Below are positions 1 through 55,818 of a stretch of DNA of 55,818 nucleotides, in pieces. The notes under the pieces are model-generated. The model ran no database searches, was not told where the DNA came from, and saw nothing but the letters and a program-made list of their open reading frames with translations. Where the stretch lies: NCBI GenBank assembly GCA_026991135.1, contig JALXCD010000095.1:1-55818 (forward strand), given 5' to 3'. Source of the DNA: Deltaproteobacteria bacterium (GTDB lineage Bacteria; Desulfobacterota; Dissulfuribacteria; Dissulfuribacterales; QOAL01). Position numbers and translations under genes: made by a program. The first letter of the stretch is position 1. Every line of letters begins with the position of its first letter.

Positions 1-89
1 CCTTTAAAGAAGACGGAAGGCCAGATTTTAACCATATCCCCTTTGCATTTTAACAGTTTGATTTTTGGCGGAATTTTTATAGAAGAATT

Positions 90-773
90 TTATAATAAAT
101 TAAATGACCTTAAAATTTCAGCAAATTCTTGATTTTTTCTGGCAAAGGCACGAAGAGCCCTAATAAAATCCTGAAGTCGTCCTTCCTTTTCTATGCGCTC
201 GATGGCCTCTTCTCTTGCCTGGCGGATAATTGTGCGCCTGTCCCAATAAGCAAAACCTATGACTGTAGCTGTAATAGTGGTGAAGATACCAGCTAATATC
301 CATAAAAAAGTTGTCAGCTGGTTAAATCGTTGGCCAACGTCATCGAAACGGTTATCTACTTGATCAAATCGCTCATTCACCTGATCAAACCTTTTATCTA
401 CCTGTTCAAATCGCTTATCCACTTGTTCAAACCTTTTATCTACTTGATCAAATCGTTTATCCACCTGCTCAAAATGTTTATCCACCTGTTCAAATCTTTT
501 ATCTACCTGCTCAAATCTCTTGTCAACCAATTCGAATCGTTTATCTATTTCTCTTTGTATTAGGGAAAGCCTTTTATCCATTTCAGAAAATCTTTTATCA
601 ATATAATAAATAACAAATTGCGTATCCTTAGAAAGTCCTGTTGGCAAAGGTATTTTATTCTCTTTTTGATTATCCAATGCAAAAAGGGAAGCTGGCGATA
701 GAAAGAGCGTTATAACAATAGCCAAAGAGAAGACAACTTTGATCGCTTTTTTAACAAGGGATTTCAAAGCCAT
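90..773 (-). CDS. Signal-anchored coiled-coil membrane protein with heptad repeats, function unknown
   Basis: The 227-residue product is not assigned to a named family. Residues 1-32 look like a signal peptide or signal anchor (basic start, hydrophobic core, SPASLFA). Residues 58-153 form a long coiled coil built from heptads of the type DKRFEQV, with eleven consecutive units at 77-153. A single transmembrane helix follows at about 155-175 (the segment with LWILAGIFTTITATVIGFA). The last 50 residues are charged and probably cytoplasmic. If residue 32 is a cleavage site, the coiled coil lies in the periplasm. The near-identical heptads could be a spacer or oligomerisation rod. It is a monocistronic gene divergent from znuA. 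The ATG at 773 is the first in frame. The function is not inferable from sequence alone. Confidence 0.75.
   Translation of the reverse strand: MALKSLVKKAIKVVFSLAIVITLFLSPASLFALDNQKENKIPLPTGLSKDTQFVIYYIDKRFSEMDKRLSLIQREIDKRFELVDKRFEQVDKRFEQVDKHFEQVDKRFDQVDKRFEQVDKRFEQVDKRFDQVNERFDQVDNRFDDVGQRFNQLTTFLWILAGIFTTITATVIGFAYWDRRTIIRQAREEAIERIEKEGRLQDFIRALRAFARKNQEFAEILRSFNLL
315..545 (-). repeat. Tandem 21-bp coding repeat (11 heptads)
   Basis: Eleven 21-base units encode the heptads DKRFELV, DKRFEQV, DKHFEQV, DKRFDQV, NERFDQV, DNRFDDV and GQRFNQL. The central copies differ at only one or two residues and a few third positions, which points to expansion by slippage or unequal exchange. The copy number could differ between strains. 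Confidence 0.85.
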
Positions 774-886
774 TTTTCATGCCTCAATGGAATTTTAGCA
801 AGTCAACTAAAGTTTAGGCTTGTGAAGTATCTATGTCAATAAAATCTGATTTTTTGGTTGAAATTTTTAAACTAAAGACTATTGTC

Positions 887-915
887 TTGACCTGTTTTTG
901 AGAATCTTTTTCAAT
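887..915 (+). promoter_or_regulatory. Candidate sigma70 promoter of znuACB
   Basis: TTGACC (887-892) is followed after 17 bases by TTCAAT (910-915), which matches the -10 consensus at four of six positions. It lies about 30 bases before the znuA start. I could not identify a zinc-repressor operator with confidence. Confidence 0.4.
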
Positions 916-943
916 AAGATTTTTTAAAAAGGCCAGGAAGGAA

Positions 944-1819
944 ATGGAATCAATATCCAAGGTTAAAAAATTTGTGGTGTTTTTGGCACCTTTTTTTGTT
1001 TTCTTTTCAGCCGCTTCCCTTACCCAGGCATCCACAGGAAAAATCAAGGTCTGTGCCAGTATCCTTCCTCAAAGGTTTTTCATAGAAAAGATTGGCGGGG
1101 AAATGGTAGAGGCAGTGATCATGGTGCCCCCATGGGCAAGCCCTGCCACCTACGAGCCAAGGCCAAGGGAATTAAGGGCTCTTTTAAATTCAAGGCTCTA
1201 TTTTGCAATAGGTGTCCCATTTGAAAGGCAATGGCTTAAGAGGTTTCTTGGCATAAATCCCAAGATAAAGATTGTTCATACTGAAAAAGACATAAGGCTT
1301 TTTCCCATATCAAATGAATCTTCATCAAAAAAGGGCATACTTGACCCCCATGTCTGGCTTGCGCCTAACCTTGTAATGCTTCAGGCAAGAAGGATATTTA
1401 TGGCCCTAAAGGAAAATTACCCTGAATATTCAAAGGAATTTGAGAAAAACTACGCCTCCTTTATATCAGAGCTTGTAGGGCTTGATCTAAAGATTTCAAG
1501 GATCCTTTCGCCCCTAAAGGGTAAATATGTCCTAGTTTTTCACCCTTCATGGGGCTATTTTCTAAGGGCCTATGGCCTTAGGCAGATAGCCATAGAAAGG
1601 GAAGGTAAGACCCCAAAGGGCTCTGAACTTGTAAGGCTTTCAAGGTTTATAAAGGAAAAAGGGATAAAGGCCGTCTTTTTCCAGCCCCAGTTTTCAAAAA
1701 GATATGCCCTTTCCATTGGAGAGTCCCTTAACTTAAAGGTGATAGAGCTTGATCCTTTGGCCCCTAACTGGGAGGACAATCTTTTAAAGGCAGCCAAAAT
1801 GATAAGGGATGCAAACTGA
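944..1819 (+). CDS. znuA: Zinc/manganese ABC transporter substrate-binding protein (ZnuA-like)
   Basis: This periplasmic metal-binding lipid-free SBP of cluster A-I is 291 residues long. A signal peptide spans about residues 1-30. Expected metal ligands visible are the His of DPHVWLAP (H136), the His of FHPSWGYF (H200) and the Asp of ELDPLAPNW (D270). The first ligand, usually a His in a PH(S/T)YEP motif, is replaced: the motif here reads SPATYEP (A68-T69). The His-rich loop of classical ZnuA is also missing. The start is an ATG preceded by AGGAAGG. The gene overlaps the first possible start of znuC and is followed by the permease, so it belongs to a complete importer. Zinc versus manganese cannot be decided from sequence, and the missing His makes specificity doubtful. 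Confidence 0.85.
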   Translation: MESISKVKKFVVFLAPFFVFFSAASLTQASTGKIKVCASILPQRFFIEKIGGEMVEAVIMVPPWASPATYEPRPRELRALLNSRLYFAIGVPFERQWLKRFLGINPKIKIVHTEKDIRLFPISNESSSKKGILDPHVWLAPNLVMLQARRIFMALKENYPEYSKEFEKNYASFISELVGLDLKISRILSPLKGKYVLVFHPSWGYFLRAYGLRQIAIEREGKTPKGSELVRLSRFIKEKGIKAVFFQPQFSKRYALSIGESLNLKVIELDPLAPNWEDNLLKAAKMIRDAN

Positions 1820-2585
1820 TACTATGGATAAAAGGACGGTTATTGAGCTTAATCATGTGGAGTTTTCCTTTAATAAGGCCCCTGTCCTAATGGATGTGAA
1901 CGTAAAGATCCTTGAGGGAGATTTTGTGGCCATAATTGGCCCAAATGGAGGTGGAAAGACAACCCTTGTTAAATTGATATTGGGGCTTTTAAAGCCTACA
2001 AGGGGCCATGTGTTTCTTCTTGGGGAGAGGCCGGAAAAGACCTCCTTTCGTACTGGCTACATGCCCCAGTATGCCACGGGCGAAAAGGGCTTTCCAATAA
2101 CTGTCCTTGAAGTGGTCCTTTTGGGAAGGCTTGGGCTTACCAAAAAGGGTCCCTTTTTTTCAAATGCCGATATCAAAAAGGCAAAAGAGGTCCTTGGGCT
2201 CGTGGGCATGGACGGCCTTTTTAAGAAAAAGGTTGGGGACCTTTCAGGCGGCCAGCTTCAAAGGGTTCTTCTTGCAAGGGCCCTTGTCAGTGACCCTGAG
2301 ATACTTTTTTTGGATGAACCCATGGCAAGTATAGATGTTGGAGGCCAGGAAAGGCTCTTTGACCTTTTGGGAAGGCTTAATGAAAGGATGACCATAGTAT
2401 TTGTAACCCATGATGTGGGGCTCTTATCAAAATATGTAAAGTCTGTAATTTGCGTAAATCAAAGGGTGTATTTTCATAATGCCCCAGAAATAACCAAGGA
2501 CATGTCAAGGCTTCTAATGGCAGAAAGCTGCCCAATGGAACTTGTGGCCCACGGATTTCCACATAGGGTCCTAGGAAAGCATTAA
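1809..2585 (+). CDS. znuC: Zinc/manganese ABC transporter ATP-binding protein
   Basis: This is the ATPase subunit of the metal importer, on the cytoplasmic face of the membrane. It shows Walker A GPNGGGKTT, a Q-loop around MPQY, the signature LSGGQLQR, Walker B ILFLDEP and the H-loop VFVTHD. Its 258-residue length is normal for the family. Two starts are possible: ATG 1809, inside the end of znuA, or ATG 1824 (MDKRTVIELN), which begins closer to the conserved strand. Neither has a strong ribosome binding site, so translational coupling to znuA is likely. It is followed by the permease gene after 20 bases. Confidence 0.92.
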   Translation: MQTDTMDKRTVIELNHVEFSFNKAPVLMDVNVKILEGDFVAIIGPNGGGKTTLVKLILGLLKPTRGHVFLLGERPEKTSFRTGYMPQYATGEKGFPITVLEVVLLGRLGLTKKGPFFSNADIKKAKEVLGLVGMDGLFKKKVGDLSGGQLQRVLLARALVSDPEILFLDEPMASIDVGGQERLFDLLGRLNERMTIVFVTHDVGLLSKYVKSVICVNQRVYFHNAPEITKDMSRLLMAESCPMELVAHGFPHRVLGKH

Positions 2586-2605
2586 ATAGGAAGGCACTAA
2601 ACAAA

Positions 2606-3448
2606 ATGGAAATACTTAACCTTCCATTTATGCAGCATGCCATCATTGCAGGGATCCTTTCAAGTATTGCCTGCGGGATAATGGGGTCTCTTGTGGTTGT
2701 GAACCGGTCTGTCTTTTTGGCAGGAGGCATTGCACATGCAGCCTATGGAGGAGTGGGCCTGGCATTTTTTCTGGCCCTTCCGCCCCTTCCATGCATAATC
2801 GGTTTTAGCACCTTTATGGCCTTTCTAATAGGGGCCCTGACCCTTAGAAAGAGACAAAGGCTTGACGCCATGATAGGGGTCCTTTGGGCACTGGGGATGG
2901 CCATTGGGATAATCCTTACTGATCTAACCCCTGGCTACAATGTTGATCTAATGAGCTTTCTTTTTGGAAGCATCCTCACTGTTCCAAGGTCAGACCTCAT
3001 TGTAATGTTTTTGGTAGATGCATTTGTGATAGTCACGGTTATCTATTTTTACAAGGAATTTTTGGCCATAAGCCATGATTTTGAATTTTCAAAGGTCCGT
3101 GGTGTAAAGGTTGCGCCCTTGCATCTTTTGTTTCTTGTCCTGGTTGCCCTTTGTGTAGTCATAACCATAAGGGTGGTGGGGCTTATTCTAATAATGGCAC
3201 TTTTTTCCATTGCCCCCTATATCTCGGAACGATATTCATGCTCCCTTTTTGATATGATGATAAAATCCATCATCCTAAACCTTTTTTTTGTCTTTTTGGG
3301 TCTGTATCTGTCCTACAGATTTGATCTAACAAGTGGTGCCACAATAATACTTGTGGCAAGCATCTTTTTCTTTTTAGTATTTGGTTTTGAAGCATGCCTT
3401 TCATTTTTTAAAGGTTCACGATTTTATGGGGGGTTATCAGATGGATAG
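2606..3448 (+). CDS. znuB: Zinc/manganese ABC transporter permease
   Basis: This 280-residue integral membrane protein belongs to the ABC-3 permease family (ZnuB/MntB/FimA type). Eight or so hydrophobic segments can be seen, together with the family segment GGIAHAAYGGVG near residue 45, which contains the conserved small-residue/His loop. It forms the channel through which the metal passes after delivery by the 944-1819 product and is energised by the 1809-2585 ATPase. Its stop codon lies 8 bases inside the following thioesterase gene, so the two are translationally coupled. Confidence 0.92.
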   Translation: MEILNLPFMQHAIIAGILSSIACGIMGSLVVVNRSVFLAGGIAHAAYGGVGLAFFLALPPLPCIIGFSTFMAFLIGALTLRKRQRLDAMIGVLWALGMAIGIILTDLTPGYNVDLMSFLFGSILTVPRSDLIVMFLVDAFVIVTVIYFYKEFLAISHDFEFSKVRGVKVAPLHLLFLVLVALCVVITIRVVGLILIMALFSIAPYISERYSCSLFDMMIKSIILNLFFVFLGLYLSYRFDLTSGATIILVASIFFFLVFGFEACLSFFKGSRFYGGLSDG

Positions 3449-3878
3449 GGATATGGATAAGACAGTCAGATATGTAACAGAGCACATAAAAAAACACGAC
3501 CGACTCGTTGATCTATTTGATATGGAGATAATTGAAACTGGTCCGGGTTTTTCCAGACTCAGCATGAAGGTAGGGGATAATCACCTTAATGCCGCAAATC
3601 TATGTCATGGAGCAGTGCTCTTTGCCCTGGCAGATGTGGCCTTTGCCCTTGCTGTAAACTGTCATGGAAAGATGGCTCTGGCAATTGAGGCGGCCATGAA
3701 CTATTTCAGACCTGTAAGACCTGGGCAGAAGGTAATTTGTGAGTGCAGGGAGCTTTTTCAAGGAAGAAGGACAGGGACCTATCAGGCAGAACTTTTCAAC
3801 GAAGATAACAAAAAGGTGGCTTTTTTTAAGGCCACGGCCTTTCGAGTAGATGAAGAGCCTGTAAAGAGACAAGGGTAA
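3441..3878 (+). CDS. PaaI-like hotdog-fold acyl-CoA thioesterase
   Basis: The 145-residue product carries the hotdog thioesterase core, with the helix motif LCHGAVLFALADVAFALA typical of the PaaI/YbgC-like group (conserved HG, Asp as the probable catalytic base) and a later NYFRPVRPG strand. Such enzymes hydrolyse aryl- or acyl-CoA thioesters in the cytoplasm. The start chosen is ATG 3441, preceded by GGGGGGT at good spacing. A longer in-frame extension upstream to 3381 would run far into znuB and is less likely. The gene overlaps znuB by 8 bases and feoB follows 2 bases after its stop, so it sits inside a metal-transport operon with no obvious link to metals. The substrate is unknown. Confidence 0.82.
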   Translation: MDRDMDKTVRYVTEHIKKHDRLVDLFDMEIIETGPGFSRLSMKVGDNHLNAANLCHGAVLFALADVAFALAVNCHGKMALAIEAAMNYFRPVRPGQKVICECRELFQGRRTGTYQAELFNEDNKKVAFFKATAFRVDEEPVKRQG

Positions 3879-3880
3879 AA

Positions 3881-6040
3881 ATGGAAGGGAAAAGGGAACT
3901 GGTCATAGCCCTTTCCGGAAATCCAAATGCCGGAAAGACCACCATATTTAACCAACTTACCGGTGCAAGGCAAAAGGTGGGCAACTGGTCCGGGGTTACT
4001 GTTGAAAAAAAGGAGGGAAAGCTTACCCATAAGGGCTATGAGATTACTGTGGTAGACCTTCCTGGCATCTATTCCCTTACAGCCTATTCCATAGAAGAGG
4101 TGGTGGCGAGAAATTTCATCCTTGAGGAACACCCTGATGTTGTGGTCGATATCCTTGATGCCTCCAACCTTGAACGAAACCTCTACCTTGCCGTCCAGTT
4201 AATTGAGCTAAATATACCCCTTGTCTTTGCCATGAACATGGTGGATGTGGCAAAGGCAAGGGGCATTGTCATTGATTATGACCAGCTTTCAAGGCTTTTG
4301 GGGGTTCCCATTGTAAAGACTGTTGGCACAAGGGGTGAAGGGATAGAAGAGCTCCTTGATATGGTCATCAAGATCTCAAAGGGCGAGGCAAAGGCCTCAA
4401 GGCACATCCATATCAACTACGGAAAAGAGATTGAAGAAGAGATCAAAAAGATTAGACAGATCCTCAAAAAGGACCCTAAACTCAACAAAAGCTATTATCC
4501 AAGGTGGTTTGCCCTAAAGCTCCTTGAAGGGGATAGGGTGGTAGAGGAAAGGGCAAAAAGGTCCCCAATAGGTGAAGAGCTTTTAAGGGCAGTAGAAGAG
4601 AGCAAAAAGCGGGTCTTTGATCTATTTGAAGAAGAACCTGAAACAATTATTGCAGAGGCCCGTTATGGCTTTATTTCAGGGGCCCTTAAGGAGACCATGC
4701 GCCTTTCGGCCGCTGCCAAAAAGACCATCTCTGACAAGATCGACCAGGTCCTTACCAACAGGCTCCTAGGGTTCCCTGTATTTATCTTTTTCATGTACAT
4801 GTTATTTCAGGCCACCTTTACCCTTGGGGCCTATCCGGTTGAATGGATAGAAAAGGGGGTTGAGCTTCTTTCCCAGGTTGTGACAAATGTCATGCCGCCG
4901 GGCCTTTTAAGGGACATGGTTGTTGATGGAATAATAAGCGGGGTTGGCGGTGTCATTGTCTTTTTGCCAAATATCCTACTCCTTTTTTTGGGAATAAGCC
5001 TTTTTGAGGATACGGGTTACATGGCAAGGGCGGCCTTTATTATGGATAGGATCATGCACACTCTTGGCCTTCACGGAAAGTCCTTTATCCCACTTCTTAT
5101 GGGGTTTGGCTGTAATGTCCCTGCCATAATGGCAACAAGGACCCTTGAAAGCAGAAAGGACAGGATTCTTACAATCCTCATTAACCCCCTTATGAGCTGT
5201 TCCGCCAGGCTTCCTGTATATGTCCTTATTGCAGGCGCATTTTTCTCAAAATATGCCGGAGACGTGATCTTTGGTATTTACCTTTTGGGCATCATCCTTG
5301 CCATAATCATGGGCCAGATATTTAGAAAGACACTTTTTAAGGGTGAAACCGCCCCCTTTGTCCTTGAGCTTCCGCCCTATAGACTTCCAACCATAAAAAG
5401 TGTTGTCATACACATGTGGGACAATGCAAAGGTCTATCTCCAGAAGATGGGAGGAGTTGTCCTTGCCTTTTCCATTGTAATCTGGTTCCTAGGGGCCTTT
5501 CCCAAAGATATCAAATACAGCATTGATTATGATTTAAAGATAAAGGCACTTGAAACAAAGATATCCCAAAAGGGCCTTCAGAATAAAGAACTTCAATCCA
5601 TTCAAGAAGAAATCACTAGACTTGAAAAGGCAAAGGAGGAGGAAAGGCTTTCAAAAAGCTATATTGGAAGGCTTGGAAGGGCCATTGAGCCAGTTATTCG
5701 GCCCTTGGGCTTTGACTGGAAGCTAGGGGTAAGCCTTATAACCGGCTTTGTTGCAAAGGAGGTTGTGGTTAGCACAATGGGGGTCCTTTACCAGACAGGG
5801 GAGGATGAAAACGGGCTTAAGGATGCCATAAGAAATAGCGGGATAGATAAATGCTCTGCCCTTGCCTTTATGGTCTTTGTCCTTGTTTATGTTCCATGCA
5901 TGGTTTCCCTGGTAACAATATGGAAAGAGACAGGCTCCTTGGCATGGACATTTTTCTCAATAGGATATCTCATGTCCCTTGCCTGGATCATGGCCTATCT
6001 GGTAAGGTTTGTGTCACACCTTTTCTTTACATGTCCTTGA
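3881..6040 (+). CDS. feoB: Ferrous iron transport protein B
   Basis: FeoB is the G-protein-coupled inner-membrane Fe(II) importer. The 719-residue product has an N-terminal GTPase domain with G1 GNPNAGKTT (about residues 13-21), G3 DLPG and G4 NMVD. A helical domain follows, then the polytopic membrane region with the two Gate motifs (around FGCNVPAIMATRTLESRKDR and near the C-terminus). A charged coiled stretch (about residues 550-595) precedes the last membrane block. No feoA or feoC gene is adjacent. It is the last gene of the znuACB-thioesterase run. Its 3' end overlaps the converging uvrA gene by 27 bases. Confidence 0.95.
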   Translation: MEGKRELVIALSGNPNAGKTTIFNQLTGARQKVGNWSGVTVEKKEGKLTHKGYEITVVDLPGIYSLTAYSIEEVVARNFILEEHPDVVVDILDASNLERNLYLAVQLIELNIPLVFAMNMVDVAKARGIVIDYDQLSRLLGVPIVKTVGTRGEGIEELLDMVIKISKGEAKASRHIHINYGKEIEEEIKKIRQILKKDPKLNKSYYPRWFALKLLEGDRVVEERAKRSPIGEELLRAVEESKKRVFDLFEEEPETIIAEARYGFISGALKETMRLSAAAKKTISDKIDQVLTNRLLGFPVFIFFMYMLFQATFTLGAYPVEWIEKGVELLSQVVTNVMPPGLLRDMVVDGIISGVGGVIVFLPNILLLFLGISLFEDTGYMARAAFIMDRIMHTLGLHGKSFIPLLMGFGCNVPAIMATRTLESRKDRILTILINPLMSCSARLPVYVLIAGAFFSKYAGDVIFGIYLLGIILAIIMGQIFRKTLFKGETAPFVLELPPYRLPTIKSVVIHMWDNAKVYLQKMGGVVLAFSIVIWFLGAFPKDIKYSIDYDLKIKALETKISQKGLQNKELQSIQEEITRLEKAKEEERLSKSYIGRLGRAIEPVIRPLGFDWKLGVSLITGFVAKEVVVSTMGVLYQTGEDENGLKDAIRNSGIDKCSALAFMVFVLVYVPCMVSLVTIWKETGSLAWTFFSIGYLMSLAWIMAYLVRFVSHLFFTCP

Positions 6041-9000
6041 TTTTGGAATATTTCCGAATTTTAAGCTTTTCTGTTCCAAATATTCCTTGAGCGCCCTTCC
6101 TGTCTTTGTCCCCTTTTCCAAAAGGCCTTCCAGGGGACCCTGGTAAAGGAGTTTTCCGCCAAACCTTCCACCCCCTGGGCCAAGGTCAATTATCCATTGG
6201 GCCCTGCTGATTAGTGCAAGATTATGTTCCACTACCACAACTGTATTTCCTAAATCCACAAGCCTTTTAAGACAATCCGATAGCCTTTTTACATCCTCAA
6301 AATGAAGCCCAACACTTGGCTCATCAAGTAGATAGAGCTTTTTTGCCCCTTCTCCCTTTGAAAGCTCCTTTGCAATCTTTATCCTTTGGGCCTCTCCGCC
6401 TGAAAGGGTTGGGCTCTGCTGCCCCAAGGTAAGATACCCTAGGCCAAGGTCCCTTAGGGCCTCAAGCCTTTTCCTAATACCTGGTATTGCCCTAAAATGT
6501 TCAAGGGCCTCATTCACAGTAAGACTCAGGACATCACTTATATTTAGCCCCTTCCAAGTGCAGCCAAGACTCTTTTCATTGAACCTCTTGCCCAGGCAGA
6601 CTTCGCAGGTTGTAAGGACATCTGGTAAAAGCCCAAGTTTCTGCCTTATAACCCCCTGTCCCTTGCAACCAGGGCACATCCCTTCCTTTGTATTAAAGGA
6701 AAAATGGGATGCATTAAGTCCATTCATCCTTGCAAGGGGTGTTCTTGAAAAAAGGTGTCTTATCTCTGAAAAAAGCCCAACAAAGGTTGCCGGGCAGGAA
6801 CGAGGTGTCCTTCCGATTGGGCTGTGATCTATCTCATAGATGGTCTTAATCTCATCTGCCCCTAAAATCCTTCCTACCTTTATATCTTCCTTCCCTTTTA
6901 TCCTGGCAAGGACCCTTTCAAGGAGGGTGGTCTTTCCTGAGCCAGATACCCCGGTGATAAATGTTAGGGAATTTAAGGGAATTTTTATGTCTATATCCTT
7001 GAGATTATTTTCTGAAATGGATTTAACTTCAAGCCACTTGATCTCCTTTCCAAAGGTTACGCCTTTTTCCCTCTTAATTGGTGCCAAAAAGGCCCTTGCA
7101 GTCTTTGACTCCTTACACCTTAAAAGCCCTTTAAAATCTCCTGAAAAGATAACCTCGCCCCCCTCTTTTCCTCCGCCAGGTCCAAGATCAACAATAAAAT
7201 CCCCTTCCCTTATGGTATCTTCATCGTGTTCCACCACAATTACACTATTTCCAAGAGTTGAAAGCCTCTTTAGGCTATTTATCAGGCGCCTGTTGTCAGC
7301 GGGATGAAGGCCAATTGTTGGTTCATCAAGGACGATCGTAAGGCCAGTAAGGGATGAGGCCATCTGGCTTGAAAGCCTTATCCTTTGGGCCTCTCCCCCT
7401 GAAAGGCTTTCCCCTGACCTATCTAGGCTTAGATATCCAAGGCCAAGTTCATTCATAGTCTTTAGACGAAAGATGATCTCTTCAAATAAAAGCCTTGAAA
7501 GCTCCCTTTTTTCAGAAAAATCCCCTTTTAAAAGCCTTTTAAAAAAGGTAAGGGCCTCATTTATCTCCATGGAAAAGATATCTGAGATGTTTTTCCCATC
7601 TATCTTCCAAAAAAGGGCCTCTTTACTGAGTCTTGAGCCGTTACAAAGATCACAGGGACTTCCATCATCCTGGGTGCCAAGCCCAAGGCATTGGGGGCAG
7701 CGGCCTGACTTTGTATGAAATGAAAAAAGAAGCGGGTCTGGTGATGGCAGAGATATAAGACAGGTCTTGCAAAAATACCTGGTGCTAAGGGGAATTTCCT
7801 CCCCGTCCTTTTCAATAAAAAACTCCCCTGAACCCAGGGTCAGAAATCGGGAAATATCTTCCCCAGAAAGACCCTTATGATCCCTTTTAAATGGGCCAAA
7901 TACCCAGTCAATGGTATGTTCTCTATATCTTGAAAGGGGCACACTTTCCCCCTTTTTAAAAAACCTTCCATCCACCCTCACCTCCTCTGCACCAATGCCA
8001 AAGCCCCTTTTTATCTCTTCCTGGTGCCATCCCTTTCTGTTTTTTATCCTGGGGACAATTATCCTTGCATCCCCCTTTGACAAAAGCATCCTTGCAGTTT
8101 CAATGATCTTTTCTTTTGGCACCCTTTTCATCTCCTTTTTGCACTTTGGGCAAAAGGGGCTTGAGAGATTTGAAAAGCAAAGCCTCATGTAATGAGCAAC
8201 TTCACTTAGGGTTGCCACTGTGGACATGGGGCTTCCACGGCTGTTTTTCTGCTCAATGGCAACGGAAGGGCTAAGGCCCTCTATTTCATCCACATCAAAC
8301 CTTTCAAATAGCCTTACAAACTGCTTCATATAGGAAGGAAGGCTTTCAAGGTATCTTCTTTGGGCCTCTTTAAATATCAGGTCAAAGGCAAGGGATGATT
8401 TCCCTGAGCCAGAGACCCCTGTTATCACCACAAACCTTCCCTTTGGGATGTCTATATTTATGGATTTAAGATTATGGTGCCTTGCCCCCCTTATCTTTAT
8501 AACATCCCTTTTAATTTCCTTTTGAATAGACCTATTTGGTGAGACAGGGCCCTTTACGGGTTCCTCTTTTTTCCTTTTAAAAAAGCGGCTTGTTGGCGTA
8601 TCAATCCTCAAAAGATTATAGGGCGGGCCTTCATAAAGAACCCTTCCACCCCTTTCACCACCTTCTGGACCTAGCTCAATGACCCAATCGCTTCTTGCTA
8701 TTACAGAAAGATCATGTTCTACAACTACTATGGTATTTCCAAGCCCCCTTAGCCTTTCAAGCTCCTTTAAAAGTCCCCTTATCTCCCTTGGGTGAAGTCC
8801 CTTTGTGGGTTCATCTATGATGAAAAGGGTCCTTTCTCCGCCTTTTCCCATTAAAAGTCCCTTTGAGATCTTTAGCCTTTGGGCCTCTCCGCCTGAAAGG
8901 GTGTTAAGGGGTTGACCTAAAAGAAGATGAGAAAGTCCAAGGCCTAGTGCAGGAGAAATGGCCCTTTGGATGGATTTTTCATCCTTAAAGAATTCCCCAA

Positions 9001-11257
9001 CCTCCCTAAGGGTCATGTTCAAAAAATCATGTATGTTTTTCCCCTTATGCTCTATCAAAAGGGCCTTTTCCCCAAATCTTTTCCCCTTGCATGCCGGGCA
9101 GGTAAGCATCATGTCAGGCAAAAACTGCATCTCCACCAATTCGTAACCCTGGCCCTTGCATTCAGGGCATCTTCCTCCATCCACATTCAATGAAAAAAAG
9201 CCAGGGGTTAAGGAAAGGGCCCTTGCGGCCTCCTCCTTAGAAAGGATTTTTCTTATTGGGTCAAGTATCTTTAAATACGTGCCAGGGCAGGCCCTTGGTG
9301 TCTTTGTTATGGGCTCTTGGTTAATAAAAACTATTTTCTCAAAGTAATTTTCCCCTACAATCTCATCAAATTTTCCAACTTGCTGGGCCGGAAGCCCCTT
9401 TTTTCTTAAAAGGCCCCCGTAGAGACAGGTTTCGATAAGGGTGGATTTGCCAGAGCCAGATACGCCGCAAACACAGGTTATTGCGCCAACAGGAAACCTG
9501 CAGTCAACTGACTTTAGGTTATTCTCCCTTGCACCCTTAATTACTAAAAAGTCCTTAAAATCCCCTTTTGTCTTCCTTAAGAAGGTATTTGGTAAATGGT
9601 CATCCTTTTTATCCTCTTCATCCTTTACCAAATAACCCCCTTCCTTGCCTGAGCCTGGACCAAGGCCAATTATCATATCAGCCCCCCTTTTTAAAAAGGG
9701 GTCGTTTTCAACCATAAGGACCGTATTTTTTGCCTCTTTTAGCCCTGAAATGACTCCAGAGAGTCCCTCTATGTCCCTTGGATGAAGGCCACTTGAGGGT
9801 TCATCAAGGCAGTAAAGGGTCTCTGAAAGCCTTGTGGACACACCCTTTGAAAGGCAAAGCCTAGAAAGCTCACCTCCTGAAAGCGTCCTTGAGGCCCTTT
9901 CAAGTGTAAGATAGGTTAAGCCTGCACCCTTTATGGTCTTTAACCTTGTCTTAAGGTCAAAAAGGAGATTTTCTGATGCCTTGTTAAGCTTTATCTCCCT
10001 TTCAAGCCCTTCACACCAGGATATGGCTTCATGGATGTTGAATCTGTAAAATTCCCCAATATGAATCCCATATAATCTAAAGGAGCGAGCCATTTCATTA
10101 AATCTGGTCCCGTCACATGAAGGGCACCTTTTATAGGCCCTATATCTTGAAAGGAGTATGCGGATGTGGGCCTTGTACCTTTTGGTCTCAAGCCAGTCAA
10201 AAATCTCCTTTATTCCATACCAGTCACCTCTTCCAAAGATAATGGCATCCCTTTGCTCCTCGGTCAGTCCCTTCCAAGGTCGATCAAGGGGAATGCCCTC
10301 TTCAATGCAAAAATCAAATAAAATCTCCTTTTCTTCCGGCCAGTTTTCTAAGGGCCTTATTGCACCGTCTTCAAGGCTTAGGGCCTTATTGGGGATAACA
10401 AGGTCCCAGTCGATTTCAATGACCCTTCCAAAACCACTGCAGGTGGGGCATGCCCCTTTAGGGCTGTTAAAAGAAAAAAGAAGTGGACTAGTCCTTTTGG
10501 GCTGGTATTTGCATTTTGGACAGGTCCAGTTGCTGAAAAATTCAATGTTTTTTCCATCAATTAAAAGAGAGATCTTTCCATTTCCCAGATTAAAACCTGT
10601 TTCAACAGCCTCCCTTACCCTTTCTAACCTTATCTCCTTTAAAGAAAATCTTTCAATTACAAGAAAAAGTTCCTTTTCTTGGGAAAGCTCGTGCCAGAAT
10701 CCATCAATAAATGAAAGGTCAATGGTTTTTCCCTTGTAAATTGCCCTTTGAAAGCCCTGTTCCCTAAAGGCCGGAAGTCTATCTGAGGAGGTATTAATGG
10801 CAATAATTGCCCTTTTTACCCCTGATTTTTGGGCATCGAGCATCCTTTTAAAACAGTCTTCAGCACTGTCTTTTCTAAGAGAGATTTTGCACTTGGGACA
10901 AAAGGGAATGGCATTTTTAAAAAAGAGCATCCTTACTGGATATGTGATCTCAGAAAGGGTGGCAACGGTTGATCTTGAGTTTTTTACAGGGTTTGCCTGA
11001 GAGATGGCAATTGCCGCTGGCAGGTTTTTAATCTCCCTTATTTTGGGCCGCGGAAGCCTTTCAAGAAACTGCCTAGCATAGGGAGAAAAGGTCTCTATGT
11101 ATCTTCTTTGGGATTCTGCATAGATGGTATCAAAGACAAGGGTCGATTTTCCTGCACCAGAAGGCCCGCTAACACATATTATGCTATTTAATGGAATCTC
11201 AAGGTCTAGGTCCTTAAGATTGTGTTCCTTTGCACCTTTTATAACCAGATTTTTCAT
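6014..11257 (-). CDS. uvrA: Double-length excinuclease ABC subunit A (two tandem UvrA units)
   Basis: UvrA is the damage-recognition ATPase of nucleotide excision repair. A normal UvrA is about 940 residues; this one is 1747 and contains two complete UvrA-like units joined near residue 915. Four ABC ATPase sites are visible. Walker A sites are GPSGAGKST (~31), GVSGSGKST (~597), GVSGSGKSS (~945) and GVSGSGKTT (~1436). Signatures are LSGGELSR (~456), then LSGGEAQR at ~785, ~1282 and ~1616. Walker B sites include [11 protein letters not shown] and [11 protein letters not shown]. CxxC zinc-finger pairs recur in both halves. The first signature motif diverges from the other three. A fused UvrA of this size is known from chlamydiae and occurs in other lineages. 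It probably acts as a single-chain equivalent of the UvrA dimer, which is an inference. Confidence 0.95.
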
Positions 11258-11399
11258 TTTAAAAACAATGTAAATGGGCTAACAAAAAATATAATAATAA
11301 ACCTTATTCCCTCAAATAGGCCTTGATTCTTTTTAGAACAGCTTGCCCATATTTTTATCATGCGGTAGATTTTTGAAAAATCCTATTGGAGAGAAATAG

Positions 11400-12230
11400 A
11401 TGTCAGCAAAGGTAAGGGCAATTGTCACAACCGGATATGGGACAAACTGCGAGATGGAAATGGCCCATGCCTGCAAGGTTGCAGGGGCAGATGTGGTGGA
11501 TATAGTCCATCTAAGCGATATATTGGACGGGACCTTTAAGATAACCGACTATCATTTTTTGAATCTACCAGGAGGCTTTCTGGATGGAGATAACCTGGGG
11601 GCTGCCCAGGCCGGGGCCCATAGGCTTAAATATGCCAGGATAAAGGGAACGGGCCAAAGGCTCTTGGACCAGATACTTGAGTTTGTGGAAAATGGAGGGA
11701 TCATACTTGGAGTATGTAATGGCTTTCAGCTTATGGTAAAGACAGGTCTTTTGCCAGGCCTTGAAAAGGATTATGAAAACAGAGTGGTTAGCCTCACTTA
11801 TAACGATTCAGGAAGATTTGAAGACAGGTGGGTTACACTTAAGGCAAACCCCTCTTCTCCTTGCATATTTACAAAGGGGATAGATACCATTGAACTTCCA
11901 ATAAGGCATGGTGAAGGTAAGTTTGTTGGCCTAAATAATGAAGTGATTGATACCATCAGGGTTTCAAATCTCATAGCCCTTCAGTATGTTCATCCAGAGA
12001 CAAAGGAGCCAACAGAGGAGTATCCCTATAATCCCAACGGCTCTGTCCTTTCCATAGCAGGCATTTGTGACCCAACAGGAAGATTGATGGGCCTTATGCC
12101 ACATCCTGAGGGTTTTCATCATTTCACAAATCATCCCCAGTGGACCAGGAGATTTTGGGATCAGGAAGAAGGTGCAGGCATAGGCCTTTTTAGAAACGGT
12201 ATAGAATATATAAGGCGAAATTGCCTGTAG
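11400..12230 (+). CDS. purQ: Phosphoribosylformylglycinamidine synthase, glutamine amidotransferase subunit
   Basis: This class I glutamine amidotransferase supplies ammonia to PurL in the fourth step of purine synthesis. The 276-residue product has the nucleophile motif LGVCNGFQ, the oxyanion segment NLPGGF and the catalytic His-Glu of MPHPEGF near the C-terminus. It is slightly longer than the ~225-residue Bacillus-type PurQ and resembles the longer stand-alone form. No purL or purS is in the window. The start is the ATG at 11400, preceded by GGAGAGAAA. The following tatC-like gene begins 11 bases after its stop. Confidence 0.88.
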   Translation: MSAKVRAIVTTGYGTNCEMEMAHACKVAGADVVDIVHLSDILDGTFKITDYHFLNLPGGFLDGDNLGAAQAGAHRLKYARIKGTGQRLLDQILEFVENGGIILGVCNGFQLMVKTGLLPGLEKDYENRVVSLTYNDSGRFEDRWVTLKANPSSPCIFTKGIDTIELPIRHGEGKFVGLNNEVIDTIRVSNLIALQYVHPETKEPTEEYPYNPNGSVLSIAGICDPTGRLMGLMPHPEGFHHFTNHPQWTRRFWDQEEGAGIGLFRNGIEYIRRNCL

Positions 12231-12241
12231 GCCCTAAAAAT

Positions 12242-12985
12242 ATGGTTCAAGAGGCCGCCTTTAATAATGAGGCTGGTGAGACATCCAGAGAGGATACACC
12301 AGCAAGAAAGATTGCCCTTTTTCTCTATAGATTTAGGCGATTTCTCTTTGAAATAGTTACACTTTTCCTTGTCCTAACCTTTTTTTTCTATTGGTATGCC
12401 CCTGATATCTTGATTTTTCTTCAATTGGAGCTTGATCAAAAGCTTGCCTTTTTTGGGGTCATGGAGCCCATAATTGCCCTTATAAAGATCGCAAGCACCT
12501 GTAGTATTGCCATACTTATGCCCCTTATCCTTTGGAGAATAGCACAGGTCCTGGTGGAGGCCTTTGGATTAAAAAAAAGGGCAGGGGTATTAATGGTCCT
12601 AACCGCCTTGGTACTTTTTTATTCAGGTGTATTGTTCTGTTTTTTTATTACCCTTCCCTTTGGGATAAATTTTCTTTTAAGCTATCAGTCCCAGGCCGTA
12701 AAACCTGTAATAAGCGTAGGGAAGTTTGTAAATTTTGTTGGCCTTTTTTTATTAGGTTTCGGTATTATCTTTGAACTTCCCCTTATAATGACATTGACAT
12801 GCAAGTTGGGCCTATGCAGTTATAAAATGTTTCAAGGGGGAAGAAGATATGCCATCTTGATAATTGCAATTCTTGCAGCCATTTTGACTCCAACCCCTGA
12901 TGTAATAAATATGTCCCTTATGGGCATTCCCCTTTATCTCCTCTATGAACTGGGGATATTGGTAGCGCGTTTAAGCTCAAAATAG
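12242..12985 (+). CDS. Divergent TatC-family protein
   Basis: The 247-residue product has six predicted membrane spans and TatC-like segments (GFGIIFELPLIM and ILTPTPDVINMSLMGIPLYLLYELGI), so it belongs to the twin-arginine translocase TatC family. It lacks hallmark residues. The N-terminal (H)LxELRxR motif is replaced by FLYRFRRF, and the first cytoplasmic loop has no P-x3-YQ-x-W...Y-x2-E motif, with GLKKRA where the conserved Glu should be. These residues bind the Tat signal peptide. A canonical tatC is present at 25181-25879. The start chosen is ATG 12242; a TTG at 12221 would overlap purQ. Its role could be an accessory or specialised translocase subunit. Confidence 0.75.
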   Translation: MVQEAAFNNEAGETSREDTPARKIALFLYRFRRFLFEIVTLFLVLTFFFYWYAPDILIFLQLELDQKLAFFGVMEPIIALIKIASTCSIAILMPLILWRIAQVLVEAFGLKKRAGVLMVLTALVLFYSGVLFCFFITLPFGINFLLSYQSQAVKPVISVGKFVNFVGLFLLGFGIIFELPLIMTLTCKLGLCSYKMFQGGRRYAILIIAILAAILTPTPDVINMSLMGIPLYLLYELGILVARLSSK

Positions 12986-13010
12986 ACCTTTCTTTTAATG
13001 CCCTTACCTT

Positions 13011-13041
13011 TTTATATTTAGGGAAAATATAAATTTTATTT
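13011..13041 (+). terminator. AT-only hairpin with T-rich tail after the tatC-like gene
   Basis: TTTATATTT (13011-13019) and AAATATAAA (13025-13033) form a perfect 9-bp stem around AGGGA, followed by TTTTATTT. The stem contains no G-C pair, so this would be a weak terminator at best. Confidence 0.35.
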
Positions 13042-13065
13042 GCTCAAAAAGTGAAGAACCCTTAC

Positions 13066-13093
13066 TTGACAATAGTATTTTAAAACATATATT
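13066..13093 (+). promoter_or_regulatory. Sigma70-type promoter of the yceD-rpmF-fab operon
   Basis: A perfect TTGACA (13066-13071) is separated by 16 bases from TATATT (13088-13093), which differs from the -10 consensus at one position. Transcription would start near 13100, about 55 bases before the yceD start. It is one of the best-matching promoters in the window and fits constitutive expression of ribosome and lipid synthesis genes. Confidence 0.7.
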
Positions 13094-13154
13094 GTGACAT
13101 TTCTAAAAAAATTTTTTGAGTTATACTACTGCCAAAGGGCGAAATAAGAAGTTT

Positions 13155-13691
13155 ATGCAGACGCAAACTCATATTCAGGTATCAGATATCCCTGAAGAGG
13201 GGCTTTTTCTAAATTTTTTGGAGCTTTCTTCTCTCCTTCCAGGGGTAGATGAATATACCAAAATAACAAGTGCTAAAGGCAGGCTAGAGATACATAAAAA
13301 GGCCCAGGATGTTGAGATAATCGGTCATGTGGAGGCCAAGGTTAATCTCACCTGTGATAGATGCCTAAATCACTTTGAAAGGAAATTTGAGGCAGATTTT
13401 TTCTATCTCCTTCAGCCCAGGGAAGAATTTGGAAGAGGGCTAAAGGAAGAACATCAACTTACCAGCGACGATATAGACGTCTATTGGTATGAAGAGGGGC
13501 TCATAAAGGGGGAGGAGCTTTTTAGGGAGCAAATACTCCTTCAGTTACCCATGAGGATAATTTGTAGAAAGGATTGCAAAGGGCTTTGCCCTACTTGTGG
13601 AAAGGACTTGAATAAAGGAAAATGCAATTGTCAAGATGACCACAGTGACAGTCCCTTTGCAGTTCTTTCAAAATTAAAGGTTGCAAGCTGA
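13155..13691 (+). CDS. yceD: DUF177/YceD family protein (large-subunit rRNA accumulation protein)
   Basis: The 178-residue product belongs to the YceD/DUF177 family, which nearly always precedes rpmF and is needed for normal 23S rRNA levels in several bacteria. Two CxxC pairs are visible: CDRC in the middle, and CPTCGKDLNKGKCNC near the C-terminus, preceded by CRKDCKGLC. This is typical of family members with a zinc site. The start is ATG 13155 (MQTQTHIQ). An in-frame TTG at 13116 would begin inside the probable 5' leader. It is the first gene of the long operon, with rpmF 27 bases downstream. Confidence 0.88.
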   Translation: MQTQTHIQVSDIPEEGLFLNFLELSSLLPGVDEYTKITSAKGRLEIHKKAQDVEIIGHVEAKVNLTCDRCLNHFERKFEADFFYLLQPREEFGRGLKEEHQLTSDDIDVYWYEEGLIKGEELFREQILLQLPMRIICRKDCKGLCPTCGKDLNKGKCNCQDDHSDSPFAVLSKLKVAS

Positions 13692-13718
13692 AAATAATTA
13701 ATTTGGAGGCAAATAAAA

Positions 13719-13901
13719 ATGGCTGTACCAAAGAGAAAGGTATCTAGGGCAAGGCGTGGTAATCGTCGTTCACATGATGCCCTCAGAAAACCAGCAGTAT
13801 CAATGTGTCCTAACTGTGCATCTCCCAAGGCGCCACACAGGATCTGTCCAAGTTGCGGCACATACAAAGGGAAATCCTTTAATAAAGAGGACGAAGAATA
13901 G
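13719..13901 (+). CDS. rpmF: Ribosomal protein bL32
   Basis: The 60-residue product has the conserved L32 N-terminus (MAVPKRKVSRARRGNRRSH) and a complete zinc-ribbon CPNC...CPSC. It is thus the zinc-containing C+ form. A strong ribosome binding site (TTGGAGG) precedes the ATG. It lies between yceD and plsX, the usual bacterial arrangement. Confidence 0.97.
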   Translation: MAVPKRKVSRARRGNRRSHDALRKPAVSMCPNCASPKAPHRICPSCGTYKGKSFNKEDEE

Positions 13902-13907
13902 AAAGAG

Positions 13908-14915
13908 ATGGCTGTAGCCCTTGATGCAATGGGCGGAGATAGGGGGCCTGGCCCCCTTGTAGAAGGGGCTGTAGAGGCTGCACGGGATTTTGGTATTGAA
14001 GTAATCCTTGTAGGGGATAAACTCATCCTTGAAAGGGAACTTGAACGGTTTAAGGCGCATGATCTTCCTATCCATATTCAACATGCTTCCCAGGTTGTGG
14101 ATATGGCCGAAGCCCCGTCTGAAGCTCTCAGGAGGAAAAAGGATTCCTCCATTCGTGTTGCCTTTAATCTAGTCAAGGAAGGTAAGGCCCAGGGGGTGGT
14201 TAGCGCTGGAAATTCTGGTGCCACCCTGGCAACGGCCATGTTTGTCCTTGGAAGAGTAAAAGGCATTAGGCCGGCCATTGCTACCCTGATTCCGACCTTA
14301 AAAGAGCCCGGTCTTATGATAGATGTAGGGGCCAATGTGGATTGTAAGCCCCACCACCTGCTTCAGTTTGGAATAATGGGCTCTCTTTTTGTAAAGGAGT
14401 TTTTGAAAAAGTCTTCTCCCCGAATTGGCCTTTTAAGCATCGGTGAAGAGGACAGTAAAGGAAATCAGCAAGTAAAAAAGGCCTATGACTTTCTAGCAGC
14501 GGCAGATTTGAATTTTGTTGGAAATGTAGAAGGCAGGGATGTATTTAAGGGTGATGTTGACGTAATTGTCTGTGACGGATTTGTTGGAAACATTTGTCTA
14601 AAGCTCAGTGAAGGCCTGGCAGAGACGGTTCTTACCATGCTAAAGAATGAGATCGAGGGGAATCTATTAGCTGTAATGGGATACGGCCTTGCAAAAAAGG
14701 CCTTTAGGCGTTTTAAACAAAGGGTGGATTATTCAGAATATGGAGGGGCTCCACTTCTGGGTGTAAAGGGGACGGTGATTATTTGTCATGGGAGGTCAGG
14801 TCCAAGGGCCCTTAAAAATGCCTTAAGGGTTGCAGATAACCTGGCAACCTTAAATCTCTCTGAAAAACTTCAGATCTCCATCTCAGAGCGAAAGGATTTT
14901 CTGAGGATTGTTTAA
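13908..14915 (+). CDS. plsX: Phosphate acyltransferase PlsX
   Basis: PlsX converts acyl-ACP to acyl-phosphate, the first step of phospholipid synthesis in the PlsX/PlsY pathway. The 335-residue product starts with the family signature VALDAMGGDRGP. It also has SAGNSGA, DVGANVDCKP and VCDGFVGNICLK, all conserved in PlsX. The length is normal. The gene starts 6 bases after rpmF, and its end lies close to the fabH start. It acts as a peripheral membrane enzyme. Confidence 0.96.
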   Translation: MAVALDAMGGDRGPGPLVEGAVEAARDFGIEVILVGDKLILERELERFKAHDLPIHIQHASQVVDMAEAPSEALRRKKDSSIRVAFNLVKEGKAQGVVSAGNSGATLATAMFVLGRVKGIRPAIATLIPTLKEPGLMIDVGANVDCKPHHLLQFGIMGSLFVKEFLKKSSPRIGLLSIGEEDSKGNQQVKKAYDFLAAADLNFVGNVEGRDVFKGDVDVIVCDGFVGNICLKLSEGLAETVLTMLKNEIEGNLLAVMGYGLAKKAFRRFKQRVDYSEYGGAPLLGVKGTVIICHGRSGPRALKNALRVADNLATLNLSEKLQISISERKDFLRIV

Positions 14916-14925
14916 TTCCAAGCAA

Positions 14926-15909
14926 ATGTGTCCAAGATCCAGGATAATCGGCACTGGCTCTTTTGTGCCAGAAAAGGTCCTTACAAATAAGGACCTTGAA
15001 TCCATGATAGATACCAGTGATGAATGGATTACAACAAGAACAGGCATAAAGGAAAGACACATTGCAGCAGAAGGCGAAAACAATTCAGACCTTGCCATTT
15101 TGGCCTCAAAAAGGGCCCTTGAAATGGCAGGAATAGATGGCAAGGACCTTGATCTTATAATTGTAGGTACTCTGACACCTGATATGCCAATGCCGTCTGT
15201 GGCATGTCTCGTCCAGTTTGCCCTTGGTGCCAAAAAAGCAGGTGCAATGGATGTTTCAGCCACCTGTTCCGGGTTTCTCTACAGCCTTTCCATTGCAGAT
15301 AAGTTTGTAAGAGTAAATCCTCAAATGAAGATCCTTGTTATTGGAAGCGAGGTCCTTTCAAGACGGGTTAACTGGCAGGACAGGACAACCTGTGTCCTTT
15401 TTGGTGATGGGGCAGGGGCGGCAGTTGTCACAGGTGGAGATGGAAACGGGGGTATAATATCCACACATCTTCATGCAGACGGCTCTGTTTGGGAACTATT
15501 GACAATAAGAGGGCTTGGAACCAAGTATCCAATTGACCAGGAGATACTTTCAAAGGGCTGGCAGTATATTGAGATGCAAGGAAGGGATGTTTTTAAACAT
15601 GCAGTCCGCGCCCTTGAGTCAGTGACAAACGAAGCCTTAAAGGCAGCTGGCTGGGAAAGGCCAGACCTTGACCTTTTGATTGCCCATCAGGCAAATATCA
15701 GGATACTGGAATATTTAAGGGAAAGGCTTGAACTTCCAAGGGACAAGGTCTTTATCAATATCCACAAGTATGGTAATACCTCAGCGGCAAGTGTTCCCAT
15801 AGCACTTGATGAGGCCAATAGATCCGGGAGACTCAAAAGGGGAGACAAGGTCTTGATGATCTCCTTTGGAGGAGGGTTTACCTGGGCAGGTGTTACCATG
15901 GAGTGGTAG
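14926..15909 (+). CDS. fabH: Beta-ketoacyl-ACP synthase III
   Basis: FabH starts fatty acid elongation by condensing an acyl-CoA with malonyl-ACP. With the ATG at 14926 the product has 327 residues and the full catalytic triad: C114 in SATCSGF, H254 in IAHQAN and N284 in YGNTSAAS. The alternative TTG at 14908 would overlap plsX and adds six residues before the conserved RIIGTGS strand. Neither start has a strong ribosome binding site, which suggests coupling to plsX. fabD, normally nearby, is absent from this cluster. Confidence 0.94.
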   Translation: MCPRSRIIGTGSFVPEKVLTNKDLESMIDTSDEWITTRTGIKERHIAAEGENNSDLAILASKRALEMAGIDGKDLDLIIVGTLTPDMPMPSVACLVQFALGAKKAGAMDVSATCSGFLYSLSIADKFVRVNPQMKILVIGSEVLSRRVNWQDRTTCVLFGDGAGAAVVTGGDGNGGIISTHLHADGSVWELLTIRGLGTKYPIDQEILSKGWQYIEMQGRDVFKHAVRALESVTNEALKAAGWERPDLDLLIAHQANIRILEYLRERLELPRDKVFINIHKYGNTSAASVPIALDEANRSGRLKRGDKVLMISFGGGFTWAGVTMEW

Positions 15910-15945
15910 CAGCCAAAAGTTTAGAGGGGAAAGAGAGGGCATCTC

Positions 15946-17109
15946 ATGGCAAAGGTTAACTATTTTTTGACAGAAGAGCAGCAAATGATTGTGGATCTTG
16001 CCCACCAGATCGCTGTTGAAAAGATTATACCGGTCAGGGCAAGGCTGGATGAGATAGAGGAATTCCCATGGGACATCATGAAGGATCTTGCCCAGGCAGA
16101 CCTTTTTGGTCTTTATATTCCTGAGGAATACGGAGGACTAGGCGGAGGGTGTTTTGAAAACTGCCTTGCTGTGGAACAACTTGCCTATGGATGTATTGCA
16201 GTAACCACAACCTTTGCAGCAAGTGCCCTTGGGGCCTATCCTATCGTCCTATTTGGAAATGAGGAGCAAAAGGAAAGGTATCTTTCAGATATTGCTTCTG
16301 GAAGACGTCTTGCCGCCTTTGGTCTTACAGAGGCTGGAGCGGGAAGTGATGCAGCAGGGATTAAAACCACTGCAGTAGAGGACGGAGACTATTGGGTTTT
16401 AAATGGCACTAAGCAGTGGATAACAAATGGTGGAGAGGCAGAGGTCTATACCATAATCGCCCTTACTGATAAAAATAAAGGTGCTAGAGGTGCTTCGGCC
16501 TTCATAGTGGAAAAGGGGGACGAGGGCTTCAGCTTCGGAAAGAAGGAGAAAAAGATGGGGCTTAGGGCCTCTGCCACAAGGGAGCTTATTTTCAGTGACT
16601 GTCGCATTCCAAAGGATAGACTCCTTGGGCGAAGGGGGGCAGGTTTTATAATAGCCATGAAGACCCTGGATCTTGCCCGCCCTGGGATCGGCGCCATTGC
16701 CGTTGGCCTTTCCCAGGCTGCCCTTGATGAGTCAGTAAATTATGCAAGACAGAGGGTCCAATTTGGCCAGCCCATCATATCTTTTCAGGCAATTCAGCAC
16801 ATGCTGGCAGATATGGCCACCCAAATTGAGGCATCTAGGGCCCTGGTCTATGCCATCGCAAGGACAATAGATGCAGGGGAAAAGGACATTTCAAAGCTTT
16901 CTGCAATGGCAAAGCTCTTTCCAACCGATGTGGCCATGAAGGTCACAACAGATGCCGTTCAGATACTTGGAGGCTATGGATATATGAAAGAATATCCGGT
17001 AGAAAAGATGATGAGAGACGCCAAGATACTTCAAATTTATGAGGGCACCAATCAGATCCAGAGAAATGTGATTGGCCAGGCCCTAAACAAGGAATATGCC
17101 AGAAGATAA
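15946..17109 (+). CDS. Acyl-CoA dehydrogenase
   Basis: This FAD-dependent acyl-CoA dehydrogenase is 387 residues long. Visible features are the N-terminal helical domain, the LTEAGAGSDAAG substrate/FAD segment, WITNGG, the C-terminal FAD contact QILGGYGYMKEYPVEK and the catalytic Glu of YEGTNQIQR (E366). That Glu position marks it as a short- or medium-chain type. It oxidises acyl-CoA to enoyl-CoA with ETF as partner, or the reverse. It is immediately followed by etfB and etfA. Its placement inside a fatty-acid synthesis operon is unusual. The substrate is unknown. Confidence 0.93.
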   Translation: MAKVNYFLTEEQQMIVDLAHQIAVEKIIPVRARLDEIEEFPWDIMKDLAQADLFGLYIPEEYGGLGGGCFENCLAVEQLAYGCIAVTTTFAASALGAYPIVLFGNEEQKERYLSDIASGRRLAAFGLTEAGAGSDAAGIKTTAVEDGDYWVLNGTKQWITNGGEAEVYTIIALTDKNKGARGASAFIVEKGDEGFSFGKKEKKMGLRASATRELIFSDCRIPKDRLLGRRGAGFIIAMKTLDLARPGIGAIAVGLSQAALDESVNYARQRVQFGQPIISFQAIQHMLADMATQIEASRALVYAIARTIDAGEKDISKLSAMAKLFPTDVAMKVTTDAVQILGGYGYMKEYPVEKMMRDAKILQIYEGTNQIQRNVIGQALNKEYARR

Positions 17110-17113
17110 GGTC

Positions 17114-17902
17114 ATGAATATTGTAGTTTGCATCAAACAGGTGCCAGACGCAGAGAGCGTCAAATGGGATCATAAGACAGGAACTCTCATAAGAGACGGG
17201 GTAAAAAGCGTAATAAATCCCTTTGACTATCATGCCATAGAGGCGGCCTTGACCCTGAAGGATGAACTTGGAGCAAAGGTCACTGCCGTAACCATGGGGC
17301 CTCCACAGGCCGAAGAGGCCATAAGAGAGGCCATGTCCATGGGGGTAGATGAAGGGGTAGTGGTATCAGACAGGGCCTTTGCAGGCTCTGACACCCTGGC
17401 CACCACCTATACCCTTTCAAGGGCCATTAAAAGGCTTGGGGATGTGCATGCGGTCTTTTGCGGAAAACAGGCCATTGACGGCGATACTGCCCAGGTTGGG
17501 CCAGGGCTTGCAGTTCGTCTTGGAATCCCCTGTGTTACCTATGTATCGGAAATGGAAGTTATTAATGGCGGTAAAGGCCTTAGATTAAAAAGGCTGAAGG
17601 AAGACGGCTTTGATATGGTGGAGGTGGACTTTCCGGTCCTTGTGACCACCTTGTCAACTCTAAATACCCCCAGGGTTCCTTCTTTAAAGGCAAAGATGAA
17701 GGCAAAAAGGGCAAAGATTCCTGTTTGGACCGCCGGCGATATAGGGGCAGATAAAAAAAGGATAGGGCTTAACGGCTCTCCCACTAAGGTCCATTCCACC
17801 TACATACCAAAGTTTGAGGCCAAAAGGGAGTTTTTGGAGGGAAGCCCAGAAGAGCAGGTGGATGCCCTAATTAAGAGACTTAAAGAGGCAGGTGTCATTT
17901 GA
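17114..17902 (+). CDS. etfB: Electron transfer flavoprotein beta subunit
   Basis: The 262-residue product begins NIVVCIKQVPD and contains FCGKQAIDGDTAQVGPGLA, the ETF-beta signature and nucleotide-binding region. It pairs with EtfA to carry electrons between the acyl-CoA dehydrogenase and another carrier. The start is ATG 17114, preceded by AAGG; an in-frame ATG at 17096 lies inside the preceding gene. The stop TGA overlaps the etfA ATG (TGATG), so the subunits are translationally coupled. Confidence 0.95.
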   Translation: MNIVVCIKQVPDAESVKWDHKTGTLIRDGVKSVINPFDYHAIEAALTLKDELGAKVTAVTMGPPQAEEAIREAMSMGVDEGVVVSDRAFAGSDTLATTYTLSRAIKRLGDVHAVFCGKQAIDGDTAQVGPGLAVRLGIPCVTYVSEMEVINGGKGLRLKRLKEDGFDMVEVDFPVLVTTLSTLNTPRVPSLKAKMKAKRAKIPVWTAGDIGADKKRIGLNGSPTKVHSTYIPKFEAKREFLEGSPEEQVDALIKRLKEAGVI

Positions 17903-19098
17903 TGCTTAGGATAGATATTGAAAAATGTATAGGCTGCGGGGAATGTGAAGAGGTCTGTAGCTTTGGCGCCATAACTATAGTTGATGACAAGGCAAGGGTG
18001 GATGAAGAATCCTGCACCCTTTGTGGCACCTGTGTGGATACCTGCCCTGAAGGGGCCCTTTCAATAGAAAAGGAAGGCGCTGAAGAGCTTGATCTTTCTT
18101 CCTGGAAGGGTGTCTGGGTGGTCTCTGAGATCAAAAACGGCCTTTTTTCCCCTGTAACCTTTGAGCTTCTTGGAAAGGCAAGGGAACTGGCAGACGCCAG
18201 AAATGTGCCATTAACGGCAATACTAATGGGATATGGCTTAAGGGATAAGGCAGATGAACTGATATCAAGAGGTGCTGACAGGGTAATAGTTGTCGATTCC
18301 AAAAGGCTTTCAGACTTTATTGATGACGCCTATGCCAGGGTTCTGGCACATCTTGCAAAAAAGGAGATGCCTGAAATAATCATTGCAGGGGCAACTGCCA
18401 CAGGAAGGGCCTTTATTCCCCAGGTTGCCACAATCCTTGAAACAGGTCTTACTGCAGACTGCACTGGCCTAGAAATTGATAAAGAGTCCGGTCAGCTTCT
18501 TCAAACACGTCCTGCCTTTGGCGGAAATTTAATGGCCACAATAATATGCGATACAAGGCGCCCCCAAATGGCAACGGTTCGGCCCCATGTCCTTAAGGCC
18601 CTTGAACCGGATACCTCAAGAAAGGGCGAGATAGTGGATTTTGAACCTCCTTCTGAGCTTCTGGATTCAAGGATAAAGGTCGTAGAGTCAGTAACCGAAG
18701 AGCAGAAAGGGCCAGGTCTTACTGAGACAGAGATAGTGGTTACTGCAGGAAGGGGCCTTGAAAAGAAGGAGAATCTAAAACTTGTAGAAGAGCTTGCCCG
18801 GTGTCTTGACGGGGCAGTGGGGGCCACCCGTGCCATTACCGATGCAGGCTGGATATCTCATTCACACCAGGTTGGCCAGACCGGGGTTACAGTTTCCCCA
18901 AGGCTTTATGTTGCATGTGGGGTTAGCGGGGCAATCCAGCACCTTGTGGGTATGCAGGGCTCTGAAATAATTGTGGCAATCAATAAGGATAAGGATGCCC
19001 CCATCTTTGATATTGCCACCTATGGAATAGTTGGGGATGTAAAGGAGATTTTACCAATATTATCCAAAAAGATATGTAAAGAGAGAGGACTTGATTGA
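17902..19098 (+). CDS. etfA: Electron transfer flavoprotein alpha subunit with N-terminal 2[4Fe-4S] ferredoxin domain
   Basis: Residues 1-60 form a bacterial-type ferredoxin domain with two CxxCxxCxxxC motifs ([11 protein letters not shown] and [11 protein letters not shown]). The remaining part is an ETF-alpha, with the C-terminal FAD-binding segment [13 protein letters not shown] and later [10 protein letters not shown]. The total is 398 residues. Ferredoxin-fused EtfA is known in anaerobes and suggests electron exchange with a low-potential carrier. The start is the ATG overlapping the etfB stop. The stop in turn overlaps the fabG start, again as TGATG. It therefore joins the lipid synthesis genes in one tightly coupled unit. 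Confidence 0.94.
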
Positions 19099-19853
19099 TG
19101 TGTGAAAAGGCCTTGGCAGGTAAAAATGCCCTTGTAACAGGTGGGTCTCGCGGAATAGGAAGGGCCATTTGTCTAAAGCTTTCTGAGATGGGAGCCCATG
19201 TGGCAATAAATTTTACATCAAACAAGGAGGCGGCAGAGTCTGTAAAAAAAGAGATAGAAATAAATGGTGGCACAGCCACCCTTTTGCCCTTTGATGTCTC
19301 CGAAAAGGAAAAGGTCAAGGGGGCCATATCCCAATTTATCAAGGAAAAGGGGCCAATAGAGATTCTTGTAAATAATGCTGGTATCACCAGAGACGGGCTC
19401 CTTTTAAGGATGAAAGAAGAGGACTGGGACAGGGTCATTTCCATAAATCTTAAAGGGGCCTTTAACTGTATTCAGGCCTGTGCCATGAATATGATGAAGT
19501 GCAAGTGGGGGCGGATTATTAACATAGGTTCTGTGGTAGGGACCATTGGTAATGTGGGCCAGGCCAATTATGCCGCCTCTAAGGCCGGACTTGAGGGCCT
19601 TACAAAAACTGTGGCAAGGGAGATGGCATCTCGCGGCATCACAGTAAATCTTGTGGCTCCTGGCTTTATTGAAACAGATATGACAGCAGTCCTTCCCGAC
19701 GAAATAAAGGAAAGGCTTTTAGGAGAAATTCCCCTTGGACGAATGGGAAGTCCAAGGGAGGTGGCAGAGGCAGTCGCCTTTTTGGTATCACCTGCTGCAT
19801 CCTATATCACAGGTCATACATTGCATGTTAATGGCGGGTTAATCTGCCAATAA
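19098..19853 (+). CDS. fabG: 3-oxoacyl-ACP reductase
   Basis: This short-chain dehydrogenase of 251 residues performs the NADPH-dependent ketoreduction of fatty acid elongation. It has the cofactor motif [13 protein letters not shown]([10 protein letters not shown]), the catalytic Ser of NIGSVVG and YAASK. The C-terminal GHTLHVNGG is typical of FabG. The ATG overlaps the etfA TGA. acpP follows after 22 bases. Confidence 0.95.
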
Positions 19854-19875
19854 TGATATTTTAGGAGGATGAGAA

Positions 19876-20112
19876 ATGGATGTTCAAGAAAAAATCATAG
19901 ACATAATTTCAAGTCAGCTCAGTGTGCCAAAGGAAAAGGTTGTTCCCCAGGCATCCTTTACAGATGATTTGGGAGCAGATTCTTTGGATCTAGTGGAGCT
20001 TGTTATGGCAATGGAAGAGGAATTCGGTATGGAAATAGCAGATGAGGACGCTGAAAAGCTTCAGACAGTTCAGGATACTATTGATTATGTAAAGCAACAC
20101 CTTAACAAGTAA
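19876..20112 (+). CDS. acpP: Acyl carrier protein
   Basis: The 78-residue acidic protein has the phosphopantetheine attachment site [11 protein letters not shown], with the Ser in the DSL motif. A strong ribosome binding site (AGGAGG) precedes the ATG, as expected for an abundant protein. It carries the growing acyl chain for FabH, FabG and FabF, which are encoded around it. Confidence 0.98.
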
Positions 20113-20145
20113 TCTTTTTTAAAAGACATTTCAAAAGGGGCGCTC

Positions 20146-21402
20146 ATGACCACTAAAGACTGTAGCCGCAGGGTTGTGGTAACTGGTTTGGGAATTGTAT
20201 GTCCTGTTGGAATCGGGGTCAAGGAGAGCTGGGATAATATAGTTTCTGGCAGATCTGGGATAGACAGGGTTTCAAAATTTGACCCTGAAGGTTATGCATG
20301 TCAGATAGCAGGGGAACTTAAGGGATTTGACCCAGAAAAGTATATGTCCAAAAAGCTAATTAAAAGGCTTGATCCCTTTGTCCAGTATGCCATTGCAGCA
20401 GCAAAGGAGGCATGGGAGGATTCGGGCCTAGACATAGAAAAAGAAGATCCTATGAGAATAGGGGTAATAACAGGCTGCGGTCTTGGTGGCCTCGGAACTA
20501 TAGAGCACTATAGAGACACCTTGGTAAACAGAGGACCAAGGCGTGTAAGCCCCTTTTTTATCCCTATGGCCATACCGAACATGGGTTCCGGCCAGATTTC
20601 AATACTTTTTAATGCAAAGGGTCCAAATACTGTTGTATGTACTGCCTGTGCAGCAGGAACCCATGCCATTGGCTGGGCATTTAAGGAGATACAAAGGGGT
20701 GCTGCCGATATCATGTTTTGCGGAGGTTCTGAAGCAGTTATTACCGAGCTTGCCCTTGCAGGCTTTGGGTCTTTAAAGGCCTTGTCCACGAGAAATGATG
20801 AGCCCCAAAGGGCTTCCCGCCCCTTTGACAGAGACAGGGACGGGTTTGTTATTGGTGAAGGAGCAGGTATGTTGATCCTAGAGACTTTAGAGCATGCCAA
20901 GAAAAGGGGTGCAGATATCAAGGCCGAGATATGTGGATTTGGTCTTACAGGGGATGCATTTCACATGACAGCACCTCCTGATGATGGCGAAGGAGGGGCT
21001 AGAGCAATGAAGGAGGCCCTTGAAGACGCAAAGCTTTCACCAGAAGATATTGACTACATAAATGCACATGGTACAAGCACTCCCTTAAATGACTCTTGTG
21101 AGACAAAGGCCATAAAAAGCGTTTTAGGTGAACATGCCTATAAAATACCAGTCAGTTCCACAAAATCCATGACAGGACATCTCCTTGGTGGCGCAGGAGG
21201 GATTGAGGCGGTTTTTTCCGTAAACGCAATTTGTCATGGGGTTGTTCCTCCCACCATCAACTACGAAACCCCTGATCCAGAATGTGACCTGGACTACGTA
21301 CCAAATGAGGCCAGGGAGAAGGAGCTTAATGTTGTTTTGAGCAATTCCTTTGGCTTTGGAGGCACAAACGGGGTTTTGATTTTTAAGAAATTTTTGGGGT
21401 AA
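20146..21402 (+). CDS. fabF: Beta-ketoacyl-ACP synthase II
   Basis: The 418-residue condensing enzyme elongates acyl-ACP. Catalytic residues are visible: the Cys in [13 protein letters not shown] and the two His in [11 protein letters not shown] and [12 protein letters not shown]. The length is normal. It follows acpP after 33 bases, and rpiB begins 6 bases after its stop. Confidence 0.97.
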
Positions 21403-21408
21403 TGCAGA

Positions 21409-21858
21409 ATGAAGGTTGCAATCGGCGCAGATCACGGTGGTTTTGAACTCAAGGAAGAGGTGGTAGCCTTTCTTAAAGGGCTTGGGTATCAGGTGGAAGA
21501 CCTGGGCTGTTACAGTAAGGATTCTGTTGATTATCCCCTTTATGCAAAAAAGGTAATAGAACTTGTAAAGGATGGAGGGTTTGAACGGGGGATTCTTATT
21601 TGCGGGACTGGGATTGGCATGTCCATTGTGGCCAATAGAATTCCAGGAATAAGGGCAGCCCTTTGTCATGAGCTTTTTACTGCCGAGATGAGTAGAAGGC
21701 ACAACAATGCAAATATCCTTTGCATGGGTGGACGGGTGATAGGTCCATCCCTTGCACTTGCGATGGTAAAGGTTTGGCTAGAGACCCCTTTTGATGGCGG
21801 ACGCCATGAAAGAAGGCTTTGTCAGATAGACCCTGATGATTCAATGTGTAAGGATTAA
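21409..21858 (+). CDS. rpiB: Ribose 5-phosphate isomerase B
   Basis: RpiB interconverts ribose 5-phosphate and ribulose 5-phosphate. The 149-residue product has the family N-terminus [11 protein letters not shown], the [13 protein letters not shown] loop with the catalytic Cys, and RRHNNANIL. Its location directly upstream of glyA is a common bacterial arrangement. Confidence 0.95.
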
Positions 21859-21873
21859 AAATAGGGTGTGGCT

Positions 21874-23169
21874 ATGAGAGAGCTATGTGAGACAGATTTT
21901 GAGGTCTTTCAGGCATTAAAGGCAGAAATTGATAGACAGACAGGGCAGCTCGAGATGATTGCCTCTGAAAATTTTGCAAGTGAGGCAGTCATGCAGGCAG
22001 AAGGAAGTGTATTTATGAATAAATATGCAGAGGGCTACCCTGGAAAAAGATACTATGGCGGCTGTGAAAACATGGATGTGGTTGAAGAGCTTGCCATAAA
22101 CAGGCTCAATATGCTCTTTGGCTCAGAATATGCCAATGTTCAGCCCCATTCTGGAAGTCAGGCAAATATGGCCGTCTATTTTGCAGTTCTCTCCCCCGGG
22201 GATACTATCCTTTCCATGGACCTTGCCCACGGAGGACATCTCTCTCATGGCGCATCAGTGAGTTTTTCAGGGCGTATTTTTAATGTGGCCCATTATGGAG
22301 TTGACAGAGAAACTGAAACCATTGACTTTGATCAGGTATTTGAACTTGCAAGGAAACACAGGCCCAAACTCATTGTTGCCGGTGCAAGCGCTTATCCTCG
22401 AACCATAGATTTTGCAACCTTTAAAATGGCTGCAGACGAAGTTGGGGCCTATTTAATGGTAGATATGGCCCATATTGCAGGGCTTGTTGCAGCAGGAATT
22501 CATCCTTCTCCTGTTCCCTTTGCAGATTTCATAACTTCCACTACCCATAAGACCCTTAGAGGGCCACGAGGTGGCTTTATCCTTTCAACAGAAAAGTTTT
22601 CAAGGCTTTTGAACAGTCAGATATTTCCTGGGATTCAAGGCGGTCCACTTATGCACGTAATTGCTGCAAAGGCAGTTGCCTTTAAGGAGGCCCTGGGGGA
22701 TGAATTCAAGTTCTACTGCCAGCAGGTGGTGGCAAACGCAGCCACCATTGCAAGGGTTTTAAAGGAAAGGGGTTTTCGCCTGGTATCAGGAGGCACTGAC
22801 AATCATCTCATCCTGGTGGATCTATCAGACAAGGGTCTTACTGGAAGGGATGCAGAAGATTTACTTGAAAGGGCAGGAATCACGGTAAATAAAAATGCCA
22901 TCCCCTTTGATAAAAAGCCTCCGAGGGTAACCAGTGGAATCAGGATAGGAACACCGGCCATAACCACAAGGGGCCTTAAGGAAAAGGATGTGGAAGAAGT
23001 TGCAAACTACATTTCAGACCTACTTTTAAAGCCAGATGATGATAATCTTGTCAGGGAGATAAGGAAGAAGATAAAGGCCATCTGCGAGGCACATCCCCTT
23101 TACACCTCCCGCCTTGAGCGATATAAAAAAAGTCTTGAAGAATGTGAAAAGCAAAGAATCCACAAATGA
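21874..23169 (+). CDS. glyA: Serine hydroxymethyltransferase
   Basis: This PLP enzyme converts serine to glycine and charges tetrahydrofolate with a one-carbon unit. The 431-residue product shows [22 protein letters not shown] and the PLP-lysine motif [14 protein letters not shown]. The ATG at 21874 is preceded by AGGG at good spacing; a GTG at 21868 is also in frame. The end of the gene overlaps the probable start of the deaminase gene by about 26 bases. Confidence 0.96.
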
Positions 23170-23641
23170 AAATCTTGAGCCCTTGAATGAAGGAGATGGA
23201 AGGCCAAGCTGGCACGAGTATTTCATGTCCATTGCACGGCTTGTGGCCACCCGCTCCACCTGTCTAAGGAGAAAAGTGGGTGCAATCCTTGTAAAGGACA
23301 AACGCATCCTTTGCACAGGTTATAATGGTGCGCCAGCAGGATTGAAGCACTGCCTTGAAATTGGCTGTCTAAGGGAAAAACTTGGCATAAAAAGCGGACA
23401 GAGGCATGAGCTTTGTCGTGCTCTCCATGCAGAGCAAAATGTCCTGATACAGGCAGCCTATCATGGTATTGCAGTTTCTGGCTCGGTTCTTTATTGCACT
23501 AATCTTCCGTGCTCCATCTGTACCAAAATGATAATAAATGCAGGTATTAAAAGGATATATTATGAAGAAGGGTATCCCGATGATCTTTCCAGAAAGATGT
23601 TGGAAGAAGCTCAAATTGAACTTGTGAAACTTTCTCTATGA
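23144..23641 (+). CDS. dCMP deaminase family protein
   Basis: This zinc-dependent deaminase of the ComEB/dCMP deaminase type makes dUMP for thymidylate synthesis. The core [27 protein letters not shown] and [10 protein letters not shown] is followed by the zinc motifs HAEQN and PCSIC. A start at GTG 23144 keeps the conserved N-terminal helix and gives a 165-residue protein. A TTG at 23114 would overlap glyA by 56 bases. It shares the folate/thymidylate theme with glyA immediately upstream. Confidence 0.9.
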
Positions 23642-23703
23642 CCCTTTTTACTTTTTCAAAGACAAATAAGGCCCTTCAAAATTAAAGTCTCAAAAGGTAG
23701 GAA

Positions 23704-24825
23704 GTGTCCTTTTTTGAAAGCAGAAAGAGCTGGGTTACCATTGATCTTTCAGCAATCACGAAGAACCTTTCCTTAATAAAAAAAAGGGTAAATAGGGCAA
23801 GGGTCATGCCCGTGGTCAAGTCAGATGCCTACGGGCATGGCCTCATAGAGGTTTCAAGAGCCTTGTTGAAGGAAGGCATCTGGGGCCTTGGGATTTACGA
23901 AATTGAAGAGGCAGCCCTTTTGAGGGAAAATGGGATTGACTGTCCCATCTTTCTTCTTTCTGGCCTTCTAGGTGATGATCCAAGGCGCGCCCTTGAGCTT
24001 GATTTAACTGTGGGCGTAGTAAAACAAGTCGAGCTTTATGAAATCAACGAGGCATCTAAAGCAATTGGTAAGATTTCAAAGGTGCACTTAAAGGTTGATA
24101 CGGGTATGTCCCGGTTTGGCCTTGATCCTCGAGAACTTTTAAAGATAGTTTCAGAAAGAGAAAAATTCAAAAGTATTGAAATAGAAGGGATATATTCCCA
24201 TCTTTCTTCTTCTGATGATCCAAACGATACTGAAAATCTGTCCCAAATTGTACTTTTTGAGGAAATACTGAAGGAAATAAAGGGACTTGGCCTTTCCCCG
24301 CAGTACATTCATCTGGCAAATTCGGGTGGAATTTTTAATTTCACTCAGTCAATCTTTAACCTTGTTCGACCTGGGATCTCCCTTTACGGAGCCTATTCCC
24401 GGAAGGGTAAATTGCTTCCTGAAAAGGGTCTCTTGCCTGCTCTTAGGTTTTGGAGCAAGGTGGTTGAAGTAAAGGAAATCGGGCCGGGAAGAGGTCTTAG
24501 TTATGGACACAGCTTCATAACTAAGGGTAGTATGCGGATTGCAATAATACCTGTTGGGTATGACAATGGGTATCCACGGGCACTTTCAAACAGGGCACAC
24601 GTGGTTATAAACGGGAAGAGGTGTCCGATAGTAGGAACCATTTGCATGAAGACCATGCTCGTGGACGTGACAGAATTAAAAAAGTGTCAACCAGGAGATG
24701 ATGTGTTATTGATAGGAAGTCCTGAAGAAGGTATTACAGTTACTGAGCTTTCAAAGGCCGCATCAACTATAAGCTATGAACTCCTCTGTCTCATAGGAAA
24801 GCTTAACAGGAGAAATTTTATTTAA
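23704..24825 (+). CDS. alr: Alanine racemase
   Basis: This PLP enzyme makes D-alanine for peptidoglycan. The 373-residue product has the PLP-lysine motif MPVVKSDAYGHG (K39), LKVDTGMSRFG, RPGISLYGAY and the catalytic Tyr region GLSYGHSF. The start is the GTG at 23704, preceded by AGGTAGGAA. The motif has Ser where Ala is usual (VKADAYGHG). tatB starts 4 bases after its stop. Confidence 0.95.
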   Translation: MSFFESRKSWVTIDLSAITKNLSLIKKRVNRARVMPVVKSDAYGHGLIEVSRALLKEGIWGLGIYEIEEAALLRENGIDCPIFLLSGLLGDDPRRALELDLTVGVVKQVELYEINEASKAIGKISKVHLKVDTGMSRFGLDPRELLKIVSEREKFKSIEIEGIYSHLSSSDDPNDTENLSQIVLFEEILKEIKGLGLSPQYIHLANSGGIFNFTQSIFNLVRPGISLYGAYSRKGKLLPEKGLLPALRFWSKVVEVKEIGPGRGLSYGHSFITKGSMRIAIIPVGYDNGYPRALSNRAHVVINGKRCPIVGTICMKTMLVDVTELKKCQPGDDVLLIGSPEEGITVTELSKAASTISYELLCLIGKLNRRNFI

Positions 24826-24828
24826 AAC

Positions 24829-25191
24829 ATGTTTGGCATCGGGCTTCCAGAATTAATAGTCATATTGGTTCTTGCACTTATAGTCCTTGGGCCTGAAAAA
24901 TTGCCTCAAGTGGCAAAACAGGTCGCTCGCTTTATAAATGACCTTAAAAGGGCAACAGATGAATTTAAAAAAGAGCTTGATCTAGATAAGCTGGACGATA
25001 TCAAAAATCCAGTTAAGCTTGAAAATCTTTTGGGTGAAGAGCTCAAAGACTTAAAGGATATCAAGAAAGACCTTTCCCCACCTGACTTTTTAAAGGATTC
25101 CACTTCATCCCAGGGAGAACTTTTAGGAGGCCTGGGCTCTGAATGGAAAGAGGCCAAGGGACCTTCCAAAAAAGAGGGAAATGGAAACTAG
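24829..25191 (+). CDS. tatB: Sec-independent translocase protein TatB/TatA
   Basis: The 120-residue product has a short N-terminal hydrophobic helix (MFGIGLPELIVILVLALIVLG), the PEKLPQ hinge, an amphipathic helix and an acidic tail. The acidic residue at position 8 and the longer tail favour TatB over TatA. The adjacent tatC supports a working Tat export system. The gene overlaps tatC by 11 bases. Confidence 0.9.
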   Translation: MFGIGLPELIVILVLALIVLGPEKLPQVAKQVARFINDLKRATDEFKKELDLDKLDDIKNPVKLENLLGEELKDLKDIKKDLSPPDFLKDSTSSQGELLGGLGSEWKEAKGPSKKEGNGN

Positions 25192-25879
25192 GCCCTATAC
25201 CCTGAACGACCATTTAAGCGAACTTAGGCAGAGGATCATAAGGTGCGTAATATTCTTTGTTATTTCCTTTGCATTGAGCTACGCCCTTTCAGATTACCTG
25301 ATATCCCTTTTATTTTTCCCAGTAAAAGAAAGCCTTCCCTCAGGAAGCACTATGGTTTTTACGGCCCTGACAGAGGGTTTTATGGCCTATTTGAAGGTGG
25401 CCTTTTGGAGTGCAGTGGTCATCACCGCCCCCTTTTTTATCTATCAGGCATGGCGTTTTTTGCTCCCTGCCCTCTATGATAAAGAGATAAGGGCACTTAG
25501 AAAGATAATCTTTTTAAGCGGTCTCTTATTTATTTTTGGCGCTGTATTTGGCTACTGGATAATACTTCCAACAATCCTTTCAATAAGCCTAGGATATTCC
25601 TCAGAAACCCTTAAGGCACTTCCCCGTCTTCAAAACTACCTTGTCTTCACTCTTAAAAGTATATTTCTTTTTGGGATAATATTTGAGATTCCTTTTCTCA
25701 TGGCGGGGATTTCAAGGCTAGGCCTTATTTCAGAGGGCTATTTCAAAAAAAATAGAAAGTATGCCTATATCCTTATCTTTTTAACCTCTGCCGTTCTTGT
25801 CCCTTCTGACATATTTTCCCAGATCCTTCTATTTGTCCCCATGGTGGTAGTCTATGAGATAGGGAGTCTTCTTTCCTAG
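25181..25879 (+). CDS. tatC: Sec-independent translocase protein TatC
   Basis: The 232-residue product is a canonical TatC. It has six membrane spans, HLSELRQRI near the N-terminus, the first-loop motif YQAWRFLLPALYDKE with the conserved Glu, and LVPSDIFSQ before the last spans. It forms the signal-peptide receptor with TatB. It closes the operon that began with yceD, as the next 366 bases hold no gene. Confidence 0.95.
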   Translation: METRPYTLNDHLSELRQRIIRCVIFFVISFALSYALSDYLISLLFFPVKESLPSGSTMVFTALTEGFMAYLKVAFWSAVVITAPFFIYQAWRFLLPALYDKEIRALRKIIFLSGLLFIFGAVFGYWIILPTILSISLGYSSETLKALPRLQNYLVFTLKSIFLFGIIFEIPFLMAGISRLGLISEGYFKKNRKYAYILIFLTSAVLVPSDIFSQILLFVPMVVVYEIGSLLS

Positions 25880-26245
25880 GTCTTTCTGAGAAAACTTAAT
25901 TTTCCCAATAAAAAATAGGAAATTTTTGTCCTTTTATTTTGGGTCGGTCGTTCAAGGGTTTCTGATTATTACATTCAAAATTTGTCGTACCAATTCCTAT
26001 TTCAAAAGAAATAATTTTAGTGTTTTCTAAAAATCGTGTGAAAAAACTCATTTTCACAAAATAACTGAATTTAATGATAAATATCACAAAATACTTAGTG
26101 AATTCTTTATTTTATTGCATTTTTTGCATTTTTTTATTACATAACAAACTAATAAAAAATTAGAATAATAAATGTTTTCACATAAGCAACATGAATATGT
26201 TTTTGGATCTAAAATGGCCAAAATAGTCAAAAAGGAGATTTAGGC
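25880..26245 (+). promoter_or_regulatory. 366-base AT-rich leader region upstream of the molybdopterin-nuo cluster
   Basis: No gene is supported here. The region is very AT-rich and must hold the promoter of the psrA-like/nuo genes. It contains an inverted repeat GTGAAAA-AACTCA-TTTTCAC (26038-26057) and two copies of TCACAAAATA (26054-26063 and 26084-26093) exactly 30 bases apart, about three helical turns. These may be regulator sites. I could not place the -35 and -10 boxes. AAAGGAG near 26230 is the ribosome binding site of the next gene. Confidence 0.4.
25899..25927 (+). terminator. Weak candidate terminator after tatC
   Basis: TTTCC and GGAAA flank an AT-rich 12-base loop and are followed by TTTTT. 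The stem has only five pairs, so the assignment is tentative. It sits 20 bases after the tatC stop. Confidence 0.3.
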
Positions 26246-28330
26246 ATGACTAGTTCCACTTACAGCATTTGTGGCATGTGTGCAGTTCGCTGCCCCATCC
26301 GGGTCGAGGTAAGGGACGGCGAAGTAACCTGGATCGAGGGGAATTCAAATGATCCAGGTATGGGGACAAGCCTTTGTGCAAAGGGGATAGCGGGAAGGGC
26401 CCTTCTTTACGACCATGAAAGGCTCCAGTATCCCATGATAAGGGATGGTGAAAGGGGATCGGGTAAATGGAAGCAGGTCTCCTGGGATGAAGCCTATGAT
26501 TATATAACGTCTAAGTTAAAAGATATTATGGCCAAACATGGTGGCAAGGCAATAATGTTGAGTGACAGGGGTGGCCCCTTTGCCGATATGAGGAAGGCAT
26601 TTTTAAAGGCCCTAGGATCTCCAAACTACTGTAACCATGACTGCACTTGCGGCAGAAATACCCACCATGCTTCAAAATCTGTCTATGGACTGGGAAGGAC
26701 CGGCCTTGGCTATGATTTTAAAAATGCCAAACATATTGTCCTTTTTGGAAGGAATATGGTTGAGTCTTTTAAGGTCAAGGAAGTAAAGGCCTTCATGCAG
26801 GCAGTCAAAAATGGGGCCAAGGTCACATACATTGATCCAAGGGCTGCCCTTACCGCATCAAAATCCACAAGATACTGGCAGATAAGACCGGGAACGGACT
26901 ATGCCCTTCTTCTTTCCATGGTAAATGTCATCCTCAAAAGAGGCCTTTATGATAAGCAGTTCGTTAAAAAGTACGTAACAGGTCTTTCCGAGCTTAACAA
27001 GTTCATATCCGGTTACACGCCAAAATGGGCCGAGAAAGAAACTGGTATCCCAGCAGACGAAATCGTTCAGTTCTGTAAGGAAGTATCTGCCGATAAGCCC
27101 CATGTTATCTTTCATCCAGGCTGGCATCTTTCAAGATATACGGACTCCTTTTACGCAAGCAGGATGATTCATATCCTTAACTGCCTTATGGGTAATATAG
27201 AGGTCCCGGGGGGCCAATTTTTCCCAAAGACACCAAAGGATGCCGGCTATAAAGGGCTTAAAAGCCTTGGAGCAGATATTCCAAAGGTTGATGAAAAAAG
27301 GGCTGATGGCTGCGGATGGAAATACAAGAGATTTGACGGGGGGCCGGGCCTTTTGCAACTTATGTATGAAGTAATAGATACGGGTGAACCCTATCCGGTC
27401 AAGGCCTATTTCATTGTAAGGCATGATCCCCTTTTGGCCATGCCTGATCCAGAAGAGCAAAAGCGCATTTTGAACAAACTAGATCTTATTGTGGTGGTGG
27501 ATGTCAATTACAGCGAAAGCTTTGGCTTTGCCGATGTGGTTCTGCCTGAAAGCACCTATCTTGAACGGGACACCATAATGAGGACGGACAAGGGCTTAAA
27601 GCCAGGTTTCAGCCGCAGGAAAAAGGCAATAGAGCCAATTTATGACACAAAAGCAGGCTGGCAGATATGGACCGAACTGGCTCAGCGGCTTGGAAAGGGA
27701 GAGTATTTTCCCTATAAATCCATTGAGGATATCTGGAATTATCAGCTTCAAGATACCGGACTAAAAATTGAGGACTTTGAGGAAAAGGGCTTTGTTCAGC
27801 TTTCATCAAAACCCATCTGGTATGACCGGGATAAGTTAAAATTTCCTACAGAATCAGGGAAAATAGAATTTGTTTCCAAGAAGTTTGAAGAAGAAGGCAT
27901 CCCTTCCTTTAAGCCATACGAACCCCCAAAAAAGCCTTCTGAAGGCGAATTCAGGCTTCTTTTTGGAAGAACCGGGTACCAGACACACGGCCAGACCACC
28001 AACAATCCAATAATTTCTGAACTGATGGGCACAAACTGTCTCTGGATAAACAAAGAGGCAGCAGAAAGGCTCGGAATCAGTGACGGCCAGGAGGTCGAAT
28101 TGGTCAATAATGGAATATCCGGAAAGATTACGGCGAGACTTACCGATTTTATCCACCCAGAAGCAGTTTTCATGCTCCATGGGTATGGACGAACCATCCC
28201 ATTTCAAACAAGGGCATACAAGAAAGGCCTGGCCGATCAGGCCTTTATGAAGGGCCTTTTAAAGGTGTGGGACAAGGCAGGCGGCAGCATTGCCCTTTGT
28301 GAATCCTTTGTGAAAGTGATGCCTGCATAA
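26246..28330 (+). CDS. Cytoplasmic molybdopterin oxidoreductase of the PsrA/PhsA type
   Basis: This catalytic subunit of the DMSO reductase superfamily (Mo/W-bisPGD) is 694 residues long. An N-terminal [4Fe-4S] site is formed by C9, C12, C16 and C44. GSPNYCNHDCTCGRNTHHASK (near 124-144, split by several Cys) contains the likely metal ligand, C133 or C135. ADVVLPESTYLERD and the C-terminal molybdopterin dinucleotide domain (GRTGYQTHGQTTNNP, EVELVNN) are present. Unlike polysulfide or thiosulfate reductases, it has no Tat or other signal peptide, since the Fe-S motif begins at residue 9, so it should be cytoplasmic. It is followed after 14 bases by a ferredoxin-type subunit and then directly by nuoA-N. 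No membrane anchor subunit (PsrC/NrfD) is nearby. The substrate is unknown; formate, sulfur compounds or an NuoG-like electron-input role are all possible. Confidence 0.85.
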   Translation: MTSSTYSICGMCAVRCPIRVEVRDGEVTWIEGNSNDPGMGTSLCAKGIAGRALLYDHERLQYPMIRDGERGSGKWKQVSWDEAYDYITSKLKDIMAKHGGKAIMLSDRGGPFADMRKAFLKALGSPNYCNHDCTCGRNTHHASKSVYGLGRTGLGYDFKNAKHIVLFGRNMVESFKVKEVKAFMQAVKNGAKVTYIDPRAALTASKSTRYWQIRPGTDYALLLSMVNVILKRGLYDKQFVKKYVTGLSELNKFISGYTPKWAEKETGIPADEIVQFCKEVSADKPHVIFHPGWHLSRYTDSFYASRMIHILNCLMGNIEVPGGQFFPKTPKDAGYKGLKSLGADIPKVDEKRADGCGWKYKRFDGGPGLLQLMYEVIDTGEPYPVKAYFIVRHDPLLAMPDPEEQKRILNKLDLIVVVDVNYSESFGFADVVLPESTYLERDTIMRTDKGLKPGFSRRKKAIEPIYDTKAGWQIWTELAQRLGKGEYFPYKSIEDIWNYQLQDTGLKIEDFEEKGFVQLSSKPIWYDRDKLKFPTESGKIEFVSKKFEEEGIPSFKPYEPPKKPSEGEFRLLFGRTGYQTHGQTTNNPIISELMGTNCLWINKEAAERLGISDGQEVELVNNGISGKITARLTDFIHPEAVFMLHGYGRTIPFQTRAYKKGLADQAFMKGLLKVWDKAGGSIALCESFVKVMPA

Positions 28331-28344
28331 GGGAGGAATGAACA

Positions 28345-28848
28345 ATGAGTAACTATTTTGTAGAACAAGATTTGACCCTTTGCATAGGCTGCCTGGCATG
28401 TGAAGCAGCCTGTAAGGATAAAAACTCCGTTCCTGAAGGGGCCTTTTACTGCAAAATGATCCCCGTTGGCCCCAGAATGATCGGGAACATACCGGTGGTC
28501 CAGCACGTCTATATGGCCTGTTTTCACTGCGAAAGGCCCTGGTGCGTGGATGCCTGCCCGACCGGGGCCATGCAAAGGCGCCCAGAAGACGGAATAGTCT
28601 TTGTTGAGGAAGACCTTTGTGTCGGCTGCAAGGCCTGCATGAAGGCATGTCCCTGGGGAGTTCCTCAGTGGAACGCGGACACAGGAAAGGTAGGCAAGTG
28701 CGACCTTTGCAAGGACCGCGTTGACCAAGGACTTTCTCCGGCCTGTGTCACCAAATGCACAACCGGGGCCCTCAAGTTCGTGACTCCCGGGGAAGCATCT
28801 CTAAAACGGCGCAAGGAGTTTGCAGAAGAAATGGTCAAGGGGGCATAG
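28345..28848 (+). CDS. Four-cluster ferredoxin-type electron transfer subunit (PsrB/HybA-like)
   Basis: The 167-residue product has four groups of four cysteines: CIGCLACEAAC, CFHCERPWCVDAC, CVGCKACMKAC and CDLC...CVTKC. One extra Cys lies at about residue 36. This is the pattern of DMSO-reductase beta subunits carrying four [4Fe-4S] clusters. No signal peptide is present, which matches the cytoplasmic catalytic subunit upstream. The start is ATG 28345, preceded by GGGAGGA. nuoA begins 9 bases after its stop, so it probably belongs to one transcript with complex I and could pass electrons into it. Confidence 0.9.
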   Translation: MSNYFVEQDLTLCIGCLACEAACKDKNSVPEGAFYCKMIPVGPRMIGNIPVVQHVYMACFHCERPWCVDACPTGAMQRRPEDGIVFVEEDLCVGCKACMKACPWGVPQWNADTGKVGKCDLCKDRVDQGLSPACVTKCTTGALKFVTPGEASLKRRKEFAEEMVKGA

Positions 28849-28856
28849 GAAGCATC

Positions 28857-29234
28857 ATGAGGCCAGGAACCTACATCCCCACAGACTATTTACCCGTGCT
28901 AATAATGCTGATTTTTGCCACTGGCTTTGGGGCTGTGACCCTGTGGATCGGGCGATTCTTCAGGCTTTCAAGGCCCTATAGGGAAAAACTTGTTGCTTAT
29001 GAATCCGGCAACCCCCCAACCAAGGCCCCCAGGTTCAGGTTTTCAATCAAGTTCTATCTCATAGCCATATTGTTCGTGGTCTTTGATGTTGAGGCCATAT
29101 TTCTCTATCCGTGGGCCTTGGTCTATGACAGGATAGGACTTTTTGCCGTCATCGAGATGTTTCTTTTCATTTTCCTGTTGCTGGTTGGTTACCTTTATGC
29201 ATGGAGAAAGGAGGCCCTGGAGTGGGAAGACTAA
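28857..29234 (+). CDS. nuoA: NADH-quinone oxidoreductase subunit A
   Basis: The 125-residue membrane subunit has three transmembrane helices, the conserved YESGNPP segment and FVVFDVEAIFLYPWA between helices. These are diagnostic of NuoA. The start is ATG 28857, preceded by AGGAAG. Longer in-frame extensions upstream would overlap the ferredoxin gene. Its end overlaps the GTG start of nuoB by 13 bases. Confidence 0.95.
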   Translation: MRPGTYIPTDYLPVLIMLIFATGFGAVTLWIGRFFRLSRPYREKLVAYESGNPPTKAPRFRFSIKFYLIAILFVVFDVEAIFLYPWALVYDRIGLFAVIEMFLFIFLLLVGYLYAWRKEALEWED

Positions 29235-29743
29235 CTACTTCTGACCTTGTAAAGGTCGGCCCCGGGCTCAAGGTAATTCCTGGGGCAAATACGCTGCTGG
29301 TCAGTCTTAACAGGATTGTAAACTGGTCAAGGGCAGGCTCTATCTGGCCTGTAACCTTTGGCCTTGCCTGATGTGCCATAGAGATGATGGCTGCTGGAAG
29401 CAGCCACCACGACCTAGACCGTTTCGGAATAATCTTCAGGGCCAGTCCGAGACAGGCAGATGCCATGATAGTTGCCGGAACGGTCACTCAGAAAATGGCC
29501 CCTGTTGTAAGGCGGGTCTATGATCAGATGCCTGAGCCAAGATATGTGATAGCAATGGGCAGTTGCGCATGTTCTGGCGGGGTGTTCAGGACCTATCATA
29601 CAGTTCAGGGGGCCGATGACTTTATCCCTGTGGATATCTATGTGCCGGGTTGCCCGCCAAGGCCAGAGGCGCTTCTTGAAGGGTTTATCCGGCTTCAGGA
29701 AAAGATAAACAAGGAGGAGTTGCGGTGGAGCCGTTGGAGATAG
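29222..29743 (+). CDS. nuoB: NADH-quinone oxidoreductase subunit B with in-frame TGA at a cluster N2 cysteine (candidate selenoprotein)
   Basis: The reading frame from GTG 29222 (SD AAAGGAGG, 7 bases before it, in the end of nuoA) encodes 173 residues collinear with NuoB. The order is [10 protein letters not shown], then TGA (29369-29371, residue 50), then [19 protein letters not shown], later MGSCACSGG (C115) and YVPGCPP (C144). NuoB normally has two adjacent Cys after FGLA; these and two later Cys bind the terminal [4Fe-4S] cluster N2. The TGA replaces exactly the first of the pair. Upstream and downstream parts are both well conserved in the same frame, and nuoC follows normally. A hairpin suited to selenocysteine insertion starts 16 bases after the TGA. 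Readings: selenocysteine, sequencing error (TGC/TGT to TGA) or a recent nonsense mutation. Automatic annotation would truncate it to 29384-29743. Confidence 0.85.
29369..29406 (+). promoter_or_regulatory. Candidate bacterial SECIS element (TGA plus hairpin)
   Basis: After TGA (29369-29371) a perfect stem forms from 29388-29395 and 29399-29406: TGGCTGCT pairs with AGCAGCCA around the loop GGA. If the closing T-A pair opens, the loop is TGGAA. The loop starts 24 bases after the TGA, inside the 16-37 base range reported for bacterial SECIS elements, and has a G among its first two positions. The hairpin overlaps Ala-Ala-Gly-Ser-Ser codons of NuoB. SelB recognition cannot be shown from sequence alone. 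Confidence 0.55.
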
Positions 29744-30315
29744 CAGAGCTTTTAAAACAAAGGTTTCCAGGTCAGGTTATTGAAATAAAAGAATTTCGAG
29801 ATCAGGTGGGAGTCCTGCTGAAAAAGGGTCAGATACTGGATATTTGCAGATGGCTGCATGATGATTCAAGGCTCCAGTTCAATCACCTGGCTGATCTTTG
29901 TGGCGTGGATTACCTGGGGAAAAGGGACTGCCGATTTGAGGTAGTCTATAACCTCTATTCCATCCCCTTGAGACATTGGATTCGCCTTAGGGCCCAGGTT
30001 CCAGAAGAAGACTGCAAGATTGATTCGGTCACCTCCATCTGGATGGGTGCAAACTGGCATGAAAGGGAGTGCTACGACCTTTTTGGTATAGAGTTTATTG
30101 GCCATCCAGACCTTAAAAGGATATTGCTGCCCGAAGGCTGGGAAGGCCATCCCCTTAGAAAGGACTATCCGCTGGATGGAGGTGGAAAGAACTGGTCAGG
30201 GTACGAAGAAATTCGTAACAAGACCAAAGACCTTAGACAGTATGATTTTTACGGGAATTATCCTGACCCAACCAAGGTAAACGAGTTGAAAGATGTTGAA
30301 GGAAAAGATGGATAG
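29725..30315 (+). CDS. nuoC: NADH-quinone oxidoreductase subunit C
   Basis: The 196-residue hydrophilic subunit has the family signature [27 protein letters not shown] (split here into its [13 protein letters not shown] and HPDLKRI parts) and HPLRKDYPL. It is a stand-alone NuoC and not a NuoCD fusion. The GTG at 29725 is preceded by AAGGAGGAG and lies inside the end of nuoB. It overlaps nuoD by 8 bases. Confidence 0.95.
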
Positions 30316-31507
30316 TAACGAGAGTGCTGCCAGGGCCTTTGAGCCCTACGAAATCCAGATGGGTCCACAGCACCCTGCAACCCACGGAGTGCTCAAGCTG
30401 GACCTCGAACTTGATGGAGAGACCGTGATCGGTTGCAAGCCCACGGTTGGTTTTTTGCACAGGGGAGTGGAAAAGCTTTCTGAAAACCTGACCTATGCCC
30501 AGACACTGCCCCTGACCGACAGGCTCGACTACATCGCTTCCATGGCCAACAATGTAGTTTACAGCAATGCCGTTGAAACGCTTCTCGGGATAGAAGTGCC
30601 TGAGCGGGCAAAATTCATTCGCACCATGGTCATGGAAATGGCAAGGATCACAGGACATCTCCTGTGGCTTGCAACACACGCACTGGACATCGGCGCCATG
30701 ACTGTTTTCCTCTATTGCTTCAGGGAAAGGGAACAGCTTCTGGACCTTTTTGAAGAGGTATGCGGGGCACGTCTTACCACGTCATATACCTGCATCGGAG
30801 GGGTGCGCCAGGATGTTACGGGCCACTTTCTGGAAACCCTCCATAAATTTACGGAAGAGTTTCCATCAAGGGTCAGGGAGTATGAAACCCTGATTGACCA
30901 GAATCGAATATGGCTTAAAAGGACCCAGGGGGTTGGGATTGTATCTGCGGAGGATGCTGTAAGCCTTGGACTTACAGGTCCGTCTTTAAGGGCATCTGGA
31001 GTTGATTATGACGTAAGAAAACACCTTCCCTTTGATGCCTATTCGGAAGTGGAATTTGAGGTCCCAATAGGGAAACGGGGCGATGTTTATGACAGATACC
31101 GGTGCAGGATGGAGGAACTGCTCCAGTCAAACGGCATAATCAGGCAGTGCATTGAGAAACTTCCTCCTGGACCCATAAAGGCCGACGACGCACCAGATCT
31201 GGTTATGCCCCTTAGCAAAAAATGTGTTTTGGCAGACGCAACCTTGACAAGCGGAGTCATAAAATTGGTCGAAGACCGTAAACACTATATGGAAGGGGAT
31301 GTCTATGTCTCCGGGGAATGTCCAAAGGGAGAACTGGGCTTTTATTTTGTGAGTGACGGGAAGGGAAGGCCCTACAGGATGCATATCAGATCGCCCTCCT
31401 ATATCCATATCGGGGCCTTGCCTTTTCTTTGTAAGGGTCAGATGGTGGCAGACGTTATTGCCATCATAGGAAGCCTAGACGTGGTTCTCGGAGAATGTGA
31501 CAGGTAA
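30308..31507 (+). CDS. nuoD: NADH-quinone oxidoreductase subunit D
   Basis: The 399-residue product is the 49-kDa subunit homologue that lines the quinone site together with NuoB. It shows [11 protein letters not shown], the [13 protein letters not shown] segment, RITGHLLW and [17 protein letters not shown]. The start is ATG 30308, preceded by AAGG; a TTG at 30293 lies in nuoC. The quinone-site His is present in the PQHPATHG loop. Its partner NuoB carries the TGA codon. Confidence 0.96.
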
Positions 31508-31520
31508 TGGTGAGGGATAG

Positions 31521-32489
31521 ATGGAAATTTTGTGGATAATTCTGAAAATTGTAATTGTCTTTGCCGTATTGATGGTCCATGTGATGTATGCGACCTATTT
31601 TGAACGAAAGGTCATAGGTCACATGCAGGTCAGGATGGGACCGATGCGCGTGGGGCCCCACGGTATCCTTCAGCCCATTGCTGATGGTCTTAAGCTCTTT
31701 TTCAAGGAGGATGTCGTCCCTGAACAGGTGGACAAAAGGGTCTTTTATATAGCCCCGCTGATTTGCCTGATATCGGCCCTCAGTGCAGTTGCAGTTGTCC
31801 CTTTCTTTAAGGGTTTTGCAATAGCCAACATCAATATTGGCCTTTTGTATATCTTTGCCATGAGTTCTCTTGCCGCCTACGGAGTAGTCCTTGCAGGCTG
31901 GTCATCCAATTCGAAGTATCCGTTCCTTGGGGGGCTCAGGGCCTCTGCACAGGTAATCAGCTACGAGATAGCCATGGGGCTAAGTCTTGTGGGAGTAATG
32001 ATGATGGCAGGCTCCCTGAACCTAACAGATATAGTCATGGCACAGTCCAGGAGCCCCTTCAAAATCTATCTAATCCCGCAATTCATCGGCTTTTTTGTCT
32101 TTTTGATCGCCATGTTTGCAGAGACCAACAGGACACCCTTTGACCTTCCAGAGGCAGAGCCTGAGCTTGTGGCTGGCTACTGCACCGAATATAGCGGAAT
32201 GAGATTTGCGCTATTTTTCATGGCCGAATACATCGGCATGATAGTGATGTCCTGTGTGGGGGTGGTCTGTTTTCTTGGAGGCTGGAATGGCCCATTTGAT
32301 GTCCCAGGCATTCCCTTTTTCTGGTTTATACTCAAGGTCTATCTTTTCATCTTTCTCTATTACTGGGTAAGGGCCACTCTTCCCAGATACAGATACGATC
32401 AACTCATGGCCCTTGGCTGGAAGGTTCTTATTCCACTGGCCCTTTTCAACATTTTGCTTACAGGCACCATGAAATCCATTTTGGGGTAA
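31521..32489 (+). CDS. nuoH: NADH-quinone oxidoreductase subunit H
   Basis: The 322-residue membrane subunit has about eight transmembrane helices. Conserved segments are YFERKVIGHMQVRMGP, QPIADGLKLFFKED, the AETNRTPFDLPEAEPELVAG loop region (FDLPEAE) and YWVRATLPRYRYDQLM. It links the quinone site to the proton-pumping arm. The ATG at 31521 is preceded by GAGGG. Confidence 0.96.
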   Translation: MEILWIILKIVIVFAVLMVHVMYATYFERKVIGHMQVRMGPMRVGPHGILQPIADGLKLFFKEDVVPEQVDKRVFYIAPLICLISALSAVAVVPFFKGFAIANINIGLLYIFAMSSLAAYGVVLAGWSSNSKYPFLGGLRASAQVISYEIAMGLSLVGVMMMAGSLNLTDIVMAQSRSPFKIYLIPQFIGFFVFLIAMFAETNRTPFDLPEAEPELVAGYCTEYSGMRFALFFMAEYIGMIVMSCVGVVCFLGGWNGPFDVPGIPFFWFILKVYLFIFLYYWVRATLPRYRYDQLMALGWKVLIPLALFNILLTGTMKSILG

Positions 32490-32501
32490 AAGGCAGGGAT
32501 T

Positions 32502-33152
32502 ATGGAAATACGTTACAAGACAAAAAAAGGATTACTGGAAAACATTCTTTTGCTCGAGATATTAAAGGGTCTGGGTCTTACCCTAAAAAGGCTTTTTTCA
32601 AGGTCTGTTACTATCCAGTATCCAAATGAGCGAAAGCCGCTTTTCCCGGGGTTTAGGGGAAAACATGCCCTCATAAGGGACCCTGTAACAGGCGATGCAA
32701 AGTGTGTTGCCTGCATGAGATGTGCATCAGTATGTCCAGCAAGGTGTATAACCATACGATTTGAAAGGGATGAAGAGACAAATGCAAGAAGGCTTACCAA
32801 GTACGAGATAGATTCATTGCGGTGCATTTTTTGCGGGTATTGTGAAGAGGTCTGCCCAGTAAATGCCCTGGTCCTGACAGAAGAATATGAATACTCGGGC
32901 TACACCAGGACTCCGTTTCTTTTTGACAAAGAAGGGCTTCTCAGGAACTGGGACGAATTTTTGGAGAAAAACCGTCTGGATGAAAAAAGATATCTCAATC
33001 CCTTTATGCGCCCTAGAGGGATTTCCGTTAAAGAGCTTCCTTCAGGAAAGAGGATTGATGTTCCAAAAGAGTGGACTCTTGAAGGCCAGGTGATCTGGAG
33101 AAACGGAAAGGCTGAAAGCGTTTCTGCCAGGGAGATATCCAGGGAGGAATAA
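32502..33152 (+). CDS. nuoI: NADH-quinone oxidoreductase subunit I
   Basis: The 216-residue product carries two [4Fe-4S] motifs, CVACMRCASVCPARC and CIFCGYCEEVCPVNA, for clusters N6a and N6b. These pass electrons to N2 in NuoB. The N-terminal helix GLGLTLKRLF attaches it to the membrane arm, and an extended C-terminal tail follows. nuoJ starts immediately after its stop. Confidence 0.95.
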   Translation: MEIRYKTKKGLLENILLLEILKGLGLTLKRLFSRSVTIQYPNERKPLFPGFRGKHALIRDPVTGDAKCVACMRCASVCPARCITIRFERDEETNARRLTKYEIDSLRCIFCGYCEEVCPVNALVLTEEYEYSGYTRTPFLFDKEGLLRNWDEFLEKNRLDEKRYLNPFMRPRGISVKELPSGKRIDVPKEWTLEGQVIWRNGKAESVSAREISREE

Positions 33153-33674
33153 ATGGTCTATCTTTTATTTTTTTACTTTTCCATTGTGGTTATAGGCCTT
33201 GCCTATAAGGTAATTTCGGCAAAAAACCCGGTTCATGGCGTGCTTACCATGCTTGCCCTCTTTTTCCACATGGCAGGCTTCTATCTTCTTTTAAATGCCG
33301 AGTTTTTGGCCGCCGTCCAGGTAATTGTCTATTGCGGTGCCATACTGGTTCTCTATCTCTTCGTGCTCTTTCTGGTTGACATAAAGAGCGAGGTTAAAAC
33401 AGGTCCTTTTATAAAAAATGGCGCAAAACTCGCCATACTTAGCTCCATTCTGTTGCTTTTGACCTTTCTAAGGGGTGTCAAGAACTTCAGCCTTGGCCCC
33501 CACGGCCATTTTACAATTGAAAGGGTGCAGGAAATTACCCATACCAAGGCCATTGGGCAGGAGGTCTTCACCACCTACATACTGCCCTTTGAGATTGCGG
33601 GCCTGATACTTCTTGTGGCTGTTATTGGGGGTCTTGCCCTGGCCAAAAGGGAAGCTGAAGGAAAGGAGGGCTGA
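33153..33674 (+). CDS. nuoJ: NADH-quinone oxidoreductase subunit J
   Basis: The 173-residue membrane protein has five predicted helices, including the NuoJ signature AVQVIVYCGAILVLYLFV around helix 3. The helix pattern and its location between nuoI and nuoK settle the assignment. Confidence 0.94.
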   Translation: MVYLLFFYFSIVVIGLAYKVISAKNPVHGVLTMLALFFHMAGFYLLLNAEFLAAVQVIVYCGAILVLYLFVLFLVDIKSEVKTGPFIKNGAKLAILSSILLLLTFLRGVKNFSLGPHGHFTIERVQEITHTKAIGQEVFTTYILPFEIAGLILLVAVIGGLALAKREAEGKEG

Positions 33675-33677
33675 AAA

Positions 33678-33980
33678 ATGGTGCATCTAAGCTGGTACAT
33701 GACGGTTTCTGCCATCCTTTTTTCCATGGGCGTCTTTGGTTTTTTGACAAGGCGAAACCTCATAATGATGCTTCTTTGCATTGAGCTCATGCTAAATGCC
33801 ATAAATCTCAATCTCGTGGCCATTAGCCACTACATGGAAGATATGAGGGGACAGGTCCTTGTATTTTTCATTATTGCCGTCGCAGCAGCAGAGGCAGCTA
33901 TAGGCCTTGGTCTTATAGTTACCCTTTTCCGAAACGTAAAAAGCGTTTACACAGAAGACCTCACTACCCTGAAAGGATAG
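33678..33980 (+). CDS. nuoK: NADH-quinone oxidoreductase subunit K
   Basis: The 100-residue subunit has three transmembrane helices, with the two conserved membrane glutamates visible in MLLCIELMLNAIN and AAAEAAIGL. It starts at the ATG 33678, preceded by AAAGGAGGG inside the end of nuoJ. Confidence 0.96.
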   Translation: MVHLSWYMTVSAILFSMGVFGFLTRRNLIMMLLCIELMLNAINLNLVAISHYMEDMRGQVLVFFIIAVAAAEAAIGLGLIVTLFRNVKSVYTEDLTTLKG

Positions 33981-33984
33981 AGCC

Positions 33985-35904
33985 ATGAGTATCCCTGTTT
34001 TCATTCTCTTGATACCTTTCCTTCCCCTGGTATCCTTCGTATTTACAATCCTTTTTGGTAAAAGGTTCGGAGAAAAGGCTCACTGGCCTCCAATAATAGC
34101 GGTTTTTGCCTCCCTTTTTTGTGCACTTATTGCCTTTAACAAGGTGCTTCACGGGTTTCATCTAAACGAGGACCTTTACGTATGGTTTTCGTCTGGGCAC
34201 TTCAAGGCATCTGTAGGGTTTTTAGTGGACGAGCTAACCGCTGTTATGCTCATAGTTGTTACAAGTGTCAGTGCCCTGGTTCATGTGTATTCTGTGGGCT
34301 ACATGCACGGAGATACAGGTTACTACAGGTTTTTTTCCTATCTGAGCCTTTTCACCTTCTCCATGCTCATGCTGGTACTTGGCAACAATTTTTTACAACT
34401 GTATTTCGGCTGGGAGGCCGTGGGCCTTTCTTCATACCTTTTGATTGGTTTCTGGTTTGAGAAAAAGTCCGCCTCTGATGCGGGCAAGAAAGCATTTATC
34501 GTTAACAGGTTCGGGGATTTTGGATTTGGCCTTGGGATTTTCGTGGTTTTCCTGACCTTTGGATCCGTCCATTATGCCGATGTCTTTTCCCAGGTGAGTC
34601 AGGCAGTTGGAAAGGGCTTTGATTTCTTAGGGTTTCGTGTTGACGTTATAACCCTGATGGCAGTACTTCTTTTTTGCGGTGCTGTTGGAAAATCTGCCCA
34701 GATCCCGCTTCACGTCTGGCTTCCTGATGCAATGGAGGGCCCCACTCCTGTCAGTGCCCTTATACACGCGGCAACCATGGTCACTGCCGGTGTCTTTCTG
34801 GTTGCAAGGTGTCACCCAATTTACGATTTGTCACCCTTTGCCCTAAATTTGATAACCATAATAGGGGCTCTTACATGCCTTTTTGCCGCAACAATAGCCC
34901 TTGTCCAGGTGGATATAAAAAGGGTTATTGCATACTCCACAATCAGCCAGCTTGCCTACATGTTCATCGGTTGCGGCGTAAAGGCATATGGAGCAGGGAT
35001 TTTTCACCTCTTTACCCATGCCTATTTTAAGGCCCTCCTATTTTTGGGGGCTGGAAGCGTGATACATGCCATGAGTGACGAGCAGGATATTAGAAAGATG
35101 GGAGGGCTTAAAAGCTATCTTCCCATTACCTATTTCACCTTCCTCCTGGCATCCCTGTCAATCTCTGGGATTCCTGGCTTTGCCGGCTTTTTCAGCAAGG
35201 ATGAAATCCTTGCCATGGCCTTTGCTTCACCGGTTGGCGCAGGAAAAGTTGCCTGGTTTATAGGAACTGTTGTGGCAGGAATGACCGCCTTTTATTCATT
35301 CAGGCTCTTTTTTCTCACCTTTCATGGTGAATTCAGGGGGACAGATGAGCAAAGGCGCAAGCTTCATGAATCTCCCTTTTCAATGGCAATACCCCTGTCC
35401 CTCCTGGCCATTGGCTCTGTGGTTGCCGGCTGGGTAGGAGTGCCAGAGGTCCTTGGAGGTGAAAATGGCTGGGCCGAGTTTATCGGAAGGTGCCTTGGTC
35501 ATCCACATGCCCACCTTTCTCATTCAGTTGAGTGGACCTTGATGATCATATCGGTTGCCGCTGGCGTAACCGGGATTTACCTGGCCTATCTCATGTACCT
35601 GAAGAGGCCAGAACTGCCTGTTTCCCTTTATGAAAAATTTCCGCGTGTCTATGAATGGCTATTTAACAAATACTATGTGGATGAATTTTATGGCTGGCTG
35701 ATAGTCCAGCCCACCATAAGATGCGGCCGCTATGTCTTGAGAGGCTTTACAGACGGAAAGATAATCGAGGGCATTGTAAACGGTATCCCAAGGTTGATTG
35801 GAAAGTGCAGCAGCGGTCTTTCCGGGTTTCAGACCGGAAGGGTCCAGCAATATGCGGGAGTTATGGCCATTGGCGCATTTATTTTGCTTCTTTTTTTCAT
35901 GTAA
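33985..35904 (+). CDS. nuoL: NADH-quinone oxidoreductase subunit L
   Basis: This is the largest antiporter-like subunit, with 639 residues. It has the proton-pathway motifs FGWEAVGLSSYLLIGFW, AQIPLHVWLPDAMEGPTPV (key Lys/His sites) and HAYFKALLFLGAGSVIH. The C-terminus contains the lateral helix segment after about residue 530. The start ATG lies 4 bases after the nuoK stop. The protein seems complete. Confidence 0.96.
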   Translation: MSIPVFILLIPFLPLVSFVFTILFGKRFGEKAHWPPIIAVFASLFCALIAFNKVLHGFHLNEDLYVWFSSGHFKASVGFLVDELTAVMLIVVTSVSALVHVYSVGYMHGDTGYYRFFSYLSLFTFSMLMLVLGNNFLQLYFGWEAVGLSSYLLIGFWFEKKSASDAGKKAFIVNRFGDFGFGLGIFVVFLTFGSVHYADVFSQVSQAVGKGFDFLGFRVDVITLMAVLLFCGAVGKSAQIPLHVWLPDAMEGPTPVSALIHAATMVTAGVFLVARCHPIYDLSPFALNLITIIGALTCLFAATIALVQVDIKRVIAYSTISQLAYMFIGCGVKAYGAGIFHLFTHAYFKALLFLGAGSVIHAMSDEQDIRKMGGLKSYLPITYFTFLLASLSISGIPGFAGFFSKDEILAMAFASPVGAGKVAWFIGTVVAGMTAFYSFRLFFLTFHGEFRGTDEQRRKLHESPFSMAIPLSLLAIGSVVAGWVGVPEVLGGENGWAEFIGRCLGHPHAHLSHSVEWTLMIISVAAGVTGIYLAYLMYLKRPELPVSLYEKFPRVYEWLFNKYYVDEFYGWLIVQPTIRCGRYVLRGFTDGKIIEGIVNGIPRLIGKCSSGLSGFQTGRVQQYAGVMAIGAFILLLFFM

Positions 35905-35928
35905 TTAAGAGGGGAGGAATTGTTTCAA

Positions 35929-37464
35929 ATGGAATATGGATTTCCAATACTTAGTTCCCTGATTTTTCTGCCAATTATTGGCGCAATAGGCATCCTGTTC
36001 ATACCCAGGAAGGAAGAGCTGGAGGTAAAAAGGTTTGCCCTACTGGTTGCAGTGCTGGAATTTTTCCTTTCCCTTCCACTCTGGTTTGGATTTGACAAGG
36101 CAACCCACTTGATGCAGTTCGTGGAAAAGAGGGAATGGATTTCCTCTTGGAATGTCCAATATTACCTGGGAATCGATGGAATAAGCGTTCTTTTTATTCT
36201 TCTTTCCACCCTTATCACCATCTTGTGCATCCTGGTTTCCTGGACTGCAATCACAGATAAAATAAAGGAGTTTTTTGCAGCCCTCCTCTTCTTGGAAGGG
36301 GTGATGATAGGGGTTTTTTGCGCCCTTGACTTTTTCCTCTTTTACATATTCTGGGAGGCCATGCTGATCCCCATGTACCTGATTATTGGCGTATGGGGCG
36401 GCCCTGGAAGGCTTTACGCCACAATAAAATTCTTTCTCTATACACTTATTGGAAGTCTTTTGATGCTGGTAGGGATAATAATGCTCTATCTCAAGGGCGG
36501 GCACACCTTTGATATTTTGAAACTGGCATCAAACAATTATGACTTTAAATTCCAGATGATTCTTTTCTGGACCTTTTTTGCCGCCTTTGCAGTCAAGGTT
36601 CCCATGTGGCCGGTCCACACCTGGCTTCCGGATGCACACACAGAGGCTCCGGCAGCAGGCTCGGTCATTCTTGCCGGCATTTTGATCAAGATGGGGGCAT
36701 ACGGATTCTTGCGGTTTTCCATGCCAATTTGCCCGCAGGCAACCCAGGCAATGATGGTCCCAATGCTTGTCCTTTCAGTCATTGCCATAATCTACGGGGC
36801 TGTAATCTGCCTGGGCCAGGATGATATGAAAAGGCTCATTGCCTATAGCTCTGTAAGCCACATGGGCTTTGTCACCCTAGGCATCTTTGCCCTAAATTAC
36901 CAGGGCCTTGAAGGCGCAATTCTCCAGATGATAAATCACGGGGTGGTTACGGGGGCATTATTTCTTTCCGTGGGTATCATATATGAACAAACCCATACCA
37001 GGGAGATCTCAGATTACGGCGGACTTGCAACCGTAACCCCGATATTTGCCGGCTTTTTCCTGGTCTTTACCCTGGCATCAATAGGCTTTCCAAGCCTCAA
37101 CGGGTTTGTTGGTGAATTTCTGATACTCCTGGGCGGTTTTGCGGCAAAGACATGGGCAGGTTTTTTGGGAGCCACAGGAATAATAATTGGAGCAGGATAC
37201 ATGTTATGGCTCTATCAAAGGGTATTTTTCATGAAGGTGAATGAAAAGGTGGCAGGTGTGCGTGATATAAATTTACGGGAGATCATTACCCTTCTTCCAA
37301 TGCTCATCTTGATCTTCTGGATAGGTATATTTCCAAATAACTTTTTAAGCTACATGCATGTGTCTGTTACCCACCTGCTGGATCAGGTAAATCAAAATTC
37401 CGGCCTTGTGCAGACAGGCCCCCAGGCATTTTTGGAAACTGCTATAAGGCTCATAGGAGGTTAG
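35929..37464 (+). CDS. nuoM: NADH-quinone oxidoreductase subunit M
   Basis: The 511-residue antiporter-like subunit shows FYIFWEAMLIPMYLIIGVWG, VKVPMWPVHTWLPDAHTEAP (in two parts) and YSSVSHMGFVTLGIFAL. ATG 35929 (MEYGFPIL) fits the family N-terminus. A TTG at 35920 is closer to the GGGGAGG and adds only three residues. The length is normal. Confidence 0.96.
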   Translation: MEYGFPILSSLIFLPIIGAIGILFIPRKEELEVKRFALLVAVLEFFLSLPLWFGFDKATHLMQFVEKREWISSWNVQYYLGIDGISVLFILLSTLITILCILVSWTAITDKIKEFFAALLFLEGVMIGVFCALDFFLFYIFWEAMLIPMYLIIGVWGGPGRLYATIKFFLYTLIGSLLMLVGIIMLYLKGGHTFDILKLASNNYDFKFQMILFWTFFAAFAVKVPMWPVHTWLPDAHTEAPAAGSVILAGILIKMGAYGFLRFSMPICPQATQAMMVPMLVLSVIAIIYGAVICLGQDDMKRLIAYSSVSHMGFVTLGIFALNYQGLEGAILQMINHGVVTGALFLSVGIIYEQTHTREISDYGGLATVTPIFAGFFLVFTLASIGFPSLNGFVGEFLILLGGFAAKTWAGFLGATGIIIGAGYMLWLYQRVFFMKVNEKVAGVRDINLREIITLLPMLILIFWIGIFPNNFLSYMHVSVTHLLDQVNQNSGLVQTGPQAFLETAIRLIGG

Positions 37465-37471
37465 AACCAAG

Positions 37472-38908
37472 ATGTCAAATACCTTCCTTTTCCCGGTTGT
37501 TTCACCCTTAGGCCCTGAGATTTTCCTGGCAGCCGTTGCCTGCTGCCTGGTAATATTTGACTCCCTTTTCAAGGAGCAAAGAAACATTTTTCCGGTAATT
37601 TCCATTACAGGCGCAACTGTTACCACCTTAATGGTTGCAAGCTCCAAGGGGCTTGGTTTTTCCGGAATGTATAACGTGGATGGCTTCAGTGTCTTTTTTA
37701 AGATTATATGTCTTCTTGCCCTGATCTTTACCGTCCTGATGTCCCACAATCATTTGAAGGTTCTCGGTGTTAAAAGGGAAGGAGAATATTACAGCCTCAT
37801 GCTTTTTGCCTGTATAGGCATGATGGTAATGGCCTCTGCCCTTGATCTTATTGTTCTCTATCTTGGCCTGGAACTTATGGCCCTTAGCGTATATTGCCTG
37901 GTTGGAATTCAGAAAAAGGACAAAAGGGCAAGCGAGGCTGCCATAAAATATTTTTTACTTGGGGCCTTTGCATCATGCCTTTTTTTATTCGGGCTTTCCT
38001 ATATCTATGGTGCTACAGGCACAACATCGTTACCGGTGGTAACCAGTTTTTTGACAGGTGAAGGCATTAAATCAAATCCGGCCTTTTTGCTAGGTCTTGG
38101 CCTTGTACTGATTGCCTTTTCCTTTAAGGTGGCTGCCGCGCCATTTCACATGTGGACCCCGGATGCATACGAGGGCGCAATGACGCCGGTAACCGGCTTC
38201 ATGTCAGTTGCTCCAAAGGCAGCCGGGTTTGCAGCCCTTTCAAGGCTTCTGTTCGAGGCCTTTCCCGCACTTCATGGCAACTGGGTATTGCCTTTTGAGA
38301 TAATGATCTTTTTGACCATGGCCATTGGGAATATTACTGCCATTAGCCAGGTTTCCATAAAAAGGATGCTTGCCTATTCGTCCATTGCACATGCAGGCTA
38401 TGCCCTTTTGGGCCTTCTGCCCGGGACTGCCCAGGGTGTTTCCGCCACCATGAACTACCTTTTCATTTATCTTTTCATGAATATGGGCGCCTTTGCGGTA
38501 ATAGTTCTTTTGCAGCAGAAGGGACTGGCAGGTGAAAGGCTTGAAGATTACAAGGGGCTTGCAAAAAGCCATCCTGTTGCAGCAGGGCTCATGCTTGTCT
38601 TCATGTTTTCCCTAACTGGCATTCCGCCAACAGCAGGCTTTATTGGCAAGTTCAACTTGTTCGTGGCCGCCTTAAATGCCGGTTATACAGGCATGGTGAT
38701 CTGGGCAGTGATCTTTAGCGCAATCTCGGCATATTTTTACCTGAGGGTTGTGATGCTCATGTACATGCACGAGCCTCAAAAAGAGGTGGCCATTGTACGC
38801 TCAGGTGCGCTCTCGGCTGTTCTTGTCATGACCCTTGCAGGCGTTTTGATCATTGGGATTTATCCCAATGATCTTTTGCACCTTGCAGGCATGATCTTTG
38901 GCAAGTAA
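37472..38908 (+). CDS. nuoN: NADH-quinone oxidoreductase subunit N
   Basis: The 478-residue antiporter-like subunit is the last of the complex I cluster. Motifs visible are LYLGLELMALSVYCLVG, KVAAAPFHMWTPDAYEGAM and MLAYSSIAHAGYALLGL. The 3' end contains a 12-bp perfect palindrome (38848-38873), which may serve as the operon's terminator. No nuoE, nuoF or nuoG gene occurs before or after, so the complex lacks the NADH dehydrogenase module, at least in this cluster. Confidence 0.96.
   Translation: MSNTFLFPVVSPLGPEIFLAAVACCLVIFDSLFKEQRNIFPVISITGATVTTLMVASSKGLGFSGMYNVDGFSVFFKIICLLALIFTVLMSHNHLKVLGVKREGEYYSLMLFACIGMMVMASALDLIVLYLGLELMALSVYCLVGIQKKDKRASEAAIKYFLLGAFASCLFLFGLSYIYGATGTTSLPVVTSFLTGEGIKSNPAFLLGLGLVLIAFSFKVAAAPFHMWTPDAYEGAMTPVTGFMSVAPKAAGFAALSRLLFEAFPALHGNWVLPFEIMIFLTMAIGNITAISQVSIKRMLAYSSIAHAGYALLGLLPGTAQGVSATMNYLFIYLFMNMGAFAVIVLLQQKGLAGERLEDYKGLAKSHPVAAGLMLVFMFSLTGIPPTAGFIGKFNLFVAALNAGYTGMVIWAVIFSAISAYFYLRVVMLMYMHEPQKEVAIVRSGALSAVLVMTLAGVLIIGIYPNDLLHLAGMIFGK
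38848..38877 (+). terminator. Perfect 12-bp hairpin plus T tract inside the end of nuoN
   Basis: GATCATTGGGAT (38848-38859) and ATCCCAATGATC (38862-38873) are exact inverse complements around TT and are followed by TTTT. It lies about 35 bases before the nuoN stop. The next gene converges 10 bases after that stop, so a terminator overlapping the coding end is plausible. The T tract is short. Confidence 0.5.
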
Positions 38909-38918
38909 AAAAGCGTTT

Positions 38919-40505
38919 TTATCCTTCTAGAACCCTTCTACATGCCCTGGCAAAGTCTTCAGGGAAGTGACCGGTTATCCACCTTCCCTGCTGCTCGCTG
39001 AAGGCCCCAGGGGATTGGGGATGTTTTGGCAAAAAGGAGTACATGAGCCTTTGGTCAGAGCTTGAAAAGAACCTTTTTGAAATTTCAAAGGAGGTTATCA
39101 TCCTTGCTCCAAGTCCTGCCAGTGCCCTTACTGCCTTTAATATGGCCAGATCAATGCTCCTTCTTGTATCAAGGTCTGCTTCAAGTATGTTTCCTACAGG
39201 TTTAAGGCACAAAAGCTGTAATTCCCCTTGAGAACGCTGGGCCTTTGGCGCAAAAAGTATCACATTTTCATCCCTAAAGACTGTCAATTCACCGCTGATG
39301 TCACTTCTTTCATCAATCCTTTTGTTGGATTCTATTGCCCTTATAAGACAGGTAAAAAAGGAACGGCCAAATTCTTTTTTGTATTGGGTGGTAAACGCCT
39401 CTACACTATCTCCTATCGCATAGGTGGGGAACTCATTTCTTGATGAAATCTCAAGGGATGTATCCGGTATGAGGGCAAATTGCTGATGTATCTGCTGGTG
39501 GGATGCATTGAGTCTAAATCCCGAGGGGCTGAAATCATAGCCAAAGTTCCAGCCCCAAAGGGTTGCACTGAATCTAAGATCCTTTTTTGCTTTTCCTCCC
39601 TTTATTTCTTCCAGAATCTTTAATCTAATCTCTTCAAGCTCCTTTTCCGAAAAAAGCCCCCTTTTTTTCAGATTATTCCCAAGCTCCACAAGAAGGGTAG
39701 TGAATATCCTCTGGTAATAAAGGTGCCTAAGCCCCCTTATATCCTTTTCATCAAGCGTATCTACAGAATATCTTACAGCATCCTGGGCCATATTGGCAGC
39801 AAAATGCCCCCAGGGTATATAGCTATTGGCCCTTAGATATTCCCAGATGTGACCCCTTTTCTTGTCAATGAATTCTCCTACAATTGGGCTTAATCCTTGG
39901 ATGCCAGGGTTTAAAAGGAGAAGTCTTTTAAGATAATCGGGCAGAAAGGGATTGTTGCCCAGTGTTTCATAAAGGTCGTGGTCAAGTATCCTTGGCCTGA
40001 CCCTTCCATTTTCATCACTTTCATATTTTAGACCTGTGATTTTCCCTTTTCTGTCCCGCATAAATTCAGCACAGAGGGGCAAAAGTTTTTTCAGTATCCT
40101 CGGGTCCTTACAGGTTTGTGCAATTGCTAGGATAACTGGGCGTGGGATGTCTTTTATATCAAGTTTAAAAAACTCATCCCAATTTTCAAAATTGCACTCC
40201 CCTTTTGGTTCAAAACTTATTGGAATATCCCTTTTTGAATTTTCCCTGGCAATATCTCCAAGAATAAATGTGGCCCCCAAGAATGGAAAGGCATTTGGTA
40301 TTTCAAAGATGGGCTGTGCCTTGTCAACATGGATATCTCCCTTTGGGAAATTGGCAAGGTTTTGAACCATACTTCCATCTTCCAACTGTCCAAGGTCTAA
40401 AACTGTTTCGTTCAGCCTGTGGTTTAGAACGTGATAGCTTGGAAGGTGGCATGAGACCAAAAAGTATCCGTCAGGGTGTACGCAGGTTTTGACCAGTCGG
40501 TTCAA
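38919..40505 (-). CDS. HIT/GalT-superfamily-like protein, function unknown
   Basis: The 528-residue cytoplasmic protein starts at a TTG with a perfect SD (AAGGAGGT, 6 bases upstream). I do not recognise it as a named family. Two regions resemble the nucleotidyltransferase/hydrolase HIT fold. LNASHQQIHQQFALIP (~330-345) recalls the active-site HxHxQ of galactose-1-phosphate uridylyltransferases. The C-terminal NVILFAPKAQRSQGELQ... followed by GRWITGHFPEDFARACR recalls the second half of that family. Residues 1-320 are alpha-rich and unassigned. It is monocistronic between nuoN (converging) and a divergent gene. The remote homology is an impression from motif reading and needs profile searching. 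Confidence 0.7.
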   Translation of the reverse strand: MNRLVKTCVHPDGYFLVSCHLPSYHVLNHRLNETVLDLGQLEDGSMVQNLANFPKGDIHVDKAQPIFEIPNAFPFLGATFILGDIARENSKRDIPISFEPKGECNFENWDEFFKLDIKDIPRPVILAIAQTCKDPRILKKLLPLCAEFMRDRKGKITGLKYESDENGRVRPRILDHDLYETLGNNPFLPDYLKRLLLLNPGIQGLSPIVGEFIDKKRGHIWEYLRANSYIPWGHFAANMAQDAVRYSVDTLDEKDIRGLRHLYYQRIFTTLLVELGNNLKKRGLFSEKELEEIRLKILEEIKGGKAKKDLRFSATLWGWNFGYDFSPSGFRLNASHQQIHQQFALIPDTSLEISSRNEFPTYAIGDSVEAFTTQYKKEFGRSFFTCLIRAIESNKRIDERSDISGELTVFRDENVILFAPKAQRSQGELQLLCLKPVGNILEADLDTRRSIDLAILKAVRALAGLGARMITSFEISKRFFSSSDQRLMYSFLPKHPQSPGAFSEQQGRWITGHFPEDFARACRRVLEG

Positions 40506-40768
40506 GTTGTTACCTCCTTAGAAATTCAAGGGAATAATAAACTGTTTTTTAAAAAATGAAATAACAAGAGTCGGAGAATGGACTGGAAAACTTGCCGGCA
40601 ATAGGAATGAAAGGGTAAAGGTTATTTTTAACGGTAAATTGATGAGAAATTTTCTTAAAGGCCAAAGAGAAATGGCAAACTGGCCCAATTTATGCTAAAA
40701 TTTTTAAAATATGAATCTTTCAGGCTCTTTTTTATAAAGAGTGCTTTTGTCTAAAAAGGGGTCTTTTT

Positions 40769-41422
40769 ATGGAAAATGCTGCATTGGAGACCAGGGTCAA
40801 AAATCTAGAAAACGATATCACCGATCTCAAGTTGGTTTTGCGGGATTTTATACTCCACACCGAAAGTGCATTTCTCAGATTGGAAACCGAGATGCGGGAG
40901 TTCAAAGATGAGATGCGAGATTTCAAGGACGAGATGTTGGTTTGGCGACAGGAGGTTGATAAAGAACGGAAAGAGATGAATCGAAAGTGGGGAGATATAG
41001 CCAATAAAATGGGGACCCTGGTTGAAGATATATTTGCTCCTGGTGTGCTAGATATTGCCAAAAAGTATTTTGGTTGCCAAGAACTAGAAGATTATATGGT
41101 CAGGCGTATCAGGAAGAAGCCTGGCTCCAAGGGTGAAAGAAGGGAATTTGATATTATAGCCGTTTGCCAGGACAAAGTTATCCTGGTTGATGTCAAATCC
41201 ACTGTAAGGCCTGTTTATATTGACAATTTTGAAGAGTTGGTAAAATCGGGCCTTTTTTTTGAGTTTTTCCCAGAGTACAAGGATAAAAAATTGATTCCCA
41301 TTTTTGCCTCTCTTTACCTTTCTGATGAGGAGATAAAGGACCTTACAAAAAGGGGCCTTTATGCCATGGCAATGAGTTCCGATGCAGTGGATATTTTGAA
41401 TTTTGATGAAGTAAAAAATTAA
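40769..41422 (+). CDS. DUF3782-like protein with PD-(D/E)XK nuclease-type domain
   Basis: The 217-residue product has an N-terminal coiled coil (residues 1-75, with MREFKDE-MRDFKDE heptads) and a C-terminal alpha/beta domain. The latter contains REFDIIAVCQDKVILVDVKST, where D128-like Asp and the D-V-K triad fit a PD-(D/E)XK active site. This architecture matches DUF3782-type proteins, common as multicopy genes in thermophiles and cyanobacteria. No partner methylase or toxin is adjacent. The ATG is preceded by AAGGGG. Nuclease activity is an inference. Confidence 0.8.
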   Translation: MENAALETRVKNLENDITDLKLVLRDFILHTESAFLRLETEMREFKDEMRDFKDEMLVWRQEVDKERKEMNRKWGDIANKMGTLVEDIFAPGVLDIAKKYFGCQELEDYMVRRIRKKPGSKGERREFDIIAVCQDKVILVDVKSTVRPVYIDNFEELVKSGLFFEFFPEYKDKKLIPIFASLYLSDEEIKDLTKRGLYAMAMSSDAVDILNFDEVKN

Positions 41423-41490
41423 CTGTGATATTTCAAAAAAGGTGTTCAAGGAGCTTTGAGGGTCCTTGAACTCCCTCGCTTTAGAATTTT

Positions 41491-42318
41491 TTATGCTTTT
41501 TTCTTCTTTTTTAGCCTAAAGAGAGAAACTAATCCAGTTCCTAAAAGAAAAATGGAGGCAGGTTCAGGGACTGGAGTAGCCGGATGGGCTTCGAATTTGT
41601 GGTTATCTATACTAGCCCAATTAACGATATATGTTCCTTCTTTTGTTATACCTGCCGTATAGGAATCAATTCCTAGAAGATATGTCCTCATTGGGTCAAG
41701 TGTAAGAGTTGATGAATAGTTACCACTTAGATTATAGCCTCCAGACCAATTATCTATACTTATATTATAATCCCAAATACCTGGCTGAGGTGGACCTATA
41801 TGCCGAGTATTACTTGAGCCATCATTATTTTGGGATAATTCATCATAATAAAAAATTGTTGGATTATTTGGGTCTGTACAGTCAATTAGGCTAAAGGCAA
41901 CCTTTGATGTATTAGGTACATTGTTTTTTCTGTAAAAAGAAAGATTTTAAAAGAAATATCCAACTGATTTACATTTGTAAATGGATCTGAAACAGCGTTA
42001 ATAAAAGCCACATCCATTCCGTAATCTAATAAATTTGGATTTTGGTCATCGATGGAACGTCCGAAAACAGAAAAAAGGGTTTGAGTGTCACCACGTAACC
42101 AAATAAGTTGATTACTTGTATCTAATTTAAAATTAATTGGTAACGTCTGCTGGTATGGATATTGAGGAATAAGGTCAGGAGCAGGTGGAAAAGGTGGAAG
42201 GCTTGTCCCAAATCCTGTGGAAGAATTAAAAGAAAAGCTCCCTCCCACTAAATTTATTGGGTAGGCAAAAGCAAAATTATTTGCTACTACTAAGCAAGCA
42301 AGTCCTTTTTGTCTTCAT
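41491..42318 (-). pseudogene. PEP-CTERM sorted exported protein, interrupted by two frameshifts
   Basis: Reading from ATG 42318 (GGAGGG upstream), the frame gives MKTKR and then breaks. Adding one A in the run at 42306-42310 would give a signal peptide (MKTKKGLACLVVANNFAFA) joined to GGSFSFNSSTGFG. A second break lies near 41934-41938, where one added base joins LDISFKIFLF to RKNNVPNTSKVAFSLIDC. The frame then runs to the C-terminal sorting signal PVPEPASIFLLGTGLVSLF plus a Lys-rich end. With both repairs the gene encodes about 275 residues. Both breaks fall in runs of five A/T, so sequencing or assembly error is as likely as decay. No exosortase gene is in the window. Confidence 0.75.
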
Positions 42319-42618
42319 AATACGAATTACCCTCCTTCAATTAAAATTTGGCTATTATAGTTAACTTAACCCAATACACCCAGAAAAAATTTTCTTCAAG
42401 AAAGCAATAAAAATACCAAAATTTATCAGGGATCACCTAAAAAATAGGAATATTTCAGGCTTAAAAAGAAGATTTTTCGTTAGTAGGAGAAAAATTTTTC
42501 TCAAAAAAGGAAAAATTTTTCCTTCTCCCCCAACGGAAATTTATTTCAAATCTTAACCTTTTGCTTTTAGTCCCTTTATGGATTATTGTCATGACAAAAA
42601 GGCCTGGAGGCTTTTTAG
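42319..42618 (+). other. 300-base AT-rich intergenic region between divergent genes
   Basis: No gene is supported here. The only clear structure is the hairpin at 42597-42616 next to the following start codon. A minus-strand open frame at 42461-42661 lacks a ribosome binding site and resembles nothing, so it was not called. Confidence 0.6.
42597..42616 (+). promoter_or_regulatory. Hairpin enclosing the ribosome binding site of the 42619 gene
   Basis: AAAAGGCC and GGCTTTTT pair over 8 positions (one G-T) around the loop TGGA. The only SD-like sequence, GGAGG (42606-42610), lies in the loop and the 3' arm, 8 bases before the TTG start. Folding would hide it from the ribosome. Confidence 0.5.
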
Positions 42619-44256
42619 TTGGACTTTCACAAAAAGGCTTTAATTTCTTTTTTTGTCCCATTTTTTATCGTCTTTTTTGCAGTTCTTTCCTTTAGTAGTA
42701 GCAGTCTATCTAGGTTCATAACGGATCTTTCGCCAATTTATGCCGGTGCCACAAAGGCAGAAGACGGTAATTTTATCCTAAATGTTGGTTCATCTAATGG
42801 GCTTAAAGCTGGAGATATATTTTCTATTATTTCAAAAGGAGAGCCCTTTTATGCACAAAACACAAAAAAGATAATTGGCTACAGGGAAAAGGTTGTATCC
42901 AAATGCCAGGTTATTAATCTTTCATATAAAAGTGCCATTTGCAAACCATATCTAGACCTTTTTGAAGTAAAAGGCCAGTTAAGAGCCATTCGTTTTTCAA
43001 ACATAAAGGCGGCCTTTTTCGTAAATGGCCGTCTCTCCTATCCAGAGCTTATAAATGGAGCCCTGAGCGAGCTTTTACCAAATATTGAGTGGCTTGAACC
43101 GGCAAGTGGCCCCGTGCCTGTGGCTTCGTCCTCATCCATGTCTGCATTTGGCCTTGATATGATTGTGGAACTTGGGTATGGAAAGTTAAAGGTCTTTGGA
43201 CCAGGTTATCAGCTTATAAGAGAATATGAAATCGATTTAACCCGGCCTTTTGTATCAGGTAAACAACCTAAAGAATTACAGGGACATGTGGAGGGGGCCA
43301 GTGAATTTCCCTTTGAGCCCCTGGTTGATTTTTCGAGGGCAAAGGTAAAGGGCACCCTAAATGAAAAGGTTCTTCAGCTAGAAGTGATTGATTTAGATGG
43401 GGATGGAAATTATGAAGTCGTATATCTTTTAAAGGATCGTATCCTTATCTCCCCCTATATGCATTCAGGCAGCCTTTTAGGCTTTAAGGTGGATGATTTT
43501 GAGGCCGCTTGTAATTTTTCCCTTTTTCCAGGAAAGGGCTGGTTAAGTCTAAATGTAAGCCTTGATGATGCAGGTCTTGATTCAAGGCTATTTAATTATG
43601 ACAATGACAAGCTGCAATTGATCCAAGAGGGTATAAACCTGTGGCTTCAGTTTATAAGTCAAGGGTGCAAGTTTAAAGAGGTTCGGTTCGTTGGACAGTC
43701 CTTTGAACGTATGAGGATGAGGGGGCAGAATTTTTTTCAACTGTTTCCAACTGAAAAAGGGATCGAATATGGAGACAACCTGTATTACCCAAGTGACTTC
43801 AGTATCCAGTCGGCCACTACCATTCCCTTTAAAGACAATTGTGCCCTCTTTTATGTGAGCTTTGATGGTTTTTTAAAGGTCTATTTAAGAGGCTCTCACA
43901 TTTGGACGTCACTTTGGCCTATTGTTGAAGAGGTTAAAGGATGCGGACCTCAAAGGGTATCATTTGTCAAGTTAGGGGATTATATTCTATTTTCAGGACT
44001 TATTAAAAAGGGGGCAACTGGTTCAAATAACGGCTATGGACTTTTTGTGCTAAATCCCAAAAATGGGCTTGATTTTAAAAGGATTGATGTCAATCTTTCG
44101 GGACGAATAAATGGAATGAGCCTTTTAGGGCAAAATAGGTTACTTATTGGGGTAAGCCAGAACATAAAAAACAAGCCAAAGACCATTCTTTATGAATTTG
44201 ATGCCAAAAAGATACTTGAAAAGATAAAAGGAACTTATGAAGAGTCTAGTAACTGA
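42619..44256 (+). CDS. Exported protein with FlgT-C-like and FG-GAP-like segments, function unknown
   Basis: The 545-residue product has a signal peptide or anchor at residues 3-25. It continues with YAGATKAEDGNFILNVGSSNGLKAGDIFSII (shown in the parts ILNVGSSNGLKAGD and FSII), which resembles the C-terminal domain of the flagellar outer-membrane protein FlgT and similar 'GSSxGL-GD' beta domains. VIDLDGDGNYEVVYL (~ residue 255) looks like an FG-GAP/VCBS calcium-binding blade, so a periplasmic or surface beta-propeller is likely. The start is TTG 42619, directly after an in-frame TAG; no other start would keep the signal peptide. No flagellar genes are nearby. It overlaps miaB by 20 bases. Confidence 0.75.
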   Translation: MDFHKKALISFFVPFFIVFFAVLSFSSSSLSRFITDLSPIYAGATKAEDGNFILNVGSSNGLKAGDIFSIISKGEPFYAQNTKKIIGYREKVVSKCQVINLSYKSAICKPYLDLFEVKGQLRAIRFSNIKAAFFVNGRLSYPELINGALSELLPNIEWLEPASGPVPVASSSSMSAFGLDMIVELGYGKLKVFGPGYQLIREYEIDLTRPFVSGKQPKELQGHVEGASEFPFEPLVDFSRAKVKGTLNEKVLQLEVIDLDGDGNYEVVYLLKDRILISPYMHSGSLLGFKVDDFEAACNFSLFPGKGWLSLNVSLDDAGLDSRLFNYDNDKLQLIQEGINLWLQFISQGCKFKEVRFVGQSFERMRMRGQNFFQLFPTEKGIEYGDNLYYPSDFSIQSATTIPFKDNCALFYVSFDGFLKVYLRGSHIWTSLWPIVEEVKGCGPQRVSFVKLGDYILFSGLIKKGATGSNNGYGLFVLNPKNGLDFKRIDVNLSGRINGMSLLGQNRLLIGVSQNIKNKPKTILYEFDAKKILEKIKGTYEESSN

Positions 44257-45595
44257 AAACCATCAGGTATTTGCTACCAAAGGGCCTAAGAAGTGCCATA
44301 TAATCACATTTGGCTGCCAGATGAATGAATATGATTCTAAAACCATGGCCCAGCTTCTTATGGATGATTATCAGCAGACGCCCTTTTTAGAAGAAGCAGA
44401 CCTTATTCTTATAAATACCTGTTCCATAAGAGAAAAGGCAGAGCACAAGCTTTATAGCCTTCTTGGAAGGCTTAAAAGGCTAAAAAAGAGAAATCCAACT
44501 CTAAAAATTGGCGTTTGCGGTTGTGTTGCTCAACAGCTTGGAGAAAGGCTATTCGAAAGAATGCCCCATGTGGATTTGGTCATCGGGCCTCAGGGCCTTT
44601 ATAGGCTTCCTGTTCTTTTAAAAACCTTAGAGGAAGGGGAAAAACATATAAGTGATACCACCTTAAGGGATGATTTTGACATCCCCTTCATTGACGCACC
44701 ACTTCCAAGGGTGGGTGATGTCAGGGCCTATGTGACCATAATGCAAGGGTGCAATAACTTTTGCACCTATTGCATTGTTCCATATGTCCGTGGAAGGGAG
44801 GTGAGCAGGCCCTCTGAACATATCATGAGGGAAATTGAGGGGCTTATTGAACAGGGGGTTAAAGATATAACCCTTCTGGGACAAAATGTTAATTCCTATG
44901 GAAGAGGGCTTAATGAAGATATAGATTTCCCAGGGCTTTTAAAGAAAATAGAAAAGGCCTTTGGGAAGGATATTAGGCTTCGATTTACCACAAGCCATCC
45001 AAAGGATCTCTCTGATGAACTGATTGACTGTTTTAAGGAGCTTCAAAGCCTTTGTGAGCATTTGCATCTTCCGGTTCAATCAGGCTCAAACGCAGTCCTT
45101 AAGCGTATGAATAGACACTACACCATTGAAGCATACCTTGAAAAGCTTGAGAAGCTTAGGTCTTTATGCCCCGTAATTACCATTACTACCGATTTAATTG
45201 TTGGTTTTCCTGGTGAAAGCAAAAAAGATTTTGAAAAAACCATGGAGCTTCTTAAAAAGGTGCGCTACGATCAGGCCTTTGCATTTAAATATTCTGAAAG
45301 GCCGGGGACACCTGCGGTTAATTTTGGCCAAAAGGTGCCTGAAGAAGAAAAATCAAAGAGGTTAAACGAGCTCCTTGAGCTTCAAAACCAGATTGGTCTT
45401 GAGCAATACAAGAAATTAGAGGGAAAAGTTGTGGAGGTTCTTGTTGAAGGAGTTAAGGGAGATCAGCTAGTTGGAAGAACCCGGGGCAATCATATAGTAA
45501 ATATTGAAGGTGAACAAGAACTTGTGGGAAGAAGAATGAATGTTTACATTGAAAGGGCATGCCATCATTCCTTAAATGGTAAGGTCATGCATTAG
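44237..45595 (+). CDS. miaB: tRNA-2-methylthio-N6-dimethylallyladenosine synthase
   Basis: MiaB is a radical SAM methylthiotransferase acting on tRNA position A37. The 452-residue product has the UPF0004 domain with its three cluster Cys (ITFGCQMNEYDS, NTCSIREKAE, GVCGCVAQ), the radical SAM triad CNNFCTYC and a C-terminal TRAM domain (VEVLVEG...LVGRT). The start ATG is preceded by AAAAGGAA and lies inside the preceding gene. Confidence 0.96.
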   Translation: MKSLVTENHQVFATKGPKKCHIITFGCQMNEYDSKTMAQLLMDDYQQTPFLEEADLILINTCSIREKAEHKLYSLLGRLKRLKKRNPTLKIGVCGCVAQQLGERLFERMPHVDLVIGPQGLYRLPVLLKTLEEGEKHISDTTLRDDFDIPFIDAPLPRVGDVRAYVTIMQGCNNFCTYCIVPYVRGREVSRPSEHIMREIEGLIEQGVKDITLLGQNVNSYGRGLNEDIDFPGLLKKIEKAFGKDIRLRFTTSHPKDLSDELIDCFKELQSLCEHLHLPVQSGSNAVLKRMNRHYTIEAYLEKLEKLRSLCPVITITTDLIVGFPGESKKDFEKTMELLKKVRYDQAFAFKYSERPGTPAVNFGQKVPEEEKSKRLNELLELQNQIGLEQYKKLEGKVVEVLVEGVKGDQLVGRTRGNHIVNIEGEQELVGRRMNVYIERACHHSLNGKVMH

Positions 45596-45611
45596 ACGAG
45601 GTAGGAATAAC

Positions 45612-46118
45612 ATGAATGCTGTAAAAATGATAATACATGCCATCACCTTGGACCCCCAGTCCAATTCTCCCATATTGATTTTAAAGGAGGAAAATGGAGA
45701 AAGGACCCTTCCAATTTGGATTGGCCTTCTTGAGGCTACTGCTATAGCCACTGAGATGGAAAAACTTGAGTTTGCAAGGCCTATGACACACGATCTCGCA
45801 GTAAATCTTTTAAAGGCAGCAGGCATAAGGCTTGTAAGGGTGGATGTTACAGAGCTAAAGGACAATACCTATTACGCAGAAATAACCCTTGATACAGGGG
45901 AAAAAGTCGTTCGTGTTGATTCACGACCAAGTGATGCCATTGCCCTGGCACTTAGGGCCGATGCGGACATCTTTGTAAATGAAGAGGTCCTTAACAGTGC
46001 AACAAAGATGGAAAAAGAACCTACAATAATGACAGGGCAAGACAAGGAAAAGGATAAGGACAAGTGGAGCAAGATACTGGAAGATCTTGACCCAAGTGCA
46101 TTTAAGTACAAGATGTGA
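45612..46118 (+). CDS. Bifunctional nuclease family protein (DUF151)
   Basis: The 168-residue product has the BFN core: PILILKEENGERTLPIWIG, then EATAIA and the signature VDSRPSDAIALALRADADIFV, with an acidic C-terminal extension. The family includes plant BFN nucleases and many bacterial members of unclear role. The start ATG 45612 is preceded by GAGGTAGGAA. The gene follows miaB by 16 bases, so the two are probably co-transcribed, an arrangement also seen in related bacteria. Confidence 0.9.
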   Translation: MNAVKMIIHAITLDPQSNSPILILKEENGERTLPIWIGLLEATAIATEMEKLEFARPMTHDLAVNLLKAAGIRLVRVDVTELKDNTYYAEITLDTGEKVVRVDSRPSDAIALALRADADIFVNEEVLNSATKMEKEPTIMTGQDKEKDKDKWSKILEDLDPSAFKYKM

Positions 46119-46144
46119 TTAATTAAACGGCCTTTCCCCTTGGA

Positions 46145-47638
46145 TTAATGGACTTCAAAAACAAGGTTTGACCAGAAACCTCCGCATGTCTCTCTACTGT
46201 TTCCGCTGCATCTCATAATACAGTTATTTGCCCTTCCGTATTTTCCATAGGAGTTTCCGCAAAAGCACTGGCTTCCATACTGTACCCCTGCATATTTAAA
46301 GCCTTTATTTCCACAAATAGTAATGCACTTTCTCTGGGTCATGTTGGGAGCGGAAACAAAGTAACCATTTAGATCCCTGTTAGGGTTGTCCTTGAAACAG
46401 CCAAGGTTTTTTCCAGTGTGAATGCGTGTTTTTGGCCTCAATTTAGATGAATTTCCGGGAGATGTTGAACTCCTAAGCTCATAAATATCGTTTGCCCAGA
46501 ATCCACCGCATATCTCATTGGGATTTCCATTGCATTTCATATTGCAGTTATTTGCCCTTCCATATTTTCCATAGGAATTTCCGCAAAAGCACTGACTTCC
46601 ATATTGCACCCCGGCGTATCTGAATCCCCTTGAATTACAAAAAGAAATGCATTTTTCAATAGTCACTGGAGCTCCCTTGTTGGCACCCCAGCCTGGAAAG
46701 GCAGCTCCATTTAAGTCTCGTCCCCTAAGTCCGAAGGGATCACCTTGATCCTTAAAACAACCAAGTCTTCTGGCGTTGGGAGATGGGCGTGGTGGATTTT
46801 GACCTGTGCCAAAAATTAAATTTGCCCAGAACCCACCACAGATTTCATTGGCGTTGCCACTACATTTCATATTACAACTGTTTGATTTACCGTATTTTCC
46901 ATATGAATTTCCGCAAAAGCACTGACTTCCATATTGCACCCCTGCGTATTTAAAGCCCTTATTTCTGCAAATGGAAATACACTTTTCATGAGTCATGTCT
47001 GCCGATGATATAAAGAATCCGTCAAGGTCCCTTGCCCGGTCATCCCTAAAACAACCAAAGTTATTTTTCCCCGGGCGGACTGGGAACTTTGTTTTTACGC
47101 CTGAAACACAATTGGGATTTTTGGATGGAGGTGGAACTGTATCCTTAAGCCAGCATTTAGGAAGAGGTCCCTGAAAGGTATTCGGTTTTACAAAGGTCCA
47201 GGCCTTACATTTTGGTTCGGAGAGGCAAATTTGCATACATCTTTTTGGATCATTTACCTTAAGGTCCACATTTCTATAGTCATGTCCCATCCTATCTATT
47301 CCATATTCTATTGAGCTGAAACTACCTTTATTTGAATAGGCTGGCCTTAACCGATTTAAAACCTTATTTAAGGCACTTATTTCATCCATTAATACCTTAA
47401 CTCTAGCCTCTCCACAAAAACACTGATCAATATTTTGATTACCTGTGATTACTTTTGGAGGGCATTTGTATCCATAAATGGCATAGCCATTTACCCCGCG
47501 TTCTCCTTTTTTGACTCGTGAAAGTTCTGCCTTTTTGGCCCTTATAAGTTGCTGAATATCTTGACATTTGGGATTTATGGCAAAAGAAAGATTTGGGAAA
47601 AGAAAAAGTATAAGAAGTGCAAAAAGAATCTTTTTCAT
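46145..47638 (-). CDS. Secreted cysteine-rich protein with PAN/Apple-like and three WSC domains
   Basis: The 497-residue product starts at ATG 47638 (SD GAGGAGA), with a signal peptide (MKKILFALLILFLFPNLSFA). A unique Cys-containing N-terminal part and a PAN/Apple-like segment follow (YGIDRMGHDYRNVDL, CMQICLSEPKCKAWTFV). Three WSC domains then come at roughly 195-280, 290-385 and 405-497. Each has LGCFKD/FGCFRD, RDLNG, KCIxxC, YAGVQYGSQCFCGNSYGKYG and CGGFW. WSC domains bind carbohydrate in yeast cell-wall sensors and fungal enzymes and are uncommon in bacteria. An extracellular polysaccharide-binding role is likely but unproven. The three units are very similar, which suggests recent internal duplication. 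It converges with the BFN gene. Confidence 0.85.
   Translation of the reverse strand: MKKILFALLILFLFPNLSFAINPKCQDIQQLIRAKKAELSRVKKGERGVNGYAIYGYKCPPKVITGNQNIDQCFCGEARVKVLMDEISALNKVLNRLRPAYSNKGSFSSIEYGIDRMGHDYRNVDLKVNDPKRCMQICLSEPKCKAWTFVKPNTFQGPLPKCWLKDTVPPPSKNPNCVSGVKTKFPVRPGKNNFGCFRDDRARDLDGFFISSADMTHEKCISICRNKGFKYAGVQYGSQCFCGNSYGKYGKSNSCNMKCSGNANEICGGFWANLIFGTGQNPPRPSPNARRLGCFKDQGDPFGLRGRDLNGAAFPGWGANKGAPVTIEKCISFCNSRGFRYAGVQYGSQCFCGNSYGKYGRANNCNMKCNGNPNEICGGFWANDIYELRSSTSPGNSSKLRPKTRIHTGKNLGCFKDNPNRDLNGYFVSAPNMTQRKCITICGNKGFKYAGVQYGSQCFCGNSYGKYGRANNCIMRCSGNSRETCGGFWSNLVFEVH
46221..46960 (-). repeat. Three near-identical ~325-base WSC coding repeats
   Basis: The block encoding YAGVQYGSQCFCGNSYGKYG and the following Cys region recurs with starts near 46221, 46545 and 46875 (spacing 324 and 330 bases), with only scattered substitutions. 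It marks internal duplication and is a possible site of copy-number change. Confidence 0.8.
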
Positions 47639-47757
47639 TATCTTTCTCCTCAAGTACCTTTGGCTGAGATATTATAATTCATAAATCGTCTATTTAAAGT
47701 GTCCTGTATCTATCAACTTTAATAATCCGGATATTAAAGATCCCATACCAATTGACT

Positions 47758-47806
47758 AAGGCCCCCTTGGCTTTTATCTTGGCTGCCAAAAAAGGGGGGC
47801 CTTTTT
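47758..47806 (+). terminator. Strong hairpin with T5 tail abutting the PHP gene start
   Basis: AAGGCCCCC (47758-47766) pairs perfectly with GGGGGCCTT (47795-47803) and is followed by TTT to 47806; the ATG of the next gene starts at 47807. It looks like a rho-independent terminator, yet the 3' arm (GGGGGG, 47794-47799) is also the only ribosome binding site candidate. It may work as an attenuator or ribosome-site hairpin. Confidence 0.55.
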
Positions 47807-48463
47807 ATGCCAATGTTTGATCTCCACTGCCACAGTCTATTTAGTGATGGCGAGCTTCTTCCCTCTGAACTTGTAAGAAGGCTTGAGGTCAAGGGTTATG
47901 ATGCAGTATGCATAACCGATCATGCAGATGAATCCAATATGGCCTTTATCATTGGTGAGATGCAAAGGGTCATTGAAAAGATAAATAGGTATTCAAAAAC
48001 AAAACTCATATGTGGCATAGAGCTTACCCATGTCCATCCCAAAAGGATAAAAGAACTTACAGTAGAGGCAAGGGCCCTAGGAGCAAAGATAGTTGTCTGT
48101 CACGGAGAGACCATTGTTGAGCCTGTAATCCCAGGGACAAACAGGGCGGCCATTGAGGCAGGCGTGGATATCCTTGCACACCCTGGCATGATTTCAGAAG
48201 AAGATGTGGAACTTGCAGTCAAAAATGGCGTAAGGCTTGAGCTTTCTGGAAGAAAGGGACATAGCCTTGCAAATGGCCATGTTGCAAGGCTTTCCAGGAA
48301 AAAAGGCGCAAACCTTGTCATAAATTCAGACGGACATGCCCCGGAAGATTTCATGGAAAAGGAGCGTGGAAGGCTTGTTGGCATGGGGGCAGGCCTTTCA
48401 AGGGACGAGGTCGAAAAGATTTACAGGGATAACTTTGAGTGGGTAAAGGGGCTCATGAGCTAG
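47807..48463 (+). CDS. PHP-domain metal-dependent phosphoesterase
   Basis: The 218-residue product has the four PHP motifs: HCHS (H7, H9), ITDHAD, the AHPG region and NSDGHAP near the C-terminus. These bind the metal cluster of histidinol-phosphatase-like phosphoesterases. The histidine-rich ELTHVHP and CHGE segments are also typical. The family includes histidinol phosphatase and uncharacterised phosphatases. No his genes lie nearby, so the substrate is unknown. ATG 47807 or 47813 can be the start. Its end overlaps the converging thrC by 11 bases. Confidence 0.88.
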   Translation: MPMFDLHCHSLFSDGELLPSELVRRLEVKGYDAVCITDHADESNMAFIIGEMQRVIEKINRYSKTKLICGIELTHVHPKRIKELTVEARALGAKIVVCHGETIVEPVIPGTNRAAIEAGVDILAHPGMISEEDVELAVKNGVRLELSGRKGHSLANGHVARLSRKKGANLVINSDGHAPEDFMEKERGRLVGMGAGLSRDEVEKIYRDNFEWVKGLMS

Positions 48464-49856
48464 TTAGGGCATGTTCTTCAATGTAGCCCTTTACCCTTTC
48501 AATTGAAGGCGGAAGGACCTCGAATCTTCTTGGAAGCCCTTCAAGGGCCTTCATGGAATCTGGCATATCTGGTTTTCTGTTAATTGCCCTTTCAACTGCC
48601 TCTGGAAACTTGCATGGATGGGCTGTTGCAAGGCAAATTATCTGCGCATTCCCCCTTTCTTTAAGAAATTTTTTAGCTGCCCCAACCCCCACGGCAGTAT
48701 GGGGGTCAAGGATGTATCCTGTTTCTTTATAAAAGCCTGAGATTAAATCCATTGTCTCCTTCTGGGTTATTGAATAGGAAGAAAAATCCCTTTGGGCCTC
48801 CCTGACCTCATCATTAGAAAAGGTGATCTCTCCACTTTTTTCAAATTCCTCCATTGCCTCTTTCACCCTTTGGTGGTCCTTTCCATAAAGATAAAAGAGA
48901 TATCTTTCGAAATTGCTGGCTATCTGTATATCCATTGACGGGCTGATGGTCTGAACCACGGTTCCACGCCTATAAATCCCCTCATTTACAAATCGAGTCA
49001 GGATATCATTTTCATTTGTGGCAAGGATGAGCCCCCTTATCAAATCCCCCAATAGCCTTTTTGCCACATAACCTGCAAAGATATCACCAAAGTTTCCGGT
49101 AGGGACAGAAAAGATCACCTCCATGATACCCTCTTTCTTTAACTTCACGGCTGCATAGACATAATATACTACCTGTGCCAGGACCCTTGCCCAGTTTATG
49201 GAGTTTATGGCGCCAAGTCTATAGCGTTCCTTAAAGGAAAGGTCATTAAATATGGTCTTTACAATGGCCTGACAATCATCAAAGGTTCCTTCAATGGCAA
49301 GGTTAAAGCAGTTTTTGTCTTGAACTGTTGTCATTTGTAGGGCCTGCATCCGGCTTACCCTTCCAAGGGGGTGAAGGATAAAGATATTTATGTTTTTCTT
49401 GCCCTTAACCCCGTATATTGCCGCACTTCCAGTATCACCAGAGGTAGCCCCAAGGATGTTCATAAAGGAGTTGTCCTTTGATAAAAGATATGAAAAGAGA
49501 TTTCCCAAAAATTGCAAGGCCACATCCTTGAATGCAAGGGTAGGGCCATGAAAAAGCTCCAGGATATAAATTCCATCCTTTTTTATAAGTGGGGTTACTT
49601 CTTTGGTGTCAAAGGTTTTGTAAGAAATTTCGATGAGCCTTTTTAAGTCTTCGGGCTCAATATCATCTATAAATAGGGACATTATCCTGAAAGCAACCTC
49701 ATTGTAAGAAAGGTCTTCAAGGTTTTTTATTTCATCTCTTGAAAGGACGGGAAGCCTTTCTGGAAGGATTAGCCCCCCGTCTGATGAAAGGCCCATCATC
49801 ACTGCTTGGCTGAATGGAATTGGCGAAATTCCGCCTCTTGTGCTGATATATTTCAT
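48453..49856 (-). CDS. thrC: Threonine synthase
   Basis: This PLP enzyme converts O-phosphohomoserine to threonine. The 467-residue product has the N-terminal STRGG motif, the PLP-lysine segment ELFHGPTLAFKD (K110), ATSGDTGSAA and FSVPTGNFGDIFAGY. Its length fits the longer (E. coli/yeast) class of ThrC. It starts 12 bases after the cooT-like gene stop and is probably co-transcribed with it. Confidence 0.95.
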   Translation of the reverse strand: MKYISTRGGISPIPFSQAVMMGLSSDGGLILPERLPVLSRDEIKNLEDLSYNEVAFRIMSLFIDDIEPEDLKRLIEISYKTFDTKEVTPLIKKDGIYILELFHGPTLAFKDVALQFLGNLFSYLLSKDNSFMNILGATSGDTGSAAIYGVKGKKNINIFILHPLGRVSRMQALQMTTVQDKNCFNLAIEGTFDDCQAIVKTIFNDLSFKERYRLGAINSINWARVLAQVVYYVYAAVKLKKEGIMEVIFSVPTGNFGDIFAGYVAKRLLGDLIRGLILATNENDILTRFVNEGIYRRGTVVQTISPSMDIQIASNFERYLFYLYGKDHQRVKEAMEEFEKSGEITFSNDEVREAQRDFSSYSITQKETMDLISGFYKETGYILDPHTAVGVGAAKKFLKERGNAQIICLATAHPCKFPEAVERAINRKPDMPDSMKALEGLPRRFEVLPPSIERVKGYIEEHALTSS

Positions 49857-49868
49857 GCTGGTTTCCTT

Positions 49869-50060
49869 TTATTTTATTGGTTCAAGGATTATCCTGTGTT
49901 TTAAAAGGTCAATGGTCTTTATCCTTGCTGGAATTGTTTCAGGAGATTCAAAGAACCCCTGTATTTTTACTCCCTTTTTTACAGGTTCAACAAGGATAAC
50001 ATCCCTTTTTATCTCCTTTTCTTCTCCGTTTTCAATGAGAAATACCGAGGATTGACACAT
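49869..50060 (-). CDS. CooT-family small nickel-binding protein
   Basis: The 63-residue product starts with MCQSSVFL and ends with KTIDLLKHRIILEP, the pattern of the CooT family, whose N-terminal Cys2 binds nickel in a dimer. CooT helps nickel insertion into CO dehydrogenase in Rhodospirillum. Here no CO dehydrogenase is in the window and the gene sits directly upstream of thrC. The ATG is preceded by AGAGGTAA. Assignment rests on a short sequence. Confidence 0.75.
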   Translation of the reverse strand: MCQSSVFLIENGEEKEIKRDVILVEPVKKGVKIQGFFESPETIPARIKTIDLLKHRIILEPIK

Positions 50061-50083
50061 TTTCTTTACCTCTAATTTTCGCC

Positions 50084-50112
50084 TTGACTTAGTTAATGGC
50101 CAAAAATATAAC
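50084..50112 (+). promoter_or_regulatory. Sigma70-type promoter of eno
   Basis: TTGACT (50084-50089) and TATAAC (50107-50112) are separated by exactly 17 bases, each with one mismatch to consensus. The start site would fall near 50119, about 87 bases before the eno start. Confidence 0.6.
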
Positions 50113-50166
50113 TAACTATAAATAAAACCTTTTCAAATTTTTGTTTTTATTTTTCCACCAATTTAA

Positions 50167-51483
<1,317 letters not shown>

Positions 51484-51510
51484 AAAGAGTTGCCTATAAA
51501 GCTACTAGTG

Positions 51511-51540
51511 CAGGTGGTAGATTTTGCCACCTGTTTTTTT
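51511..51540 (+). terminator. Rho-independent terminator after eno
   Basis: CAGGTGG (51511-51517) and CCACCTG (51527-51533) form a perfect 7-bp stem around a 9-base loop and are followed by seven T. It lies 28 bases after the eno stop. Confidence 0.9.
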
Positions 51541-51582
51541 GTCTTTTTAATGTAAGAACCCGGTCGAGTGCCATTCAATTTA

Positions 51583-51611
51583 TTGACAATAAACCGTTTG
51601 GTATTTATAGA
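51583..51611 (+). promoter_or_regulatory. Promoter of tRNA-Pro
   Basis: A perfect TTGACA (51583-51588) is followed after 17 bases by TATAGA (51606-51611). The predicted start near 51618 is only a few bases before the mature tRNA 5' end. Confidence 0.6.
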
Positions 51612-51619
51612 AATTGTGT

Positions 51620-51696
51620 CGGGACGTGGCTCAGTCTGGTAGAGCACAGCGTTCGGGACGCTGGGGTCGGAGGTTCAAATCCTCTCGTCCCGACCA
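51620..51696 (+). tRNA. tRNA-Pro (anticodon CGG)
   Basis: A full cloverleaf can be drawn over 77 bases. The acceptor CGGGACG pairs with CGTCCCG, the D arm is GCTC/GAGC, the anticodon stem CAGCG/CGCTG encloses TTCGGGA (anticodon CGG), and the T arm GGAGG/CCTCT closes TTCAAAT with one mismatch or wobble. The discriminator is A and the CCA end is encoded. It reads proline codon CCG. Confidence 0.96.
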
Positions 51697-51833
51697 AAAT
51701 TGTTTTTCCCTCCATTTGGTAGCTATTTAGCTAAAGAAAATTCTTTTAGTCCCAAAACCAAATTTTTATTTGCCTCAAATCCCATACCTTTTTAGAATCC
51801 CGTGATTAACTATTCTTTCAAGAAGGCGTAGAA

Positions 51834-53420
51834 ATGGGTGATCTTAATACCTCCTCAAAGGCACGGTCTGTAATCTTCCCAGCCCTTGTCCTCATAGCCG
51901 GATTTGTCCTGATCCTAATGGCCATGAGCCTTTTCAAATACTACAAAATGAAGGGCTCTTTTTTAAGGGATCAGCTTTCTTCCCTGGCAGAAAAGGAATT
52001 TCAAAAGGTTGACTCCCTTTTTAAGGAGATAAATGGAAAGCTTTTGGTCATTAGAGACATGGGCAAGAATCAGGCAATAGAACTTTCCGATGTGAAGGGC
52101 CTTAATAGGAAGTTTGTGGCCTTTATGAAAAACCAGGACATCTTTTCAGGCGTGGTTCTGGCAGATGAAAAGGGAGATGAATACTACCTTTATAAAAAAG
52201 ACGGGAGATGGATTTCACGGATTGGAAGGCCGTCAAAAAAAGGATTTGAATTTACATATTTTGAGTGGAACCCACCAAATGAACTAAAAAAGATAGAAGT
52301 TAAAAGGTCAGATCATGATCCCAGAAAACGCCCCTGGTTTCAAAATGCCCGTAAAAACCCAGGTATCCCTTGCTGGTCAACTGTTTACAGGTTCTTTGAA
52401 AAAAAGGCCATGGGTATTACCGTATCAATCGGCTGGAATTCAAAGGAAAAGGGCCTTATGGTCTGCGGGCTGGATATATCTTTAAAAAGGTTTCAGAAAT
52501 TGCTTAAACTTGATGAAAAAAAGACTAAAAACGGCCTGTTGCTGCTTATAAATACCAGGGCAGGTTTTTATTTATCAAGCAAAAGGGCAGGAAGGATATC
52601 TGACATATCAAGTGAAGAATCTTCGATAATTAAGATCTTGTTGTCAAAAATCCAGAAAAATCAAAGAAAAATAGATGCCATTCAAATAGGAGATGACAGG
52701 TGGCTTTGTTCCTTAAGGGCCTTTTCCAGTAAAAATTCAGGTTTTTTTATGGCCCTTGCTGTCCCTGAATCCGAGCTTGCCAGCGGATTAAAAAGGGGCC
52801 TATTTCATCCAGATGCCACTGAGATACTTGTTGCTGTCATAGGTGCGGTTTTGCTCTTTGGGCTTTTGTGGAAACTTGGTCTTTTGGATCGGTTCGGGAA
52901 GGGGATAAGAGAGCCTGCCATATTGAGGGTTAAAAGGTATCTAGACCAAGGCGAAGGTCCAAGGGTGGAATTTAAATCCACTGTTAGAAAAAATTTAAAG
53001 ACAGGAAAGCCGGGTAAGGAGATAGAGCTTTCCTGGCTTAAGGCAGTAGTTGCCTTTTTGAATTCAAATGGCGGTGCCCTTTTAATCGGGGTGGATGATT
53101 CTGGAAGGATAGTCGGCATTAAAGAGGACGGCTTTGAAAATGAGGATAAGTGCCTTTTACATATAAAAAATTTGATAAATCAGCATATTGGCCCTGAATT
53201 TTCAAGCTTTATCCATGTAAAGGCTGTGGATATAGATCCGGAAACTGTGATTCTTATTGAGTGCGATATGGCAAGGTTTCCTGTTTTTCTTAAAATCGGG
53301 AAAAATGAGGAGTTTTATGTGCGATCCGGCCCTTCTTCCATGAAGCTTTCCCCGAGTCAGATGATAAGCTATATCTTTCAGAATAAGAAAAGATATAAGG
53401 ACCTTAAGGGAAGGGGATAA
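51834..53420 (+). CDS. Membrane sensor (Cache-like) fused to AlbA_2/Schlafen-type domain
   Basis: The 528-residue product has a transmembrane helix at about 14-35 and a ~280-residue periplasmic region. That region has a dCache-like appearance (GVVLADEKGDEYYL, DPRKRPWF, ITVSIGW), the DPRxRPWF motif being frequent in dCache sensors. A second helix (ILVAVIGAVLLFGLLW, ~325-341) follows, and then a cytoplasmic AlbA_2 domain. Its signature parts are VEFKSTVRKN, AVVAFLNSNGGALLIGVDD and GRIVGIKEDG. AlbA_2 (Schlafen AlbA_2) domains occur in putative transcription regulators and Schlafen proteins. A transmembrane input coupled to this domain in place of a kinase or methyl-accepting domain is unusual. 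The next gene starts 1 base after the stop. Confidence 0.82.
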   Translation: MGDLNTSSKARSVIFPALVLIAGFVLILMAMSLFKYYKMKGSFLRDQLSSLAEKEFQKVDSLFKEINGKLLVIRDMGKNQAIELSDVKGLNRKFVAFMKNQDIFSGVVLADEKGDEYYLYKKDGRWISRIGRPSKKGFEFTYFEWNPPNELKKIEVKRSDHDPRKRPWFQNARKNPGIPCWSTVYRFFEKKAMGITVSIGWNSKEKGLMVCGLDISLKRFQKLLKLDEKKTKNGLLLLINTRAGFYLSSKRAGRISDISSEESSIIKILLSKIQKNQRKIDAIQIGDDRWLCSLRAFSSKNSGFFMALAVPESELASGLKRGLFHPDATEILVAVIGAVLLFGLLWKLGLLDRFGKGIREPAILRVKRYLDQGEGPRVEFKSTVRKNLKTGKPGKEIELSWLKAVVAFLNSNGGALLIGVDDSGRIVGIKEDGFENEDKCLLHIKNLINQHIGPEFSSFIHVKAVDIDPETVILIECDMARFPVFLKIGKNEEFYVRSGPSSMKLSPSQMISYIFQNKKRYKDLKGRG

Positions 53421-53421
53421 C

Positions 53422-54351
53422 ATGTCAAAAAAGGCAGACAATCTTTTGGAAAACAATGAAAAGGGTCTTCCCTGGCAAAGGCCAAAGCCAAGGGAAGAGG
53501 ACCCTGGCGCCTATCAACTTGTAAAAAGGATAATGGAGGACCCTGGTTATCGTCTTGCCGAGGAAGATATTGATTTTATACGGTCTTCAAAGACAAGGGG
53601 GATAAGGCTTCAGCTTGACTATCTAAAGGCGGAGCTTGCCCTTCAGGAATTAGGCGTTGAGCACACAATCGTGGTCTTTGGAAGCGCCAGAATATGTGAA
53701 AAAAAGACTGCCCTAAAAAGGCTTAAAAGGATACAAAAAAGGATAGATGAGGAAGGAAGCACCCCTGATCTTTTAAAAAAGCTCATCAAGGCAGAAAGGC
53801 TTTTGGAAAAAAGCGTCTATTATGATGACGCAAGGGAGTTTGGAAGGCTTGTTGGAAAAAGCGGACGCGGGCCCAAGGATTGCAGGGTGATTTTGGTAAC
53901 AGGTGGCGGGCCTGGCATAATGGAGGCTGCAAATAGAGGTGCCCATGACGTTGGTGCAAAATCCATTGGCCTTAATATAAAGCTTCCCCATGAGCAGTAT
54001 CCGAATCCGTATATAACTCCAGGGCTTTGTTTCCAGTTCCATTACTTTGCCATGAGAAAGTTGCACTTTCTCTATAGGGCAAGGGCCCTTGTGGTATATC
54101 CCGGGGGCTTTGGGACCCTGGATGAGCTTTTTGAGACCTTGACCCTTATCCAGACCGAGAAACAGGATCCTATGCCAGTTGTCATGGTTGGAAGAAGGTA
54201 TTGGGAAAGGCTTATAGATTTTGACTTTCTTGTGGAAGAAGGAAGCATTGCAGAAAGGGACCTAGAGATCTTTAGCTATGCCGACAGTGCAGTTGAGGCC
54301 TGGCAGACCATCCTCACATGGCATGAGAGGAAAAAAAGGCCCCTTTTCTAA
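53422..54351 (+). CDS. LOG-family (TIGR00730) nucleotide phosphoribohydrolase-like protein
   Basis: The 309-residue product has the LOG signature pair GGGPGIMEAANRGA and PGGFGTLDELFE, the nucleotide-binding and catalytic motifs of cytokinin-activating and nucleotide 5'-monophosphate nucleosidases (YgdH/PpnN-like). An extra N-terminal helical part of about 90 residues precedes the core. It is tightly coupled to the membrane sensor gene upstream. The substrate in bacteria is often AMP or other nucleotides, but this is not provable here. The end overlaps the converging radical SAM gene by 4 bases. Confidence 0.9.
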   Translation: MSKKADNLLENNEKGLPWQRPKPREEDPGAYQLVKRIMEDPGYRLAEEDIDFIRSSKTRGIRLQLDYLKAELALQELGVEHTIVVFGSARICEKKTALKRLKRIQKRIDEEGSTPDLLKKLIKAERLLEKSVYYDDAREFGRLVGKSGRGPKDCRVILVTGGGPGIMEAANRGAHDVGAKSIGLNIKLPHEQYPNPYITPGLCFQFHYFAMRKLHFLYRARALVVYPGGFGTLDELFETLTLIQTEKQDPMPVVMVGRRYWERLIDFDFLVEEGSIAERDLEIFSYADSAVEAWQTILTWHERKKRPLF

Positions 54352-55472
54352 GAAAATTTTTGGTAAGAAAGCTCAAGGTAAGGCCTTTTTTGAGGCCTGA
54401 TTTTGGCTGTTTTAGGAAATCTTTCATGGACGGATTTGGCTATTAGATAGTCAAGATGCCCAATGGACTTTGGTGTCCTTCCAAAGACCTCTTTCCAGAC
54501 ATTCCATCTTTCCATGCAAAGATAGGTGAAGCATTCACTTGCACCTGCCTCCCTTAAGGCGGCCAAAAGGTGTCTGAACATCTCTACCCTTATGGGTCTC
54601 GGATATCTGAATTTGTTGTCATCCCCAAGGACAAGCTCCTGGGCGGTTATCCTTGAAAAGGGGTAGTTTATCTCTATCTTTTTTTTCATCTCAGGGTTAA
54701 ATCTTAAGGCCCCAATGGATATCCAGATTACATTTTTAGGGCTTATGGCAGAAAAGATTTCCTTTATAAGCCCTTCATAGGCCCTTTCCCAGCCCCTAAA
54801 AAGGATCATGGGGTCAAAGTGAAGGCCAACAGGATAGCCTGCCCTTGAAACCTTCTCCATGGCCTTAAGCCTTTCTTCAAGGGTGGCTGTTCCGATCTCT
54901 TCACTTTTTATCACCTGGGGAGGATTGACTGTCCAGGAAATAACGGTCTTTCCGCCGTGGTCAACATCAAGAAGAGGCTCCACTGCCTTTCCCTTTGTCC
55001 TAAGCTTTAATACACAGTTTGGAAGCTCTTTAAATGCCTCAACAAGGCCAATAGAAGCCCTATTTAACGGTGAGGTGGCAAGGCTGTCACCAAGCTCCCA
55101 GGTTCCTATTCGAAAAAGCCTCCAGGGCATCCTACCCGTCTTTTCCCTGATTTCCTCAATGATTTTTTCTGTCTCTGCAATAACCGTCAGGGTGGTGTCT
55201 GTAAGATAGTTTTGCAAAAAACAATAGGTGCATTCAAAGGGGCAGTTACTTATATGGGAAATGACATGGGTGCTACAGCAGATATATCTTGGGTCAAGGG
55301 ATGCGCAGATGTGAAAGATCTCTCCCCTTTTGGGGCCTATAAAAAGATATCTCTTTCCCTGCCTGTAGTCTGATATCTTTGGGGAAGGGGATATCTCTGC
55401 CTCTTTTTTAAAAGGACTTAAAAAACCTTGCGTCTTAATTTCTGGATCTATGAATACCTTTTTAAATTTCAT
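54348..55472 (-). CDS. Spore photoproduct lyase-like radical SAM protein
   Basis: The 374-residue product has the radical SAM triad CPFECTYCFLQNYL (CxxxCxxC), with the following segments FRIGTWELGDSLATSP and GLHFDPMI, as in the SPL family. Family members in non-spore-formers are common in Desulfobacterota and have unknown substrates; repair of UV lesions is possible. A 74-codon gene ends 3 bases upstream and may be co-transcribed. Confidence 0.88.
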   Translation of the reverse strand: MKFKKVFIDPEIKTQGFLSPFKKEAEISPSPKISDYRQGKRYLFIGPKRGEIFHICASLDPRYICCSTHVISHISNCPFECTYCFLQNYLTDTTLTVIAETEKIIEEIREKTGRMPWRLFRIGTWELGDSLATSPLNRASIGLVEAFKELPNCVLKLRTKGKAVEPLLDVDHGGKTVISWTVNPPQVIKSEEIGTATLEERLKAMEKVSRAGYPVGLHFDPMILFRGWERAYEGLIKEIFSAISPKNVIWISIGALRFNPEMKKKIEINYPFSRITAQELVLGDDNKFRYPRPIRVEMFRHLLAALREAGASECFTYLCMERWNVWKEVFGRTPKSIGHLDYLIAKSVHERFPKTAKIRPQKRPYLELSYQKFS

Positions 55473-55475
55473 GCC

Positions 55476-55700
55476 TTAAAGATAGGAAAAAAGCCTTTTA
55501 ATGGCATCCCTTGTGGTATCCTTTTTAAGAAAATCCGCTATCCCCTCAATGTCCTGGGGTTCAATAAGGTTTGCCTTAATGGTTATTTTACGGTTTTCAA
55601 GGGATCTATCCCAGTCGATCTCAAGGGGTGAATCCTTAAAATGTCCATTTTTTATGGAATCCATCTTGTCTAATATTTCTGAAAGGGTGGGGTAGCGCAA
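55476..55700 (-). CDS. Small hypothetical protein upstream of the SPL-like gene
   Basis: The 74-residue soluble protein (TTG start at 55700; an ATG at 55664 is also possible) is not recognised. It is charged, has a predicted helix-strand-helix layout and ends 3 bases before the SPL-like gene, on the same strand. This tight spacing supports it being real. The function is unknown. Confidence 0.55.
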   Translation of the reverse strand: MRYPTLSEILDKMDSIKNGHFKDSPLEIDWDRSLENRKITIKANLIEPQDIEGIADFLKKDTTRDAIKRLFSYL

Positions 55701-55710
55701 ATTCTTGATG

Positions 55711-55735
55711 GCCCTTCTTAAAAGGGCTGTTTTTT
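55711..55735 (+). terminator. Small hairpin with T tract near the right end
   Basis: GCCCTT (55711-55716) pairs with AAGGGC (55722-55727), followed by a T-rich stretch. On the plus strand it looks like a terminator, but no plus-strand gene precedes it closely. On the minus strand it lies in the leader of the 55700 gene. The rest of the window to 55818 shows no further feature. Confidence 0.35.
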
Positions 55736-55818
55736 GGTGGGGATTAAAAAATAATTATTGGTGAAGAACCAAATTAACAACCAAAATTTGTTAAAGTATT
55801 TCCTCAAACGGCAACAAA

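Follow-up and report, generated by a model that had tools for sequence, protein, structure and literature searches.

A membrane receptor in which a periplasmic dCache sensor is joined to a Schlafen-type AlbA_2 domain is encoded near one end of the stretch of DNA analysed here (the window: 55,818 nt, contig JALXCD010000095.1 of assembly GCA_026991135.1, Deltaproteobacteria bacterium; Dissulfuribacterales; QOAL01). The receptor is real and belongs to a conserved family across Desulfobacterota. On balance, the locus is best explained by a one-component receptor whose sensor gates an output of the Schlafen type, either nuclease action or nucleic-acid binding, with the LOG-family gene beside it probably lying outside the mechanism.

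The receptor gene (51834..53420, forward strand) starts with ATG and encodes 528 aa; its assignment draws on the open reading frame, Pfam, 26 full-length homologues and a full-length AF2 model built from those homologues (mean pLDDT 83). TM helix 1 (aa 13-31; 51870..51926, forward strand) has a hydropathy peak of 2.85 and corresponds to the long helix H7-78 of the model, and TM helix 2 (aa 331-349; 52824..52880, forward strand) has a peak of 2.36 and corresponds to the helix at 328-347. Between these two hydrophobic helices lies an extracytoplasmic region of ~285 aa, placed as a dCache sensor (aa about 37-322; 51942..52799, forward strand) by profile, model and alignment with PctA. The SLFN_AlbA_2 domain (aa 374-505; 52953..53348, forward strand), defined by Pfam, homologue alignment and model, lies on the cytosolic side. 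Pfam, hydropathy, the AF2 model and Foldseek thereby bear out the order of TM segment, Cache-like domain, TM segment and AlbA_2 domain given in a first-pass annotation made from the letters alone, which had also placed a LOG protein one base downstream. The open reading frames and the LOG profile and structure matches agree: the receptor stop codon TAA occupies 53418-53420 and, after a gap of one base, the LOG ATG follows at 53422, with both frames open on the same strand.

A profile search, proposed beforehand as a check on the AlbA_2 assignment, gave a significant match of aa 374-505 to SLFN_AlbA_2 (PF04326; E=1.6e-21, 77.5 bits against a curated cutoff of 25.3). Residues E374, E379 and D422 (codons at 52953, 52968 and 53097, forward strand), which align with the Schlafen catalytic triad, are invariant in 26/26 full-length homologues at identities down to 37%. 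In a profile alignment to SLFN14 they fall on the E-x4-E-F-K and GVDD positions, which are catalytic in that protein. In rat SLFN13, mutation of E205 or E210 abolishes tRNA cleavage and mutation of D248 diminishes it (PMC5862951), and SAMD9L requires the matching site for translation shutdown (PMC11221667). The isolated domain was modelled with a pLDDT of 91, and a Foldseek search with it returned, at probability 1.00, a SAMD9 domain, the SAMD9 tRNase domain 9o0d, SLFN14, SLFN11 and SLFN13 (E=3.3e-5 for 9o0d, 5e-5 for SLFN14 and 1.8e-4 for SLFN13; query-normalised TM-scores about 0.4-0.6).

Also matched by Foldseek were the SAMD9-DNA structure 7ksp, which is among the top matches, the bacterial protein 3lmm and the RecG-related 2kyy domain. 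These relatives lend themselves to another reading, in which the protein is a membrane-tethered regulator and the ligand alters the grip of the AlbA_2 domain on DNA or RNA without catalysis. That the AlbA_2 domain of SAMD9 binds DNA, and that many AlbA_2 proteins of bacteria carry a regulator annotation, counts against a nuclease. However, Pfam recognised neither a winged helix nor any other domain for sequence-specific DNA binding in the receptor, and invariance of all three catalytic acids goes beyond what binding alone requires; a purely binding regulator is a serious but rather unlikely alternative.

Domains similar to the receptor's AlbA_2 also form the ends of GmrSD_N (DUF262) fusions in other genomes and in plasmids. 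The known GmrSD enzymes have an HNH nuclease part. A ParB plus HNH architecture has been given for GmrSD (PMC12839542). GmrSD_N (DUF262) proteins with a C-terminal AlbA_2 domain were observed in loci L141 and L146 and in plasmid hits H1 and H8, and they suggest that AlbA_2 may take the place of the HNH nuclease half in GmrSD-type enzymes. The triad, the fold and the GmrSD_N fusions favour a nuclease as the putative output.

Full-length homologues of the receptor, at 37-48% identity, are spread over Desulfobacterota. A profile search at E<=1e-20 gave matches in 39 of 395 genomes of the phylum, some of which cover one half of the protein only, and in the window's own bacterial family the receptor is present in 16 of the 18 listed genomes. 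Its neighbourhoods vary between genomes, and this variety together with the wide presence fits a resident signalling gene. Comparison with the sister species (84% identity) gave dN/dS values of 0.15 for the whole protein, 0.07 for AlbA_2 and 0.19 for the sensor, indicating purifying selection on a gene that is in use; the AlbA_2 domain is the more conserved part, and the sensor changes more quickly. In the receptor tree a long branch that holds the window and sister copies falls outside their congeners, and the neighbouring long branch L049 makes its exact placement uncertain; these copies have therefore either evolved fast or been replaced. Two short proteins of 268 aa (L144:1501-2304 and L147:1264-2070) combine a hydrophobic N-terminal stretch with AlbA_2, and no sensor domain was recognised in them.

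An anti-phage role, in which the Schlafen domain would be a tRNase that brings about abortive infection when triggered at the envelope, could be drawn from the GmrSD_N fusions of related AlbA_2 domains and from reports of Schlafen-family RNases in BREX neighbourhoods (PMC12839542); bacterial Schlafens are also reported to be anti-phage in a preprint known here through its citation in PMC12839542. Such a receptor is nonetheless improbable, as nearly all genomes of the bacterial family have the gene, mainly as a single copy, dCache domains respond to small molecules, and none of the flanking genes examined was recognised as a defence gene. The only PADLOC match of the receptor is a weak pAgo similarity through AlbA_2, and the locus was rejected as a defence locus on these last two grounds. 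A search of plasmids with the receptor gave matches limited to the AlbA_2 half.

The sensor was identified more clearly by the family than by the single sequence, whose dCache_1 Pfam score (E=1.1e-6, 28.9 bits) is below the curated gathering cutoff of 45. A profile of the 26 homologues matches solved dCache domains in the PDB with E down to 6e-8. Foldseek of the AF2 model gave the dCache domains of PscC, Mlp24, Tlp3, CtaA and PctA among its best matches, most of which have amino acids bound, and model and search together support a double-PDC fold between the two TM helices. The ligand motif of PctA comprises Y121, R126, W128, Y129, Y144 and D173, with the positions taken in part from PMC10104139. 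On alignment with PctA, R126, W128, Y144 and D173 are kept in the receptor as R166, W168, Y185 and D214. The equivalent of Y129 is Phe throughout the family (F169 in the window), and that of Y121 is H161 in the window and sister species and Tyr in 24/24 other homologues. These residues make an amino acid, or a small molecule related to one, the most plausible ligand, and the His at the first motif position, with the family-wide Phe at 129, makes the amino-acid prediction weaker for the window receptor. A shift of ligand specificity is possible in the window lineage. Changes specific to this lineage at otherwise fixed sensor positions are Y161H, W273I and F237L (51870-52799).

The neighbouring gene (53422..54351, forward strand, ATG start, 309 aa) encodes a LOG-family protein, matching Lysine_decarbox (PF03641; E=5.7e-30), solved LOG structures (E=1e-39) and TIGR00730 (100.8 bits, over the curated cutoff of 96.35). 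It shares the Lysine_decarbox domain and the TGGGPG and PGGFGTLDE motifs with the cytokinin riboside monophosphate phosphoribohydrolases of TIGR00730, but has an extra N-terminal extension of ~130 aa, and its linkage to a receptor is found in two species only. The first-pass annotation had coupled the two genes, with an extracellular signal controlling a nucleic-acid-binding or nucleotide-signalling output, so that receptor and LOG enzyme would work together as a signalling pair with nucleotides as its target. Their one-base spacing on the same strand is kept in the sister species, and in both species the two genes are likely to be co-transcribed; a consensus scan found no terminator-like site between the genes, and a promoter scan gave a result at chance level.

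Conservation of the pair across genomes, the check set beforehand for this coupling, was not observed. Among about 30 homologous Desulfobacterota loci, LOG adjoins the receptor only in the window and the one sister species, and it is absent from the fetched flanks of every other homologous receptor locus. Of 60 relatives, 50 have LOG-like genes and 30 have receptor-like ones. Six congeners have the order fabG-acpP-fabF-rpiB-glyA-dCMP deaminase-LOG, convergent with a photoproduct-lyase-like gene and without a receptor. In the window, the fab-rpiB-glyA-deaminase cluster is found at about 19.1-23.6 kb with other genes after it, leaving the deaminase 30 kb from LOG, which with the lyase-like gene stands beside the receptor; the gene names in this comparison are presumptive, being recognised from ORF sequences and not by profile search. 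The position of LOG after the deaminase in congeners, and its distance from it in the window, indicate that the adjacency was derived by rearrangement. A receptor-LOG signalling pair is thus highly improbable and LOG was rejected as a partner: the membrane receptor with a Schlafen/AlbA_2 output stands, and the coupling to LOG falls because the linkage is not conserved. LOG is probably a recent, lineage-specific neighbour and a bystander, and a local regulatory effect on its expression in the window and sister species is possible.

Synonymous divergence from the sister species (50206-55472 against L032) was 0.69 for enolase, 0.59 for the receptor, 0.22 for LOG and 0.09 for the lyase-like gene, and this sharp change along 5 kb hints at recombination. 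The lyase-like gene itself (54348-55472, reverse strand) is a spore-photoproduct-lyase-like radical SAM gene that scores well below the lyase equivalog cutoff and adjoins LOG throughout the genus.

A different neighbour recurs in one supported clade, mostly Desulfobulbaceae, where a family-3 solute-binding protein gene lies upstream of the receptor on the same strand in 9 of 11 loci. The gap between the two genes is 50-82 bp in seven loci, 324 bp in L041 and 1,674 bp in L040; the L043 protein starts with a lipobox-like signal (LLLTGC), and no permease gene was recognised beside the solute-binding gene. Upstream genes in L042, L043 and L045 are of MlaD/ABC-auxiliary type. The linkage is limited to this clade and absent from the window. 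Within the clade, an orphan amino-acid-type lipoprotein would probably serve to hand the ligand over to the receptor.

The favoured one-component receptor would work as follows. Its periplasmic dCache domain, of amino-acid-receptor type, would sense a small molecule outside the cell, probably an amino acid or a compound related to one, and the signal would pass through TM2 to the cytosolic AlbA_2 domain. Because the E/E/D triad of this domain is complete, the most likely output would be ligand-gated cleavage of tRNA or other structured RNA at the membrane; failing that, it would be binding. What the data show directly is the architecture, the conservation, the triad, the fold and the non-conserved LOG linkage; the ligand class, the nuclease activity, the RNA target, the sign of the response and the co-receptor role of the lipoprotein are predictions. 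In its most specific form, which we put forward tentatively and at less than even confidence, an external nutrient, in some lineages delivered by the lipoprotein, would directly switch a membrane-bound Schlafen-type tRNase and so control translation from outside in one step.

In most known one-component transmembrane receptors the output is a kinase, cyclase, phosphodiesterase, chemotaxis module or DNA-binding domain. The present receptor shares the TM-dCache-TM layout and most ligand-motif positions with dCache receptors and chemoreceptors such as PctA, Mlp24, Tlp3 and dCache-GGDEF proteins, but ends in AlbA_2 where those have a kinase, methyl-accepting or cyclic-di-GMP output. With the Schlafen and SAMD9 AlbA_2 tRNases (SLFN11, 12, 13 and 14; SAMD9 and SAMD9L) it shares the fold and the E/E/D triad; unlike them, it has a membrane anchor and an extracytoplasmic sensor, lacks an NTPase/helicase part, and its tRNase activity is putative. 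Vertebrate Schlafens form a two-lobed clamp, whereas the receptor has one AlbA_2 lobe. The GmrSD_N (DUF262) proteins described above have a closely related C-terminal AlbA_2 domain, with DUF262 in place of the membrane sensor and a restriction-like context. The literature searched contained no description of a TM-dCache-TM-AlbA_2 architecture, in keeping with the first-pass annotation, although the bacterial-Schlafen preprint, known by citation only, may mention membrane-sensor forms. If the proposal is correct, a Schlafen-type nuclease output would couple RNA cleavage directly to a signal from outside, and a domain familiar chiefly from antiviral defence would gain a role beyond immunity. Conservation of the family over Desulfobacterota with an intact triad makes the idea testable with a single purified domain.

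Some neighbouring features were noted separately. A tRNA-Pro gene (CGG; 51620..51696, forward strand) lies upstream of the receptor and was considered as a clue to a tRNase target or an insertion site; it was rejected as a coincidence because congeners keep enolase and then tRNA-Pro adjacent without a receptor. G004 is represented by a contig of only 4.6 kb, and its genome has two enolase matches on contig ends, so a strain mixture is possible there. Some members of the window's family have as the receptor's neighbour an exported protein weakly similar to Lnb_N. This exported family of 600 aa, with GGH and NCVT motifs, was seen beside the receptor in L035 (848-2767), L033, L096, L044, L087 and L090, and no member was found in the window's genome. 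Elsewhere in the window, positions 46145-47653 (reverse strand) encode an exported protein in which a profile search found three WSC domains and one PAN domain, a combination that is unusual in a bacterium.
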